A DNA stretch of 64,000 bases from Thiosulfativibrio zosterae (GCF_011398155.1 NZ_AP021888.1:2020001-2084000); one strand, 5' to 3'; shown: positions 1-64,000, counted from the stretch's first letter. Made by a program: numbers and translations. The notes: generated by a model not told the origin, from the letters alone.

Positions 1-3000
1 CCAACTGATCGATCGCTTTACCGGCTAAAACTAAATTTTGGCCATTAAAATTAAAGCTATTGATGGCTAAATTTGACCAGGCCTGGCATTTTTTTTCTTC
101 ATCAGCAGCTTTCTTGGCACTGACAGGGTCATATTTAATCCCCTTTGCTTGAATAAAATAGTTGTTTAAACTATCCCTTCTTAAATAGACCCCAGATTCT
201 GCTGATTCTAATTGCGCCAACCATTCTTTTATATCATTCAAATATTGCCAGGATAAGGTCACATCTGAATAGTGATTTTTTTCATCAAGCTGAATCTGTT
301 GAAATGTCAAACTCGATTCTCGCCAGTCATGACTCAATACCCAGCTGGGTAAAGACTCTGATGGAACTTCTGAACTTTTTACCCAGTTTTGCCAACTTTC
401 AAGGTTGACCTGACCTAAGCGGCCCTTAATTTGGAAAAGATTGGGTTGTACAGCTAATTTGTCTGCATTTTGCTGACCACCGAATTGCGCAATTAACCCT
501 TTAACCTCCATTACATCGGTTTTATAAAGAGCTGTCGCTTTTCCCCAATCGGTCAATTGCGCATCAACCCTTAACTCTTTTTCTAATAATGTGAAGTTTG
601 ATTTTAAATTTTGGCCATTTTCTTTAAAAAATTGAGTGTCAAAGGGCAGGGGCAAAGCACTTTGAACATCAGAAAGCGCCATTAATACTGAACCCGTTAC
701 TGGTTTAGAGCTTTTTAATGGCAACGAGAGGTTAAGATTCCAAGGCACCTTACCCTTAAGAGCTTGAGCATCATCCATGACATCTGTCATTAACTGCTCA
801 ATATTGAGTAAGCCAGCCAAATCCAGTGCAAGTTGTTCATGATTTGTATCGGTAGCAAGACTCCCCTTAAGATTGCCGCCTGCAAACTTCGCCGTTAAAT
901 TTTTAGATTCTGCTGATTTTTCACTAAAGGTTACCTGTCCTTGTAACTCTGTCAGATGTAACTTATCAAACAGGTGCAAGGTGTTTTTATCTAACTTAAC
1001 TTCACCACTCACCTCTTCTTGTCGTTTTGGATAACCATGTACAGGTATCCAGATGTTATTCAAACTGACCTGAACATTACCTTCAGCTTGTAACTGACTT
1101 TCCATAAAATCGGCGATTCCTGCCTTTTTAAGCAAGGGTGATGCTTGTAGTACTGCCAAGGCATTGGTTAAAGTGCCAGCCGCTTTGCCCTTGATAGCAA
1201 CCGCGATGTCTGGCTGATCTAACTCTTTAATATTAACCACAACATCTGAAATGCTTGTATCTAAGATATGAGCTTGGTCGGTAGAAATTTTTAAATCGAA
1301 AGGTGTGAACTGGAGTCGAGCGGTAAAACCCTCAATGGAAGGCCAATCAGGTTGAAATTTTAAGTTTGTATTGTCGATGGTTAAGGTTGCTTTTAGGATA
1401 TCGCTTGAATCTGCTGCGGTAAATTTGAGTTCTTTTAAATTCCCTTTTAGTTGCAGCTCTCCTTGAATGTTTTGACCTGACACCAAAGAGGCTTTTAACC
1501 AATCCTGCAAAGCTTTGCCCATTAAAGGATAAGGAATAAAGGCTTTTGCATCGGCCATAGAGTCTGCTTTTAATTGCAAAACTATGTCGGTATTTTTGGA
1601 AGCATCTATCTGCGCATCAATCACCAATTTTAGATTGTCTAAGGCAAAATTTTGTCGAGTAACTTGCCAAGCAGATTTTTCGATTGACCAATCTAAAATA
1701 AAAGGCTGTGGAAATTTCAGTTTAACAGGCTCTTCTCTTAAATATTCTGATTGAATCAGGATGTCCGAATCACTTGAAATCTGTAAACGATGATCTATAA
1801 ACGATAACTGCAGGTCGTTTCCTGAAAGCATCGGCAAGCCCTGGTAAGCCGGCCATGAATATTGTGACAAAACGACTGTAAATTGACTTAAAGACAGATC
1901 TTGTAAATCAATCGCCCCTTTTATCTGCTCAGCATTAAGGGAAATCATGCTTGATTCTGGTAGCGTGATTCCAAAATTTGTCAATACACGACGCAAAATT
2001 GGAATAAACGGTTTTAGAGAAATTGACTGAGATTCGAAGCCCAGTAAATTGCCATGCCCTAAAGAGACTGTTATAGGGGAATGTGCTTCAACAAATTCAT
2101 TATCGAGCCGAAGGCTTTCTAATTTAAACTGCCAGTTCTCCGCCCAAGAAAGCTTTTGGTTGATGGAAGGAGAAAACTGAAACTGAACCCCCATACTTTT
2201 CGGCATTAAATCATCATGCTCAGTCCAGGCTAATTGCTGTGCATTGAAATCCGTTGTTAAGGTTAGATTCCCATCATTTTTAAGCGTTGCATTTAACTGA
2301 GCGGTTGCAATGCCATTCGGCAGCAGAGATTGCCATTGCTCAGGCAAATATTCATGCCATAAAGCCAGATCTAATGGCGATGACATGGATACATCAAATT
2401 CGCCCGCAGATAAGTGGCTTAACAAAGTCGTTTCAAAATCAGACTTAAATTGCAGGTTTACACTGGGCATCTCATCTAAGGCAACAGAAAACTGCCCCAG
2501 TGTACGCCAATGTAGGCCTTTATAAGATTGAAATTCGTCGATATGCAACTTCAAATACTGTGCGGCGGCTAAATTCACTTCAATATTTTTAAGTTGAATT
2601 TTTTGCCATAAATTCCGCACATGAAAATCAGATAGAACCGACTGTGGATTCATCAAAAAGTCGTTGTTTTGCGCCGGCTGTTGCAAAACTGTTTCTAGGC
2701 GCAAACCTTCGATGCTGAGAGATTGTCCAGGGTCCAACGAATAAAAGAAAGGTGACCAGAAATTGAAGTCAAACTTGATGACCTGAGCACGCACCTGAGT
2801 GTTTGCAGACACCACTTGCAACTGATGTATTTCAACATCCATGCCTTGCCAAGTTTGCGTTAGCTGAAGATCTTTAAAACTAATTTCACTAGAGGATAAT
2901 TTTTCTGCCACCCAGACCAGTTGCTTAGGGGCGACTTGCAGCCAAAAAATGGCCGCCGTTAAGGTTGCAAAATAGGCCAATAACAGAATCAGCAAAATTA

Positions 3001-3028
3001 AAGAAAATTGCTGAAGCCTTTTAAACAT
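1..3028 (-). CDS. yhdP: YhdP-family (AsmA-like, DUF3971) inner-membrane protein, 3' end outside window
   Basis: An open frame of about 1009 codons runs from ATG at 3028 to the left edge without a stop, so the C-terminus is missing; the family is usually about 1250-1300 residues. The start overlaps the stop of rng by one base (TGATG), which fixes it. One N-terminal membrane helix (residues about 8-32, rich in Leu/Ile) is followed by a long beta-rich region without enzyme motifs, as in AsmA-like proteins. The family is implicated in phospholipid transport to the outer membrane. Gene order maf-rng-yhdP is typical of gammaproteobacteria and is the main reason for the name. A degenerate copy of the ACCAGGCCTGGT repeat lies in the coding sequence at 76-87, read as Q-A-W. 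Confidence 0.82.
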   Translation of the reverse strand, partial: MFKRLQQFSLILLILLLAYFATLTAAIFWLQVAPKQLVWVAEKLSSSEISFKDLQLTQTWQGMDVEIHQLQVVSANTQVRAQVIKFDFNFWSPFFYSLDPGQSLSIEGLRLETVLQQPAQNNDFLMNPQSVLSDFHVRNLWQKIQLKNIEVNLAAAQYLKLHIDEFQSYKGLHWRTLGQFSVALDEMPSVNLQFKSDFETTLLSHLSAGEFDVSMSSPLDLALWHEYLPEQWQSLLPNGIATAQLNATLKNDGNLTLTTDFNAQQLAWTEHDDLMPKSMGVQFQFSPSINQKLSWAENWQFKLESLRLDNEFVEAHSPITVSLGHGNLLGFESQSISLKPFIPILRRVLTNFGITLPESSMISLNAEQIKGAIDLQDLSLSQFTVVLSQYSWPAYQGLPMLSGNDLQLSFIDHRLQISSDSDILIQSEYLREEPVKLKFPQPFILDWSIEKSAWQVTRQNFALDNLKLVIDAQIDASKNTDIVLQLKADSMADAKAFIPYPLMGKALQDWLKASLVSGQNIQGELQLKGNLKELKFTAADSSDILKATLTIDNTNLKFQPDWPSIEGFTARLQFTPFDLKISTDQAHILDTSISDVVVNIKELDQPDIAVAIKGKAAGTLTNALAVLQASPLLKKAGIADFMESQLQAEGNVQVSLNNIWIPVHGYPKRQEEVSGEVKLDKNTLHLFDKLHLTELQGQVTFSEKSAESKNLTAKFAGGNLKGSLATDTNHEQLALDLAGLLNIEQLMTDVMDDAQALKGKVPWNLNLSLPLKSSKPVTGSVLMALSDVQSALPLPFDTQFFKENGQNLKSNFTLLEKELRVDAQLTDWGKATALYKTDVMEVKGLIAQFGGQQNADKLAVQPNLFQIKGRLGQVNLESWQNWVKSSEVPSESLPSWVLSHDWRESSLTFQQIQLDEKNHYSDVTLSWQYLNDIKEWLAQLESAESGVYLRRDSLNNYFIQAKGIKYDPVSAKKAADEEKKCQAWSNLAINSFNFNGQNLVLAGKAIDQL
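76..87. repeat. Palindromic repeat copy 1 (degenerate, 11/12)
   Basis: ACCAGGCCTGGC, one mismatch to the ACCAGGCCTGGT consensus, inside yhdP. A-rich and T-rich sequence flanks it on the two sides, as at other copies. Confidence 0.6.
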
Positions 3029-4500
3029 CAGAGCATAACCACATCGTATTGTTCTGCGTTATAGGAACTTTCTGCTTGAAAACGGATGCTTTTTTCAATA
3101 AACAGTTCCAGCTCAGCCACGCTACTGGATGCCTCATCCAAGATATAAGACACCACACTTTCCGCAGCAATCACTCGATATTTGCTGGCATCAAACGATC
3201 TCGCCATACGCGTAATTTCACGGAAAATTTCATAAGCAATGGTTTCAGCGGTTTTGATGGTGCCGCGTCCACTACAAATTGGGCAAGGCTCGCACAAGGT
3301 GCGCTCTAAACTTTCACGCGTGCGTTTACGCGTCATTTCTATCAAACCTAATGAAGAAATTTCAGTCACCGTAGTTTTTACTCTGTCGCGCGCCAACTCT
3401 TTTTGCAAAGAATTATAAACATGCTCACGATGCTCAGCTTCCGTCATATCAATTAAGTCTAAAATGATAATGCCGCCCAAATTTCTCAACCTTAACTGAC
3501 GCGCAATCGCTTGGGTCGCTTCTAAATTGGTACGATAAATCGTTTCTTCCAAATTTTTATGCCCAACAAACGCGCCGGTATTCACATCGATGGTGGTCAT
3601 CGCTTCGGTTTGATCAATAACCAAATAACCACCTGACTTTAAATCCACACGCTTTTGCAAGCCCATTTGAATTTCTTCTTCAATACTATACAAGTCAAAT
3701 ATCGGTCTTTCACCCGTATACAATCCAAGCTTATCCGACAAGCCCATCACATAACTCTCAGAAAACGCTTGCATTTTCTTGAAGGTTTCTGTTGAGTCAA
3801 CCCGTATTTTTTCAATTCGCTCGACAGGAATATCTCTTAAGATTCTTAAAGACAAGGGTAAGTCTTCGTAGACCAAAGCGTATTCTTTAACATTTTTCGA
3901 TTTTTCTTCAATGGTTGACCATAGTCGATTCAAATAAAGCAAATCGGCACGCATTTCGTGAAAATCTGCCCCTTCGGCAACCGTTCTGACAATGTAACCG
4001 CCATTACCCTCAGCAGACTCTGGAATACTTTGCATTAAATTTCTTAAGCGATCGCGCTCAGCATAATTTTCGATTTTTTGTGACACGCCAATCATTTTTT
4101 CGGCAGGCATAAAAACCAACATGCGAGAGGGAATGGTCACCTGCATGGTCACTCTAGCGCCTTTAGAACCAATAGGGTCTTTGACGACCTGCACCAAAAC
4201 CTTTTGGCTGGGATAAAGAAGTTTTCCGATATCCTCGCAATCTTCAGGCACATCTTTATTGACCGATTCTCGACACACATCAGACACATGTAAAAAAGCT
4301 GCACGCTCTAAGCCAATATTAACAAAAGCCGCTTGCATACCAGGTAAAACCCGATCCACGCGACCCATATAAATATTACCCACCAAACCTCTTTTATTGG
4401 CACGCTCTATCCAAACTTCTTGTAAGACGCCATTTTCTACCCAAGCAACACGCGTTTCATTAGGCGTGACATTGACCAATACTTTTTCTTCACTGCCCAT
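3028..4500 (-). CDS. rng: Ribonuclease G
   Basis: 490 residues, essentially the length of E. coli RNase G (489). It is an endoribonuclease that matures the 5' end of 16S rRNA and takes part in mRNA decay. The N-terminal part contains an S1-like RNA-binding domain (about residues 35-120, GNIYMGRVDRVLPGMQAAFV). The DNase I-like catalytic region carries the Mg-binding aspartates in TTIDVNTG and ILDLIDM. The zinc link CEPCPICSG (CPxC) lies near residue 407. The long C-terminal scaffold that defines RNase E is absent, so this is RNase G. It overlaps maf upstream by 11 bp and yhdP downstream by 1 bp, indicating one translationally coupled operon. Confidence 0.96.
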   Translation of the reverse strand: MGSEEKVLVNVTPNETRVAWVENGVLQEVWIERANKRGLVGNIYMGRVDRVLPGMQAAFVNIGLERAAFLHVSDVCRESVNKDVPEDCEDIGKLLYPSQKVLVQVVKDPIGSKGARVTMQVTIPSRMLVFMPAEKMIGVSQKIENYAERDRLRNLMQSIPESAEGNGGYIVRTVAEGADFHEMRADLLYLNRLWSTIEEKSKNVKEYALVYEDLPLSLRILRDIPVERIEKIRVDSTETFKKMQAFSESYVMGLSDKLGLYTGERPIFDLYSIEEEIQMGLQKRVDLKSGGYLVIDQTEAMTTIDVNTGAFVGHKNLEETIYRTNLEATQAIARQLRLRNLGGIIILDLIDMTEAEHREHVYNSLQKELARDRVKTTVTEISSLGLIEMTRKRTRESLERTLCEPCPICSGRGTIKTAETIAYEIFREITRMARSFDASKYRVIAAESVVSYILDEASSSVAELELFIEKSIRFQAESSYNAEQYDVVML

Positions 4501-5068
4501 GATTAAAATATCCCGACTCGGTTAATAATTGATGACACTCAAACAAAGGCAATCCCATCACACCAGAATAAGAGCCGTCAATTTTTTCAATAAACTGCGC
4601 CCCCAATCCTTGAATGGCATAACCACCCGCCTTATCTTTCGGTTCGCCAGTCTGCCAGTAGGCTTGCATCTCAAGATCACTCAGCATTTTAAAAGTGACT
4701 TGGGTGGTATTCAGCGCAGAAAACACTTCGCCATCCGTTAACACCGCCACTGCCGATAAGACTTGATGTGTTCGACCCGACAATAACTTTAACATCCGTA
4801 AAGCATCCGCCTCGTTTTTAGGTTTACCCAGCAATTTCTGATCCACTAGAACGGCGGTGTCACTGCCAATGACCCAAATTTGATTACCTGGAACTTTATT
4901 GTATCCCGCAAAAGCCTTTTCAACCGCCATACGCAAAACAAAACTTTGCGGACTTTCCTTGGGCAAACCTGTTTCTTCAATGGGAGAGAGAATCACCTCA
5001 AAATCAAGATGGAGCTGCTGAAGTAATTCAGCGCGGCGTGGAGATGAGGAAGCAAGATAGAGTTTCAT
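4490..5068 (-). CDS. Maf-family nucleotide pyrophosphatase (dTTP/UTP type)
   Basis: 192 residues, normal for the Maf/YhdE family, which hydrolyses dTTP, UTP and modified nucleotides to monophosphates and has been linked to septum and division control. The N-terminal signature LYLASSSPRRAELLQQL and the central IGSDTAV and GRTHQVLSAV segments are characteristic. The position immediately upstream of rng matches E. coli yhdE rather than yceF. The ATG at 5068 gives the canonical MKLYLASSSPRR start. It is the first gene of the maf-rng-yhdP operon and overlaps rng by 11 bp. Confidence 0.92.
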   Translation of the reverse strand: MKLYLASSSPRRAELLQQLHLDFEVILSPIEETGLPKESPQSFVLRMAVEKAFAGYNKVPGNQIWVIGSDTAVLVDQKLLGKPKNEADALRMLKLLSGRTHQVLSAVAVLTDGEVFSALNTTQVTFKMLSDLEMQAYWQTGEPKDKAGGYAIQGLGAQFIEKIDGSYSGVMGLPLFECHQLLTESGYFNHGQ

Positions 5069-5179
5069 GGTCTTTGAGTTAAATAAATAAAGAAATTATT
5101 CTACCCCATCGACATAAAACTCTTTGTCAATATTATGAATATTTTAAGTTTTAGTCTTTAAATTTGCTGACACAAAACC

Positions 5180-6424
5180 TTAAACTTCAACTGCCAACTG
5201 ATTATCAATCGTATAGGCCACCATCGCCTTTTGGTAGCACACCTCTAGATTGTCATGGAGAACATCACACACCTTTGCATCTAACTTGCCTTGCTCTTTT
5301 AGATTATTCAAAATCTCAAAAGCTGTTTCGGCAGATAACGCATTACGATAAGGTCTATTTTGAACCAATGCTTGAAAAATATCAGCCACGGCTAAAATGC
5401 GCGCGTTGAAGGGAATTTGCTCACCTTTTAAATGATAGGGGTACCCCTGTCCATCCAAAGTTTCATGGTGCAAAGAAGCCAGAAATGCAATGTCTTTAAA
5501 CCCTGTAATTTGAGTGAGAATCACATTGGAATCAAATCCGTGGCGATTCATTTCAATGCGTTCATCCACATCTAATTGCCCCGGTTTATTTAAAACCCTG
5601 TCTTTTACTTTGAGTTTGCCTAAATCATGAAACAAACCCGCCAGTTCTAAATGTTCCTGCTCAACTTGGGTCAAGCCCAATAATTCAGCCAAATACCTTG
5701 CTAAACAGGCAACCCCTATGGAATGCTCGGAAGTAAAAGGACTTTTTGCATCAACGGCTGCTGAAAACAGTAGCGAAAACTCCTTAACCTCGTCAAAACT
5801 AAACTCAACTGGCGACTGTTCGGCAATCCAATCTGCAAAAAAACGCCGCAAAGACTGCTCTTCTAAGAAATACCAAAAAGCATCATTGCCAGCTGTTTCG
5901 ATAAACTTATCCACCAACTCTGGACTGAAAAAGGATCCGGACAAACTTTGCAAAACTTTAAAAATATGCGCACGCATATCCATAAAAGAGTCTTGATTTT
6001 TAGCCCGTAAAGCGTCCACCCGATCGACCAAATAAATTAAATTAGCATCTATTTGAGTGGCTTGAGATAAATCACTTGGGAGATTTTGCCAATGGGTATG
6101 GTGAAAACGCACCGCTAAAGCATAATCTTGAAATAACCGAACGGATTTCATTAGCTCAAACCCGCGTTCAGCATGAAGATAGGAGTTATCCCAGTCTAAT
6201 TCGTTGATTAAATGACTGTGCACTATGGTGGAAGAAACGCCGCAATCATGCAGCATTCCAGTGTAAATAATGTCGTCGATTCTTTGTTTAGGCCAACCGA
6301 GTGTCTCGCCCACTTTAGCGGCCATATAAGCCACTCGCTTACCATGTAAAGTGTCATCTATACCGACAAAATCCAAGGCTTCAGACAGTGTAAAAGTGAC
6401 CTCTCTTGGATTTAATAGATACAT
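5180..6424 (-). CDS. Double HD-domain protein with C-terminal HD-GYP, putative c-di-GMP phosphodiesterase
   Basis: 414 residues. The N-terminal half (about 1-190) carries a degenerate HD domain (HGKRV, then MLHDCG, then FHHTHW). The C-terminal half (about 220-400) is a full HD-GYP domain with AGLFHDLGKLKV and HHETLDGQGYP, followed by ARILAVADIFQAL. HD-GYP proteins hydrolyse cyclic di-GMP with a bi- or tri-iron centre; the GYP triad is intact, so activity is plausible. There is no receiver domain or membrane segment, so the protein is probably cytosolic. It lies 24 bp downstream of a hybrid histidine kinase on the same strand, suggesting the kinase controls it. The true substrate is not proven by sequence. 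Confidence 0.85.
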   Translation of the reverse strand: MYLLNPREVTFTLSEALDFVGIDDTLHGKRVAYMAAKVGETLGWPKQRIDDIIYTGMLHDCGVSSTIVHSHLINELDWDNSYLHAERGFELMKSVRLFQDYALAVRFHHTHWQNLPSDLSQATQIDANLIYLVDRVDALRAKNQDSFMDMRAHIFKVLQSLSGSFFSPELVDKFIETAGNDAFWYFLEEQSLRRFFADWIAEQSPVEFSFDEVKEFSLLFSAAVDAKSPFTSEHSIGVACLARYLAELLGLTQVEQEHLELAGLFHDLGKLKVKDRVLNKPGQLDVDERIEMNRHGFDSNVILTQITGFKDIAFLASLHHETLDGQGYPYHLKGEQIPFNARILAVADIFQALVQNRPYRNALSAETAFEILNNLKEQGKLDAKVCDVLHDNLEVCYQKAMVAYTIDNQLAVEV

Positions 6425-6448
6425 GAAAACCTCCAGTAGCCTTTGTGC

Positions 6449-8740
6449 TTAATTAAATTTTTGTAAAACCAACTTTAACGCCTGTAAGTTAATCGGTTTG
6501 CCTAAAAAATCATCCATTCCAGAAGCAAAACACATTTGACGATCTTCATCGAGCACATTGGCCGTTAGAGCAACAATGGGTTTTAGACGGTTTTGTGCAC
6601 CTGCCTTGCCAGCACGAATTTGTTTAGAAGCCTCATAACCATCCATTACGGGCATTTGGCAATCCATCAGAACCAAATCAACCTCGTTTTCTTGAAGCTT
6701 ATCCAATGCCTGTAAGCCATTTTCGGCAGACACATACTGACATCCAAATTTTTTCAGTAACGCTTCTATGACCTTTCTGTTCACAATATTGTCTTCAACC
6801 ACTAACACTTTTAGGTTAGATAAATCTGTATTCAGGGTTTGAGCACCCATCGGTGCTTTGGGCAATACCGCCGCCACTTGATTCAGTGGCAAGGTTATCC
6901 AAAAGGTTGCTCCCGCTTGTGGCTCTGAATCTACGCCTATTTCACCGCCCATCAATTCTGTCAATCGCTTACAAATCGACAAACCCAATCCTGTTCCGCC
7001 AAATTTTCGGGTGGTTGAAGCATCTACTTGGCTAAAAGGTTTAAACAACTTGGTTTGGTCTTCTTTGGATAAACCCACTCCAGTATCCCTAACCGAGACT
7101 TTGAGTATTTCGCCATCAAAAACCTGTATTTTTTCAAGTAATAAAGTGATGGTACCTTTCTGAGTAAACTTAATCGCATTGCCCATCAAATTGGTTAAGA
7201 TTTGTTTTAACTTTTGCTCGTCACCTAAAATCCAATCTAAATCACTCGAGATAAACTCTAAATTTAACACCAAGTTTTTAGCCATCGCGGCGGGTTTTAA
7301 CAAAACCAATAAACCGTTTGCGGTATTCACCAATGAAAATGGTGTTTTCTCTATCTCAACTTTACCGGCTTCAATTTTAGAAAAATCTAAAATATCGTTG
7401 ATTATGCTCATCAAACTTTGGCCGCTTTGGCGAATAATCTCAAGTGCTTGGCGAGTTTCTGGCGTGACTGGAGAATCCAACAATAAATCCGTCATACCGA
7501 TCACCCCATTCATGGGTGTTCGAATTTCGTGACTCATATTGGCCAAGAACTCGCTTTTGGCTTGATTAGCCGCATCCGCTCGCAACTTCTCTTCTTGCAG
7601 CTTGACCTCTGCGAGCTTACGGTCGGTAATTTCAGCAAAAGAACCGACCATTCTAATGGGATTGCCTTGCTCATCACGCTCAACAATATTGCCGCGGTCA
7701 TAAACCCAAATCAACTTGCCATCTCGTCTACGCATTTGGTGCTCAGACACATAAGGGGCTTCGCCTCTAAAACAAGCCTGAATTTTTTCCATAATTTTAG
7801 GTTGGTCTTCTGGCAATAAACACTGCACGAAATCATCCATCATGTGCGTGAGATCAGATTCCTCATAAGCCAAAATCTTAAACCATTGTCGATTATGCGT
7901 GAGTGCGCCCGAGGGAATGTGCCAATCCCAAACGCCTTCTTGAGTGGCTTGCATAACATAGTTAAGGCGTTTTTCACTGTCTTCAATTTGTTTTTGAGCC
8001 GTGACTATGTCAGTAATATCGTGCGCAATGACTAAAATTTGTTTGTTACCTTTTTCATCCAACAAAGGTTTTTTAATCGATTGAAAATGTCTGACTTCAC
8101 CCGTTTCGGCATTAGTACTGTCTTCGATAACAACTTCTGTTTCAAACTTTGTCATAATCTGCTGCACACTTTCTTTAAAAAATTGTGCTTGCTCTTGATT
8201 GCCCGTGAAATATCCATCTTCCTTGCCAATCATTTCTTCAGGTGTCGCATCATACAAATGGGCAACCGCTTGATTCACCAAAATAAAGTTACCCTCCCAA
8301 TCCTTCATCACGATGACATCAGGGGTTTCATCTAACGCAGTGCGCATTAATACATTTTGATGATGTAATTCTTGATGGATTGCAGCGTAAGCAGATAAAT
8401 CCGTTATTGACAGGTAAACCAGGACTTCGTCATTTTCAGTGGTTAGATTGAAAGCCAAGTGGTAAGAAACCAGCTGAGATTTGCCGTCAATTAACTTGGT
8501 GGTTGTATATTGATTGGAACAGGGCGTTCTAGACTCTGCAGGATTTTGGGGAACTTTTAGAAGATATGCCGCAGGGATTGTTTGGGTAATCAATTGTTCT
8601 AAGGCGATACAAGTTTCTTCACCCAGACCATTTAATAATTGCGCCGCTTGATGATTAAATGCTTTGATTCTCCAAGCCGCATCATAAATAATCAAGGCAT
8701 TCGGTAAAGATTCTATCGCTTGCAACACAATTAACTCCAT
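6449..8740 (-). CDS. PAS-containing hybrid sensor histidine kinase
   Basis: 763 residues with no clear transmembrane segment, so probably a soluble sensor. In order: three PAS/PAC-like modules (about 1-120, 125-245, 255-385; the last ends in GSFAEITDRK), a HisKA domain with phospho-acceptor His404 in FLANMSHEIRTPMNGV, a HATPase with the N box NLMGNAIKFT and G boxes DTGVGLSKED and GTGLGLSICKRL, and a C-terminal receiver (about 648-763) with the phospho-Asp at 693 in LVLMDCQMPVMDG. There is no Hpt domain, so phosphate must be passed to a separate partner. The downstream HD-GYP gene on the same strand may be the functional output. A copy of the palindromic repeat sits just upstream of the start. 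Confidence 0.93.
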   Translation of the reverse strand: MELIVLQAIESLPNALIIYDAAWRIKAFNHQAAQLLNGLGEETCIALEQLITQTIPAAYLLKVPQNPAESRTPCSNQYTTTKLIDGKSQLVSYHLAFNLTTENDEVLVYLSITDLSAYAAIHQELHHQNVLMRTALDETPDVIVMKDWEGNFILVNQAVAHLYDATPEEMIGKEDGYFTGNQEQAQFFKESVQQIMTKFETEVVIEDSTNAETGEVRHFQSIKKPLLDEKGNKQILVIAHDITDIVTAQKQIEDSEKRLNYVMQATQEGVWDWHIPSGALTHNRQWFKILAYEESDLTHMMDDFVQCLLPEDQPKIMEKIQACFRGEAPYVSEHQMRRRDGKLIWVYDRGNIVERDEQGNPIRMVGSFAEITDRKLAEVKLQEEKLRADAANQAKSEFLANMSHEIRTPMNGVIGMTDLLLDSPVTPETRQALEIIRQSGQSLMSIINDILDFSKIEAGKVEIEKTPFSLVNTANGLLVLLKPAAMAKNLVLNLEFISSDLDWILGDEQKLKQILTNLMGNAIKFTQKGTITLLLEKIQVFDGEILKVSVRDTGVGLSKEDQTKLFKPFSQVDASTTRKFGGTGLGLSICKRLTELMGGEIGVDSEPQAGATFWITLPLNQVAAVLPKAPMGAQTLNTDLSNLKVLVVEDNIVNRKVIEALLKKFGCQYVSAENGLQALDKLQENEVDLVLMDCQMPVMDGYEASKQIRAGKAGAQNRLKPIVALTANVLDEDRQMCFASGMDDFLGKPINLQALKLVLQKFN

Positions 8741-8749
8741 CTATTTTTA

Positions 8750-8761
8750 ACCAGGCCTGGT
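8750..8761. repeat. Palindromic repeat copy 2 (exact)
   Basis: ACCAGGCCTGGT in the 48-bp gap between the hybrid kinase and rlmH, flanked by TTTTTA on the left and GAAATTTAA on the right. It separates the rlmH-containing operon end from the kinase start. Confidence 0.9.
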
Positions 8762-8788
8762 GAAATTTAAGCCTATTTAAGCACAAAA

Positions 8789-9259
8789 TTACTCACGATG
8801 ATAAGGGTGATTTTGCAAGACTGACCAAGCTCGATAAACTTGTTCTGCCACCAACACTCTAACCAAGGGATGAGGCAGAGTCAGTTTGGACAAACCCCAC
8901 TTCCAACTGGCCTGCTCAATTAAATCTGACTGTAAACCATCAGGACCGCCGACCACCAAAGCAATATCTTGCCCCGAACCTAACCACTCATCTAGTTTCT
9001 GTGAAAACTCTAACGTGGTCGTCTGTTGACCATGTTCATCTAAAATCACCAAACGCACCCCTTTTGGAATCGCTGCAACAATCCGCTTGGCTTCTTCTTG
9101 CTTATATTGTTCTGCTGTGCCCGTCTTACCGCGAGTTGCCATCGGCAGTTCATGCAACTTTAAACTGCAACTTTTGGGTAATCGCTTGGCATATTCTTGG
9201 TAACCATCCAATACCCATTTGGGCATTTTCTGGCCGACCACAATAAAATGAATAATCAC
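8789..9259 (-). CDS. rlmH: 23S rRNA (pseudouridine1915-N3)-methyltransferase RlmH
   Basis: 156 residues (E. coli 155), a SPOUT-class methyltransferase that methylates pseudouridine 1915 in helix 69 of 23S rRNA on assembled 70S ribosomes. The C-terminal knot contains LVVGGPDGL and the conserved LSKLTLPHPLVRVLVAEQVYRAW region, ending in the typical HPYHRE tail. It sits 12 bp downstream of rsfS on the same strand, the usual rsfS-rlmH pair. Confidence 0.97.
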   Translation of the reverse strand: MIIHFIVVGQKMPKWVLDGYQEYAKRLPKSCSLKLHELPMATRGKTGTAEQYKQEEAKRIVAAIPKGVRLVILDEHGQQTTTLEFSQKLDEWLGSGQDIALVVGGPDGLQSDLIEQASWKWGLSKLTLPHPLVRVLVAEQVYRAWSVLQNHPYHRE

Positions 9260-9271
9260 AAAAAGACTGTT

Positions 9272-9619
9272 TTATTCTGCAATCGTTTGACTGGCGGGCT
9301 GCACTTCCCACAATTTTTCCAATGCATAATGCGCACGTGCTGATTCCGTCATTACATGCACAATCGCATCACCCAAATCGACCAACACCCAATCAGGCTC
9401 TGGTCCCGCTTCAACACCCAAAGGCTCTTCGCCAGCATCTTTTACTTCTTGCGCCACGCGAGAACCCAAAGAACGAACGTGCGTGGTTGAAGTACCCGTG
9501 GCAACTACCATTAAATTGGTGAAGGTACTGATTTGCGAAACATCCATGATTTTAATATCACGCGCCTTACCGTCGTCTAAAGCTTTATAAATAATGTCTT
9601 GTTTGGTTTGTAAATTCAT
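9272..9619 (-). CDS. rsfS: Ribosomal silencing factor RsfS
   Basis: About 115 residues from the ATG at 9619; an ATG four codons upstream (9631) is in frame, but its GGAG lies only about 3 bases away, whereas 9619 has GGA at about 8 bases. RsfS binds ribosomal protein L14 (uL14) and blocks subunit joining in starvation. Family signatures include KARDIKIMDVS, MVVATGTSTTHVRSL and the GxEAGPEPDWVLVDLGDAIVHVM block. It lies between nadD and rlmH, all on the same strand, the conserved nadD-rsfS-rlmH order. Confidence 0.94.
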   Translation of the reverse strand: MNLQTKQDIIYKALDDGKARDIKIMDVSQISTFTNLMVVATGTSTTHVRSLGSRVAQEVKDAGEEPLGVEAGPEPDWVLVDLGDAIVHVMTESARAHYALEKLWEVQPASQTIAE

Positions 9620-9653
9620 TGAAAATTCCATGCTCCATAAAAAATAAAAAGCC

Positions 9654-10292
9654 CTATTCTTGATAGAGCTGGTGTTGTTGAATATAGTTAATCACAGGTG
9701 ACGGCAATAAATAATCGACACAAACGCCCTGCTTTAAATAGCTGCGCAACGCCGTTGCGCTGAGTTCTAATTGGGTAATCGGCACATCCACAATTTGACC
9801 AAAAGGTTCGGTCAGTTTAGGCACCCAACTTTTCTTAAATAACTGCCCCACCTCACCGCTTTGCGGAATCGGCTCTCCTGGGCGATGCGTAATGGCTAAA
9901 TTGGCCAACTTTAAAATGGTTTGCCACTCAAACCAAGTATCAAACTTAGCAAAGGCATCGGTTCCCATCATCAAAACCAATCCTTTAGCTGGATAACGCT
10001 TGGTCAAAGTTTGCAGAGTATGCACCATATAAGAAGGGCCACCCTGCTCAATTTCAACTTTATCCAGCACAAACTTCGGCTGCGAGGCGATGGCTAAGGC
10101 AATCATGGCACAACGATGCTCGGCTGAAACACTGGGCTGATCGCGATGCACCGGCTTATAGCACGGAATAAAACGCACCTCTTCTAGCCCCAAAGCCAGC
10201 TGAACTTCTAAGGCTGGGCGTAAATGTCCAAAGTGAATTGGATCAAATGTGCCGCCATTGATGCCGATATATTGACCGCTAAACGCATTCAA
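9654..10292 (-). CDS. nadD: Nicotinate-nucleotide adenylyltransferase NadD
   Basis: NadD transfers AMP from ATP to nicotinate mononucleotide in NAD synthesis. The nucleotidyltransferase motif GGTFDPIHFGHL lies at the N-terminus. I favour a TTG start at 10292: it gives 212 residues (E. coli 213), has the strong ribosome-binding site AGGGAGGA 10 bases upstream, and lies downstream of an extended -10 box at 10324-10329. An in-frame ATG at 10337 would add 15 residues before the family's normal start and would lie upstream of that promoter. The TTG start leaves a short gap to the divergent DnaJ-related gene; the ATG would overlap it. Confidence 0.93.
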   Translation of the reverse strand: MNAFSGQYIGINGGTFDPIHFGHLRPALEVQLALGLEEVRFIPCYKPVHRDQPSVSAEHRCAMIALAIASQPKFVLDKVEIEQGGPSYMVHTLQTLTKRYPAKGLVLMMGTDAFAKFDTWFEWQTILKLANLAITHRPGEPIPQSGEVGQLFKKSWVPKLTEPFGQIVDVPITQLELSATALRSYLKQGVCVDYLLPSPVINYIQQHQLYQE

Positions 10293-10323
10293 TTTGCCAA
10301 AGTCCTCCCTGCCACTTTTTGCT

Positions 10324-10332
10324 ATTATAGCA
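10324..10332 (-). promoter_or_regulatory. Extended -10 promoter of nadD
   Basis: On the minus strand TGCTATAAT combines a consensus -10 hexamer (TATAAT at 10329-10324) with the TGn extension. It is followed about 15 bases later by AGGGAGGA and the TTG start at 10292. The -35 region (GGTGGA) is poor, as allowed for extended -10 promoters. Confidence 0.55.
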
Positions 10333-10335
10333 AGC

Positions 10336-10944
10336 ATGTCAAATTATCCACCCGAAATTCCATCACAGCTTGAAAGTGCCTTTTTTGAACACCTCAAAGA
10401 CGGTCATGCCATTCAAGAACACGCTTTGCTTAAGAATTTAACCGAACAAGGCTTTCAAGGATTTAAACCCTCCCTTGAACCACTTGAACTGTTTCAAGCA
10501 CACTTTTTGTGTTTTCACTTGCTCTATCGACTGCAAACCAAGTGGTTCAGTGAAGGACTGGGTTGGTTAGAAATTTATACCCTCAATATCCAACTGCACC
10601 CTATGCAAACCGCGGATTCCAATGCGCTAACGCAAAATGATGAACTGCGTGCCTACTATTTAAACTATCAACACTTTCTAGACACCCAAGCCGTTGATGT
10701 CCAAAATCTGATGGATAATTTTTGGTCGCAATTCGATTTACAAAGCCTGCCCTATGAAACACTCAAAGCCGATTTAAATTTGTTAGAAATCGACCCAGAA
10801 ACCCCTTTAGAAGATCTCAGTCTTACCCAAATCAACCAGCAATATCGCAAACTCTGCGCACAACACCACCCCGACAAGGGCGGCAAAACCGCAGACTTTC
10901 AAGCGCTCAGTCTAGCGGCGAATCGCTTGCGTAAATGCATCTAG
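10336..10944 (+). CDS. DNAJ-related co-chaperone-like protein
   Basis: 202 residues from the ATG at 10336. The N-terminal two thirds match the helical DNAJ_related type (aromatic-rich, LCFHLLYRLQ and YLNYQHFLDT), and the C-terminus is a truncated J-domain with the invariant HPD in LCAQHHPDKGGKTADFQAL. J-domains stimulate DnaK ATPase; the client of this subfamily is unknown. No Shine-Dalgarno precedes the ATG, and a -10-like TATTAT at 10323-10328 could give an almost leaderless message. It diverges from nadD and converges on proA, with one base between the stops. Confidence 0.85.
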   Translation: MSNYPPEIPSQLESAFFEHLKDGHAIQEHALLKNLTEQGFQGFKPSLEPLELFQAHFLCFHLLYRLQTKWFSEGLGWLEIYTLNIQLHPMQTADSNALTQNDELRAYYLNYQHFLDTQAVDVQNLMDNFWSQFDLQSLPYETLKADLNLLEIDPETPLEDLSLTQINQQYRKLCAQHHPDKGGKTADFQALSLAANRLRKCI

Positions 10945-10945
10945 C

Positions 10946-12199
10946 CTAAATACGAATATGTCCGTCGCCTAATACGATGTATTTTTGTGACGTCAATCCT
11001 TCTAATCCCACCGGGCCACGCGCATGGAATTTGTCGGTTGAAATGCCGATTTCAGCACCCAAGCCATATTCAAACCCATCGGCAAAACGCGTAGAGGCAT
11101 TCACCATCACCGAGCTGGAATCGACCTGTGCTAAAAATTGACGCGCACGGGTGTAGTTTTCGGTAATGATGGACTCGGTATGTCCAGAGCTGTATTGCGC
11201 AATATGCGCCATGGCTTCTTCAACATCCGCCACCACCTTAATCGACAAAATCGCATCCAAATATTCAGTCGCCCAATCCTCATCGCTCGCCGCATTCATT
11301 GATACTATGGCTTGTGCCTTAGCGCAACCGCGACATTCCACACCTTTTTCTTGATACATTTTAACCAGGCCTGGTAGGATTTCAGCTGCCCTAGACTCGG
11401 CAATCAATAAGGTTTCCATGGCATTACATACGCCATAACGATGGGTTTTGGCGTTATAAGCCACTTTGACCGCTTTGTCGGCATCAGCATCTGCATCAAT
11501 ATACACATGACATATACCATCTAAATGTTTAATGACCGGCACGCGCGCTTCTTCGCTGATGCGAGCAATCAAGTTTTTGCCTCCACGCGGTATAATCACA
11601 TCCACGAATTGTGGCATGGTAATCAAAGCGCCCACCGCAGCTCTATCCGTGGTTTCGACCACTTGCACTGCGGCAGTGGGTAATTCAGCCAATTCCAAAC
11701 CTTTTTTGATGCAACTCGCTAAGGCTCTATTAGAAAATGCCGCTTCAGAACCACCACGCAAAATTGCTGCATTCCCCGATTTTAAGCATAAGGCCGCCGC
11801 ATCAATCGTCACATTGGGACGCGATTCGTAAATAATTCCCACCACCCCTAAAGGTACGCGCATTTTACCGACTTGAATTCCGGATGGGCGGTAGCTCATA
11901 TCAGAGATTTCGCCAATCGGGTCGGCCAAATTGGCGATTTGACGCAAGCCTTCTGCCATGCTTGCAATGCCTTTGTCCGTAAGGGTTAAACGGTCTAACA
12001 TGGCCGCGTCCAAACCATTGGCTTTGCCCTGTGCTAAATCTTTAGCGTTTTCAGCTTTTAAAAACTCAGCTTGCGCTTCCAAGCTGTCGGCCATTGCCAA
12101 CAAGGCTTGATTTTTTTGAGCCGTTGAAGCCGTCACCAAAATGCGACTGGCCGCACGAGCTTGCTGACCTAAGGTTTGCATATACGCTTGAATATCCAT
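10946..12199 (-). CDS. proA: Gamma-glutamyl phosphate reductase ProA
   Basis: 417 residues, exactly the family's usual length. ProA reduces gamma-glutamyl phosphate to glutamate semialdehyde with NADPH in proline synthesis. The aldehyde-dehydrogenase fold shows the cofactor-binding segment [24 protein letters not shown], and the active-site Cys in [12 protein letters not shown]. The C-terminal block [28 protein letters not shown] is diagnostic. An exact palindromic repeat copy at 11364-11375 lies in the coding sequence, read as L-P-G-L-V without disturbing the frame. It is 11 bp downstream of holA; proB is not in the window. Confidence 0.97.
11364..11375. repeat. Palindromic repeat copy 3 (exact), inside proA
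   Basis: ACCAGGCCTGGT read as Pro-Gly-Leu-Val on the minus strand. The flanks do not extend the inverted repeat far beyond the core. Confidence 0.9.
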
Positions 12200-12210
12200 C
12201 TCTATCCTCT

Positions 12211-13227
12211 CTACTGAGCCATCTTTACCACTAAATCATTTAAACTGAGCCAAGCATCGCCTTTACGAATGCCCTTAATTTCAAAATCGGCTTGGGTGCA
12301 TAAGCGCAAGAGTTCTTGCCAGCCCTGCAACGACTGACGCCGCAATGCTTGGGAATATTCCGCTTGCTTGCTGTTCCAAATAAATAACTGTTTGTATGCC
12401 TGTGCCAAACTGACTTTTTGCTGTAACTCGCACAGTTGCACTAGGGTGCGCACTTCTTTGGCCAACAACCACAAAATAATTGGCGCCTCTAAACCTTCTT
12501 GTTTAAGGCGATTTAGAATTTGCAACGCATAGGCGGTTTGCCCAGTGAGGGCGGCGGTGCTGAGTGCAAATAACTGATAATGCGCTTGGTCGGCAACATT
12601 ATTTAAAATGTCTTGCACCTGCAGTTGCGTGCCTTGCGCAAACAACAAGCTGAGTTTTTCCATTTCTTGGTCTGCGGCTAATAAGTTGCCTTCAACCCGT
12701 TCCGCCAAAACGTTCGCGGCTTCCAAATCCAAACTCAGTCCCACGCTCAGAGCGCGTTGCTGACACCAGGCAGGCAAGGCTTTCAATTCAATAGGTCGAG
12801 ATTGCACCACCAAACCGGTTTGCTCAATCACCTGCACCCATTTGCTTTTGGTTTGTTTGCCATCCAACTTTTCGCACAAAATCACCAGCACAATTTCAGG
12901 TGGTGAATCATGCCGCAACTGCGCCCACTTTTGAATGAAATCGCCCCCGACTTTTCCAGGTGCACCGCTGGGCATCGACAATTCAATCAAACGGCGTTCG
13001 GCAAATAAAGAACCGGCTTGGGTATCCATTTCAAGCGATTGCCAATCAAATTTGGCATCGACTTCATAGGTGTCACGCTGCAAATAATCTTGGTTTTTAG
13101 CAAACGCACGGAACGCATCTAACGACTGGCGAATCAAAAGCGGCTCTTCACCATAAATCAGCACTATCGGCGGCATAGTCAGCTGAGCGGCTTGCAGTTG
13201 TTTAATAAAGGCTGGGGCAACAATCAT
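12211..13227 (-). CDS. holA: DNA polymerase III delta subunit HolA
   Basis: 338 residues (E. coli 343). Delta is the clamp-opening wrench of the clamp loader, binding the beta clamp together with DnaX and HolB. Family features include [25 protein letters not shown] near the N-terminus, the [16 protein letters not shown] segment and the helical collar domain with [26 protein letters not shown]. It overlaps lptE by 4 bp (ATGA), the standard leuS-lptE-holA arrangement. Confidence 0.95.
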
Positions 13228-13805
13228 TGTGTGGCGGGAACCTTTTTAGATTCTGCATTCGCGTTGGCACGGGCGCTGGCTCGTGAAATGCGATCAATCA
13301 TCTGTAACGCCACTTCTTGTACCATTTGTTTTTGCAAACTTTTCAGTTCTTGATTTGCTGCTAATGCTGCGGCGCTGTCTAAACGACGATCCCGAAAACT
13401 GCTGGCCGTGGCTTCTACCACTAAAGTATTGTCGGCAACCTGCCAAGCACTGAAAGGCTGTGAGAGTTTAATCAGTTCAGAAGCCGTATCTCCCTGCGCC
13501 GTTAAACTGGTTCGCGACGCTTGAGTCTGCGTAGGCGACAAGCGAATCTCCAGTTCCGCTTGCGCCAAACCATCCACCACTTCTACACCCGACATTTTAA
13601 GTTGCTGCGTTAAAGCGTTCACCAAATCCGCGCGAACACCAGATGCCGCAGACAGTTTTACGGTTTGAAAACTCATCGTGCCGACTTGGTTTAAGCCTTT
13701 TAAATGAAAGCCACAACCGCTTAATAACCCTAAAAACACCCAAAAAACGCCCAAAACTAACCAGGCCTGGTTAGTTTTGGGGCGATTTTGAAGATTATTA
13801 AGCAT
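13224..13805 (-). CDS. lptE: LPS-assembly lipoprotein LptE
   Basis: 193 residues. LptE plugs the LptD outer-membrane barrel that inserts lipopolysaccharide. A hydrophobic segment from residue about 15 leads to lipobox L-S-G-C with the acylated Cys31, followed by GFHLKG as in other LptE proteins. The start one base from leuS gives a signal peptide that is longer than usual, because residues about 9-18 are encoded by a 32-bp perfect palindrome carrying the repeat core (13750-13781). It overlaps holA by 4 bp. Confidence 0.92.
   Translation of the reverse strand: MLNNLQNRPKTNQAWLVLGVFWVFLGLLSGCGFHLKGLNQVGTMSFQTVKLSAASGVRADLVNALTQQLKMSGVEVVDGLAQAELEIRLSPTQTQASRTSLTAQGDTASELIKLSQPFSAWQVADNTLVVEATASSFRDRRLDSAAALAANQELKSLQKQMVQEVALQMIDRISRASARANANAESKKVPATQ
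13750..13781. repeat. Palindromic repeat copy 4 in a 32-bp perfect palindrome inside lptE
   Basis: Exact core ACCAGGCCTGGT at 13760-13771, with arms CCCAAAACTA and TAGTTTTGGG that pair perfectly over 16 bp per side. It lies in the lptE signal-peptide region and is read as N-Q-A-W-L-V. Confidence 0.95.
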
Positions 13806-13806
13806 C

Positions 13807-16440
<2,634 letters not shown>

Positions 16441-16508
16441 TTATGATAAACTGGAAAAAATAAGTACAAAATTATAGCAGACTTAACGGAAGCGCTAAAG
16501 GAGAGAAA

Positions 16509-16892
16509 ATGTCAGAAGACAATAAAATGCTGGAAGCTTATCGTCATTTATTAGAAACCGCCAAAGAAGCGGCGTTTAAAGCAGAACAGGCAACCTGGGA
16601 AACCTTAGGAAAAGCCATTGACCAAGCCGAACAAACGGTTGCCGCTTTGGCGGCTTTAACCGACCAAGAAATTCAACAGGTTCAACAAGACTTAAAAATG
16701 GACTTAACCCAAGTGGCGGTGGTGTTGGATGATTTTGAAGAAGATGCCAGTGCCTTTGCGCAAATGGAATGGCACGCACTGGAAAACTACCTCACTCAAA
16801 AAACCGCTGAAATGGCAGACCCAACCGACATGATGATTTTAAGAATGCGCTTAATGGCGGCATTAAATCACGCCGACCACCCTAAGCAATAA
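16509..16892 (+). CDS. YbeL-like (DUF1451) protein lacking the zinc ribbon
   Basis: 127 residues, highly helical and acidic, with AKEAAFKAEQATWETLGKAI and LTDQEIQQVQQDLKMDL patterns like the N-terminal part of DUF1451/YbeL. The family normally ends in a Cys4 zinc ribbon; this protein has no cysteine at all, so that domain is absent. Location divergent from leuS matches E. coli ybeL and is the main support. A good ribosome-binding site (AAAGGAGAG) precedes the ATG. Function unknown. Confidence 0.65.
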   Translation: MSEDNKMLEAYRHLLETAKEAAFKAEQATWETLGKAIDQAEQTVAALAALTDQEIQQVQQDLKMDLTQVAVVLDDFEEDASAFAQMEWHALENYLTQKTAEMADPTDMMILRMRLMAALNHADHPKQ

Positions 16893-16916
16893 ACATAAGC
16901 ATTGCTTAAAAACCCA

Positions 16917-16979
16917 GCAGGCTAAAGCCTGCGCCCCACAGTTTTTAAAGACTTCAAAGGGGCGAAGGCTTTAGCCTTC
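16917..16979. repeat. REP-like palindrome pair, cluster A
   Basis: Two inverted units: GCAGGCTAAAGCCTGC followed by GCCCC (16917-16937), and GGGGC followed by GAAGGCTTTAGCCTTC (16959-16979). Intergenic, between the convergent ybeL-like and lnt genes. The same unit recurs at 31098-31225 and 55872-55892. Confidence 0.85.
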
Positions 16980-17017
16980 TTAAAATTGAGAATTGCGATT
17001 TAAGGTGTCATTTTTAA

Positions 17018-18544
17018 TCAGCTGGGGCGCTTTAAGATAAATCTTGGTGCGAGCAAAAAGCCATACAGCACACAAAACAAAAATAGCAACGGCATTTGCT
17101 GCCAATAGACAAAAGGTGTTGTGCCTTCATAAGGTTGTACTTCACCTTTAAGTACACCGGTTTTATAAGCGGGTATTTCTTGTTTGATTCGGCCTTTCAC
17201 ATCAACAATCGCGGTAAAACCGGTATTGGTGCTACGAGCGATTTCTCGACCCAATTCTAAGGCACGCATTTGCACTTCTTGCAATTGTTGTGCTGGCTCA
17301 AAAGTATGGGCAAACCAAGCATCATTACTCACGGTCACTAAAAATTGCGCATCTTGAAGTTGCTCAGCCAGCTCTTCACCAAACGACATTTCATAACAAA
17401 CCGACAACCCCACTTTAAAAGCCCCCAATTGCATGGGCTTTTGCATGGCATCGCCAGGGGTGAATTCTGAAAACGGCACATTAAACAATTTGCTTAACGC
17501 AGACAACACGGATGAAAACGGAAAAAACTCACTAAAAGGCACCAGGTGAGACTTTTGATAAACCTGCTCAGGATTATGCGCATTGACTATGGCATTGTAA
17601 TATTGCGTTTTATCAGCATTACGGGTAATCACCCCCATCAAAATGTCGGTTTCTAGAAGTTTGGCATCCTTAATAAAAGAATGTAATGCGCCCTTTTCTA
17701 CCACATCAAAATAGGAGGCTACGGCAGTTTCTGGCCAAACGATGATATCCGCATCCATGTGCTGTTTGGTTAAACCCACATAGGTTTTCAAAGAGGGCAA
17801 CAAAGCCTTGGCTTGCCATTTTTGTTCTTGTGGAATATTGCCCTGCACCAACGCCACTCTGGCTGGCGGGCCTACCGGCGTCACCCATTCAATCTTTTGT
17901 AGTCCAGAAGCACTCAACCACACTAGGGCCAAAAGGCTGCTCGCACCGACCCAGGCTTTTTGGGTAACGATCAACAACAAAGCTGAAGCGGTTAAGGCGA
18001 TGGCCCAACTCACGCCCAATACGCCAAAAATCGGCGCATAGCCATCTAGCCAAGTGTCTAAATGGGAATTCCCCATGAGTAAAAAAGGAAAGCCACCAAA
18101 TAGACTGCCACGCAACCATTCAAATGAAACCCAAGCCAAGGGAAATACCAGCAACGCATTAAAATATGGGCGTTCAGACTTTGAGAAATAAGCAGCCACC
18201 CAACCCGCGAAACCAACATAAAGTGACAAAAACAAAATGAAAATAAACGTGGCCAAGACCGCTAAAACCAAAGGCACTTCGGCATACAGATAAATACTTG
18301 AAATCAGCCAGCTCACACCAAAGCCAAACTGCCCTAATCCAAACCAAAGCCCCAGCTTAAAGCCTTCAAGACGACTGGTCGCTTGTGACCAAAACCAAAA
18401 TAAGCCGACCAAGGACGCCACTGCGGCTGGGGCAAAATGAAATGGCGCAAACGCTGTGACTGACAGCGCGCCCAGTAAAAAGGTGATTAAGACTTTCTTT
18501 TCGGGTTTAAAAACCGCTAAGACATAACGAAAGAAGTTTTTCAT
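17018..18544 (-). CDS. lnt: Apolipoprotein N-acyltransferase Lnt
   Basis: 508 residues (E. coli 512). Lnt adds the third acyl chain to lipoproteins at the periplasmic face of the inner membrane. The N-terminal half has several membrane helices (about 15-220), and the nitrilase-fold domain carries the Glu-Lys-Cys triad in WPETAV, KSHLVPFSEFFPF and VCYEMSFG. One C-terminal helix follows (MPLLFLFCVLYGFLLAP). It overlaps corC by 4 bp, the conserved corC-lnt pair. Confidence 0.96.
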   Translation of the reverse strand: MKNFFRYVLAVFKPEKKVLITFLLGALSVTAFAPFHFAPAAVASLVGLFWFWSQATSRLEGFKLGLWFGLGQFGFGVSWLISSIYLYAEVPLVLAVLATFIFILFLSLYVGFAGWVAAYFSKSERPYFNALLVFPLAWVSFEWLRGSLFGGFPFLLMGNSHLDTWLDGYAPIFGVLGVSWAIALTASALLLIVTQKAWVGASSLLALVWLSASGLQKIEWVTPVGPPARVALVQGNIPQEQKWQAKALLPSLKTYVGLTKQHMDADIIVWPETAVASYFDVVEKGALHSFIKDAKLLETDILMGVITRNADKTQYYNAIVNAHNPEQVYQKSHLVPFSEFFPFSSVLSALSKLFNVPFSEFTPGDAMQKPMQLGAFKVGLSVCYEMSFGEELAEQLQDAQFLVTVSNDAWFAHTFEPAQQLQEVQMRALELGREIARSTNTGFTAIVDVKGRIKQEIPAYKTGVLKGEVQPYEGTTPFVYWQQMPLLFLFCVLYGFLLAPRFILKRPS

Positions 18545-19386
18545 GCTGAAATTTCGGTCATCAGCGCAAACTGCACTTTAAAAGAATCCACACGGCGACC
18601 ATCTGATTTTAAAACCTCAAAACTCAAACCTTCCATTTCAAAGGTTTCGCCTTCGGCAGGAATATGCCCCAAAAACTGCGTTACCACGCCACCAATGGTT
18701 TCGAGCTGTTCGTTTTGAATATCTGTTTTAAAGAAAGCATTAAAGTCTTCTAGAAATGTAACGGCATCTACCGAATAACCGCCTTGAAAATGCTTTTGAA
18801 TGTGATCAGATTCCTCATCATCGTGCTCATCCACGATATCGCCCACGATTTCTTCTAGAACATCTTCAATGGTGATCAAACCGGCTAACTCACCATATTC
18901 GTCAACTACTAATGCCATGTGATTGCGACTGGCTTTAAACTCGCGCAATAGCACATTCAAGCGTTTACTTTCTGGCACCAAAACAGGTGGACGATAGAGC
19001 TCTTCTAATTGCGCTTTTTCAGATAAATTGTGTTTAACAACCGCTCGCAAAACATCTTTGGTTAACAAGACCCCCTTAACTGAACCATCATCGGCCAGCA
19101 CTGGGTAGCGGGAATGGGATGACTCTAAAAGTTCATCCAGAATGGATTGCAAGTCTTCCGACTCATCCACACACACCATCTGGCTGCGAGGAATCATCGC
19201 ATCTCTAACGCGCATCTCACTAACGCCTAAAACCCCTTCAATCATAAAAACGGCATCGGCATCAATCAGATTTTTCTCTTTCGAGGCGTTTAATATTTCA
19301 GTCAATTGGGTCAGGTGATCCACCTGTTCTCCACTAAATAAATGGGTTAATTTATCTAACCATGTCCTAGGACTGTCTGCGCTCAT
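18541..19386 (-). CDS. corC: CorC/YbeX-type CBS-domain protein
   Basis: 281 residues (E. coli YbeX 292). Two CBS domains (about 65-190, with MIPRSQMVCVD and HMALVVDEYGELAGLITIEDVLEEIVGDIVDEHD) are followed by a CorC_HlyC transporter-associated domain (about 200-275). It has no membrane domain, so it acts in the cytoplasm; the family is associated with magnesium/cobalt efflux and, as YbeX, with ribosome-related functions of the neighbouring ybeY. Located between ybeY and lnt as in E. coli. Confidence 0.94.
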   Translation of the reverse strand: MSADSPRTWLDKLTHLFSGEQVDHLTQLTEILNASKEKNLIDADAVFMIEGVLGVSEMRVRDAMIPRSQMVCVDESEDLQSILDELLESSHSRYPVLADDGSVKGVLLTKDVLRAVVKHNLSEKAQLEELYRPPVLVPESKRLNVLLREFKASRNHMALVVDEYGELAGLITIEDVLEEIVGDIVDEHDDEESDHIQKHFQGGYSVDAVTFLEDFNAFFKTDIQNEQLETIGGVVTQFLGHIPAEGETFEMEGLSFEVLKSDGRRVDSFKVQFALMTEISA

Positions 19387-19425
19387 GATGTTTTGCTTTT
19401 CCTTTATCTAACTGTTCTAACTGTT

Positions 19426-19899
19426 TTATTCGGTTTCATAGGGATTGGCATAACCCAATCCTTGCATAATTTCTATTTCGAGAGCTTCCATTTCTTCAGC
19501 CTCGTCATCCTCTATATGGTCATACCCTTGCAAATGCAAGGTGCCATGCACAATCATGTGCGCCCAATGGGCTTCAAGCGATTTTTTTTGCTCGGCCGCC
19601 TCTTGCTCTACCACGCTGGCACAAATTATCAAGTCGCCCAAATAGGGTAACTCTTCGCCTAAATCAGCTAGGCCTGGTGGATTTTCAAATTCAAAAGACA
19701 GCACATTGGTGGGTTTGTCTTTGCCACGATAATCGCGATTCAATTCTTGGCTTTCTGCTGCATCAACAATGCGAATGGTCAGCTCGGTTTCTACTAATTT
19801 CTGCTCACCAACTAAGGCTGCAGCCACCCAGGTTTTGCATTGTTCAAGACTGGGTAAAGGCTGTTCATCAATCCCCCATTGTAAATCTATCCACAACAT
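19426..19899 (-). CDS. ybeY: Endoribonuclease YbeY
   Basis: 157 residues, normal length. YbeY is a zinc-dependent RNase/rRNA maturation factor acting on the 3' end of 16S rRNA and in late 70S quality control. The metal site HxxxHxxxxxH is visible in [15 protein letters not shown]. It sits 2 bp after phoH on the same strand. A degenerate palindromic repeat (19667-19678) lies in the coding sequence. Confidence 0.97.
19667..19678. repeat. Palindromic repeat copy 5 (degenerate, 10/12), inside ybeY
   Basis: GCTAGGCCTGGT, two mismatches to ACCAGGCCTGGT, both in the left arm. It encodes P-G-L-A on the minus strand. Confidence 0.4.
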
Positions 19900-19901
19900 A
19901 A

Positions 19902-20885
19902 CTACCCCCTTTGCGCCTGTTCAGCTTGGCGTTTATCGTAAAACTCATAAGCTTGTACAATTTTTTGAACCAAACCATGGCGCACCACATCCTTGGCTTG
20001 ATAAAACGAAAAACCTATGCCAGGCACACCTTCCAACACTTCAATGGCATGGCGCAATCCAGATTTTTGATGCTTGGGCAAATCACACTGGGTAATATCG
20101 CCCGTAATGACTGCGCGCGAGCCAAAGCCGATACGCGTGAGCAACATTTTCATTTGTTCAGTGGTGGTATTTTGCGCTTCATCGAGCAAAATAAAGGATT
20201 CATTAAGGGTTCGCCCACGCATAAAGGCTAAAGGGGCAATTTCGATAATATTTTTTTCAATCAGTTTTTCAACCGTTTCAAACCCCAGAGTTTCATACAA
20301 GGCATCAAACAAAGGGCGCAAATAAGGGTCTATTTTTTGGGATAAATCGCCAGGTAAAAAACCCAATTTTTCACCGGCTTCTACCGCAGGCCGCGTCAAA
20401 ATAATGCGGCGAACTTCTTCATTTTCTAACGCTTGTACTGCACAAGCCACCGCCAAATAGGTTTTGCCCGTTCCCGCTGGGCCAATACCAAAGTTAATGT
20501 CATTTTCGGCAATGGCTTTTACGTAGGCAAACTGATTGGGATTGCGGGTTTTAATGACTTTGCGGCGAGTTTTGATTAAGGCTTGCAACTCATTAATGGG
20601 TTGAGCTTCATCTGTGCCATAAGACTGCAGTGTCATATGGACTTTTTGAGGGGACAAGGTTTCGTTTTGTGCCAGTTCAAATAAATCACGAATGGCTTGT
20701 TCTGCTTTTATGAGCCTATCGGGCAAACCAATCACACTTACCTGAAAGCTAAACAGATTGATTTCTACACCCAGGCGCAATTCGATTTGGTCCAGATGCT
20801 CGCCATGCCAACCCGACAGATTTTGCAAAGCTGCATTATCTTCGGGCGACAATTGAAATTGAATGGTATTTAAGGGCGTCGACAA
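19902..20885 (-). CDS. ybeZ: PhoH-like ATPase (YbeZ)
   Basis: 327 residues (E. coli YbeZ 346). An N-terminal KH-like region (about 1-100) precedes a PhoH P-loop domain with Walker [12 protein letters not shown] and Walker [10 protein letters not shown], plus GDITQCDLP. It is a predicted RNA-associated ATPase that partners with YbeY. It lies in the miaB-phoH-ybeY-corC-lnt order, 52 bp after miaB. Confidence 0.96.
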
Positions 20886-20937
20886 GCGAAAAATCCTGAA
20901 TAATTACGGTTTTTTATCTTATCAAAAAGCCAATGGA

Positions 20938-22383
20938 TTACAAAGCATAATATTGGCGTTGTTTGAAACGATCTGCTTCTGGCGTCGCCACCAAAATCCC
21001 TTTGAGTGAATTAACGCCAGCACCTGTGATTTCAACATCTACAAACTGACCAATTAAGTCAGGCGAGCCATCAAAATTAACCACGCGATTATTTTCTGTT
21101 CTACCCGCCATTTCGTTGAAGTTTTGGCGCGACAATCTTTCAACCAATATACGCTGCGTTGAACCAATCATGGCATCCGAAATGGCTTGAGTTTGATCAT
21201 TTAATAAGGCTTGCAGAGCATTTAGACGGCGTTTCTTTTTATCCAAATCAACATCATCCGGCAGGCTGGCGGCTGGCGTTCCTGGGCGCTGACTGTAGAT
21301 AAAACTAAACGAACGGTCGTACTTCAACTCTTCAACCAATGCCAAGGTTTCTTTAAAGTCATCACAAGTTTCGCCGGGGAAGCCAATAATAAAATCGCCA
21401 GACAAACTCAATTCGGGTCTAATTTTTCGAATTTTACGAATAATGGCTTTATATTCAATCGCCATGTGATTACGCTTCATCAGTGCCAATATTCGGTCCG
21501 ATCCCGATTGAATGGGTAAATGTAAATGCGATACCAACTCTGGCACTTCAGCATAGCAATCAATCAAACTCTGCGTCATTTCCATGGGATGCGAGGTGGT
21601 AAAACGAATGCGATCAATGCCTTCAACCGCGGCGACTGCATGAATCAACACGGCTAGGTCGGCAATTTCACCATCTGGCATGACACCTTGATAGGCATTG
21701 ACATTTTGCCCAAGCAGATTCACTTCACGAACGCCTTGCGCCGCTAAGGCTTCAATTTCAGCCATGCAATCGGCAAATGGGCGACTGAATTCTTCGCCGC
21801 GCGTATAGGGCACCACACAGAAAGTACAATACTTAGAACAGCCTTCCATCACCGACACAAATGCTGAAACTCCATTGGACTCTGGCGCCGGCAAGTTATC
21901 AAACTTTTCAATTTCTGGGAAAGAAATGTCAATCACCGCTTTGCGGCGCACGCGTTTGTGAACTTCTCTTTGTTCATCATATTCAGCGCGTTCTTTAAGC
22001 GCTTGCTCCATCATCGCTGGCAAACGGTGTAAGGTTTGGGGGCCAAAAATCACATCCACAATCTTAGCGCGCTTACGAATGGTTTCACCCTCTTGCGAGG
22101 CCACACAACCACCCACTGCCACCAAACGATCTGGCGCGGCGTCTTTCCATTCTTTCCAACGCCCCAGCTCACCAAACACTTTTTCTTGAGCCTTCTCGCG
22201 CACCGAACAGGTATTTAAAATCAACACACTGGCTTCTTCAGGCGTTTCAACTAACTTTAAACCATAGGTTTTTTCTAACAGTTTGGCCATACGATCCGAA
22301 TCATATTCGTTCATTTGGCAACCATAGGTTTTGATAAGAACACCACCAGTAAAAGGAGTTGCGTTTGACATTGACTTTTCCAC
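20938..22383 (-). CDS. miaB: tRNA-2-methylthio-N6-dimethylallyladenosine synthase MiaB
   Basis: 481 residues from ATG 22383; the ATG four codons later (MSNATPF) is possible. MiaB methylthiolates i6A37 of tRNAs that read codons starting with U. The N-terminal UPF0004 domain has cysteines in [24 protein letters not shown] and [10 protein letters not shown]; the radical-SAM cluster CSKYCTFC is intact; a TRAM domain ends the protein. First gene of the miaB-phoH-ybeY-corC-lnt block. Confidence 0.97.
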
Positions 22384-22490
22384 TCGACTTGCAATTTTTA
22401 GAAGTTGCGTATTCTAACACAACTCAAAAACGCAAACACAGTTTGCTAAACCCTTAATTTTATTAGGAATAATAAACCTCCTAAAACGCA

Positions 22491-22536
22491 AAAAGCCGCC
22501 AAATCTAACCAGGCCTGGTCAAATTTAGCGGCTTTT
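22491..22536. terminator. Bidirectional terminator built around the palindromic repeat (copy 6)
   Basis: A 46-bp inverted repeat with arms AAAAGCCGC and GCGGCTTTT, only three mismatched pairs, and the exact core ACCAGGCCTGGT (22508-22519) at its apex. It lies between the stop of the chemoreceptor gene (22564) and the start of miaB (22383), both on the minus strand. A/T runs on both outer ends suit termination in either direction. Confidence 0.8.
22508..22519. repeat. Palindromic repeat copy 6 (exact)
   Basis: ACCAGGCCTGGT at the centre of the terminator-like inverted repeat downstream of the chemoreceptor gene. Confidence 0.95.
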
Positions 22537-22563
22537 AAGCTTTAAAAAGGCTTTTAGAACGGC

Positions 22564-25158
22564 TTAAAACTCACCCCATTCATCAGAAGACGCCTTGGCT
22601 GCAGCCGGTTTTGCCGCAATTTTTGCCATGGGTTTTGGCTGAGCGCTTGCTGATTTGGGTGCAGACTTAGGTGCGCTCAAGGCAGGCACTTTTGCACTCG
22701 TTGTGCCTTTAGGCGCAGCAGAAGCTTGTGGCTTTTTAGTTGGGGTTCTAAGGGTTGTACCCGTGTTAAAGAACGCCATATCCTCATTCAAGAGGGTGGC
22801 TTGTTCAGACATACTTTCTGCCGCTGCCGAGGTTTCCTCAACCAGCGCCGCATTTTGTTGAGTCGCTTGGTCGATTTGCGAGATGGCATTATGCACTTGA
22901 TGAACCCCTTCTGCTTGCTCTGCCGATGCCTGAGCAATATGGGTAATCATTTGCGTCACTGAATGAATAGATTCATTGATGCTGGTCAACATGTCACCCG
23001 ACTCTGTTGCCAGGCTAGAGCCTTGATTAACACGATCAACGGTTTCATCAATGAGCTTTTTAATGTCTTTAGCGGCATCCGCTGACTTTTGCGCCAAGCT
23101 GCGCACTTCACCCGCAACCACTGCAAACCCACGACCGTGGTCGCCCGCTCTGGCGGCTTCAACTGCTGCGTTGAGTGCCAGCAAATTGGTTTGGAAAGCA
23201 ATGCCATCAATCAAACTCACGATATCTGAAATTTTGTGGCTGGATTCTTGGATGGCTTTCATGGCATCAATGGTTTGCATCATCACCTTAGCACCGGTAT
23301 TGGCTTTATCTTGCACTTCTTCCGCAACATGGGTTGCTTGCAAGGCATTTTGTGTATTGCTTTGCACCTGAGAGTTCATTTCATCCATGGTCGCCGAGGT
23401 TTCTTCTAAGGCTGCCGCCTGCTCTTGAACACGCTGGCTCAAGTCTAAAGCGCCACGCGACACTTCATCAGAAGCGCTGTTAACCACACTGGTCGCCGTT
23501 AAGGCTTTAGACACCACTTCTACCAATTTTTCTGAGGTGCGCGACACAGAATCGGTGAGGGTTTTTAAATCACCTTGATATTGATTTTTAATTTTTTGGG
23601 TTAAATCCCCATTTGATTGTGCAACCACCACGGCAATGATTTCTTTAAAGGCTGCATCTAACGCATTCATGGAATGATTCACGCCATCTTTTAATTTAAG
23701 CAACTCACCTTTGGCCTCAACATTCACACGACTTGAAAACTCGCCCTGCTGCATTTTTTGCATGGCGTTGACAATACCGCCGATGGTTTGATTTAAAGAT
23801 TGCGTGGTTGTGCAGGCATTTTGGAGCATGGTTTTAAAACCACCTTCTAAATTCGCCTGAACCGACACATCAAATTGACCTTCACTCATGGCATCTAGCA
23901 ACTTGCTTAAAGCGGCCATGGTTTCTTCAATCGATTGCGCAGATTGGTTGACGCCCTGTTTAAGAATATTTAAATCACCACTTAGATTGGCTTGTATACG
24001 CTTATCAAAACGCCCATTCGCCAAAGCGCCGACCACTTGATTGGCCTCTTTGATTGCCTGTTGCATTTCGGACAACAAATGGTTGACTGCGCGCCCCATT
24101 TGACCAATTTCATCCGCCTTATCCACATTGGCTCGAATGCTAAAATCACCCGTATCAGAAATTTTGCTTAACACGGCTTGAATCGCATCCAACCCGTTGG
24201 CAATCATTCTTGGGATAAGAATGGCAATGGTGAGCGCAATCAGAGATGCCAAAATGGCAACCACAATCAACACAAAAATAATGGTTTCGTTGAGCGCCTG
24301 AACTTTTGGCCCAATGGTATCCTGCTTAGATTTGGCTTGGCTACGAATTCCCTGAGTGACTTGCGTGATTTTTTCGCCCAGCCTACTGAGTTTTTCATCG
24401 ACCAATTGATTGCGCTCGATAATCACTTGATTGATTTCTTGAATGCCTTTTTGGTACAAGCCTATCGAGGTTTCCGCCTCAACCAACAAGGTTTCCAAAG
24501 CTTCATCAGTTGCCTGCATGGTCAATAACTGCAATTGTGTATTGAGGGTTGTAAATTCTTTTAAAACGCGTTGCATATCGGCATCGCTATTTGAATTTAA
24601 AAACTTCATGGCATACACACGACCTAACAATAAGGTTCTAAGTGCTTGCGCGGCATCATAGGTTAACTGGGTTTTAGACAGTTGTTGGGCTTGATTCAAC
24701 ATGGCTGTCAAAGCGTGTTCTATTTTGGGGCCATTGACATCCAAAATACCACTGACGATGTCATCGCGTTTTTGCATATCCGCTTGAACGACTGTAAAGG
24801 TTGCCTGATAATCAGTTAAATCTTGAACCACACCCCCAACCCTTTTCAGCTCTTCTGGGTCAGTGATAATGGATTTGGCCTGTTCAACGGTTGACAGCAA
24901 AGTTTGATAAGCCTGCTCAAAAGCTTGGTTTTTTTGCGATGAGTCGTCTAGCATATAGTCTTTGACAGCCATGCGTAAAGTCAGCAATTCTGCCTCAACT
25001 TGCCCTGCAATCACGCTGCTTCTGGCAGAACTACGATAATCCTTAAACCCTTTGGCAGAGATTTCTATATTGACAACGCTGTAGGCTGCTAGCCCTACAA
25101 CGATCACCATCAAGGCTATAAAGCTCGCAATGAGTTTCGCTTTAATCGTTTTTAACAT
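22564..25158 (-). CDS. Methyl-accepting chemotaxis protein with multiple HAMP-like modules
   Basis: 864 residues. TM1 (about 10-30) and TM2 (about 290-315) bracket a periplasmic four-helix-bundle-type sensor. After TM2 comes a chain of about five HAMP-like units, recognisable by repeated stretches such as [51 protein letters not shown] and [17 protein letters not shown]. The signalling hairpin tip contains [18 protein letters not shown] and [12 protein letters not shown]. An Ala/Pro/Lys-rich tail ends in EWGEF, which fits the W-x-x-F pattern of CheR-binding pentapeptides. No other chemotaxis gene is adjacent; the ligand is unknown. Confidence 0.94.
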
Positions 25159-25231
25159 AACTTCTCCTAACCATAAGCCAATTTAAATAATACGAAATTA
25201 GACTTATTGTACAGTTTTCGCATAGATATAT

Positions 25232-26245
25232 TTAATAAAATTCATACATCTGGTTTTGTGCATCTCTATCAGGATAGGATTTCAGCAAGCTGCGAGAATT
25301 TTGCGGTTGCACAGGTCGAGCATTTTCACCCATAATTTCATTCATTTGCTGAATTTGCTCGGGCGACACTTCAACAGGCTCTTTAAAGACCATCCAATAA
25401 ACCCCTTCCGAACAAGGTGGCGTCGTTAACGAACCGCTGTATTTAAAGAATTGCTTATTCATTGGGAACATTTTGGAAGGGTTAACCGTCACGGTTTTAA
25501 CAATTTGCTCTTTGCCGACTTCTTTGGGCAAATGCATCAACATATCCGCCAGATATTCGTTTTCTTTGCCTTCTTGAAAAATCACCCCAATAACGGCCAA
25601 ATTACCATCCCCATCTTTATGGACCAAATGGACTTCCATCGGGTAATTAAAGCCATTTTTTTGGTGCTCGCTGGGTGTGTGAAAGTGGTATTGCAATAAT
25701 TCAAAACGATGGTCGCCAATTTTAATGTAGCTACCCAAAGGCAGACTCACTTGAATGGTGTGGCCGTTGTTGACGATTTTCATCGGCACATCCCGATAAT
25801 AGACATCAAACCCCGACAAACCAGTTGTGCCAACGGCAATGCTTTCTTTTAAATCAATGGGGGACTGATTTTTGCCGGTTTTACATAACCCAAACTCTTT
25901 CGCCAGTTCGCCCCAATAGCGCGGACCTTCTGAGCCAGAATAAGCCCAATGCGGCGGATGCGCTTCTGCGTGGGGTGCATCATGCCCATCTGCCTTGGCA
26001 GCGTGTGCATCGGGTTTTGGCGCGGGGGCTTTTACCGCAACAGGTTCTGGTGCAGCCATGGCTGGCGCAGCCGTTGCCCCACCGGTGGCTTCTGCACCCA
26101 AGTCAATCAGGGGGGCGGTGGCCATTTTGGGTTGCGTGACGGATTTTGGATGTGGGTCATGGCCGTCAGCGGAAAAAACAATGCTGGGTGAGAAAATCAA
26201 TGCCGACAAAGCAACTGAGATTAAGGTTTTCTGAAAATACTTCAT
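25232..26245 (-). CDS. Periplasmic alpha-carbonic anhydrase
   Basis: 337 residues from ATG 26245, chosen because AGGAAG lies just upstream and MKYFQKTLISVALSALIFS begins a clean signal peptide ending near FSA; longer frames upstream lack this. Alpha-class zinc ligands are visible as His187, His189 (YHFHTPSEH) and His206 (EVHLVH), and GSLTTPPCSEGVYW is diagnostic. Between the signal peptide and the domain lies an Ala/Pro/His-rich linker of about 75 residues (several HA-HP patterns), unusually long. It interconverts CO2 and bicarbonate in the periplasm. It is not in the carboxysome cluster but may support the same inorganic-carbon uptake. Confidence 0.94.
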   Translation of the reverse strand: MKYFQKTLISVALSALIFSPSIVFSADGHDPHPKSVTQPKMATAPLIDLGAEATGGATAAPAMAAPEPVAVKAPAPKPDAHAAKADGHDAPHAEAHPPHWAYSGSEGPRYWGELAKEFGLCKTGKNQSPIDLKESIAVGTTGLSGFDVYYRDVPMKIVNNGHTIQVSLPLGSYIKIGDHRFELLQYHFHTPSEHQKNGFNYPMEVHLVHKDGDGNLAVIGVIFQEGKENEYLADMLMHLPKEVGKEQIVKTVTVNPSKMFPMNKQFFKYSGSLTTPPCSEGVYWMVFKEPVEVSPEQIQQMNEIMGENARPVQPQNSRSLLKSYPDRDAQNQMYEFY

Positions 26246-26343
26246 ACCAAACTTCCTATCCAATTTTGGGCAAGCCACAGCGCACGCCCCAACAAAAAAA
26301 TGATTTACAGCAAATATCAAACCAAATAAAGTGTGAGAGTCGC

Positions 26344-27288
26344 TTATCCGAGGATACGACTGTCGAGGATGTCTTGAAAAACTTCCAATTCAGACTTGGA
26401 AATGGCAAAAACGCCTTCACCACCCTGCTCAAACTCAAACCATGAAAAAGGCAATTCAGGATAGGCTTCTTCCAAGTAATATTGCGACACGCCCACTTCA
26501 ACGATTAACACCCCATTTTCTGTCAGGTGTTGTGCAGCTTTTGCCAAAATAACACGCACGATATCCAAGCCATCATCTCCCGCTTCTAATCCTAAACGCG
26601 GCTCTTGATGAAACTCTTCTGGCAAGGCATCCATTTCTATCTTATCAACATAAGGCGGATTAGAGACAATCAAATCATATTGTTTGCCCTCTAAAGCCAC
26701 GAATAAATCCGACTCAATCGGATGCGCCACGCCAATTAAGTCGTAACGCGCCACATTTTGTTTGGCAATGGCTAAGGCTTCTGGCGAAATATCGACCAAA
26801 TCCACTTCGGCATTTGGAAAGGCTTGCAAACTGGCAATCCCAATACACCCGCTGCCGGTGCACATATCCAACACATGAGTGACCGCCTCTGGGTCTTCAA
26901 TCCAAGGTGCATAGTTTTTAGCAATCAACTCGGCAATCGGTGAGCGTGGCACGAGCACATGCTCATTCACATAAAATGGCAAGCCGGCAAACCAGGCTTC
27001 GCCCACCAAATACGCAGAGGGCTTGCGGGTTTCGATACGGCGGCGAAATAAATCGGTCACCGCTTGGCGCTCATGCAAGGTTAAGCGGGTTTGCAAATAA
27101 CTGTCATGCAAATTCCAAGGCATGGAAACAACATGCAACACTAGCATTTTGGCATCATCAAACGCATTGTCGGTGCCGTGTCCAAAAAATAAATCCGATT
27201 TACGAAACAATGACGCTCCCCAACGGATAAAGTCATTAATGGTTTCTAAACCTTCACATTGATAGCTAAATTGGGTCACGATGTGCAT
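26344..27288 (-). CDS. prmB: Ribosomal protein uL3 N5-glutamine methyltransferase PrmB
   Basis: 314 residues (E. coli 310). A class I SAM methyltransferase with the SAM loop VLDMCTGSGCIGIAS and the catalytic NPPY in SNPPYVDKIEM. The N-terminal domain with RWGASLFRKSDLFFGHGTDNA is specific to PrmB rather than PrmC. It lies 2 bp downstream of mog and so is probably cotranscribed. Confidence 0.95.
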   Translation of the reverse strand: MHIVTQFSYQCEGLETINDFIRWGASLFRKSDLFFGHGTDNAFDDAKMLVLHVVSMPWNLHDSYLQTRLTLHERQAVTDLFRRRIETRKPSAYLVGEAWFAGLPFYVNEHVLVPRSPIAELIAKNYAPWIEDPEAVTHVLDMCTGSGCIGIASLQAFPNAEVDLVDISPEALAIAKQNVARYDLIGVAHPIESDLFVALEGKQYDLIVSNPPYVDKIEMDALPEEFHQEPRLGLEAGDDGLDIVRVILAKAAQHLTENGVLIVEVGVSQYYLEEAYPELPFSWFEFEQGGEGVFAISKSELEVFQDILDSRILG

Positions 27289-27290
27289 CC

Positions 27291-27851
27291 TTAATTTGAA
27301 GAGGTCGATGAGGGTTTTTGTGCGTGTTTGGGGCGAAAGCCTTTGATAAAGTCATCATTGGTTTCTAAATAAGGCCCTTCGATTAAATCGACGCAATAGG
27401 GAACGGCGGGAAAAATCGCCTCAAGGCACTCACCGATTGCAGAAGGTTTGCCAGGCAAATTAATAATCAAACTGCTGCCACGCGTGCCGGCAATTTGGCG
27501 CGACAAAATCGCCGTGGGCACATACTTAAGCGATACTGCACGCATCTGCTCAGCAAAACCATCTAAAATTTTATCGCAGACCGCCGCGGTGGCTTCTGGG
27601 GTAACATCACGCTTAGCGGGGCCTGTGCCGCCGGTGGTTAAAATCAACCCGCATTTAAACTCATCGGCCAACTCTATCAAGGTTTGTTCGATTAACGACT
27701 GCTCATCCTCAATCACTCTGGCAACCGGATTCCAGTCATTTTTTAAGGCATTTTTTAACCAGACCTGCATGGCTGGGCCACCCAAGTCTTCATATTCTCC
27801 ACGCGATGCGCGATCGGATACGGTAATAAACCCGATATTTATTTTTTGCAT
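27291..27851 (-). CDS. mog: Molybdopterin adenylyltransferase Mog
   Basis: 186 residues (E. coli MogA 195). Mog adenylylates molybdopterin before molybdenum insertion. Signatures: IGFITVSDRASRGEYEDLGGPAM, LTTGGTGPAKRDVTPEAT and the C-terminal LIINLPGKPSAIGECLEAIFPAVPYCVDLI block. Other molybdopterin genes are not nearby, and the gene is paired with prmB. Confidence 0.95.
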   Translation of the reverse strand: MQKINIGFITVSDRASRGEYEDLGGPAMQVWLKNALKNDWNPVARVIEDEQSLIEQTLIELADEFKCGLILTTGGTGPAKRDVTPEATAAVCDKILDGFAEQMRAVSLKYVPTAILSRQIAGTRGSSLIINLPGKPSAIGECLEAIFPAVPYCVDLIEGPYLETNDDFIKGFRPKHAQKPSSTSSN

Positions 27852-27866
27852 TTCTTGCTTGGCCTC

Positions 27867-27897
27867 TTGAATTTGTGCAGTTAAGACTCCATATAAT
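27867..27897 (+). promoter_or_regulatory. Candidate promoter of lon
   Basis: TTGAAT (27867-27872) and a perfect TATAAT (27892-27897) with a 19-bp spacer, 39 bp before the lon ATG. No classical Shine-Dalgarno was seen before the ATG. No heat-shock promoter was recognised. Confidence 0.4.
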
Positions 27898-27935
27898 AGA
27901 TCAATTTTAAACCGAATTCAGCATAAGCCAACGAT

Positions 27936-30638
27936 ATGACCGACTCAAACAACTCAAATGATTCAAACAACTCTCCTCTAGAAGCTTTTTTAGAAGAACA
28001 CCATAACGACATTCATGATCGCATTTCCGAAATCAAACAAGCGATTTTAGATGCCCAAATGGAACCCGAGCCAGAGGCTGAAGGCACACAAGACAGTACT
28101 CAAGACAGCCCCAAACAAATTTTGGATGGCGAACACCTGCCTCCCAGTGATGACGAGTCTGCGGAAGCACCCGTGGTGGTTGAAATTTCAGACAAGGTCA
28201 AGGCCGCGTTTTCGCAGTTAGTTAAAAGCCATAATGCCCTACCCAACCATTTGTTTTTATTACCGGTAAAAGAACGCCCGTTTTTCCCTGGTCAAACCCT
28301 GCCCATTTTGCTCAGCAAAGAACTGTGGGGCGATACCATGGAACAAGTCATTCAAGGCAAAATGCAATATATCGGTATTATTTTTGTCACCAACGACGAC
28401 CATCACAAAGCCCTGCCTGAAGACTTTGCCGCCACAGGCACTTTGGTGCGCGTGCATGAACCCAAAATAAAATCTGACCATATTCAACTGATTGCCGAAG
28501 GCGTGCGCCGTTTTAAAATCAGCGATTGGATTTCAGATGCTTCGCCTTTTCAAGCGCAGGTAACCTATCCGGCAGACATTAAAACCGGCACGCAAAAAGA
28601 ATTTAAAGCCTATGGTTTGGCGATTATGAACGCCTTTAAAGAATTGCTGCCGCTCAATCCGCTGTACAGTGAAGAGCTCAAATTTTATCTCAATCGCTAC
28701 AGTGTTAACGACCCAGAGCATTTGGCCGATTTTGCCGCGGGCATCACCACCGCCGACAATGAAAAACTACAAGACATTCTCGATACGCTGGATTTGGTCG
28801 AGCGTCTTGAAAAAGTGCTGGCGTTGTTTAAGCAAGAAATTGAAGTCACCAAAATGCAGTTCAATATTCGTGAGCGTGTCGAAGAAAACCTCACCAATCA
28901 ACAGCGCGAGTTCTTTTTGCATCAACAACTCAAAGAAATTCAAAAAGAGTTGGGCATGGTCAAAGATGACCGCACGGCTGACTCTGATTTATTTGAAGAC
29001 CGCATTTCCAAACTCGAACTCAGTAAAGAAGCCGCCAAAAAAGCCAACGAAGAACTCAATAAAATCAACATTCTCGACCCACAATCCCCTGAATATGGCG
29101 TGGCTCGCAATTGGTTAGACTGGGTAACTCAACTGCCTTGGGGTCAATACAGCAAGGACATTTTAGACCTCAATCGTGCGCAAAAAATTCTGGATAAGGG
29201 ACACGATGGACTTGAAGATGTCAAAGACCGCATTCTGGAATTTTTGGCGGTTGGCGCCCTCAAAGGCGAAGTATCTGGCTCAATTATTTGTTTGGTCGGC
29301 CCACCAGGCGTGGGCAAAACCTCGATAGGTCGTTCGATTGCCGACACTTTGGGTAGAAAGTTTTATCGCTTTTCAGTGGGCGGTATGCGCGATGAAGCCG
29401 AAATTAAAGGGCATCGTCGCACTTACATCGGCGCCATGCCGGGTAAATTTGTGCAAGCCTTAAAAGATTGCGGCACGGCTAATCCGGTGATTATGCTCGA
29501 TGAAATCGACAAGATTGGCGCCTCTTACCAAGGCGATCCTGCGTCTGCGCTGTTAGAGGTTTTAGACCCTGAGCAAAACTCAGAATTTATGGACCACTAT
29601 TTGGATGTGCGTTTTGATTTATCAAAAGCAGTGTTTGTGTGTACCGCCAATACGCTTGATTCCATTCCTGGGCCCTTGCTCGACCGTATGGAAGTGATTC
29701 GTTTATCAGGCTACATTACCGAAGAAAAAATTCAAATCGCCAAACATCACCTTTGGCCAACCCTGCTTGAAGAAGCCGGCTTAACTCGCAAACAAGTGCA
29801 AATTACCCTGCCGGCGGTGCGTCACGTCATTGAAGGCTATGCGCGTGAAGCCGGTGTGCGAAATCTTAAAAAACAACTGGCAAAATTGGTTCGCAAATTA
29901 GCGATTCGATTTGTCAAAGGTGAACTGACTGAAACCGTGATTCATGTTAACGAACTTGAAGAAATGCTGGGGCAACCGCGCTTTACCCCCGAAAAATTCA
30001 ATCAACAACTCGGTACTGTCACTGGCTTGGCTTGGACATCCATGGGCGGTGCAACCCTAACCATTGAAGCCAGCCGTGTGCACACCCTAAACCGCGGCTT
30101 TAAACTTTCTGGGCAATTGGGCGAAGTCATGCAAGAATCGGCGGGCATTGCTTATAGCTTTATCTCATCTAATTTAGATAAATACAAAGCCGACCCAGAG
30201 TTTTTTGATAAGGCGTTTGTGCATCTGCATGTGCCAGATGGCTCAACCCCCAAAGATGGCCCAAGTGCGGGCATTACCATGGCCACGGCTTTGTTATCCC
30301 TGGCTCGCCAAGAAGCCATTAAAACGCCTTTGGCAATGACCGGTGAGTTGAGTTTAACGGGACAGGTTTTACCGGTGGGTGGCATTCGTGAAAAAGTGAT
30401 CGCATCACGCCGTTTGGGCATAAAAGAATTGATATTACCTGATGACAACACCAAAGACTTTAACGAACTGCCTGACTATTTAAAAGAAGGCATGACCATT
30501 CATTTTGCCAAACACTTTGATGAAGTGGCGCGCTTAACCTTTAATATTCGCAGTCAGTCCCCCGCCTACAAAGCCTATTTGCGTCAACAAGAAAAGAAAG
30601 CCCTAACCGACAGTGCCAAACCAGCGGTCATGCCTTGA
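27936..30638 (+). CDS. lon: ATP-dependent Lon protease with an acidic N-terminal extension
   Basis: 900 residues against about 780-810 for typical Lon. The first about 85 residues are Asn/Ser- and then Glu/Asp-rich and probably disordered. The LON substrate-binding domain starts near LPNHLFLLPVKERPFFPG. The AAA+ module has Walker A GPPGVGKTS (about 455) and Walker B VIMLDEIDK, and the C-terminal protease has the Ser777-Lys820 dyad (DGPSAGIT, IREKVIAS), spaced as in E. coli Lon. It degrades unfolded and regulatory proteins. It is not next to clpX, where the main gammaproteobacterial lon usually lies, so it may be a second Lon. The thioesterase gene overlaps its stop. Confidence 0.93.
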   Translation: MTDSNNSNDSNNSPLEAFLEEHHNDIHDRISEIKQAILDAQMEPEPEAEGTQDSTQDSPKQILDGEHLPPSDDESAEAPVVVEISDKVKAAFSQLVKSHNALPNHLFLLPVKERPFFPGQTLPILLSKELWGDTMEQVIQGKMQYIGIIFVTNDDHHKALPEDFAATGTLVRVHEPKIKSDHIQLIAEGVRRFKISDWISDASPFQAQVTYPADIKTGTQKEFKAYGLAIMNAFKELLPLNPLYSEELKFYLNRYSVNDPEHLADFAAGITTADNEKLQDILDTLDLVERLEKVLALFKQEIEVTKMQFNIRERVEENLTNQQREFFLHQQLKEIQKELGMVKDDRTADSDLFEDRISKLELSKEAAKKANEELNKINILDPQSPEYGVARNWLDWVTQLPWGQYSKDILDLNRAQKILDKGHDGLEDVKDRILEFLAVGALKGEVSGSIICLVGPPGVGKTSIGRSIADTLGRKFYRFSVGGMRDEAEIKGHRRTYIGAMPGKFVQALKDCGTANPVIMLDEIDKIGASYQGDPASALLEVLDPEQNSEFMDHYLDVRFDLSKAVFVCTANTLDSIPGPLLDRMEVIRLSGYITEEKIQIAKHHLWPTLLEEAGLTRKQVQITLPAVRHVIEGYAREAGVRNLKKQLAKLVRKLAIRFVKGELTETVIHVNELEEMLGQPRFTPEKFNQQLGTVTGLAWTSMGGATLTIEASRVHTLNRGFKLSGQLGEVMQESAGIAYSFISSNLDKYKADPEFFDKAFVHLHVPDGSTPKDGPSAGITMATALLSLARQEAIKTPLAMTGELSLTGQVLPVGGIREKVIASRRLGIKELILPDDNTKDFNELPDYLKEGMTIHFAKHFDEVARLTFNIRSQSPAYKAYLRQQEKKALTDSAKPAVMP

Positions 30639-31081
30639 AGTTTCTTTTTGACGCCAGCAAACCCTATGAGTTGCGCGCCAGCTATCAAGTGCAGGCGCAA
30701 GACATAGACTTATGGCAACATGTGAATAATAAAGTCTATTTAAGCTGGATGGAGCAATTGGCTTGGCAGCATAGCCTTGCCGTGGGTATTGATATTCAAG
30801 TCCAGCAAACCCTTGGCAAAATGATGGTGGTGATTCAACACGAACTCAATTATTTGGCGGCAGCCAAACAAAATGAATTGCTTGAATTAACCACTTGGTT
30901 AGACCCAAATGAAAAAAGGTTGGGGTGCTGTAAACGCAAACGCTACTATCGTATTTTGCGTGCTCAAGATCAGCACGAAATTTTTAACGGCCACACACTT
31001 TGGGCTTGCATGGACATCAAAACTCAAAAAGCTTGTCGCTTACCTCAAGCCTTTATTTCGGCCTACTTTGAAACGCCCTGA
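30635..31081 (+). CDS. Hot-dog fold acyl-CoA thioesterase (YbgC/4HBT type)
   Basis: 148 residues starting at a TTG that overlaps the lon stop (TTGA), implying coupled translation; there is no ATG alternative in this frame nearby. The thioesterase signature is DIDLWQHVNNKVYLSWMEQLAWQH with the catalytic Asp/Asn region, followed by QHELNYLAAAKQNELLEL. The substrate is unknown. REP-like repeats follow immediately. Confidence 0.8.
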   Translation: MKFLFDASKPYELRASYQVQAQDIDLWQHVNNKVYLSWMEQLAWQHSLAVGIDIQVQQTLGKMMVVIQHELNYLAAAKQNELLELTTWLDPNEKRLGCCKRKRYYRILRAQDQHEIFNGHTLWACMDIKTQKACRLPQAFISAYFETP

Positions 31082-31097
31082 ATCCAATACAATAACC

Positions 31098-31225
31098 TTA
31101 AGGCTAAAGCCTTAGCCCCTTATTTATCAGACACCTTGCAGCTTTAAGTCACGAAATTGGGGCGCAGGCTTTAGCCTGCTGGAAGTTGTGCGCGCTTTAA
31201 AGAAGAAGGCTGAAGCCTTCGCCCC
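31098..31225. repeat. REP-like palindromes, cluster B (three units)
   Basis: Units at 31098-31119 (AAGGCTAAAGCCTT then AGCCCC), 31159-31179 (GGGGC then GCAGGCTTTAGCCTGC) and 31205-31225 (GAAGGCTGAAGCCTTC then GCCCC), in alternating orientation. Intergenic, between the convergent thioesterase and GGDEF-EAL genes. Confidence 0.85.
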
Positions 31226-31284
31226 ATGGAGTCCAGAAACTTCCTTCTATAAACCTATGTGATCATAAAAAAACGCTTAAAAAT

Positions 31285-31326
31285 GCCAAAAACTAACCAG
31301 GCCTGGTCATTTTTGGCGTTTTTTTG
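31285..31326. terminator. Bidirectional terminator containing palindromic repeat copy 7
   Basis: Stem GCCAAAAA / TTTTTGGC with the exact core ACCAGGCCTGGT (31296-31307) at the apex, followed by a run of seven T on the plus strand and preceded by A-rich sequence. It lies between two convergent genes (thioesterase and GGDEF-EAL). Confidence 0.75.
31296..31307. repeat. Palindromic repeat copy 7 (exact)
   Basis: ACCAGGCCTGGT at the apex of the terminator-like hairpin after the GGDEF-EAL gene. Confidence 0.95.
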
Positions 31327-31352
31327 GGCAAAGAAAGAGGTTAAAAATTGCT

Positions 31353-34300
31353 TTAAGAAAAGGCTAAGGGATTGGTAAAGTGATTGAACTGTTCAATGGA
31401 CATAGGTTTTGAAACGATGTAACCTTGAATTTCATCGCAACGACATTCCACTAATTTATCCAGTTGAGCTTGGGATTCCACCCCCTCAGCAATCACCCGA
31501 ATATCCATGGCGTGCAACGCCGAAATAACGGCTTTTACCAGATTATAGTCGCGTTTATCTGAGTCGATGTTACGAATAAAAGAGATATCGAGTTTTACCA
31601 CATCAAAGGGTAGGTTTTTCAGTAACGCCAACGAAGAATGTCCGGTACCAAAGTCATCCATATGCACTTCTAGCCCCAAAGACTGCATGCGTTCAACTGA
31701 GTTTTGAATGCTTTTCAAATTATTCATGAAAGCACTTTCGGTAATTTCTATCCCCAAATAATGGGGGTCGACATCCGAGGTGTTTAACAAATTAGCCAAG
31801 TTATCAACAAAATTGGGGTCTAACAATTGAATGGGCGACACATTCACTGAAATGCGCGTTAAGGGTTTGCCTTGTGCTTGCCAAGTTTTGAGCTGCGCTA
31901 AAGCCGACTCTAATACCCAAAAACCCACTTTTATAATCAGACCAGAACTTTCCAGTGCTGGCACAAACTGGTCTGGCGAACGCAAAGCACCATCGTAATT
32001 CCAGCGTAACAAGGCTTCATAACCAATCACCTGATGACTCTCTATGGCCATTTGTGGCTGATAATAGACTTCAAAATCTTGCTTCTCAAAGGCGCTATAC
32101 ACTTCTGAGTCGAGGGTAAAGGCCTGAAGGGTTTGCACACCCATTTGCGGTTGATACAAGGCGATATGATTCGTTGGCATTTTTTTGGCTTGATACATGG
32201 CGGTATCTGCCAAGCTGAGTAGTAAACCCGTATCGGTTGCATCTTCTGGAAAGCGCGCAATCCCGATACTGGGTGAAATATGCAACTCATGTTTACTCAA
32301 AACAAACGCTGGCGCAAAACAATCTACGATCTTCTGGGCAAGGGCTAACAACTCCGCATCTGAATTCACACCTTCTACAATCAGGGTAAACTCATCGCCC
32401 CCCATACGCGCTAACACATCAGAGGCGCGCACTTGATTTTGAATGCGCTGAGAAGTTTGGATGAGTAATTCGTCACCCACATGATGACCTAGGGTGTCAT
32501 TGACACTTTTAAACTTATTCAAATCTAAAAACATGATGGCAAAAGGGGTTTTATTGCGTTTGGCACGGGCATAGACTTGCGCCAATTGCATATCAAAATA
32601 ACTGCGATTAGGCAGCCCTGTTAGAGCATCATAATAGGCCATTTTTTCAATACGCACTTGCGCTTCGTGCAAGTCGGTGATGTCGTGAATCATTAACAAA
32701 AAGGCTGGCTCACCTTGCCACTCGGTTTTAGAAACCGTCAACTCGGCTTTGCCAGGTGTTTTGTTGGGGCGCAGAATATCCAGCTCAATTTTCTCTTCTG
32801 CCGAGCTGATGGGGATACCAAAACTATTGCCTAATAAAAGGTCTAAAGAACGGTTTAATAATTTTGCTGCTGCGGGATTGGCAAACTGGATAACCCCAGA
32901 GGCATTAATCACCATAATGCCCGACTGATTTTTTTCGACCACGGTGGAAAAATAGGTTTGCGTTTGTTGCATGGCTTTTTGGCTTTCTACCACCGCAGTC
33001 ACATCTATGGCAGAGCCTACATAGCCGGTAATCTCGCCTCTTCCATCATATTCTTTAAAAATATCACACTTTAACTCAAGCCTTGCGCCGCTGGATTTAT
33101 GGCGCCAAAAAAGCGTAACCGACAACTGTGAATCTTGTGATAACTCAAATTCTCTTAAGCGCATATTCAACTCAAGTTGATCAGCGTCTTGATCCAATAA
33201 CTGGGCAAAGGGTAATTTTTTAAACGCCTGAACCGGCCAACCGACCAGCTCGGCACCAAACTCATTCATCATGGTCACTTTGAAAGAACCATCCAGTTCA
33301 AAAATAACCGCATTCACCACCGCTAAATACTTCTCAGCCTGCTCTTTAGCACTGCTTAATTCATTGCGTATGGCTCGCGCTTCGCTCACATTTGAAATCA
33401 TGGCTGACACAAAAACTTGCTGATTAAGCTCAAAACTGGATATGGATAGACTCACCCAAATTTTAGAGCCTTTTTTGGTTAAGGCCTCCATTTCTTGAGT
33501 AGTGCCCAGCACTGGCCCCTTTTTGGTGATTAAAAACCGTTCAAACCCTTCTACAGCCTTGCTACGGTTTTCCATAGGCACCAGCGTACGGTGCAAATCT
33601 ATGCCAAATAAGCCGCCCGGTTCGTAGCCAAAAATTTTATGAGCAGCCGGATTGGCAAATTCAATCAAGCCTTTGACATTCATAATCACAATACCTTCTA
33701 GGGCTGTTTGCGTCAGCTGTTTAAATTGCTTTTGAGAAAACTCGCTTGAAATCAAGGCATCTTTAAGTTCTTGCGTTAAAGCACTTCTGGCTTTTTCTGA
33801 ATTAGAAAAGGCTTGACCAACCAGGGTTAATCGACGATTTTGACTGTGCAATATGCCTAAAAAGGCCATTAACAGACCAAGCATGATTAAACCCACCACA
33901 CTTTCTAGACGATGTTTTTCCCACAACACTTTTAAAGACAAGGGCTCTATAAGTCTGACAAAAGGGGGAATATTTAATGATTCCATTAAACGACGCACTT
34001 TTTCGTAATTGGCAAGTGTTGTCCAAGATAAATACCCCAAACTGCCCGGCATTTCGATATTGGGCATCAACAGTAAGGTTGCGGCAATTTGGTCTTTTAA
34101 ATTAATCGGCACATTCGGCATGGCCATCAAAGCCCATTCAGGATACAGCTCGGTACTTAACAAAAACGGAAAAGTTTGTTTGCAATCCAAAGCACACTCA
34201 CTGTCTAGCGGTTTTTTTGGCGCCAAAATGGTCAGCTCATTTAGGTTTAACTGGCCTTGTGTTGCCAACTGTTCTAAAACGCCCGTTCTCACCACACCCA

Positions 34301-34916
34301 CATCTGCTAAACCAGACAAAACCGCAAACACCACGCCCTCATGAGTATGGTAATAATGCAATTTTTGCAACTCATTAAAATTAACGCCTTGCTGAGCAAA
34401 CTCACTTTCTGCGAAAATTTTGCCACCCGCAGACCTAGCGTTGACAAGGCCAATTCGCAGATTAGCGGTTTGACTCAGGTCTGTTAGCTGGGTATTTTCT
34501 GAACGCCTAAAAATAACACTGCCCATTTGGCTGAAGCTAACAGAGCCAAAATGTCTTTTAAGGGTCAAAACCCCTGAGAGTTGATATTCATAAGAAAGCT
34601 GCAAATACTGCAATGGATTGGTAATAAGGAAGGTAATTTGTTGCTTTTCAACCGCTTCGTTGATTTCAGAAAAGTTTAACGGCAAGAGTTCAAATCGATG
34701 CTCGGGGCGTTTTTGTTGCAGATAGGCCAACATAGGTTGCCAATCGGTGCGCGCTTGGGCTTTACCATTAAAGGCCAAAACGCCTATCACAACATTATCT
34801 GCCCAAGCAAGCGGCACAGGCGCTATACACAACAGAATGACGCTCAGCGCCAAGAACTGCTTAACCAGTTTTGCCTTTAGCCAGGGCGTCCAACGGGCAT
34901 TGAGTGAGCGCGTCAT
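31353..34916 (-). CDS. PhnD-like sensor / PAS / GGDEF-EAL bifunctional c-di-GMP protein
   Basis: 1187 residues. A signal peptide (about 15-40) leads to a periplasmic PhnD-like solute-binding domain (about 40-335, starting NVVIGVLAFNGKAQARTDW). A membrane helix (about 345-365) is followed by three PAS modules, then a GGDEF domain with intact ARMGGDEF preceded by the I-site RASD at the expected five-residue distance, and an EAL domain with YEALLRW, MDDFGTGHSSL and AEGVES. Both catalytic domains look complete, so synthesis and breakdown of c-di-GMP are both possible. Last gene of a five-gene operon, 8 bp after the KaiB-like gene. The periplasmic ligand is unknown. Confidence 0.93.
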   Translation of the reverse strand: MTRSLNARWTPWLKAKLVKQFLALSVILLCIAPVPLAWADNVVIGVLAFNGKAQARTDWQPMLAYLQQKRPEHRFELLPLNFSEINEAVEKQQITFLITNPLQYLQLSYEYQLSGVLTLKRHFGSVSFSQMGSVIFRRSENTQLTDLSQTANLRIGLVNARSAGGKIFAESEFAQQGVNFNELQKLHYYHTHEGVVFAVLSGLADVGVVRTGVLEQLATQGQLNLNELTILAPKKPLDSECALDCKQTFPFLLSTELYPEWALMAMPNVPINLKDQIAATLLLMPNIEMPGSLGYLSWTTLANYEKVRRLMESLNIPPFVRLIEPLSLKVLWEKHRLESVVGLIMLGLLMAFLGILHSQNRRLTLVGQAFSNSEKARSALTQELKDALISSEFSQKQFKQLTQTALEGIVIMNVKGLIEFANPAAHKIFGYEPGGLFGIDLHRTLVPMENRSKAVEGFERFLITKKGPVLGTTQEMEALTKKGSKIWVSLSISSFELNQQVFVSAMISNVSEARAIRNELSSAKEQAEKYLAVVNAVIFELDGSFKVTMMNEFGAELVGWPVQAFKKLPFAQLLDQDADQLELNMRLREFELSQDSQLSVTLFWRHKSSGARLELKCDIFKEYDGRGEITGYVGSAIDVTAVVESQKAMQQTQTYFSTVVEKNQSGIMVINASGVIQFANPAAAKLLNRSLDLLLGNSFGIPISSAEEKIELDILRPNKTPGKAELTVSKTEWQGEPAFLLMIHDITDLHEAQVRIEKMAYYDALTGLPNRSYFDMQLAQVYARAKRNKTPFAIMFLDLNKFKSVNDTLGHHVGDELLIQTSQRIQNQVRASDVLARMGGDEFTLIVEGVNSDAELLALAQKIVDCFAPAFVLSKHELHISPSIGIARFPEDATDTGLLLSLADTAMYQAKKMPTNHIALYQPQMGVQTLQAFTLDSEVYSAFEKQDFEVYYQPQMAIESHQVIGYEALLRWNYDGALRSPDQFVPALESSGLIIKVGFWVLESALAQLKTWQAQGKPLTRISVNVSPIQLLDPNFVDNLANLLNTSDVDPHYLGIEITESAFMNNLKSIQNSVERMQSLGLEVHMDDFGTGHSSLALLKNLPFDVVKLDISFIRNIDSDKRDYNLVKAVISALHAMDIRVIAEGVESQAQLDKLVECRCDEIQGYIVSKPMSIEQFNHFTNPLAFS

Positions 34917-34924
34917 TAAATGGC

Positions 34925-35182
34925 TTATTTAGTCAGCTGTAAAACAATATCATTGAGTTTTGTAAGGTCAATAATCAGTTTTTTTACTGGCTCTGGAAGG
35001 TTTCTGATGAGCGTTGGCGTTGCGAAAATATTATTTTCTGCCGCAATCTCTGGTTTTTCCATGACATCAATCAACTCTAAATCCCATGGTTCGATCATAT
35101 TGGCTTGCAAACTTTCTTTAAAAGCCGCAATTTTGCTTTCGCTGGACTTATTAGCCACATAAAACAGTCTAAATTTATACAT
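34925..35182 (-). CDS. KaiB-like thioredoxin-fold protein
   Basis: 85 residues from ATG 35182, which has GGGAG seven bases upstream; a longer frame starts at 35206 but overlaps the receiver stop. The sequence matches KaiB along its whole length: N-terminal RLFYVAN strand, ELIDVMEKPEIAAENNIFATPTL (KaiB: VIDV..NP..A...ILATPTL) and LPEPVKKLIIDL. In cyanobacteria KaiB is a clock protein that binds KaiC and competes with the KaiB-like domain of SasA; no kaiA or kaiC occurs in this window. The neighbouring histidine kinase lacks a KaiB-like domain. Its context, between a receiver and a GGDEF-EAL gene, suggests a role in signalling, inferred only from position. Confidence 0.85.
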   Translation of the reverse strand: MYKFRLFYVANKSSESKIAAFKESLQANMIEPWDLELIDVMEKPEIAAENNIFATPTLIRNLPEPVKKLIIDLTKLNDIVLQLTK

Positions 35183-35205
35183 AATCACTCCCGGCATTTC
35201 AAGCA

Positions 35206-35568
35206 TTATAAATAGGCTGAAACGATTTCGTTAATTTGGTCTAAGGTAATGGGTTTTGCCGCCAATTGAAACTCAATGCCATCATCTCTGACTTGTTCTA
35301 GCTCTTTGGTAAATTCTTTTGCAAAAGCCGTTACCACATAAACCGGCACATCTGGATAGAGGGCTCTTAAGGCTCTTAGGGTTTCGACCCCGTTCATTTT
35401 GGGCATTTTTAAATCTAAAAACACCAGCGCTGGTGGCCAACCTTGAACCATCTTCATGGCTTCAACACCATTTTCAGCCAGTTTTAGATTAAGCTCAGCA
35501 ATTCCCTCTAACGCTAATTCAAACGAATCTCTAATAGACTGTTCATCATCCACCACTAAAACATTCAT
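35206..35568 (-). CDS. Single-domain response regulator (CheY-like receiver)
   Basis: 120 residues consisting of a receiver alone: acidic pair in VVDDEQ, phospho-Asp52 in LVFLDLKMPKMNG, Thr in VVTAFAKEF and Lys in AAKPIT. With no output domain it must act by protein contact. It has a good ribosome-binding site (GAGGAAAAG) and lies between the histidine kinase and the KaiB-like gene, so the kinase is its likely phosphodonor. Confidence 0.92.
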   Translation of the reverse strand: MNVLVVDDEQSIRDSFELALEGIAELNLKLAENGVEAMKMVQGWPPALVFLDLKMPKMNGVETLRALRALYPDVPVYVVTAFAKEFTKELEQVRDDGIEFQLAAKPITLDQINEIVSAYL

Positions 35569-35627
35569 TCTCTTTTCCTCACCATTCTATAAAGACTTTG
35601 CCCTTAGGCAAAGGTTACTTAAATTAT

Positions 35628-37130
35628 TCAGGCTGCTTGGCATTGCAAAATCATTTGAAAACAGGCACCTTCATGCGTTGGTGACACCAACAAACGCCCA
35701 TGCATATCGGCCATTAATTGGGTCGAAACGGCCAACCCCAATCCGGTTCCTTTGCCCACTTCTTTAGTGGTGAAAAACGGATCAAAAATTTTAGACTTAA
35801 TGGCATCCGGAATGCCACATCCGTTATCACAAATCTCTAAAACCAATTCACTCTCTTGAACAGCGATTCTAAAGGTAATTTTAGGATGCTCCAAAGCTGG
35901 CATTTCATTAAGGGCGTCACGGGCATTAACCACTAAATTCAAGACCACCTGCTCTAGTTTATTGGGTTCTCCAAATACTTGGGGCAACTCCATGGGGGCA
36001 TCGACTTCGGTTTGAATATTAAAGCGTTTTAAATCTGGGTGAACTAAATCAAGCACCAGGGTTAAAACTGGCAGTATATCAAAATAGGTGTTTTCGGTGG
36101 TTTCTTGTCGTCCAAACTGCAACATGTTTTTCACAATCTTTTGCAGTCTAGCCAATTCTACTTCAGCTTTTATGAGAATATTTTTGCTTTTTGAATCCTT
36201 ATCACTCATGGCCTTTTCTACATAGGTCACATAATTCAAAACGCCCATTAAAGGATTGTTCAACTCGTGCGCCACGCCCCCAACCAAAACCCCTAAAGAA
36301 GACATTTTTTCGGTCTTCATAAGTTCTACTTGCGTTCTTTTAATTTGCTGTAACAAAGATTCTGCCGCCAACTTAGCTTTTTCGTTTTCGGCTGCCAAAC
36401 TAGAATATTTTTCAATAGACACCATATTGTCAGCCAAACTGACACGCATTTTTTCTAAGCTGTCAGCCAAGCCACTGAGCTCAACGGTTGACACAGGGCG
36501 CACAGGTGCTCCTAATTCCCCTCGACCAAACCTACGAGCATCTGCGGCCAACTGTGCAATGGGTTGACGAATATAGTGCTTCACCCAAAACAATAATCCA
36601 ATCGGAATAAACCAACCAAACAATAAACCTGCCCACAGCGTATTGCTGTAAAACGCGCTGGTTGCCCTTTCTTGGTCTTCTATGGTTTTTTGAAACAAGC
36701 GTGTATGCGCCAGTAAGCGCTGATTAATGGCCAGTAAATTGGTGCTGTTATGTAATTTAGCGGCATATGAACTGTCATTTTGCCCAAAGCTCAACTCTGC
36801 CGCTTCTTTTAAGTCGATAATGAGTAAACGAATCATGACTAGACTGGCATATCCCTCTACTTGCGAATATTTTGAAACTAAATTTTCCGCCTGACTCCAC
36901 TTACTAAACCACTGCTGTTTGGAACGCTCACTTTTGGTTACGGTATATTCAGCCGTTAAAAATGTCAGGTCGGTGGCATGCTCTCTTAATTCATCAGAAA
37001 AATGACTTAACTCAGCAAACTTTAATTGTTGATTCCATTGCCAGCTGCCAACCGCAACCAGTAACAGGGTTAAAACCGAGGCACTGAACATTAAAGTCAT
37101 GATTAAAGATCGGATACTATGCAGTTTCAT
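35628..37130 (-). CDS. Membrane histidine kinase (HAMP-HisKA-HATPase)
   Basis: 500 residues from ATG 37130 (GGAG seven bases upstream; an in-frame TTG one codon earlier is less likely). TM1 (about 10-30) and TM2 (about 165-190) enclose a helical periplasmic sensor of about 135 residues. A HAMP domain ([20 protein letters not shown]) and a coiled coil lead to HisKA with His288 in [13 protein letters not shown] and a HATPase with [10 protein letters not shown] and [10 protein letters not shown]. It follows the solute-binding lipoprotein gene by a few bases, so that lipoprotein may be its periplasmic input. Confidence 0.92.
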
Positions 37131-37134
37131 CAAG

Positions 37135-38133
37135 CTACTCCATCAACATCACAGCTTGAGGACGGATTTCGAGCAAATAACTCGAATTAATTAAACCCAA
37201 AGAATTAAAAACAGTGTCTGCGTTGATATAACCATCTTCTTTGAGCCAATTCACTTCTTGTTCTAGCGTGATTAACATGGCGTGCTCCAAGCTGACATTA
37301 AAATCTGCCAATCGCCAATAGGGCGTTAAATCTTCTGTTGACATATCTAAAGCTTGCGCCAAAATGCTTAAGGACTCTTCTGGGTTTAAACGCAAAAATT
37401 TCACCGCCTTTATCAAACCCTCTAACAACCCCTTAACCTGCTTAGGCGTTAAATCAGATGGCTTGCCACCCACTAATAAGTCATATTGAATATAGATGCC
37501 TGGAAAAGCCAAACTTTTGGTCTGCCCGGGCATCAGCGCCAAAGCTTGCGAAACATAAGGTTCTCGCATAGAAAAAGCATCAATTTCACCCGTCATTAAG
37601 GCATTCACCAAGTCATTCGCTGGCATAAATTTGCGGATAACTTGGTCATGCAGTTTTTCAGATGACTCTAAAACGGAGTGCATAAAGAAATGGACCGCTG
37701 AATATCGCTGAGTGCCGATGCTGTGTCCTGCCAAATCCTGCAAGGTCTGAATGCCCCTATCAGTTCTCACCACTAGACGATTAACATTCGATGAGCTATA
37801 AATTGAAGCGTAGGTGACGAGATTTTTGTTTTTTAAAGAGTTAAAAATGAAAGGCACATCTGAGGTACTGACAAAGTCACAGGCACTGGTTAACAAACAA
37901 TCGTTCATGGCGACTTTGCCCGATGGGAATACCTTAAAATCCACATCTAAACCCTGCTCTTTAAAAAAACCTTTCTTTTGCGCAATAAACATTAAACCGC
38001 TAGAAGGCTGTTTAGCGACTCCAACGGTCACGGGGGTATTGATTTTAATTTCGGTAGACTCGCGCTCACAACCCAAAAGGCTAATCCCTAAGAGAGGCAC
38101 TATTAAAAGTAACAATCCAAACTTGAGTTTCAT
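37135..38133 (-). CDS. NMT1/SsuA-type solute-binding lipoprotein
   Basis: 332 residues. A lipoprotein signal ends in L-L-G-C with Cys22 as acylation site. The rest resembles NMT1/nitrate-sulfonate-taurine type binding proteins: VGVAKQPSSGLMFIAQKKGFFKEQGLDVDF, LVVRTDRGIQTLQDLAGHSIGT and MTGEIDAFSMREPYV. No ABC permease or ATPase gene is nearby; the gene heads an operon of signalling proteins, so it may act as a sensory co-receptor rather than in transport (inference). The ligand is unknown. Confidence 0.85.
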   Translation of the reverse strand: MKLKFGLLLLIVPLLGISLLGCERESTEIKINTPVTVGVAKQPSSGLMFIAQKKGFFKEQGLDVDFKVFPSGKVAMNDCLLTSACDFVSTSDVPFIFNSLKNKNLVTYASIYSSSNVNRLVVRTDRGIQTLQDLAGHSIGTQRYSAVHFFMHSVLESSEKLHDQVIRKFMPANDLVNALMTGEIDAFSMREPYVSQALALMPGQTKSLAFPGIYIQYDLLVGGKPSDLTPKQVKGLLEGLIKAVKFLRLNPEESLSILAQALDMSTEDLTPYWRLADFNVSLEHAMLITLEQEVNWLKEDGYINADTVFNSLGLINSSYLLEIRPQAVMLME

Positions 38134-38163
38134 CTCACCCTACCTCTTATGTCTAATAGGTTT

Positions 38164-38193
38164 AGTATAAGTAGTTTTAAGCAATATGAACAA
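38164..38193 (-). promoter_or_regulatory. Candidate promoter of the KaiB signalling operon
   Basis: On the minus strand TTGTTC (38193-38188), an 18-bp spacer and TATACT (38169-38164), about 31 bp before the ATG of the lipoprotein gene. A modest sigma-70 match. Confidence 0.4.
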
Positions 38194-38249
38194 TCAAAAT
38201 ATTCGATATTTACCCTAATAAATTCAGCAGATTGTTGTAAAGAAGAAAA

Positions 38250-38326
<77 letters not shown>

Positions 38327-38453
38327 ATGTAGATAAGGTTGAAAACCTTAAGAGAATCTCTTGTAGAAAAGAGAGTGCGTATTATAAGTGTAAATTTAGT
38401 TTAATCAAGCGTTAAAACAACCCTCTTGTAAGAGCCATCTTTAAAACACTTAA

Positions 38454-38747
38454 TTAATGACCACCTTTGCAGGGCGTTGACACGGGCACTTGAGCACCCC
38501 ATTCTTCGGGAGAAAAGGTATGTAAAGCCAATGCATGAAACTGCGGCATTTGCTCGGCTAAGACTTGGTAAACTTTTTGATGGCGCTTAACCTTGCTCAA
38601 CCCCTGAAAAGCCTCACTGACCAGTGTCAATTTAAAATGAGATTCTGTGGCTGGACCTGAATGCATGTGACTTTCGTTATCCAATTGCATAAAGGCAACC
38701 GGAAAGTTTTGGGTAATTTGGGTTTCGATTTGTTGTTGTAAACTCAT
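38454..38747 (-). CDS. BolA-family protein
   Basis: 97 residues with the BolA fold signature: an N-terminal helix, the SHFKLTLVSEAFQGLSKVKRHQ block and LHALALHTFSPEEW-like end (QFHALALHTFSPEEWGA). BolA proteins work with monothiol glutaredoxins in iron-sulfur cluster handling and affect morphology and stress responses. The Cys near the C-terminus (PCKGGH) lies outside the conserved domain. It is divergent from the DsrE-like and ferredoxin genes; a role linked to the ferredoxin is possible but inferred only from position. Confidence 0.88.
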   Translation of the reverse strand: MSLQQQIETQITQNFPVAFMQLDNESHMHSGPATESHFKLTLVSEAFQGLSKVKRHQKVYQVLAEQMPQFHALALHTFSPEEWGAQVPVSTPCKGGH

Positions 38748-38847
38748 GGTTTCTCAATTTAAAAAAAGCTATCTGAAGCACTTTAGTGTGCAATAAACGC
38801 TATAATAATTTTTAAAACGACTCAAGTAAATGCAATCGGAGCGGATT

Positions 38848-39375
38848 ATGTCACTATTTAAATCTATTTCAATCCTTGGACTCAGCTTGGCTTTGCTGGC
38901 GCCAATGCAAACTTTCGCCAGCGGAGATGGCAGTACAGCAACTGCTGCTTATAAACTTAAACCGCTCCCAGAAATGCAAGACCCACCAAGCGAACGCTTT
39001 CCGGGAGATCCTGCTGAACACAAAGCGGTTTATATGTGGAATAAGTCTGATGAAGCTTATCAATTGGCCATTTTGAATTCAATTCAGGCAATGATTAAGC
39101 GCTATGGCGACAATGTTGAAATTGCCGTAGTGGTCATTGGCCCCGGCATCCATGCACTGGCAACCCATCCTAAACGCCCGGTTGACCCTTTGAGTTATGA
39201 GCGTATTGAAAGTTTTGCTAAAGATTACAAAGTCCGTTGGATTGCCTGCGGCAGCACCATGAATACCCTTCATTGGTCGGATACGGATATTCGCCCTTTT
39301 GCAGAATATGCCGATGTGGGTGCAGCGGCGCTGATGGAACTTCAAGAAGAAGGGTTTAAAGCAATTGTTTGGTAA
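38848..39375 (+). CDS. Exported DsrE-family-like protein
   Basis: 175 residues from ATG 38848, preceded by CGGAG six bases upstream; an upstream ATG (38830) lies before this site. A signal peptide (MSLFKSISILGLSLALLAPM, cleavage near TFA-SG) targets it to the periplasm. The domain resembles DsrE/DsrF-like proteins, with YGDNVEIAVVVIGPGIHAL and a single Cys in WIACGSTMNTLHW. DsrE-like proteins take part in sulfur transfer in sulfur oxidisers, so a periplasmic sulfur role is plausible but not shown. It overlaps no gene; the ferredoxin follows within 61 bp. Confidence 0.78.
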   Translation: MSLFKSISILGLSLALLAPMQTFASGDGSTATAAYKLKPLPEMQDPPSERFPGDPAEHKAVYMWNKSDEAYQLAILNSIQAMIKRYGDNVEIAVVVIGPGIHALATHPKRPVDPLSYERIESFAKDYKVRWIACGSTMNTLHWSDTDIRPFAEYADVGAAALMELQEEGFKAIVW

Positions 39376-39436
39376 ATTATTCAAATTTAATAAAACAGAA
39401 ACTCAAGTAAATGATTTAGATAATAAGGAAGGAAAG

Positions 39437-39688
39437 ATGCCTAAGATTACGGTTGTTGGCCAAGGTGAAGTCGAGTTTGATGGTCAATTTTCAATGCTAG
39501 AAGCGCTGGATGAAGCGGGATTTGATATGCCTTACAGTTGCCGTGGTGGTAACTGCGGCGCGTGTGAAGTGCGTTTATTGTCTGGCAATGTAGAACACAT
39601 TCAAGACACCGCCTACGAAACTCGTGGTAAAGACATTTTGACTTGCAGCGTGATTCCGCTGACCGATGTTGAAATAGAATTGATTTAA
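39437..39688 (+). CDS. Plant-type [2Fe-2S] ferredoxin
   Basis: 83 residues from ATG 39437, which has the strong AAGGAAGGAAAG site; a TTG-initiated frame 24 codons longer is less likely. The cluster ligands are SCRGGNCGACEVRLL (Cx4Cx2C) and a fourth Cys in DILTCSV, the plant/isc-independent Fdx pattern, with LDEAGFDMPYSC before. It is a soluble one-electron carrier whose partner is unknown. It follows the DsrE-like gene on the same strand and is closed by a terminator at 39705-39734. Confidence 0.93.
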   Translation: MPKITVVGQGEVEFDGQFSMLEALDEAGFDMPYSCRGGNCGACEVRLLSGNVEHIQDTAYETRGKDILTCSVIPLTDVEIELI

Positions 39689-39704
39689 GTTTTTTTCTTG
39701 GCAT

Positions 39705-39734
39705 TAAAAAAGCGGACTTAAAGTCCGCTTTTTT
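39705..39734 (+). terminator. Rho-independent terminator after the ferredoxin
   Basis: AAAAAAGCGGACTT / AAGTCCGCTTTTTT: a 7-bp GC-rich stem GCGGACT/AGTCCGC with A and T runs on its outer sides, so it could also serve recR on the opposite strand. Confidence 0.9.
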
Positions 39735-39756
39735 ATGGGTCAAAATGCACCAGCGA

Positions 39757-40350
39757 TTAAACGGTTTTACGCCCAGCAAAAGCCTGGCTTAAAGTACCGC
39801 TATCAATGTACTCCAACTCGCCGCCCATCGGAATCCCCTGCGCTAACCTTGACACCGCAACCCCAGCGTCTTTTGCCATTTGCTGAATATAGTGAGCCGT
39901 GGCTTCGCCTTCCACCGTGGGATTGGTTGCCAAAATCACCTCGGTAATTTCACCCTCAACCAAACGCGCTTTTAAGATATCCAGCCCCAAATCTTGCGGC
40001 CCGATGCCATCAATGGGCGACAAATGTCCCATCAACACAAAATAAACGCCTTTAAAAATGCCCGACTGTTCTATTACTGTGACATCTGTTGGATTTTCCA
40101 CCACGCACAATTCATGTTGCAAGCGTCTGGGCGAACTGCAAATACCACAAACTTCAGCTTCGGTTAAGTCGCGACATTTTGCACAATTACCCACTTTTTC
40201 AATGGCTTGTTGTAAAGCATAGGCGAGTTTGTCGCCCCCTTTGCGATTGCGCTCCAGCACATAATAAGCCATGCGCTGTGCCGACTTAGGACCTACGCCT
40301 GGCAAAATACGCAGGGCTTCAACCAAGCTATTAATCAACGGACTGGGCAT
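39757..40350 (-). CDS. recR: Recombination protein RecR
   Basis: 197 residues (E. coli 201). RecR works with RecO/RecF in loading RecA on gapped DNA. Helix-hairpin-helix [19 protein letters not shown], Cys4 zinc finger [16 protein letters not shown] and the Toprim domain with [17 protein letters not shown] and [15 protein letters not shown] are present. It follows ybaB on the same strand, the normal dnaX-ybaB-recR order. Confidence 0.97.
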
Positions 40351-40376
40351 GGAAAATTCCTAGGGTATCAAATGGG

Positions 40377-40706
40377 CTAAAATGGAAATTTCATGCCAGC
40401 AGGTAAATCGATACCACCCGTTAAGCCAGACATTTTCTCAGCAGAGGTTGCTTCCACTTTACGAGAAGCGCTGTTTACCGCAGCGGCAAACAAATCTTCT
40501 AGCATTTCTTTGTCGTCCATTAGGCTGTCATCAATTTCAACTTTAATCAATTCATGCTTTCCGGTCATGCGCACTTTCACCATGCCGCCACCTGCTTCGC
40601 CTTCCACTTCCATTTTGGCAATTTCGGCTTGCGCAGCTTGCATATTTTTTTGCATATCTTGCGCTTGCTTCATTAAATTTCCTAAACCGCCTTTTCCACC
40701 AAACAT
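40377..40706 (-). CDS. ybaB: YbaB/EbfC nucleoid-associated protein
   Basis: 109 residues (E. coli 109). A small dimeric DNA-binding protein with the typical [22 protein letters not shown] start and [18 protein letters not shown] core, ending [16 protein letters not shown]. Located between dnaX and recR, the universal arrangement. Confidence 0.97.
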
Positions 40707-40730
40707 GTGCTTTCCTTCTTTATTAACGCA

Positions 40731-43112
40731 TTAAATTTGTTCAATCGGTTTAATTGACGACTCAATTAAACGCATATTAAACCGTTTTTGAAATTCTGCG
40801 ACTCGTTCATCGGCATGGATAGAACTGAGCGCTTGTTGTTGTTTTTGTTGTGCTTGAATTTGCCAATAGGTGGCTGGCGTCATCATCAATTCTGATGCGA
40901 CTTGCTCCACAAATTGTAACTGAAAATGAGCACCAAATACCCGCTGCAATGCCTGAGTTAAACGCGTCACCGCCAATTCTGTTTTGGCCAACATTTGTCC
41001 GGGCGCAACACACAAGGTAATAAATTCAGCGCTGACCGCGACCAAAGCTGACTGGTGCGCCAAAGCCTCTGCCATACCTTCGGGCTTAATTTGCGCTAAC
41101 AAACTTAACCATTCTTCAATTAAATGACTGCCCTCTGCCGATAGGGTTGGTGGAGCAACGCTGGTGATATTTTCTGCAAGCGGGTTTTCAGTCACCATGG
41201 CGGGCTGAGCGCTGGGCTCAAGCATGTCATTTGCGATAACTGGCGCACCCTCTGCAATCGTTTGGGTTTCTGGCACCCCCACGAAGGGTGGATTAAATGG
41301 CGGCTCAATCGGCTGTTCAACAGAATTTTGTTGCGGAGCTAAACTGGTCGTTTGTGAATCCTCTTGCGGAACCATTGGCGCAGACGGAGCATCATCGGCA
41401 TAGGTTTCATCAAACCATGCTGGCGGCTCACCCATATCCGTCACAACTTCTAAATCTTGCGGCGGCGTGGGTTGTGCCACAGCAACAGCTGCAGAAGGCG
41501 GTGATGGTGCGGATGAATTAGAAAAACCGCCACCCTTTTGCTTGGCCATCATTGCCGACATTTTGGCACTCAAACCACTCGACATCGGATTTGCATCATA
41601 CGATTTAGGCGATGAATTTGTCTGAGCAGGCGTTGCTTGAGCGGGGGTTTGCGCAGAACTATTCGGCTTTCCCAGCGTTTGTTGCAACCTCGCATGGAGC
41701 GAAGCCAAATGATTGGCATCTTTTTCAACAGGCGTAGGCTCAAGATTAACTGGCGGTACTTCTAATGTTGATGAAACCGTGGGCTGGACAGCTTCTGCAA
41801 CAGCTGGACGAACAGTGGCGACTGGTGTTTCTGGTGGTGCAGGCATGGTAGGTTTTGCAACCGAGCTGGCTTTTAAATTTTGTAACACTTGCGAGGCTTG
41901 CGAAACCGCGGGTGCTGGCGGAGTTTGCGGCGCTGAGCTTGCTGATTTTGGCTCAAAATTAACCAGGCCTGGTTGTTTTTGAGCATTTTCTGAGCCATTT
42001 TGCTCATTAAATGCGCTTGGCGTGGAGGCTGAAGGGCTAAACGCCAGCATACGCAACATGGCCATTTCAAAGCCAATGCGTTCATCAGGCGCTAGGCGCA
42101 TATCTTGTCGGCTGAGCAAAGCAATTTGATAAAACATTTGTATTTGTTGAGGTGATAAATGTTCTGCCAACAACGCCAGTTGCGTTTCATCAATCACCGC
42201 CACTTCGCCCAAATTGCCCAATACCTGAACCAAAGCAACCTGATGCAAGGCTTCAATCAATTGCGACAATAATGCGCTGTAATCGACCCCCATGGCCGCC
42301 AATTGCTGTAACACTTCTTTCAGTTGCTCGGCAGATTGAGCCAGCAGTGCTTGCAATAAATGTTCAGTAAACTGTTGGTCAACCAACCCCAACATGGCTT
42401 GCACCGGCGCAAAACGCACCTCGCCTGCGCCAAAAGCGATGGCTTGATCTAAAATACTTAAGGAATCTCTGGCAGAACCATCGGCACTTTTGGCAATCAT
42501 GGCTAAAGCCGCTTCTTCAAAAGGAATGGCTTCTTGTTGCAAAATAAAGGCTAAATGATTGGCAATTTGCACCTGCGTTAAACGCATCAAATTAAATTGT
42601 AAACAGCGTGATAAAACGGTGACGGGGAGTTTATGCGGATCGGTGGTTGCCAATAAAAATTTCACATGCTCTGGCGGTTCTTCGAGCGTTTTTAACAAGG
42701 CATTAAAACTGCTCTTTGACAGCATGTGCACTTCGTCAATCAAATAAACTTTAAAGCGTCCTTGTACGGCGGCATATTGCACATTATCCAACAGCTCGCG
42801 GGTGTCATCCACTTTGGTTTTTGAGGCCGCATCCACCTCAATCAAATCCACAAAACGCCCTTCGTCAATCGATTTACAGTTGGCGCAAACGCCACAAGGC
42901 GTTGAAGTAATACCGGTTTCGCAGTTGAGTGCCTTAGCAAAAATACGGGCGATGGTGGTTTTACCGACCCCACGAGTACCGGTAAATAAATACGCATGGT
43001 GCAGTCGTTGTTGGTCTAACGCATTGCTGAGCGCTTGCATCACATGGGCTTGACCCACCAACTCAGAAAACTTTTTAGGGCGCCATTTACGGGCAAGGAC
43101 GGTATAGCTCAA
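40731..43112 (-). CDS. dnaX: DNA polymerase III tau (and possibly gamma) subunit DnaX
   Basis: 793 residues. Domains I-III (about 1-370) form the clamp-loader ATPase, with Walker A GTRGVGKTTIAR, zinc cysteines CETGITSTPCGVCANC and Walker B LIDEVHML with SSFNALLKTLEEPPEH. From about 370 a long Pro/Ala/Gln-rich linker leads to a C-terminal domain that contacts DnaB and the alpha subunit in tau. A 34-bp near-palindrome with the repeat core sits at codons about 376-387, just after domain III; a -1 shift in its AAAAA run would meet a stop five codons later. Confidence 0.96.
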   Translation of the reverse strand: MSYTVLARKWRPKKFSELVGQAHVMQALSNALDQQRLHHAYLFTGTRGVGKTTIARIFAKALNCETGITSTPCGVCANCKSIDEGRFVDLIEVDAASKTKVDDTRELLDNVQYAAVQGRFKVYLIDEVHMLSKSSFNALLKTLEEPPEHVKFLLATTDPHKLPVTVLSRCLQFNLMRLTQVQIANHLAFILQQEAIPFEEAALAMIAKSADGSARDSLSILDQAIAFGAGEVRFAPVQAMLGLVDQQFTEHLLQALLAQSAEQLKEVLQQLAAMGVDYSALLSQLIEALHQVALVQVLGNLGEVAVIDETQLALLAEHLSPQQIQMFYQIALLSRQDMRLAPDERIGFEMAMLRMLAFSPSASTPSAFNEQNGSENAQKQPGLVNFEPKSASSAPQTPPAPAVSQASQVLQNLKASSVAKPTMPAPPETPVATVRPAVAEAVQPTVSSTLEVPPVNLEPTPVEKDANHLASLHARLQQTLGKPNSSAQTPAQATPAQTNSSPKSYDANPMSSGLSAKMSAMMAKQKGGGFSNSSAPSPPSAAVAVAQPTPPQDLEVVTDMGEPPAWFDETYADDAPSAPMVPQEDSQTTSLAPQQNSVEQPIEPPFNPPFVGVPETQTIAEGAPVIANDMLEPSAQPAMVTENPLAENITSVAPPTLSAEGSHLIEEWLSLLAQIKPEGMAEALAHQSALVAVSAEFITLCVAPGQMLAKTELAVTRLTQALQRVFGAHFQLQFVEQVASELMMTPATYWQIQAQQKQQQALSSIHADERVAEFQKRFNMRLIESSIKPIEQI
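41951..41984. repeat. Palindromic repeat copy 8 in a 34-bp near-palindrome inside dnaX
   Basis: Exact core ACCAGGCCTGGT at 41962-41973 with arms GCTCAAAA and TTTTGAGC; only two mismatched pairs. In the gene it is read as Q-P-G-L-V-N at the domain III/linker junction. Confidence 0.95.
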
Positions 43113-43233
43113 AAGACTCTCGCAGAGTTAAATCAAAAGAGCGGTTATTTTAGCTTGTTTAGCCAAACGATAAAAGACAAAGGCAGAGATAGTTGAAAAC
43201 TAAAGCTGAGTAGACAAATCTAGACAAAGATTA

Positions 43234-43332
<99 letters not shown>

Positions 43333-43418
43333 GCGAACAGAGTCACCATCATAGAAATGCGAATAGGTTTCGCAAGTGGCGCATTATACAGGTGCCGGTA
43401 GCAATTGACAAACTTAAT

Positions 43419-44369
43419 TCAATTGCTTTGTAAGTCGATGTAGCCTTGGCCTTTTTCGGTTAAAAAGGTCAAAAACTCTTTGGCTAAAATCGATAATTCT
43501 TTACTGGCTGGGTAAACGATATTCCATTGTTTGAGAATGGGAAAGCCTTCAACATCGAGTTTAACGATGGGCATATTGGGCTCACTCAGATTCAGGGCAT
43601 GCTCGGATACACAAGCGACCCCTAATTCTCCCGCCACACAGTGTTTTACGGCCTCGTTACTTTCTAAAGACAAGCGTTCTTGTACGGTTAACCCTTGTTC
43701 TGCAAATAAGTCTTCGATGGCTGAACGAATCCCGGAGCCTTCTTCACGCATTAAAAATGGTTCTTTAGCTAGACGCTTGAGCGTGACTTTTTGACCCGCT
43801 AAAGGGTGATTTTTATGAGCAATAATGCACAAAGGATTCGGTGCAAAAGGCACCGAAGTTAAATCTAAATGAGTGGGCGGCACTTGCCCTAAGATGTACA
43901 AATCATCTAGATTTTGGTCAATACGCTTATAAATATTTTCGCGGTTGGTGATTTTAAGGCCGAGTTCAATTTTGGGGTATTTTTTGCAAAACTTGCCTAA
44001 GGCCAAAGGAGCAAAATATTTGGCGGTGGTAATCACCGACACTCTTAAACGACCGCGCTTCATGCCGCGATAGTCGTCTAATAAAATTTCTAGGTTTGAT
44101 AAACGCCCAATCACTTCACGGCAGCTACAAGCCACCTGTTCACCCACTTCGGTTAAAAAGATATTTCTGCCAATTTGCTCATACAGTGGCATATCAATCG
44201 CTTCGGCCAAACTTTTGACCTGCGAAGAAACCGTGGGTTGCGTGAGATACAACTCTTCTGCTGCACGTGTAAAACTGAGGTTGCGCGCAACCGATTCAAA
44301 CACTTGAATTTGACGCAAAGACGCATGGCGTATTAAAAAATTAGATTGGCTGGTTTGTGAATCGGGCAT
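43419..44369 (-). CDS. cbbR: LysR-type regulator, CbbR-like
   Basis: 316 residues. N-terminal winged helix-turn-helix ASLRQIQVFESVARNLSFTRAAEELYLTQPTVSSQVK, almost the classical CbbR wording, then a periplasmic-binding-like co-inducer domain (about 95-310). CbbR activates cbb operons in response to metabolites such as RuBP, NADPH or phosphoglycolate. It lies downstream of csoS1D, at the 3' end of the carboxysome operon and on the same strand. The likely target, a T-N11-A site upstream of cbbL, is at 53879-53892. An alternative is the closely related CcmR/CmpR type. Confidence 0.85.
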   Translation of the reverse strand: MPDSQTSQSNFLIRHASLRQIQVFESVARNLSFTRAAEELYLTQPTVSSQVKSLAEAIDMPLYEQIGRNIFLTEVGEQVACSCREVIGRLSNLEILLDDYRGMKRGRLRVSVITTAKYFAPLALGKFCKKYPKIELGLKITNRENIYKRIDQNLDDLYILGQVPPTHLDLTSVPFAPNPLCIIAHKNHPLAGQKVTLKRLAKEPFLMREEGSGIRSAIEDLFAEQGLTVQERLSLESNEAVKHCVAGELGVACVSEHALNLSEPNMPIVKLDVEGFPILKQWNIVYPASKELSILAKEFLTFLTEKGQGYIDLQSN

Positions 44370-44496
44370 TTGACTGCTCCCCAGTTATTAAAGTCAACTT
44401 GGCAAGTCCTATAGACTCTCTTGAATGCATTAAATGTAATTTTGACAAAGGAGTCAATCACTCAGAGCTTTAAAAGTTTAAGCAACCCTGAAGTCG

Positions 44497-45120
44497 TTAC
44501 ATCACATGACCACAAGGCAATCTGGCTAGGGCGTCATTTGCCGCACGAGCGGCTTCGTTGACATCAGCTTCTTTGCCCGCCATGATTAAACGACCATAAG
44601 CTCCTACCGCCCTGGCTTCTACTAGGGTGACATTGGCTGCTTTTTCGGCTTCATTCGCGGCATACACAATATAACCTGCTGGCTCGGTTTCCATAATAAA
44701 CAAACTTTGTCCTGGCAAAATCATGGAGCCTTTGCGGTTATCACGGTTAATCAAGGTGGCGTGGTCAGCGGTGACACCACGAATGATTTCACTCCACATG
44801 ACTTTACATTGTTGACGCGAAAACTCACTGGTTTGCAGGTGCTGCAAAATGTGCTGACCAGATTCCAACACATCGCTTTGATCACGATGGTGAATCACCA
44901 TAGAACCATAGGCACGCTCAACCACCTGTTGTGCTAGGCGCACATTGGAAGCCTTAAGTGACACATCTGTTAAGCGATGCACTGCCATACCTGGTGCAAC
45001 TTCTACCCATAGGCAGGAATCACCCGGTACAGGCAAAAAGCCCATGGATGCTGTACCCATGTAAGAAGCGAGCTGGGGTTGCATCGAATCTAAAAAAATG
45101 TAGGTTCTCAGTTGAATCAT
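44497..45120 (-). CDS. csoS1D: Carboxysome shell pseudohexamer CsoS1D (tandem BMC)
   Basis: 207 residues. CsoS1D is a trimer of tandem BMC domains with a large gated pore, thought to pass RuBP and other metabolites through the shell. Two BMC-like halves can be read: about 1-100 ([25 protein letters not shown]) and about 110-205 ([64 protein letters not shown]). It overlaps rdgB by 4 bp and ends the cso gene run before cbbR. Confidence 0.9.
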
Positions 45121-45731
45121 AGCGCACCGCGTCCTTTCAATTGTTGTAACACCTGAGCCATAGCTTGCGCCCGATGGCTGACTTGTAACTTGCGTGCCAA
45201 AGGCACTTCTGAAGCGGTTTTTAATTCACTCGGTAGCCAAAAAATCGCATCGTAACCAATGCCGTGTGATGTTCTTGGCGCGTTTAAAATATCGCCCTGC
45301 CAAGTACCGAATCCAAGGATGGGGGTTTCGTCTTTGGCATGAGCCACAAAAGCCACCGCACAAATGTAAGTGGCTTGGCGTTGTTTGACAGGAAGATTGC
45401 CCAACTCCGCCAATAACTTTTGTACATTGGCTTGTTCATCTGGTTGACTATTTTGCCCTGTTTGAGCATAGCGTGCAGAATAAATGCCAGGTTTGCCGCC
45501 TAAGAAAGCCACCTGCAGTCCCGAGTCGTCCGCAATAGCAGGCAACCCAGTTTTTGCGCTGGCATAACGCGCTTTTTTGAGCGCATTTTCTACAAAGCTT
45601 AAGCCATCTTCGTCAACCTGCTCACTGAAAAATTCGGTTTGCAGTTTGACACTATAACCCTGTTCCTTCAAAGGTGGCAGCAGTTCTGCAACCTTATTAG
45701 GATTGGCTGTGGCTAAAACCAAGGTTTTCAT
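45117..45731 (-). CDS. rdgB: RdgB/HAM1-family XTP/dITP diphosphatase in the carboxysome operon
   Basis: 204 residues (E. coli RdgB 197). It removes non-canonical purine triphosphates (ITP, XTP). The signatures are [14 protein letters not shown], the metal-binding [17 protein letters not shown] and [12 protein letters not shown], and [10 protein letters not shown]-like ([13 protein letters not shown]). Ham1 is a known accessory gene of alpha-carboxysome loci; its role there is not established. It overlaps csoS1D by 4 bp, so it is inside the operon. Note that the true housekeeping rdgB may lie elsewhere. Confidence 0.9.
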
Positions 45732-45753
45732 AGGGCTTTCCTAATCCCAGCGC

Positions 45754-45951
45754 TCAGTCAGGCCATACCCGTCTGCGCGGGAAAGCTTTAACAACATCGG
45801 CAATGTGGGGTGTTTTTGCCGCGGGTGTTGTTTGCATTACCTCTTCAAGCTTTTCCACCAACTCTGTGGTTGTGGTACTGGCTTTGTTGGCAGGCTTGCT
45901 GACGACTTTAGTCGGCGTTGTGGGTTTTGCAGTTGTATTTGTCGTTGTCAT
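45754..45951 (-). CDS. Small McdB-like disordered protein
   Basis: 65 residues, Thr/Ala/Lys/Pro-rich and probably disordered (about 1-35), then a helical stretch (ELVEKLEEVMQTTPAAKT) and a basic C-terminus PRRRVWPD with a Trp three residues from the end. Alpha-McdB proteins, which position carboxysomes with the ATPase McdA, are small, charged and end in a conserved Trp motif. Those features plus the location between acRAF and rdgB in the cso operon support the assignment. No McdA/ParA gene is present in the operon or window. Identity by sequence alone is tentative. Confidence 0.6.
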   Translation of the reverse strand: MTTTNTTAKPTTPTKVVSKPANKASTTTTELVEKLEEVMQTTPAAKTPHIADVVKAFPRRRVWPD

Positions 45952-45962
45952 GACCGACTCCT

Positions 45963-46223
45963 TTATGAATACTGGGTAACACGATGAAAACCTTCATCAA
46001 TGCCATGTGCCAGTGCAAAATCTAATTCTTGCAACTCCGCCGCCTGTCCATAAATAATCACCGACACATGACCACGCCCAAAACTGATATTGGGATGGTG
46101 ATTGAGCAAATCAGCCTGTTCAGCCAACTCATCTAAGAATGAGCGTAACTTTTCAAAAGTGCTAAACTCAAATCTTGCCTCTAAACTGGCAGGACTCTTT
46201 TTCATTTTCCATCTTTCATTCAT
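45963..46223 (-). CDS. Pterin-4a-carbinolamine dehydratase-like RuBisCO assembly factor acRAF
   Basis: 86 residues with the PCD fold and its motif, LNHHPNISFGRGHVSVIIYG. Classical PCD enzymes have two consecutive histidines plus a downstream one in [HHPN]. The homologue in alpha-carboxysome operons is acRAF, which assists assembly of RuBisCO. It overlaps the bacterioferritin-like gene by 4 bp, the usual place between shell genes and the accessory genes. Confidence 0.88.
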   Translation of the reverse strand: MNERWKMKKSPASLEARFEFSTFEKLRSFLDELAEQADLLNHHPNISFGRGHVSVIIYGQAAELQELDFALAHGIDEGFHRVTQYS

Positions 46224-46768
46224 ACAAACCCCCTTGTGGGTTGGCGTGATTGCCCGAATTGCTCAAAATATTCGGCGAGCCACCCTCTCACTCTATTTAA
46301 CTGTGCTTGTTCTTCTGCCAATAACTGGCTGAATAACCCAAAGTCTTCCATGGCACCCATGTTGTGACAAAATTGTGCGGCTTCATCATAAAGTTGAATC
46401 AGCGCAATTTCTCGCACTTCACAGCTGTTTAAGGCTTCTACAATATTATGCGACGCTTCTGATGGCGCTAACACACTGCCCGCAGGCAAAGCCCCTTGTG
46501 CCACCATTCGGTCGGTAATTTGATTAGCATGCTGAAATTCTTCATTTGCAAGGGTAATAAAGGCTTGCGCATAAGGAATTTCATGACGAAACTTGGCCAA
46601 AGAGGCTTGGGCTAGGTAGTGTTGACCTGCCGAAAGTTCTAGACTTAAAGCTCGCCCTAAGAATCCTAAGATTCTAGAATGGGTGGTCGCCACATCCGTA
46701 TGGGCAAAGCTAGGATAAGCCGCTGAACCTGGCATTACACTGCCTTGCATTCTTGGTTGATATCGCAT
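46220..46768 (-). CDS. Bacterioferritin-like (ferritin-family) protein of the carboxysome operon
   Basis: 182 residues. Four-helix bundle with ELSAGQHYLAQASLAKFRHEIPYAQAFITLANEEFQHANQI, including the ExxH-type metal pair in NEEFQHA, and a second set in LAEEQAQLNRVRGWL. Ferritin-like proteins occur in alpha-carboxysome loci; they may oxidise or store iron, but a carboxysome function is unproven. It follows the third csoS1 by 52 bp. Confidence 0.85.
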   Translation of the reverse strand: MRYQPRMQGSVMPGSAAYPSFAHTDVATTHSRILGFLGRALSLELSAGQHYLAQASLAKFRHEIPYAQAFITLANEEFQHANQITDRMVAQGALPAGSVLAPSEASHNIVEALNSCEVREIALIQLYDEAAQFCHNMGAMEDFGLFSQLLAEEQAQLNRVRGWLAEYFEQFGQSRQPTRGFV

Positions 46769-46820
46769 TGTTTAACCCTCCCCTTATCGAAGAGAGAAGC
46801 ACTTGAATGCTTCTCTCACC

Positions 46821-47132
46821 TTATAGTCTGGTGGCCGTACCAGAAGAAGACACCTGAAGTACAGGTTCCACTTCTTTGTGAGGACGAGCAATAATGTGCG
46901 CTGCAACCAAACCATCACCAACGCGTTCGCAAGCATCGGCTCCGGCACGCACCGCCGCATTCACCGCACCGGTTTCGCCACGCACCATCACAGTGACATA
47001 ACCACCACCAACAAATTCACGGCTAACCAAGCGCACTTCCGCCGCTTTGGTCATGGCATCTGCCGCTTCAATCGCAGGGACTAAACCGCGGGTTTCGATC
47101 ATTCCTAAGGCAATTCCATATTCTGTACTCAT
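46821..47132 (-). CDS. csoS1: Carboxysome major shell protein CsoS1 (BMC-H), copy B
   Basis: 103 residues, one BMC domain that makes hexamers tiling the shell. The sequence is identical to the next two copies over about 85 residues except at position 3-5 and the tail, which here is an unusual QVSSSGTATRL. The pore loop is in REFVGGGYVTVMVRG. Last of three tandem copies in transcription order. Confidence 0.95.
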   Translation of the reverse strand: MSTEYGIALGMIETRGLVPAIEAADAMTKAAEVRLVSREFVGGGYVTVMVRGETGAVNAAVRAGADACERVGDGLVAAHIIARPHKEVEPVLQVSSSGTATRL

Positions 47133-47171
47133 GGGTCTTCTCCTAATGCTTAAATTGGGTCTTTACTAAAA

Positions 47172-47468
47172 TTATTCTTTGGCCGCGATGGTCAAAACTG
47201 GCTCCACTTCTTTGTGTGGGCGAGCAATGATGTGCGCTGCTACTAAACCATCACCAACGCGTTCGCAAGCATCGGCTCCAGCACGCACAGCTGCGTTTAC
47301 CGCACCTGTTTCGCCGCGTACCATGACAGTGACATAGCCGCCACCCACAAATTCACGGCTGACTAAACGCACTTCTGCGGCTTTGGTCATCGCATCAGCG
47401 GCTTCAATCGCAGGGACTAAGCCACGGGTTTCAATCATTCCTAAGGCAATTCCGTATTCGTTGCTCAT
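47172..47468 (-). CDS. csoS1: Carboxysome major shell protein CsoS1 (BMC-H), copy A
   Basis: 98 residues, one BMC domain with the pore loop REFVGGGYVTVMVRG. The core is identical to both neighbours; only the last residues (LTIAAKE) differ. Middle copy of the tandem set. It has a Shine-Dalgarno-like AGGAGAAA upstream. Confidence 0.95.
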   Translation of the reverse strand: MSNEYGIALGMIETRGLVPAIEAADAMTKAAEVRLVSREFVGGGYVTVMVRGETGAVNAAVRAGADACERVGDGLVAAHIIARPHKEVEPVLTIAAKE

Positions 47469-47517
47469 GGGTTTTCTCCTTTCTCTTCTTCGGTCTTTAA
47501 AAATTTAATTTTTTAAG

Positions 47518-47808
47518 TTACTTTACGATCGTTAAGATGGGCTCTAACTCGTTGTGTGGGCGTGCAATAATGTGCGCTGCAACCAATCCATCACCTACGC
47601 GTTCGCAAGCATCTGCACCCGCTCTTACCGCTGCGTTGACTGCGCCTGTTTCGCCACGAACCATTACCGTGACATAACCGCCGCCAACAAATTCACGGCT
47701 GACCAAACGAACTTCTGCCGCTTTGGTCATGGCATCTGCTGCTTCAATTGCAGGAACCAAACCGCGTGTTTCAATCATGCCTAAAGCAATTCCGTAATCG
47801 TTACTCAT
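47518..47808 (-). CDS. csoS1: Carboxysome major shell protein CsoS1 (BMC-H), copy C
   Basis: 96 residues, one BMC domain, identical to its neighbours over the core, with the tail PHNELEPILTIVK. First of the three in transcription order, 21 bp after csoS4B. Assignment of individual letters A-C to each copy is arbitrary. Confidence 0.95.
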   Translation of the reverse strand: MSNDYGIALGMIETRGLVPAIEAADAMTKAAEVRLVSREFVGGGYVTVMVRGETGAVNAAVRAGADACERVGDGLVAAHIIARPHNELEPILTIVK

Positions 47809-47829
47809 AGCGTGTACTCCTTTCCAAGT

Positions 47830-48102
47830 TTATAAAATGTTTGTGCTTTCATCTTTATCCGTTTGCCAACCATCTATGATGCCAGCAACCGTTAAATCGG
47901 TTAGTAAACGGTCATCGCCTGCTGCGCTTCTGGCAGCTGAGTTGGCTATGGTAAAAACCCAATCGCCTGGCTTAACCCCTATGGGATCCATGGCCACCAA
48001 AGTGGCGCCGGATATACTGTCTAAAACTTTAACGGGCAAGTGCCCCAATCCATCTAAACGGGAAGTTAAGGTTAAGTGACCTCTAACTTGGTGTATTTCC
48101 AT
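47830..48102 (-). CDS. csoS4B: Carboxysome vertex protein CsoS4B (BMV)
   Basis: 90 residues. Pentameric EutN/CcmL-type protein that caps shell vertices. The BMV core shows ISGATLVAMDPIGVKPGDWVFTIANSAARSAAG, followed by LTVAGIIDGWQ. It overlaps csoS4A by 20 bp, so the two are translationally coupled. Confidence 0.95.
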   Translation of the reverse strand: MEIHQVRGHLTLTSRLDGLGHLPVKVLDSISGATLVAMDPIGVKPGDWVFTIANSAARSAAGDDRLLTDLTVAGIIDGWQTDKDESTNIL

Positions 48103-48355
48103 GGTTAGCTACCTCCCATTTATCTATGATTCCTACGATGGTTAGGTCACTGGGATAACCTTTGGTGCCTACTGCATCTCTGGCAGCCGAACTGCCGACG
48201 CATAACACCCAGTCACCCGGTTTGCAGCCGACCGGATCAACCGCAACTTGCGGCGTGCCACCGTCCTTCTCAACCACCACCAATAGAGGTTTGTGCTCCA
48301 TCATGGCAATGCGATTGGTCGACACGAGGGTTTTTTCTACTTTAAATATCTTCAT
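48083..48355 (-). CDS. csoS4A: Carboxysome vertex protein CsoS4A (BMV)
   Basis: 90 residues. Second BMV paralogue: KPLLVVVEKDGGTPQVAVDPVGCKPGDWVLCVGSSAARDAVG and LTIVGIIDKWE. It follows csoSCA by 53 bp; the palindromic repeat hairpin (48410-48437) lies between their stop and start. Both vertex proteins are present, as in alpha-carboxysomes. Confidence 0.95.
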   Translation of the reverse strand: MKIFKVEKTLVSTNRIAMMEHKPLLVVVEKDGGTPQVAVDPVGCKPGDWVLCVGSSAARDAVGTKGYPSDLTIVGIIDKWEVANHGNTPS

Positions 48356-48408
48356 GTTTTGCCCTCCTTTTACCTTTTAATTGACCTTAAACTTATTGTA
48401 AAAACCGT

Positions 48409-49803
48409 TTAAAAATGACCAGGCCTGGTTGTTTTTAGCCTTTCTGCGGGCTTTGCTTGGCTGTAATCTCTTAAAGTACACAAGCTTATTAACTGCCCTT
48501 TGGCCGACAACTCTGGGTAACGCGCATGCAGTGCTGTTTCAAGTCTGATGGCTTTGGCTTGGGCTCTGTCTCTTGAGCCTGGCACTTTGCCATCATAATC
48601 ACAGCGAATCACCACAGGGATGGGTAAACCTTTTGGCAACTGGATCGATTTGAAGATTTTGATGCCCACATCTATGTCTGCCGCGCCTTCTTCGATGGTA
48701 TCCATAAATCCATAGTAAGTCAGGTTGCGCAGTTGCACTTCTTCAAACCCATTGCCTATCCCGATAAAACGCTCTGCATGACCTATGTCTGCATACTGCC
48801 CTTGCTCATAGTCTTTGACATAAGCAATCTGCGAAAAGTTGTTACCGATTAACCAGGCTAACAAACCTTTCATAGCCGCTTGCGGCGCTGTGGAGCTGCG
48901 GTCTTCATTACACGCATTCAAGGCAGATTCGATAACCGCTTGTGCTTGTGTTGCGTTCATACCCAAGGTTTGCTGATAGAGGGCTTGAGTTTCAACATAA
49001 CGCCCTAAACAGGTTTTGCCTTGCGCATTCGGAACATGCACTTTCAAGCTGTCATCATCGGTATTTAGACCTATTAACAGAGTCTGTACCGATGCGCCAC
49101 AACCAAAACGATTCTCTATGGCTTGGCGAAAATCTTTTAATCGCTCCAGCGCCGCTTGCGCTGCTTTGGCATCATCACTGCCATGTGCCGCACATCCTTG
49201 GTGATGCGGATCCGACTTGGAATAGTGATATACCGCTATTTTTAAATATTGGGTGGGTTCCGCCGCTGAGTTGGGCTTGCCTTCTCTAAAGCGACTGTGT
49301 TCTACAAACACCCAATTACGAACACTTTCACTGACATCAAATAAAGCACCTGCATGGGCTTTTCTGCGTGCCGATGAATAAGGTAATCTCAAAATATAGC
49401 TGATCACATGCGCTAGGCGTCCATCCGCACAGGGGGCAATACCCACCGCATGAAATCCAGCTTTTCTAAATTGGCTTTCTGCCGAGTTTTTGGCTTGACC
49501 GTTTAACGGATCTTGCGTAAAAAACTCATTAGAAAGCGCCATAAATTGGTCAAAGAAACCTTGGGCATACACATGAGGCGTTGGGTTACCCAACCCTAAA
49601 TCATCAAACCCTTTTTTAATGCGAGTTTCGTATGCACGCAAGGTGGCGTTTTGGTTCAAATCTACAAGAGCATGGGCTTGAGCCGAGCTGTCTGCATTCA
49701 TTAAAGCCGGCTTGGCGTGAGTTGAGGAGACCGCACGCAAATGAGCTTTAGGTTGAATAGGCATCCAAAACAAGGACTTTTCACGCATATTCTTTTTTAA
49801 CAT
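48409..49803 (-). CDS. csoSCA: Carboxysomal carbonic anhydrase CsoSCA
   Basis: 464 residues (H. neapolitanus CsoSCA 514). A beta-class-like carbonic anhydrase inside the carboxysome that releases CO2 from bicarbonate. Metal-site features are IGIAPCADGRLAH, then SKSDPHHQGCAAHGSDDAKA. The N-terminal about 50 residues are variable and shorter than in Halothiobacillus, and are the part that binds RuBisCO. The last codons (T-T-R-P-G-H-F-stop) come from the palindromic repeat hairpin. AAGG precedes the ATG at 49803. Confidence 0.95.
   Translation of the reverse strand: MLKKNMREKSLFWMPIQPKAHLRAVSSTHAKPALMNADSSAQAHALVDLNQNATLRAYETRIKKGFDDLGLGNPTPHVYAQGFFDQFMALSNEFFTQDPLNGQAKNSAESQFRKAGFHAVGIAPCADGRLAHVISYILRLPYSSARRKAHAGALFDVSESVRNWVFVEHSRFREGKPNSAAEPTQYLKIAVYHYSKSDPHHQGCAAHGSDDAKAAQAALERLKDFRQAIENRFGCGASVQTLLIGLNTDDDSLKVHVPNAQGKTCLGRYVETQALYQQTLGMNATQAQAVIESALNACNEDRSSTAPQAAMKGLLAWLIGNNFSQIAYVKDYEQGQYADIGHAERFIGIGNGFEEVQLRNLTYYGFMDTIEEGAADIDVGIKIFKSIQLPKGLPIPVVIRCDYDGKVPGSRDRAQAKAIRLETALHARYPELSAKGQLISLCTLRDYSQAKPAERLKTTRPGHF
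48410..48437. repeat. Palindromic repeat copy 9 in a hairpin at the csoSCA stop
   Basis: Exact core ACCAGGCCTGGT at 48418-48429 with TAAAAA/TTTTTA arms; two G-T pairs in the stem. The csoSCA stop codon (48411-48409) lies in the arm. On the mRNA the hairpin is followed by a U-rich tract, so it may act as an attenuator or 3'-end barrier. Confidence 0.9.
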
Positions 49804-49841
49804 GACTTGAACCTTTCTTTTGACCGTTAAGTAAGTTTAAA

Positions 49842-51935
49842 TTAAGCTCTAGCTCCGCCCGAAAGCGTCACCTTTGCACCGCTATCACTGTTGCCAGATG
49901 AACCGGTAATTGGGCTCATCGGAATATCGGCCGTAGTACTTGGACGATAATTGGCTGCACTGGCTGCGGGTTGCATGCCGCGACCTTTAATAGATGGATT
50001 TCTTGCTGTTGCAAAAGGGCCATCCGTTCCAGTCACTTTGCTACCTCTATCCCAACCATCACCTGTGATTTTTGACACCTCAGGTTGTGCTGGCATAGCG
50101 GCTTGCATAGGTGAAGCCATGGGTGCCATTGGCGCAGTTGGCGCAAAACGATTCACAATCGGGTCTGCTGCCATCATCACTGGAAAATCAGATTCTCCAG
50201 GTTCTGCAGCATTTGCGGTTTGACACATCATGCCCACTTGGTCTACGCCATGGTAATGCGTGCCGGTAACCAATTCACAAGCCCCCTTTTGAGCGCCTGT
50301 TAAACCTTGCATACCCGGTTGAGTGCCACTGATGGCTTTGCCACCCATGCCACTGTTTTTCATCACCGAAGGTTGTCGACTTTGCATTTTGGCTAAATGT
50401 TCTGTTGAACAGCTTTGTGCAAAAGTTTCCATACCCATGTAAGGTGTGCCAGTCACTGCTTGACAAGAACCAGCTTCTGAACCTGTTGCACCAGACACTT
50501 TGCCTGCTCTTTCACCACTGACCAACTGACTGGCTGCGGTAACCGATTGCGCAACTTTGGTTGGCATCACTTTGGGTAAAGAGGTTTGGCAAACTTGCTC
50601 AACTTCTTCACGCCCTTGATAACCAGTGCCTGTCACATGCTTACAATAACCAGATTCATCACCGGTCACTGCCAAGCCGCGCCCTACCTGTGTACCCGTT
50701 GTCTTATTACCTGCAAAGGTTGAAGACTCGGCCACTTTAGTGGGTGCCTTGGCGGGTTTATTCGCATTTCTGTTGGTAAACACCAAACGGTCTGCACCGG
50801 TTACTGATGAAGTTGAAGCATCATTGAGTAAGCGATTACCCAAGTTGGTTCTTTCAGTGACCTTGGCAGGTGCTGCTGGCACATTACCTGGCTTTTGACA
50901 AAACAAACTGCTTTGATCGGCCGGTAAATATTCTGTGCCAGTGACCGCTTGGCATTGCCCTGCTAAATCTCCGCTAACTGACTTGTCGCGACCCACTTTC
51001 GTACCACTGATGGTTTGACCACGCGTGGTTTGGGTTTGAGTTACTTTAGCGGGTGCTGCTTTAGGCTGTGTACTACACCCTTTAGCAAAGGTTTCAGCGC
51101 CCAAATATTCTGTGCCTGTTACCCCTTTACACAATCCTGCTTCTAAACCTGTCATTTTTTCAGTGGCTAAAGATGCCCCTGAAACGGCTTGTCCGCTTAA
51201 GGTTTCTGAGAAAACAACCTTTTCCGGAGCCGGTCTTTTGCGAGACTGACGACGGTTGTCTGTGCTGTCTGCCGACACGGCTGAACAACTTTTTTTGCCT
51301 TTTGAGCAACGCTCGGCACGCACTTGGCGAGCAATGTCGCGGGTACTGGCATCTGGGTTTGACAACTTGGCCATGGCCCCAGATTGTCCGGCAATTGACT
51401 TATAAGCCTCTTGCGCGGCACGGCCTTTACCTTGCGCTTGTCGCCAAGCTCTTGCCAATTTACGACCCATTGCGGTTTCAGAAGTTTCAGATTTAATGCC
51501 TTTGGGTTTATCCTTAGACTTATCTCTGGTTCTGTCGCTGCGAGGCGTTAAGCTCCCTGAGTCGCCTGTTGAGGCTTCTCGAGTGCTTGGCAAAATCGGC
51601 TCTGGTTTCGGTTTGGTGCGTGGCTGTGGACGGTTTGCACCGTTTGCACTGCTACCACTGCTTGCCGTTCCTTTAACCTGCTGTTGTCTGCGTTGCTTGG
51701 CGGCTTCACGCCCCTCGGCAACGACAACAGCCTTACCAGCTTGTGCTTTACGCTCGGGAGAAACCTGTAAAAACGAAGCGGATGAAGCGACGGTTTCTAC
51801 GGGCTTTTCAATGGGCTTTTCAGCTGGCATTGGCGCCGCCATGGTTTCTTGCGGTGCCGCAGCACTGGCAAGATGTCCACGACGGTGAGCCATGGCTCTA
51901 GCGCGTCCGTTTAAGGCGGTTGATGATGTACTCAT
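49842..51935 (-). CDS. csoS2: Carboxysome organising protein CsoS2
   Basis: 697 residues, a disordered scaffold that binds RuBisCO and shell proteins. N-terminal repeats: about four basic helices, for instance LNGRARAMAHRRG, GREAAKQRRQQQ, GRKLARAWRQAQGKGR and ARQVRAERC. Middle repeats: C-x-x-VTGT modules LCKGVTGTEYL, QCQAVTGTEYL, YCKHVTGTGYQ, SCQAVTGTPYM and CELVTGTHY, plus one degenerate unit (SSVTGADRL). The C-terminal peptide-rich region ends in GGARA. In H. neapolitanus a programmed frameshift makes a short form; I could not find a clear slippery site here. Confidence 0.93.
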   Translation of the reverse strand: MSTSSTALNGRARAMAHRRGHLASAAAPQETMAAPMPAEKPIEKPVETVASSASFLQVSPERKAQAGKAVVVAEGREAAKQRRQQQVKGTASSGSSANGANRPQPRTKPKPEPILPSTREASTGDSGSLTPRSDRTRDKSKDKPKGIKSETSETAMGRKLARAWRQAQGKGRAAQEAYKSIAGQSGAMAKLSNPDASTRDIARQVRAERCSKGKKSCSAVSADSTDNRRQSRKRPAPEKVVFSETLSGQAVSGASLATEKMTGLEAGLCKGVTGTEYLGAETFAKGCSTQPKAAPAKVTQTQTTRGQTISGTKVGRDKSVSGDLAGQCQAVTGTEYLPADQSSLFCQKPGNVPAAPAKVTERTNLGNRLLNDASTSSVTGADRLVFTNRNANKPAKAPTKVAESSTFAGNKTTGTQVGRGLAVTGDESGYCKHVTGTGYQGREEVEQVCQTSLPKVMPTKVAQSVTAASQLVSGERAGKVSGATGSEAGSCQAVTGTPYMGMETFAQSCSTEHLAKMQSRQPSVMKNSGMGGKAISGTQPGMQGLTGAQKGACELVTGTHYHGVDQVGMMCQTANAAEPGESDFPVMMAADPIVNRFAPTAPMAPMASPMQAAMPAQPEVSKITGDGWDRGSKVTGTDGPFATARNPSIKGRGMQPAASAANYRPSTTADIPMSPITGSSGNSDSGAKVTLSGGARA

Positions 51936-51980
51936 ACGATTTGCCTCCCTTAAAATCTTCGATAAAACTGTGGTTAAAAC

Positions 51981-52325
51981 TTACATCCCTCTTGGACGAT
52001 AAACCACAAAGTTATGTCCTTGACACTGGGTGTAGTTGTCATAACCTATGACGCGAATCAAATGGTCTGGGTAAGCTTGACGACACGCCTCAACTTCTGC
52101 CAATACCAGATTAGGGTCACGCATACCGAAGAATGGAAGCTTCCACATACCCCAGTAATGTTTTGAAGCATTCACGGGTTCTTCGTGTTCTAAGGCTGGC
52201 GTCCAGCCTTGGTTAATAATGTAGACAATTTGGTCATACACTTCGTCCGCAGTTAAAGGCGGTAAAAACGAAAAGGTTTCTAACGTATATTGCGTGCGGT
52301 AATCATCAGTTTGAATATTTGCCAT
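51981..52325 (-). CDS. cbbS: RuBisCO form IA small subunit CbbS
   Basis: 114 residues. Small subunit of L8S8 RuBisCO, with the [33 protein letters not shown] start and [55 protein letters not shown], typical of form IA. It follows cbbL by 39 bp and is the second gene of the cso operon. Confidence 0.98.
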
Positions 52326-52364
52326 GTTTAACTCCTTAATCTAATGAATATGTCGATGGATTAA

Positions 52365-53780
52365 TTAACGAACATCGAGCTTGTCAACTGTGTCAAATTC
52401 AAACTTGATTTCTTTCCAAGTTTCCAATGCCACGGCTAATTCTTTACTGTGTCTGGCCGCTTCACGCAGAATGTCTGAACCTTCTCTTTCTAGGTCACGA
52501 CCTTCGTTTCTAGCCTTAACACACGCTTCTAATGCCACACGGTTTGCTGCTGCACCCGCTGCGTTACCGCCTGGGTGACCTTGTGTTCCGCCCCCAAACT
52601 GGAGTACTGAATCATCACCAAAGATAGATACCAACTGTGGCATGTGCCATACATGGATACCACCCGATGCAACGGCAAATACGCCTGGCATTGAGCCCCA
52701 ATCTTGGTCGAAGAACACACCACGCGAGCGATCTTCTGGTACAAATGATTCACGCAACTGGTCAACAAACCCTAGAGTTGATGCTCTGTCACCTTCTAAC
52801 TTCCCTACAACCGTACCAGTATGTAAATGGTCACCACCTGACAAACGCAAACACTTAGCTAAAACGCGGAAGTGAATACCGTGTCTTGGGTTACGGTCAA
52901 TTACCGCGTGCATGGCACGGTGAATGTGGAGTAATACGCCATTCTTACGACACCATTTAGCCAGTGAAGTGTTAGCACTGAAACCAGCGGTTAAGAAGTC
53001 GTGCATGATGATTGGCATGCCTAATTCTTTAGCAAACTCAGCTCTTTCTAGCATTTGTTCGCAATCTGGTGCCGTTACATTTAAGTAATGCCCTTTACGC
53101 TCACCGGTTTCTTGGGTTGCCTTGTGAACGGCTTCTGCCACAAACTCAAAACGGTTCTGCCAGCGTTGGAAAGGTTGCGAGTTGATGTTTTCATCATCTT
53201 TGGTTAAATCTAAACCACCACGCAAACACTCATAAACAGCACGACCATAGTTTTTAGCCGATAAACCTAGTTTTGGTTTGATGGTTGCACCCAACATTGG
53301 ACGACCATATTTGTTTAACTTATCACGCTCAACCTGAATACCACTTGGTGGTCCCATACAAGTTTTGATGTAAGCAATTGGGAAACGAATATCTTCAAGT
53401 CTTAAAGAACGAACCGCTTTAAAACCAAATACGTTACCAACCAAAGAAGTTAATACGTTTACAACAGAACCTTCTTCGAATAGATCTAGTGGGTAAGCGA
53501 TGAAAGCGTAGAATGCTTCTTTATCGCCAGGCACTTCTTCTATACGGTAAGCACGGCCTTTGTAAAATTCCATGTCTGTTAATAAGTCAGTCCATACGGT
53601 GGTCCAAGTACCGGTTGAACTTTCTGCGGCAACCGCAGCGGCTGCTTCTTCTCTAGGGACTCCGGCTTGCGGAACCACTTTGAAACAAGCCAATAAATCT
53701 GTATCTAGCGGGGTATAGTCTGGGGTCCAGTAAGTCAGTTTGTAATCCTGAACACCTGCATCAAAAGTTTTTGCTGCCAT
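52365..53780 (-). CDS. cbbL: RuBisCO form IA large subunit CbbL
   Basis: 471 residues. Carboxylates RuBP. The carbamylated Lys lies in [20 protein letters not shown], the catalytic lysines in [10 protein letters not shown] and near [20 protein letters not shown]. The operon order cbbL-cbbS-csoS2-csoSCA-csoS4AB-csoS1 is the alpha-carboxysome signature. Strong AAGGAG lies 7 bases before ATG 53780. First gene of the operon; the regulatory region is 53781-54000. Confidence 0.98.
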
Positions 53781-53828
53781 AAAATTGCTCCTTTAGTTGT
53801 TTGGAGTTGAATTGAATTCGAGCTCAAT

Positions 53829-53834
53829 GTTATA
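53829..53834 (-). promoter_or_regulatory. Candidate -10 of the cbbL promoter
   Basis: TATAAC on the minus strand at 53834-53829, giving a transcription start near 53822. A poor -35 (TTAGTC) lies 16 bp upstream, as expected for an activator-dependent promoter. Confidence 0.4.
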
Positions 53835-53878
53835 GAGGTCAGCATGTATTGACTAATTGAATGAAAAGATAGGTAGGA

Positions 53879-53892
53879 TTGAGAATTATCAA
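53879..53892. promoter_or_regulatory. LysR-type (CbbR) operator candidate upstream of cbbL
   Basis: TTGAGAATTATCAA: TTGA/TCAA arms with a T-N11-A spacing, centred about 63 bp upstream of the inferred cbbL start, the usual position of LysR recognition sites. A related pair (TTGA, nine bases, TCAA) lies at 54151-54167. This 535-bp region between cbbL and the DUF2189 gene otherwise holds AT-rich DNA and a palindromic repeat. Confidence 0.5.
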
Positions 53893-54042
53893 TAGGTGGG
53901 CATTTTCATCATGCTAACCACATGATTTTTATGAGTTTAATATGTAAGATAAAAAACCTTAAAATTTGTAATAAACCTTAAAAAAAACGCTATTTTTTTC
54001 AAAATTTAATTTTTTTGTATAGATATTTGCTTTGGGCGCTCT

Positions 54043-54072
54043 CAAAATTTAACCAGGCCTGGTTAAATTTTG
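54043..54072. repeat. Palindromic repeat copy 10, 30-bp perfect palindrome
   Basis: Exact core ACCAGGCCTGGT at 54052-54063, with CAAAATTTA and TAAATTTTG arms pairing perfectly over 15 bp each side. It lies in the regulatory region between cbbL and the DUF2189 gene, with no gene reading across it. Confidence 0.95.
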
Positions 54073-54315
54073 CCTGCTTTTTGGGGTGAAATTCAGGTTT
54101 TAGAAAGAGTACCTTCAAGGTTTCTAAAATATCATAAATAACTGATAGTATTGAATTATTCACTCAAGCAAATGTCATTCATTGAAAACATCAATGGCAA
54201 TAACCTAGTATTTTAGTCAGGAATTGTTATAGTAGAGTCAAACTTAAAGTGATACAAAGAAGTTTCCTTTAAGACCTTTATCTATACAAACATTGCATAA
54301 TGACTGGAGGTTATC

Positions 54316-55128
54316 ATGTCAACAACTGTATCTACTTCACACACACACCTGCACCTAACTGAAAGCGGTGAACACTTGGTTTCTCATGATGCCAAATATT
54401 CAGATATAGGTCGTTGGTTAAGACAGGGCTGGATGGACATGGCACATGCGCCAGGTGCGTCTTTATTTTATGGTTCAATCATGGCTTTGTCTGTCGCCCT
54501 GGTGTATTTTTCTTTTATCGCCGAACCCCTCATGATGTTTAAAGTGGCCACTTTCTTTGTGCTGTTGTCGCCTTTTTTAGCCACAGGACTTTATTATGTG
54601 GCGCAACAGCTTGAACAAGGCAAGCAACCTTCCCTTTCAGCCTCTTTGGTTGCCTGGCGACCCAATGTTGGGGAATTTGCGCTGTTCGCAGTCGCTTTAG
54701 GTTTGGTAATTGCTATTTGGGCCAGAATAACGCCTATGATTGCTGCGGTCGTTAAATCCAACAGCTTGCTCATTGTTGACCCCAATGCTGGACTAATGGG
54801 CTTTTTAAGCTCAGACGCAGGCTTGAGCTTTTTAGCTTACTTTATGATTGGCGCTGTGATAGCAACCGCTTTTGTATTTACCATCAGCGTGGTGACAATT
54901 CCATTATTACTGCGTGACAACAATATTGGCGCAGTACAAGCGATGATTATCAGTTTCCAAGTGACCATGGAAAACAAAGGCGTTATGGCAGTTTGGGCGC
55001 TTACTGTTGGCGCGCTAGTAACCTTAGGTTTGGTGACTTTCGGCCTAGCCATGTTAATTGTGATGCCACTGCTCGGTTACGCCAGCTGGCATGCATTTAA
55101 TGATTTGGTTGAGATTAAAGAATCCTAA
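54316..55128 (+). CDS. DUF2189 integral membrane protein
   Basis: 270 residues. N-terminal cytosolic segment ends in DIGRWLRQGWMDMAHAPGASLFYG, the DUF2189 start, followed by about six membrane helices (for example IMALSVALVYFSFIAEP and VATFFVLLSPFLATGLYYVAQQ). Function unknown; members are often called YhgE- or CydB-adjacent membrane proteins without proof. It diverges from cbbL and lies between the carboxysome and DAB operons, so a link to inorganic-carbon metabolism is possible. GGAGG precedes the ATG and a terminator follows. Confidence 0.85.
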   Translation: MSTTVSTSHTHLHLTESGEHLVSHDAKYSDIGRWLRQGWMDMAHAPGASLFYGSIMALSVALVYFSFIAEPLMMFKVATFFVLLSPFLATGLYYVAQQLEQGKQPSLSASLVAWRPNVGEFALFAVALGLVIAIWARITPMIAAVVKSNSLLIVDPNAGLMGFLSSDAGLSFLAYFMIGAVIATAFVFTISVVTIPLLLRDNNIGAVQAMIISFQVTMENKGVMAVWALTVGALVTLGLVTFGLAMLIVMPLLGYASWHAFNDLVEIKES

Positions 55129-55156
55129 AACTGATTTCTTTTCTAAACCATAAATA

Positions 55157-55187
55157 ACCCTCTCGGTTCGCCGAGGGGGTTTTTTTA
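55157..55187 (+). terminator. Rho-independent terminator after the DUF2189 gene
   Basis: Stem ACCCTCTCGG / CCGAGGGGGT (one mismatch), TTCG tetraloop, then seven T. Confidence 0.9.
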
Positions 55188-55233
55188 TTGCCGTAGCATG
55201 CTAAGATTCAAAAACGACTTGGAGGATTGCTGT

Positions 55234-55863
55234 ATGTTTGCCATTTACAATATTGAAGGACGCCGTTTTAGAGATAATCTTGAAGCCTTAAAACGCGTGC
55301 GTTCGCCGCATGCCAATGAAGCGGTGGATGTGCACACCAATATTGCACAAGACGAAACGGTGATCGTGCAGGGTTTAAAAACTGAACCTGTTAACAGCAA
55401 AGGGCTAGACGCCTATCGCAAGATGTTGCATCTTAATGAGCGGCAGCCTATTTTTCATGCGTATCAACTCATGAGCCATCCTGTGGTCACCTTACCGCTG
55501 GACTTACCCATTCAAGACGCTTATCAAATGCTGAAAAAGCATGACTTTAATCAAATGCCCGTCAGCAATTCGCAGATGCAATTGGTGGGCATGGTTACCT
55601 TAAATAATTTGTTGGCTTTTATTATTGATGATGGCGAGCGGGTTTCGTTTGTGACCAATAAAACGGTTAAAGATGCCATGAGCCCAGAAGTGATTACCGC
55701 CGACCCTGTATCGGATGTGCGCCGCATTGCCAATGTAATGGTTGACTATGATGTGACCAGTGTGCCGATTGTGAATGAGCAAGATCATTTGGTGGGCATC
55801 GTCACTCGCACGGATTTGCTCAAAGCCATGCTAAAAGATCCGCCCCTAAGCTTGTGGGGGTAA
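55234..55863 (+). CDS. Two-CBS-domain protein
   Basis: 209 residues from ATG 55234 with GGAGGA at 8 bases; a longer frame from 55198 is unlikely because it has no ribosome-binding site. Two CBS domains are in the C-terminal half: about 80-145 (LMSHPVVTLPLDLPIQDAYQMLKKHDFNQMPV) and 150-205 (AMSPEVITADPVSDVRRIANVMVDYDVTSVPIVN). CBS domains bind adenine nucleotides and sense energy state. The N-terminal about 75 residues are unrecognised. It sits between the cso and DAB operons and may regulate one of them; this is inference. Confidence 0.83.
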   Translation: MFAIYNIEGRRFRDNLEALKRVRSPHANEAVDVHTNIAQDETVIVQGLKTEPVNSKGLDAYRKMLHLNERQPIFHAYQLMSHPVVTLPLDLPIQDAYQMLKKHDFNQMPVSNSQMQLVGMVTLNNLLAFIIDDGERVSFVTNKTVKDAMSPEVITADPVSDVRRIANVMVDYDVTSVPIVNEQDHLVGIVTRTDLLKAMLKDPPLSLWG

Positions 55864-55871
55864 ACCGCTTA

Positions 55872-55892
55872 GAAGGCTAAAGCCTTCGCCCC
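55872..55892. repeat. REP-like palindrome, cluster C
   Basis: GAAGGCTAAAGCCTTC followed by GCCCC, a single unit in the space after the CBS-domain gene. Confidence 0.8.
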
Positions 55893-56039
55893 ACTTAACC
55901 TTGCTACTATTGCGGCATAGGTTGAGCCTAGCTTCCATAGACAACTCTCGCAGTGTGCTATCGGAAAATCCTATTTTTATCTATGGAATACCGTCTCTAT
56001 AATCGAAGTCGTCAACTGACTATTTTAAGGAGACACATC

Positions 56040-56351
56040 ATGCCATTACCCTCATCTTCAACTCAAGCAACCTTAGCGCAGTCGCCTAAGGCCTTAACAC
56101 AACCAGCTCAAAGCCAACCCAAAATTGTCGAGTTTGTGCAAAAAGAAGTCGACATGATGCCCGGTCAATGGCAAGAAGCGGGCAATCCTACGCCCTATGA
56201 GCTCAGAACAACCATCGCCACTTGTAAGCGCTTTTGGCACATGAATCAACAGGCTCTCAAACACCCTGATTGTGATCAAGCAGTCACACGCGAAAATATT
56301 AAGCGCCTAGAATGCTTATACATCAACCTTATGGATTATCTAGTGGAATAG
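56040..56351 (+). CDS. Hypothetical 103-residue protein
   Basis: 103 residues from ATG 56040 (AAGGAG seven bases upstream; a longer frame from 55953 is less likely). The first about 40 residues are Ser/Thr/Pro/Gln-rich and probably disordered; the rest is helical with two Cys (TIATCKRFW, HPDCDQ, RLECLYINL). No family was recognised. It is the last gene before the dabA end and is closed by a terminator. Confidence 0.7.
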   Translation: MPLPSSSTQATLAQSPKALTQPAQSQPKIVEFVQKEVDMMPGQWQEAGNPTPYELRTTIATCKRFWHMNQQALKHPDCDQAVTRENIKRLECLYINLMDYLVE

Positions 56352-56388
56352 ACGGGTGGAATAAAACCATACCAGCCAAGGACACAAC

Positions 56389-56409
56389 AAACCCCGCTCT
56401 GCGGGGTTT
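56389..56409. terminator. Rho-independent terminator (after the 103-residue gene)
   Basis: Stem AAACCCCGC / GCGGGGTTT with a TCT loop. The T tail follows on the plus strand. It lies 39 bp after the hypothetical gene and 180 bp from the dabA stop; nothing else was seen in 56410-56589. Confidence 0.9.
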
Positions 56410-56589
56410 TCTTTTGGAAAGTTGCCGATTGAGCAATTGACGAAACATAGCGATTAATTTTTAGCCAAAAAAAAGGCCATGAGAACATGACCTTAAAGAC
56501 TCTAACCTATAACAATTAACCAAAAATTGAACACTTTGAGTAACCCAAAGGTTTTATTGCCGTAAAACACTTAGATTTCTCCCTCAAAG

Positions 56590-59013
56590 TTAAGCAACCT
56601 CCAGCCACTCAGATCCATTGAAACGCGAGATTTTGCCGTCTTTGCCCCAATGAAATAAAAACAACCATTCATTTTTAATCAAATTACCGACCGCTTCGTG
56701 GCGTGCTGCAATGTCTTCTATGGCTGTTTGCGGTGCGTCGATATACACACTTAAACGCAGGGGTTCGTGCATCCAATCCTCACCATTGTGAATCGATTGC
56801 ATGGACAGTCCAATCCGTAAATCCCCGCCATTGCCTTCAAAAACACCGATATTGCCGCCAACAACATTGTGCAACACCTTATTTCCACTGCCATACTTAT
56901 AGTTGTCGCAAACAGAGGCATAGTATTGCAAGTTAATCCAATTGGTCACCACCATGGGCGCTGTCATAATGAGCTCTAGTAAGCCAAATTGGCTGTCAGA
57001 ATCGGCGTTGTAGTCATGTAAAAAACTGCGTCCCTGCAAATTTAAATGCGCTGTACGATGACGCGGTGCCACGATAAACGAGGCGTTATTTGCCAAGCCC
57101 CATTCTGGACGCACTTGCGACCAATCTTTAGCGCGCGAACGAATTTCTTTATTGAGTTCATTACGATTGAGTTTTGGCAAACCTAAGCGCAAAGCGCGCT
57201 CTTGGCGACAGAAGTCTGAGGCATTTTCTAACCAAAACTCAAGTTGTTCATCCACTTCTTCAATGTCAAAACATTTAATATCGTCTGTTGTGGTATTGTG
57301 CAAAGCAGCGATAAACTCTGTGGTTTCAGGAATATCAATCCCTTGCGCCATCAAACCTTCTCTGATATCTAAGCGATTTAACAAATAGGCCAGCACTCGC
57401 ACATTCAATTCGCCCGTTTGTCCGCCGCAAGCGCCACAATCTAGACCAGCCGCATGAGGGTTGTTGCAAGTTTGGCTTCCGTGCCCTACCAGCAATACAA
57501 ACTGTGCCAAATTTTTATTTAACCCCATGGCTTTTAAAATGCCCGCGGCCAAATCAACCAGTTGTTGCAAACTTAAAGGTTGGTTATCTTGCGATAACGC
57601 CCAAGTTTTGCCCACTTCTAAATCATTCACCGGATGTTGATGTGGCTCTGGAAAAAGCGTATTACGCAACAATTTAAACGCATAGAGCAAACCACTGGCT
57701 TCAACCATACTAAAAGTGGCTGGCGCAGCGCTGCCCCAATCTAACCAGCGGGCTTTACGGTTAAAAATGGCTTTTTGTTTTTGCACTTGCTCAGGATCCA
57801 AAATGGGCGTTAAACGCACATTGGGTTTTAACAGCCCAGGCAATTGCGGTCTTACCAAAGAACTGCCGGGAGCTTGATATTCCATGGGCAAGCCAAAAAA
57901 TCCTGCAAATCCAAGCGTTTGAATACGCTCATCTTGCGCCTCAAGCGAACGGCGCATAACTTCTGAGCGCACATCAATACAAAAAGCCGCTTGCATTAAA
58001 GGTTTGGGTTGTTCTGCTGGTGGCGGCGTTTGTAACTGTTCATGCAAACCTTCTTGGTAAGCAATTTCAGAAGCTCTTTGCCATATCCAGGTCAATTGTT
58101 GCGCCTGAGCGTGCGACTTTTTCAAGTCTTTTAACTTAGCCAACTGATGACGCCACAAAAACTTTAACTCGCCAAAAACGCTACGACTTTTTTGTTTTTG
58201 GTAACGCCACAACACCAGCTCCCAAGCTAAACGAATCGCTAATAACTCCATCATTAAGCCGTTAGGCTGTTGATTGAGTCGGTCTTGCCAACGCTCATAA
58301 GCCACCCAAGAGGCCCAACCATTCATATCAAGCAACAAAGCATGCGCGTAATCACCCACATATCGATCAGACACTTGCAAATCGCGTAGTGCCTCTGCAA
58401 TTAAGGCTTCTGGGGTGTCCGGCAAGGCCTGGAAAAGTTCGGTCAAACCATCTTCCGCCATAATGATTTCAATGCCTAAATCCGCTTGCGTGGCTTTTAA
58501 CCAACTGTGGTAAAAACCATCCGAACCGTTACTGAATTGGCTACATACCTCTGAGTCGTGAAAATAGAAAGCACAAAACTGACTAATTTGATGGGTAATT
58601 TCATCCCGCCAAGCCATGCGGTGCAAACGGTCACGACCACTGTCCATTAAGTCGCTGATATTATGCCAATGCGCCGCTTCATCACTTGAAAGCAAATGAG
58701 ATTCACAAGTATTTTGATCGACCTCTATGCCAGATTCTTGCATAGCTTTTTCTAAGTGGCTTGGCAAAATACGACTTAACCATAAAGGTTCAAAATAACT
58801 TTTACTGGGCAAAGCCTGCACTTGCGCCAAAGCGGCCAACTGCGCTGCCACTTCTTGAATGGGTTTGTCGCGCAACTCCCACCAAGGGTTTACCGCAATC
58901 CATTGGTCCAAAGGCCAAGTTGGGGCGATAAAATCGCAAGCTTCTTGCAAAGCTTTTTGCTGAGACTCAGTTAGCGTAATGGTTTGATTAAGGTTGATCG
59001 TGTTCGTTTTCAT
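56590..59013 (-). CDS. dabA: DabA, DUF2309 subunit of the DAB inorganic-carbon pump
   Basis: 807 residues, a cytoplasmic peripheral protein distantly related to beta-carbonic anhydrase that, with DabB, drives energy-dependent hydration of CO2 to bicarbonate. The proposed zinc site can be placed as Cys345 and Asp347 (AAFCIDVRSEV), His511 (VGHGSQTC) and Cys526 (GLDCGACGG), the same arrangement as in H. neapolitanus DabA. It overlaps dabB by 4 bp (ATGA). Known from Thiomicrospira and Halothiobacillus, where the pair raises cytosolic bicarbonate for the carboxysome. Confidence 0.95.
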   Translation of the reverse strand: MKTNTINLNQTITLTESQQKALQEACDFIAPTWPLDQWIAVNPWWELRDKPIQEVAAQLAALAQVQALPSKSYFEPLWLSRILPSHLEKAMQESGIEVDQNTCESHLLSSDEAAHWHNISDLMDSGRDRLHRMAWRDEITHQISQFCAFYFHDSEVCSQFSNGSDGFYHSWLKATQADLGIEIIMAEDGLTELFQALPDTPEALIAEALRDLQVSDRYVGDYAHALLLDMNGWASWVAYERWQDRLNQQPNGLMMELLAIRLAWELVLWRYQKQKSRSVFGELKFLWRHQLAKLKDLKKSHAQAQQLTWIWQRASEIAYQEGLHEQLQTPPPAEQPKPLMQAAFCIDVRSEVMRRSLEAQDERIQTLGFAGFFGLPMEYQAPGSSLVRPQLPGLLKPNVRLTPILDPEQVQKQKAIFNRKARWLDWGSAAPATFSMVEASGLLYAFKLLRNTLFPEPHQHPVNDLEVGKTWALSQDNQPLSLQQLVDLAAGILKAMGLNKNLAQFVLLVGHGSQTCNNPHAAGLDCGACGGQTGELNVRVLAYLLNRLDIREGLMAQGIDIPETTEFIAALHNTTTDDIKCFDIEEVDEQLEFWLENASDFCRQERALRLGLPKLNRNELNKEIRSRAKDWSQVRPEWGLANNASFIVAPRHRTAHLNLQGRSFLHDYNADSDSQFGLLELIMTAPMVVTNWINLQYYASVCDNYKYGSGNKVLHNVVGGNIGVFEGNGGDLRIGLSMQSIHNGEDWMHEPLRLSVYIDAPQTAIEDIAARHEAVGNLIKNEWLFLFHWGKDGKISRFNGSEWLEVA

Positions 59014-60572
59014 TGAATCATCTCCCTTGCTGCTATTTGTAATTGTTTAGGGTTAAAACGCACGGGTAAACGCTTGGGGAAAAACTTTAAGCTGACTCGC
59101 GTTACCCATTCATCCAAATAAAATCCGGCATACAAAGCGACTCTGAAATGCATCACCTTGGGATGTTCTGGCCAATATTTCAGTATCCAATACAAGGCCA
59201 TAAAGGTAATGAATAAAGCACTCATCCAAATATCGCCCCACAAACCAACGGCATCTGGCAAAGATTGCACCACCAGTCCAGCGCCGTATTTTTGCAGTGA
59301 ATAAGCCGCCACCAAAATCAATGCCATGCTTAACACCCCAAATAGTCCACCACGCTGTAAGCGACTGTCACGCTCGGCCACCAAAATCATCATGGCGATA
59401 CCCAGTAATAGCCAAGGACTATAAGGCGCTGAAATATCAAATACCCAAATCATGCCCAACACAAAGCCGGATGCAATCAAAAAGCTACTAATCCACTGCG
59501 GCGCACGCGGCATTTTTGGCAAGGCCAAACGGCGTTTTAAATCGGACTCGACTTCCGAACCACTGTTTAAGAAGGCATAAGCTTTGTAACAAGAGTGCGC
59601 CACCAAATGTAATAGAGCTAATTCATAGAGTCCTAAGCCACACTCAACCAACATTAATCCCATTTGCGACATGGTTGACCAAGCTAAACGCACTTTCACG
59701 CTGATTTTAGTCATCATAATTAAGGCGGCAACCACGGTGGTTAAACCACCGACTATTAACAACAACCATTGCGCAATCGCCGATTGAATCATGAGGGGTG
59801 CAAATAAAATCATTAAAAAGCCACCCAAATTAATGATACCGGCGTGTAACAATGCCGAAACTGGCGTGGGCGATTCGACCACTTGAATTAACCAGCCATG
59901 TAAGGGCAACTGAGCACATTTAATTAAGGCGGTTAAAGCCAATAAAATTGCCGCGGCTTCTTGCAAACCATTGAGTTCTGTCGCTTGCGACATGGCCGTG
60001 TAAACATCACTAATCAACCAAGAGCCGGTGTCTTTGTGCAGCAATAAAATTGCACTGAATAAACTGATTTCAGCAAGGCGCGCAAAAATAAATTTTTTGT
60101 AAGCTGCCAATACCGCACGCTGACGCTGCGGATAAAAAACCAATAATTGATGCAGTCCAATACTAATCGCAATCCAAGCCACCATAAATACCAATAAATG
60201 GTTGCTGATCACCACTAAGGTCACCGCGCCAAGGCTTAACATTAACCAGCGAACATAGCGTTCTTCTTCTTCGGCATTGCCTGACATGTACTTTTCAGAA
60301 AAACGCACATTCACCAAAGCAATAAAACTGATTAGCACCAACATCACTAAACTACTGGTCGATGGATTTAACCAAGCAACGCTGTGCACATCTGTCAAAG
60401 ACACCTTGCCCAGCACCACCAATAATGCAAAGATCGTTGAGATTGCCAAAGCCATTTGGGTCACCCACTTGGCAACGCCCCAATTAACTTTGCGCGAATT
60501 AGCACCAGCGCCCATTAAAAACAGCAGTGGGATGGCGTAAAGCATGATCGACCAAACCATGGGAGTATTCAT
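59010..60572 (-). CDS. dabB: DabB, proton-conducting membrane subunit of the DAB pump
   Basis: 520 residues with about 14 membrane helices; belongs to the NuoL/MrpA proton_antipo_M family, without the rest of complex I. Ion-channel features include the conserved Glu/Lys in the membrane interior (for example LTALIKCAQLPLHGWLIQVVESPTPVSALLHAGIINLGG). It is thought to couple the proton or sodium gradient to DabA. First gene of the dabB-dabA operon; the upstream 244 bp contain a 14-bp palindrome (60605-60618). Confidence 0.95.
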   Translation of the reverse strand: MNTPMVWSIMLYAIPLLFLMGAGANSRKVNWGVAKWVTQMALAISTIFALLVVLGKVSLTDVHSVAWLNPSTSSLVMLVLISFIALVNVRFSEKYMSGNAEEEERYVRWLMLSLGAVTLVVISNHLLVFMVAWIAISIGLHQLLVFYPQRQRAVLAAYKKFIFARLAEISLFSAILLLHKDTGSWLISDVYTAMSQATELNGLQEAAAILLALTALIKCAQLPLHGWLIQVVESPTPVSALLHAGIINLGGFLMILFAPLMIQSAIAQWLLLIVGGLTTVVAALIMMTKISVKVRLAWSTMSQMGLMLVECGLGLYELALLHLVAHSCYKAYAFLNSGSEVESDLKRRLALPKMPRAPQWISSFLIASGFVLGMIWVFDISAPYSPWLLLGIAMMILVAERDSRLQRGGLFGVLSMALILVAAYSLQKYGAGLVVQSLPDAVGLWGDIWMSALFITFMALYWILKYWPEHPKVMHFRVALYAGFYLDEWVTRVSLKFFPKRLPVRFNPKQLQIAAREMIQ

Positions 60573-60604
60573 AAACTGCTCCTAATCATCTGACTTGTTA
60601 ACTT

Positions 60605-60618
60605 GTGCAATATTGCAC
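60605..60618. promoter_or_regulatory. 14-bp palindrome upstream of dabB, operator candidate
   Basis: GTGCAATATTGCAC, perfect, 33 bp upstream of the dabB start codon, in a region (60573-60816) that is otherwise a promoter-sized gap. It could be an operator or a promoter-overlapping element; it does not match the T-N11-A spacing exactly. Confidence 0.3.
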
Positions 60619-60816
60619 CCTTGGAACAAATCTTAGACAATTCAGATGCAGATGAATAATTGAGATATCCAATAACAGGCATAGATAGCTTGCTAAGTAA
60701 GGCTCACACCCCCCTTGAAAGCCAAGTTTAACGGCTTTTGCATGGTGTATGGCACAGGCAACATTCCTATACAATAGCCTTCATTAAATAGAAAAATATT
60801 TCAAAAAAGGAATGCC

Positions 60817-61356
60817 ATGCCATATTTAAATCCCTATTTTCGTCACCAGCCTTATCTAAAATTGAGTTTTATATTGTTGTTGGCTATCAGCAGTCATCAG
60901 GCAAGCGCCCACAATGGTGAATTGAGTTTATTAAAAGATGGTGTCATCAAAGATGAGCAACAACAACTCCTGTGGCAAGCTTGTCCTTGGGGACAAACAT
61001 GGCAAGACTCACAATGCAAAGGCAGTCGCCAAGCGTTGGATTGGACAGAAGCCATGCGTTTATCTAATGAGCAAACCAATCAAACAGATTGGCGTCTTCC
61101 CACCCAACCAGAATTAAAAAATTTCTTAAAAGCCGCTGCCTCTCAAGCAAAAATAAATTCTTGGTATCGATATTTGATAAAGACAGAACCCGGCGAACAA
61201 CCCAATTTTTATTGGAGCAGCACTATTGGCAATGGCTACCAAACCGGCGCCTGGGGAATACAAGCAGACACCCAATCTGGTCATTTTTACTTTAGAAGCA
61301 CGCCAGGCTGGGTCTTGATGGTAAAACAAACTTTAGAAAAGACCCCAAAGTTATAA
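60817..61356 (+). CDS. Secreted DUF1566/Lcl C-terminal-domain protein
   Basis: 179 residues with a signal peptide (about 1-31, cleavage after ASA). The DUF1566 domain shows WRLPTQPEL and a YWSSTIG...GYQTGAWGI block typical of the Lcl C-terminal domain. Function unknown; related domains occur in collagen-like adhesins. Two Cys (ACPW, DSQC) may form a disulfide. Isolated gene, divergent from dabB. Confidence 0.82.
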   Translation: MPYLNPYFRHQPYLKLSFILLLAISSHQASAHNGELSLLKDGVIKDEQQQLLWQACPWGQTWQDSQCKGSRQALDWTEAMRLSNEQTNQTDWRLPTQPELKNFLKAAASQAKINSWYRYLIKTEPGEQPNFYWSSTIGNGYQTGAWGIQADTQSGHFYFRSTPGWVLMVKQTLEKTPKL

Positions 61357-61436
61357 AGTTCTTTACATTCTTTAAATCATAGACTAGATTTAAAAGGGTT
61401 TTTAAATCAAGCAGTCTCTAAGGGGTGATATTCAGT

Positions 61437-62273
61437 ATGCAGGATAAAATAAAAGAAGCTAACGCCATCTTGGCTAAAATGAATGTCCCAAACTTGCCCG
61501 ATGAAGTGATTAAACTGCAAGATGAGCTTCAAAAAAAGTTCCCAAATACCGTCACCATTGCTAATTTAATTTCTCGCAACTCAGAATTGTTAGCCGACTT
61601 TATGACCCTGGTCAACACCAACCTGACCACTGAAAAGCAACAAATCAAAGATGCCAAAGCGGCAGTGAATGTGATGGGTTTGGATGAAATCTATAACATC
61701 TTTTTGTCTGCCAGCATCATGCAGCTATTAGGCGCTTCCCCCGCAGAAAGAGCCATTCTCAGCCATGGCGCAAAATCAGGCATAGCGGCGGCCGAACTCT
61801 CCTACTGGGTATTTGATGTTTCGCGTTCAGAAGCCTATATGGCAGGTTTAATGCAAAATGTTGGCGCTATCTATTTGTCGCGCTTTGACGATGAATACAA
61901 AGCCATTTTTGAATCCCAAATGAGCAACCCCATTACAGGTTTCTTAAAAGAATTCGAACTTTTTCAAACGGAACATACCATTTTAGGCGCCATCGTTTGC
62001 AAAAAATGGAACATTGACCCCATCATTTATAAAGCCTTAATGTTTCATCATGATGTCGATTTCGCAGTCAAAACCGCCAGCAATCAAAAAATAAAACATA
62101 TTACCGCCCTGATTATTTTGAGTAATTATGTTGTTAGCTCAACCTTAAGTGAACAATATATTACCCAAGAAATCAAAAATTACCGCGACCTAGCCAAAAA
62201 CCTACTCGAACTTCCAGACAATGCCATGAAAGCAGCCACCGCTTCGGTTTTAAAATGGGGCAGTAAACTCTAA
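61437..62273 (+). CDS. HDOD-domain signalling protein
   Basis: 278 residues from ATG 61437, with AAGGGG about 10 bases upstream. One HDOD domain (about 10-220): LPDEVIKLQDELQKKFPNTVTIANLISRNSELLADFMTLVNT opens the domain, with LMQNVGAIYLSRF and FQTEHTILGAIVCKKWN. HDOD proteins are usually regulatory, without phosphohydrolase activity. No partner domain and no neighbour suggests a pathway. Confidence 0.87.
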   Translation: MQDKIKEANAILAKMNVPNLPDEVIKLQDELQKKFPNTVTIANLISRNSELLADFMTLVNTNLTTEKQQIKDAKAAVNVMGLDEIYNIFLSASIMQLLGASPAERAILSHGAKSGIAAAELSYWVFDVSRSEAYMAGLMQNVGAIYLSRFDDEYKAIFESQMSNPITGFLKEFELFQTEHTILGAIVCKKWNIDPIIYKALMFHHDVDFAVKTASNQKIKHITALIILSNYVVSSTLSEQYITQEIKNYRDLAKNLLELPDNAMKAATASVLKWGSKL

Positions 62274-62407
62274 AAACTAAAACAACTCGCAATCCATAAA
62301 ATCAAGCGACGCTTTAGATATCAAGCAATTAGCTTAGGTTTGTTGATGGGTCGGCTGCAAGCCTTGTGGAATGGGGAAAATTTATTAAATTTTTTTTACA
62401 AAAAGAG

Positions 62408-62435
62408 TTGCAAAGTTTTTAGGGCTGTCTATAAT
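62408..62435 (+). promoter_or_regulatory. Promoter of tRNA-Asn
   Basis: TTGCAA (62408-62413), 16-bp spacer, TATAAT (62430-62435), about 34 bp before the tRNA 5' end. Confidence 0.65.
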
Positions 62436-62468
62436 ACGCACCATTCAAGCGAAAGCATGAACTACCAC

Positions 62469-62544
62469 TCCCCAATAGTTCAGTCGGTAGAACAGCGGAC
62501 TGTTAATCCGTATGTCCCTGGTTCGAGTCCAGGTTGGGGAGCCA
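62469..62544 (+). tRNA. tRNA-Asn (anticodon GTT)
   Basis: 76 nt with all arms. Acceptor TCCCCAA/TTGGGGA, D-arm TAGTTCAGTCGGTAGAAC, anticodon stem-loop CGGACTGTTAATCCG with anticodon GTT, T-loop GTTCGAGTCC, encoded CCA. Confidence 0.97.
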
Positions 62545-62550
62545 AACTTT

Positions 62551-62582
62551 AAAGCCAAGTTATTTATTAACTTGGCTTTTTT
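62551..62582. terminator. Terminator after tRNA-Asn
   Basis: Stem AAAGCCAAGTTA / TAACTTGGCTTT with a short AT-rich loop, then TTTT; also in position to end nudE transcription from the other side. Confidence 0.85.
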
Positions 62583-62630
62583 AATTTATAGGCTTTGAAA
62601 AGTTTGCACACAACTCGACAAACTTCTAAC

Positions 62631-63179
62631 TTAAATCTTACCCAGCTCTTTCAGCAACAACATTAATGCCGCGTAAGCTCGCCCTTCGGTGAACTCTGGG
62701 TGTTCTAAGAGTGCTTTCCAGTTTTGGATAGGCCAATGGATGATTTCTAGGGGTTCGGGTTCGTCACCCACTGCGGTTTCTGGCACTAGATCTTGTGCCA
62801 AGACAATGTGAATTTGATGCCCCATGTAGCCAGCAGCCAAAGTTACGCTATCAAGGCGCTTGACTTGACCGGGTCTAAAACCGACTTCTTCCATGCTTTC
62901 GCGCACCGCGGCTTCGGCCCAGGTTTCGCCGGCATCAATTTTGCCCTTAGGAAAACCCAGCTCATAGCGTTGCACGCCTGCACTGTATTCTCTAATCAGC
63001 ACCATTTCTTCGTTGATAATGGGCACAATCAAAACTGCTCCATGGGTTGAAGCAACCAAGCGTTCAAATTGCACACGGGTGCCGTTGCTGTATTCTATGT
63101 CTAAAGCTTGCACTTTAAATATTCGAGATTCTGCAACTAACTTTTCCGCTAAAATGGTGGGCGTTTTTTGAGTTTTCAT
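62631..63179 (-). CDS. nudE: ADP compounds hydrolase NudE (Nudix)
   Basis: 182 residues (E. coli 186). Hydrolyses ADP-ribose, NADH and Ap3A. The Nudix box is GKIDAGETWAEAAVRESMEEVGF (complete G-x5-E-x7-REUxEExGU pattern). It diverges from yrfG, as in E. coli. Confidence 0.92.
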   Translation of the reverse strand: MKTQKTPTILAEKLVAESRIFKVQALDIEYSNGTRVQFERLVASTHGAVLIVPIINEEMVLIREYSAGVQRYELGFPKGKIDAGETWAEAAVRESMEEVGFRPGQVKRLDSVTLAAGYMGHQIHIVLAQDLVPETAVGDEPEPLEIIHWPIQNWKALLEHPEFTEGRAYAALMLLLKELGKI

Positions 63180-63211
63180 AAGGCTCCCATAATACCGAAG
63201 AGGAAATTAAA

Positions 63212-63898
63212 ATGCCATCAACAAATCCAAATATCCCGTGGGATTCTATTGATACCGTGCTTTTGGACATGGACGGAACCCTATTGGACTTGTATTTTGA
63301 CTGGCATTTTTGGATGACTTTTTTGCCACAAGCCTATGCCAATAAAAACCAACTGTCGCTAGAAGAAGCAAACCGCATTATCCATCAAAAAATCCAGGAA
63401 ATTGAAGGCACGCTAAATTGGTATTGTTTGGACTATTGGACCCAAACCTTTGAGTTACCCGTGGTGGCACTCAAGCGTGAAATCAAACACATGATTCAAA
63501 CCCACCCTGAAGTCATTACCTTTTTACAGCGGTTGAAAATGCTGAATAAACGCTTAATCATGGTGACCAATGCACACCGCGACAGTTTGACGCTCAAGCT
63601 AGAAATGACTGACATTGGAGATTATTTTGACCAGATGATTTCAGCACACGACTTTGGCATTCCCAAAGAAAACGGAGAGATTTGGCAAAAGATTCAGGAA
63701 GTCGCTCCCTTTGACCCGCAACGCACCTTGCTGATTGATGACAACCTGCGTGCTTTAAAAACTGCGCAAGAATTTGGCATTGCCCATTTGTTAGCCGCCA
63801 CACATGTCAGCGCCAAAATGGATAAAATAAACCCAGAACATTTTGAAGCCTTTGAAAGCTATCTTGAAATCATGCCGCAACAGCCACAAAAGACTTAA
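63212..63898 (+). CDS. yrfG: GMP/IMP nucleotidase YrfG (HAD family)
   Basis: 228 residues (E. coli 222). HAD phosphatase motifs: I LLDMDGTLLDL, II MVTNAHRDSL, III/IV around KENGEIWQK and TLLIDDNLRAL. Hydrolyses GMP and IMP to nucleosides. Divergent from nudE, the conserved pairing. Confidence 0.93.
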   Translation: MPSTNPNIPWDSIDTVLLDMDGTLLDLYFDWHFWMTFLPQAYANKNQLSLEEANRIIHQKIQEIEGTLNWYCLDYWTQTFELPVVALKREIKHMIQTHPEVITFLQRLKMLNKRLIMVTNAHRDSLTLKLEMTDIGDYFDQMISAHDFGIPKENGEIWQKIQEVAPFDPQRTLLIDDNLRALKTAQEFGIAHLLAATHVSAKMDKINPEHFEAFESYLEIMPQQPQKT

Positions 63899-63914
63899 AA
63901 ACGCTTTAAAAACA

Positions 63915-63926
63915 ACCAGGCCTGGT
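63915..63926. repeat. Palindromic repeat copy 11 (exact)
   Basis: ACCAGGCCTGGT, 17 bp after the yrfG stop, with AAAAACA on the left and TAAATTTG on the right. It follows the gene end without an obvious stem beyond the core. Confidence 0.9.
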
Positions 63927-63986
63927 TAAATTTGAGGCTTCTAAACTTCAAAATCACTATGCTTTCGTGCACCTATTCATGCACTT

Positions 63987-63993
63987 AAAGGAG
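63987..63993 (+). promoter_or_regulatory. Shine-Dalgarno of a gene just outside the window
   Basis: AAAGGAG near the right edge, suggesting a gene start within about 10 bases after 64000. An inverted repeat GTGCA, eight bases, TGCAC lies just before it (63967-63984). Confidence 0.35.
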
Positions 63994-64000
63994 ATGTGTT

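Follow-up and report, generated by a model that had tools for sequence, protein, structure and literature searches.

A KaiB protein apparently outside any Kai clock in a conserved five-gene signalling cassette

KaiB is a circadian-clock protein and KaiC is the clock ATPase, and the locus described here raises the question of what a KaiB protein could do in a row of signalling genes with no kaiC beside it. The window, i.e., the whole stretch of 64,000 nt that was analysed, is part of a complete genome of 2.65 Mb on one contig, gammaproteobacterial to judge by its relatives. Five ORFs are located on its minus strand at positions 31353-38133, and they code, in order of transcription, for a solute-binding lipoprotein of SsuA/NMT1 type, a HAMP histidine kinase, a lone receiver, KaiB, and a PhnD-PAS-GGDEF-EAL protein. 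ORF calls and Pfam agree with an earlier note on this DNA as to the five genes, their strand, their domains, and the identity of KaiB, and all five products contain domains exceeding the Pfam cut-offs. From each gene to the next there are 1 bp, 59 bp, an overlap of 1 bp between receiver and KaiB, and 8 bp. A tRNA-Pro(GGG) gene (38250..38326, minus strand) is located directly upstream of the operon and marks its boundary from outside. No ABC transporter gene adjoins the cassette, and in this respect too the neighbouring genes bear out what had been noted.

The KaiB gene (34925..35206, minus strand) encodes 93 aa without cysteine, and its start overlaps the stop of the receiver gene by 1 bp. An alternative start, ATG 35182, is preceded by the ribosome-binding site GGGAG and would give a protein of 85 aa and a receiver-KaiB gap of 23 bp instead. 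The product passes the KaiB domain cut-off (PF07689, 53.4 bits, cut-off 27 bits), but it failed both equivalog cut-offs for clock KaiB, with 45.0 of 145.3 bits for TIGR02654 and 45.2 of 110 bits for NF006798. A redox role of the thioredoxin-like kind is unlikely, because the protein has no cysteine.

Statements on the whole genome are based on family (profile) searches. Exactly one KaiB-domain match (PF07689) was found in the genome, the stand-alone gene of the window, so no SasA-type kinase is encoded there and the kinase of the cassette is, as previously claimed, devoid of a SasA-like KaiB domain. The KaiC-superfamily profile PF06745 gave four weak matches in three genes, which were recognized by NCBIfam as RadA, DnaB, and RecA, and TIGR02655 had zero matches. 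A KaiC hidden elsewhere in the genome was considered and rejected on these results; the absence of KaiC noted for the window thus extends to the genome, and there is no KaiC that could claim the window KaiB as its partner. KaiA was not found either, nor was KaiC found in the genomes of the two relatives described below (loci L010 and L011). A Kai clock or a KaiBC timer would have its KaiC in the same complete genome, and this genome encodes none.

The family set comprised 63 genomes, which is the whole order as sampled. KaiB was above the cut-off in three of them, namely the window genome, G028 (L010), and G043 (L011), and one further match was sub-threshold. L010 and L011 carry the same five genes in identical order, so the set noticed in one genome is conserved together in two relatives. 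Their products are 38-41% (lipoprotein), 30% (kinase), 53-55% (receiver), 32-44% (KaiB), and 30-38% (GGDEF-EAL protein) identical to those of the window, while no gene flanking the window cassette recurs beside the other two. Among the family genomes other than G043, those without KaiB have neither a receiver nor a lipoprotein of the cassette type: the best lipoprotein outside the cassettes reached 77 bits versus 583 and 635 bits for those inside, and no other receiver passed E 1e-18. Conserved order, unrelated flanks, and joint absence together indicate a real, patchily distributed module and not a chance neighbourhood, and the divergence, to 30-55% identity, argues against recent transfer. 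The module is inherited as a unit, all or none.

The first gene (37135..38133, minus strand) encodes the lipoprotein of 332 aa (PF09084, NMT1, 65.6 bits; SsuA_fam E 9e-32), with the lipobox LLGC and Cys22. The second (35628..37133, minus strand) encodes the membrane histidine kinase of 501 aa, arranged as TM, periplasmic helical domain, TM, HAMP, HisKA, and HATPase_c, with the phospho-acceptor H289 in the motif AHELNNPL. At 11 loci in ten other genomes of the class, the strongest relatives of the lipoprotein have as their immediate gene neighbour a HAMP kinase, a GGDEF-EAL protein, or a comparable regulator; a transporter partner was not recognized at these 11 loci. The periplasmic sensor region of the window kinase (about aa 29-165; 36639..37049, minus strand) is homologous to that of the partners of these lipoproteins (hhalign 97%, E 1.6e-11; control alignment 3%), and the motif LTxEY...ER..QW is common to these helical domains. 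The position of the lipoprotein relatives beside signalling genes, together with the homologous sensor domains, points to a recurrent transporter-free sensor pair consisting of a lipoprotein and a helical-domain receptor, and the window has the same composition, a binding protein beside a membrane sensor without an ABC permease. A lipoprotein without transporter beside a signalling protein is therefore a common arrangement and not odd here. The earlier note had regarded two unrelated solute-binding folds without a transporter as unusual. This view does not hold, as lipoprotein/kinase pairs are common, L011 lacks the PhnD domain, and the SsuA/NMT1 and PhnD folds are both of the periplasmic-binding-protein type II.

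At loci L124-L134, SsuA/NMT1 lipoproteins have kinases or proteins of GGDEF type as partners, and the helical periplasmic domain shared by these partners has no Pfam name; an undescribed receptor-domain family is possible. At L129 (8140-10056), the lipoprotein is paired with a hybrid kinase that includes a receiver, which amounts to the kinase and receiver genes of the window fused into one.

The third gene (35206..35568, minus strand) encodes the stand-alone receiver of 120 aa (Response_reg, 74.5 bits), which is the best conserved of the five proteins. Residues D7, D8, D52, T80, and K105 are all present, and it looks fully phosphorylatable. The cassette thus has both halves of a two-component system, a kinase with its phospho-acceptor His and a receiver with the D, D, D, T/S, and K residues. 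Read conventionally, genes 1-3 would pass a signal from the lipoprotein via the kinase to the receiver. The receiver and KaiB genes overlap by 4 bp in L011, and in both L011 and the window the two are predicted to be translationally coupled.

The fifth gene (31353..34916, minus strand) encodes 1187 aa with the architecture PhnD(TtrS-like)-TM-PAS(x3)-GGDEF-EAL (Pfam Phosphonate-bd, PAS, GGDEF, and EAL). Its periplasmic PhnD/TtrS-like sensor at aa 44-312 (33981..34787, minus strand) matches PF12974 with 106.9 bits and the TtrS model NF040750 with E 5e-40, the latter below the whole-protein cut-off. In the GGDEF domain (32169..32639, minus strand), the active-site GGDEF and RxxD (RASD) are intact, and so are EALLRW, DDFGTG, EGVE, and QGY in the EAL domain (31404..32102, minus strand). 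The motifs of a bifunctional c-di-GMP enzyme are found in L011 as well, whereas the L010 protein (7995-11669) has the degenerate active sites AGDVF, LDNLGAE, and ALGVE, and c-di-GMP turnover is therefore unlikely as the output there; this last protein would act instead as a binding partner or c-di-GMP reader. As the L011 counterpart is without the PhnD domain, that domain is not essential to the module. PilZ effectors are encoded in the window genome. The organism has a soxB above the curated cut-off and is thus most likely sulfur-oxidising, and sulfur anions as the putative ligands of the sensors, suggested by distant families, would fit such an organism.

The reading tentatively preferred here, at a little less than an even chance, is that the five genes form a KaiC-independent signalling module, a two-component/c-di-GMP switch for sulfur compounds in which KaiB would bind the adjacent receiver. 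The lipoprotein would bind a small anion in the periplasm, with a sulfonate or sulfur oxyanion as the probable ligand guessed from distant families, and would dock on the kinase at its helical periplasmic domain; the kinase would then phosphorylate the stand-alone receiver. Binding of KaiB to the receiver would depend on fold or phosphorylation, in the manner of fold-switched KaiB and the CikA pseudo-receiver in cyanobacteria, and the complex would set the balance of cyclase and phosphodiesterase in the adjacent GGDEF-EAL protein, whose own sensor is TtrS-like. In this scheme, KaiB would contribute a conformational step that turns on or off slowly, with no clock involved. Binding of KaiB to the receiver is favoured by the coupling of the two genes and by the CikA precedent, in which fold-switched KaiB uses its beta2 strand to bind the pseudo-receiver (PMC6378743) and contacts the alpha1-beta2-alpha2 face of the CikA receiver (PMC12632262). 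The analogy is imperfect, because the CikA pseudo-receiver is not phosphorylatable and the window receiver apparently is.

The earlier note had proposed much the same flow, with ligand signals reaching kinase and receiver and a c-di-GMP change as the outcome. The conserved genes, the absence of KaiC, the periplasmic inputs, and the intact GGDEF and EAL motifs of the window are in line with it, but the c-di-GMP outcome is not universal, given the degenerate L010 protein. Of the two findings that the note named as refuting, genes not conserved together and a kaiC elsewhere with this KaiB as its clear partner, neither was obtained. KaiB as a switchable binding partner is likewise plausible, with a low-confidence ground-state model of the window protein (see below), but no binding to a partner was shown. 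In L010, receiver and KaiB are naturally in frame via a linker (stops were read as Ser for modelling), and the model of this fused receiver-linker-KaiB showed no docking with confidence (pTM 0.53).

Alternatively, KaiB could act on the kinase, as a SasA-like input subunit in trans that would modulate autophosphorylation via the HAMP/DHp region. SasA combines a kinase with a KaiB-like domain in one protein, and its model gives a weak match to the window KaiB. Moreover, a second, unrelated KaiC-less KaiB occurs in two alphaproteobacterial genomes (L087, with KaiB at 6231-6536 and kinase at 5137-6234, and L088), where its gene overlaps that of a short kinase-like protein with HATPase_c only. This alternative is nonetheless unlikely: each of the three cassettes has KaiB next to its receiver, away from the kinase, with overlapping frames in two, and the kinases are the least conserved of the proteins (30%) and the receivers the most.

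Binding to the receiver must also be weighed against the possibility that KaiB was left over from a KaiC-KaiB-GGDEF-EAL operon, a type common in Gammaproteobacteria, and is now drifting or serving as operon filler. A PF07689 match was present in 33 of the 369 genomes sampled from the class, and among the KaiB loci examined in class and phylum, KaiC was nearby at 33/41, a GGDEF/EAL protein at 20/41, and both at 14/41; KaiB beside c-di-GMP enzymes is thus common, and KaiB without KaiC is not. One such locus, L054 (6332-12027), has in one row a similar lipoprotein of the broad type, HAMP-PAS-GGDEF-EAL, a KaiC-like protein, and KaiB. Residues were compared between the three orphan KaiBs (window, L010, and L011) and 41 other KaiBs, most of them with KaiC nearby. 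Positions invariant in the latter are not kept by the orphans, with G78 (41/41) replaced by I/V/I and A24 (41/41) by K/L/M, and G16, S21, and N27 are also lost. All this would suit a remnant, yet all three genomes, though divergent, have kept an intact KaiB frame, and 23 columns are still invariant across the three proteins, including the FATP turn, DV, and P-E-x-A-x-E-N. Genomes without KaiB are without the entire cassette, and in the tree the three orphans form a clade (support 99/96) on a long branch, separate from the KaiBs of L054 type. An origin from an L054-type KaiC-KaiB operon was rejected as the tree keeps them apart, with the long branch and weak deep support to be borne in mind, and the remnant explanation as a whole is improbable. 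KaiB-like matches at L052 and L058 were discarded as thioredoxins.

A further explanation retains the contact with a partner but not the switch, i.e., the orphan KaiB would be permanently in the thioredoxin-like, fold-switched state as a constitutive adaptor. G89A/D91R stabilizes the fold-switched state of T. elongatus KaiB (PMC6378743), and at these locking positions L011 has A/R, the window protein Q/T, and L010 T/S. Fold-switched KaiBs also occur in nature; the Legionella protein is one of them and was crystallized in this state (PMC10808063). The other KaiBs, most of them KaiC-linked, vary at positions 89 and 91 as well (G 39%, D 32%), however, and AlphaFold placed the window KaiB, with a 3-sequence subfamily alignment, in the ground-state topology with its C-terminal helix-strand, although at low confidence (pLDDT 68), which makes it a weak test. 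The L010 KaiB model has the ground-state topology as well. Foldseek of the window model gave 17 matches with E<=0.001, all of them ground-state crystals, and fold-switched structures appeared from rank 18 down. A constitutively fold-switched KaiB is attractive for the A/R pair of L011, but since the models disagree and the positions vary elsewhere, it was rejected as a general explanation and is held to be quite doubtful. The KaiB fold switch may have been retained and not locked in the thioredoxin-like fold; the models lend this little weight, because AlphaFold-type predictions on KaiB subfamilies are contested (PMC10836070).

Two separate units with other partners, lipoprotein-kinase and receiver-KaiB-GGDEF-EAL, instead of one pathway have little probability, since the five genes are inherited jointly or not at all in the family and with unrelated flanks, even though lipoprotein-kinase pairs stand alone in other genomes and the 59-bp kinase-receiver gap contains a hairpin and a promoter-like site. 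This hairpin (CTTTGCC-TAAG-GGCAAAG; 35596..35613, minus strand) is GC-rich, is followed by the T-rich tail TCTTTAT, and is a consensus match only, for which the background is not negligible. It may separate two expression units, or it could be an attenuator. The promoter scan was at background level, and the terminator-like sites (16 vs 9.3 in shuffles) are not evidence of function.

Compared with known systems, the module of the preferred reading, with KaiB on the receiver, apparently combines known parts in an undescribed way, with KaiB outside any Kai clock. KaiABC and KaiBC clocks and CikA-bound KaiB have in common with it a KaiB domain over the Pfam cut-off and a receiver-type partner or neighbour (PMC6378743, PMC12632262). 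In contrast to them, the window KaiB is without KaiC and KaiA, is below the equivalog cut-off, and lacks G78, A24, G16, and S21, and its neighbouring receiver keeps the phosphorylation residues. NspS-MbaA of Vibrio cholerae is similar as a transporter-free periplasmic binding protein co-encoded with a membrane c-di-GMP enzyme (PMC8967002), but in NspS-MbaA proper the binding protein is of polyamine-binding PotD type and has a GGDEF-EAL partner. In the window, it is of SsuA/NMT1 type and has a histidine kinase as its immediate partner, a receiver and KaiB come between these and the GGDEF-EAL protein, and the latter carries its own PhnD-like sensor. The kinases TtrS and ThsS detect tetrathionate and thiosulfate by means of PhnD-like domains (PMC5408782). 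The fifth protein matches the TtrS model NF040750, but only in the sensor part (137 bits, cut-off 750); here the sensor is fused to PAS-GGDEF-EAL and not followed by HisKA/HATPase as in a TtrS kinase. KaiC-KaiB-GGDEF-EAL operons of Gammaproteobacteria (such as L046, L047, L051, and L054) also have KaiB beside a c-di-GMP enzyme, and L054 an SsuA-type lipoprotein, but they include KaiC, their KaiBs are of other clades, and no stand-alone receiver or kinase is so arranged. Legionella pneumophila encodes its KaiB with KaiC in a kai operon. This protein (Lpp1115) is similar as a non-cyanobacterial KaiB with a stress-related non-clock role (PMC10808063, citing Loza-Correa 2014). The literature searched yielded no description of a kinase-receiver operon with a KaiC-less KaiB.

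The surprising part of the locus is KaiB without KaiC and not the lipoprotein, and it suggests that KaiB is usable as a signalling part without any clock. The further idea that this KaiB lineage left the KaiC clock and became a slow metamorphic relay from receiver to c-di-GMP in a dedicated sensor operon of sulfur oxidisers, a timer without a clock, is rather speculative and more probably wrong than right. The conserved KaiC-less clade makes KaiB function without KaiC directly testable in small operons, and the orphan KaiBs are natural sequences for studying the fold switch apart from KaiC binding. In an exact-peptide scan of the genome contigs, the only match was a Fibrobacter KaiC-KaiB-KaiB locus (L009, 3638-6171), where KaiC is followed by two tandem KaiBs.
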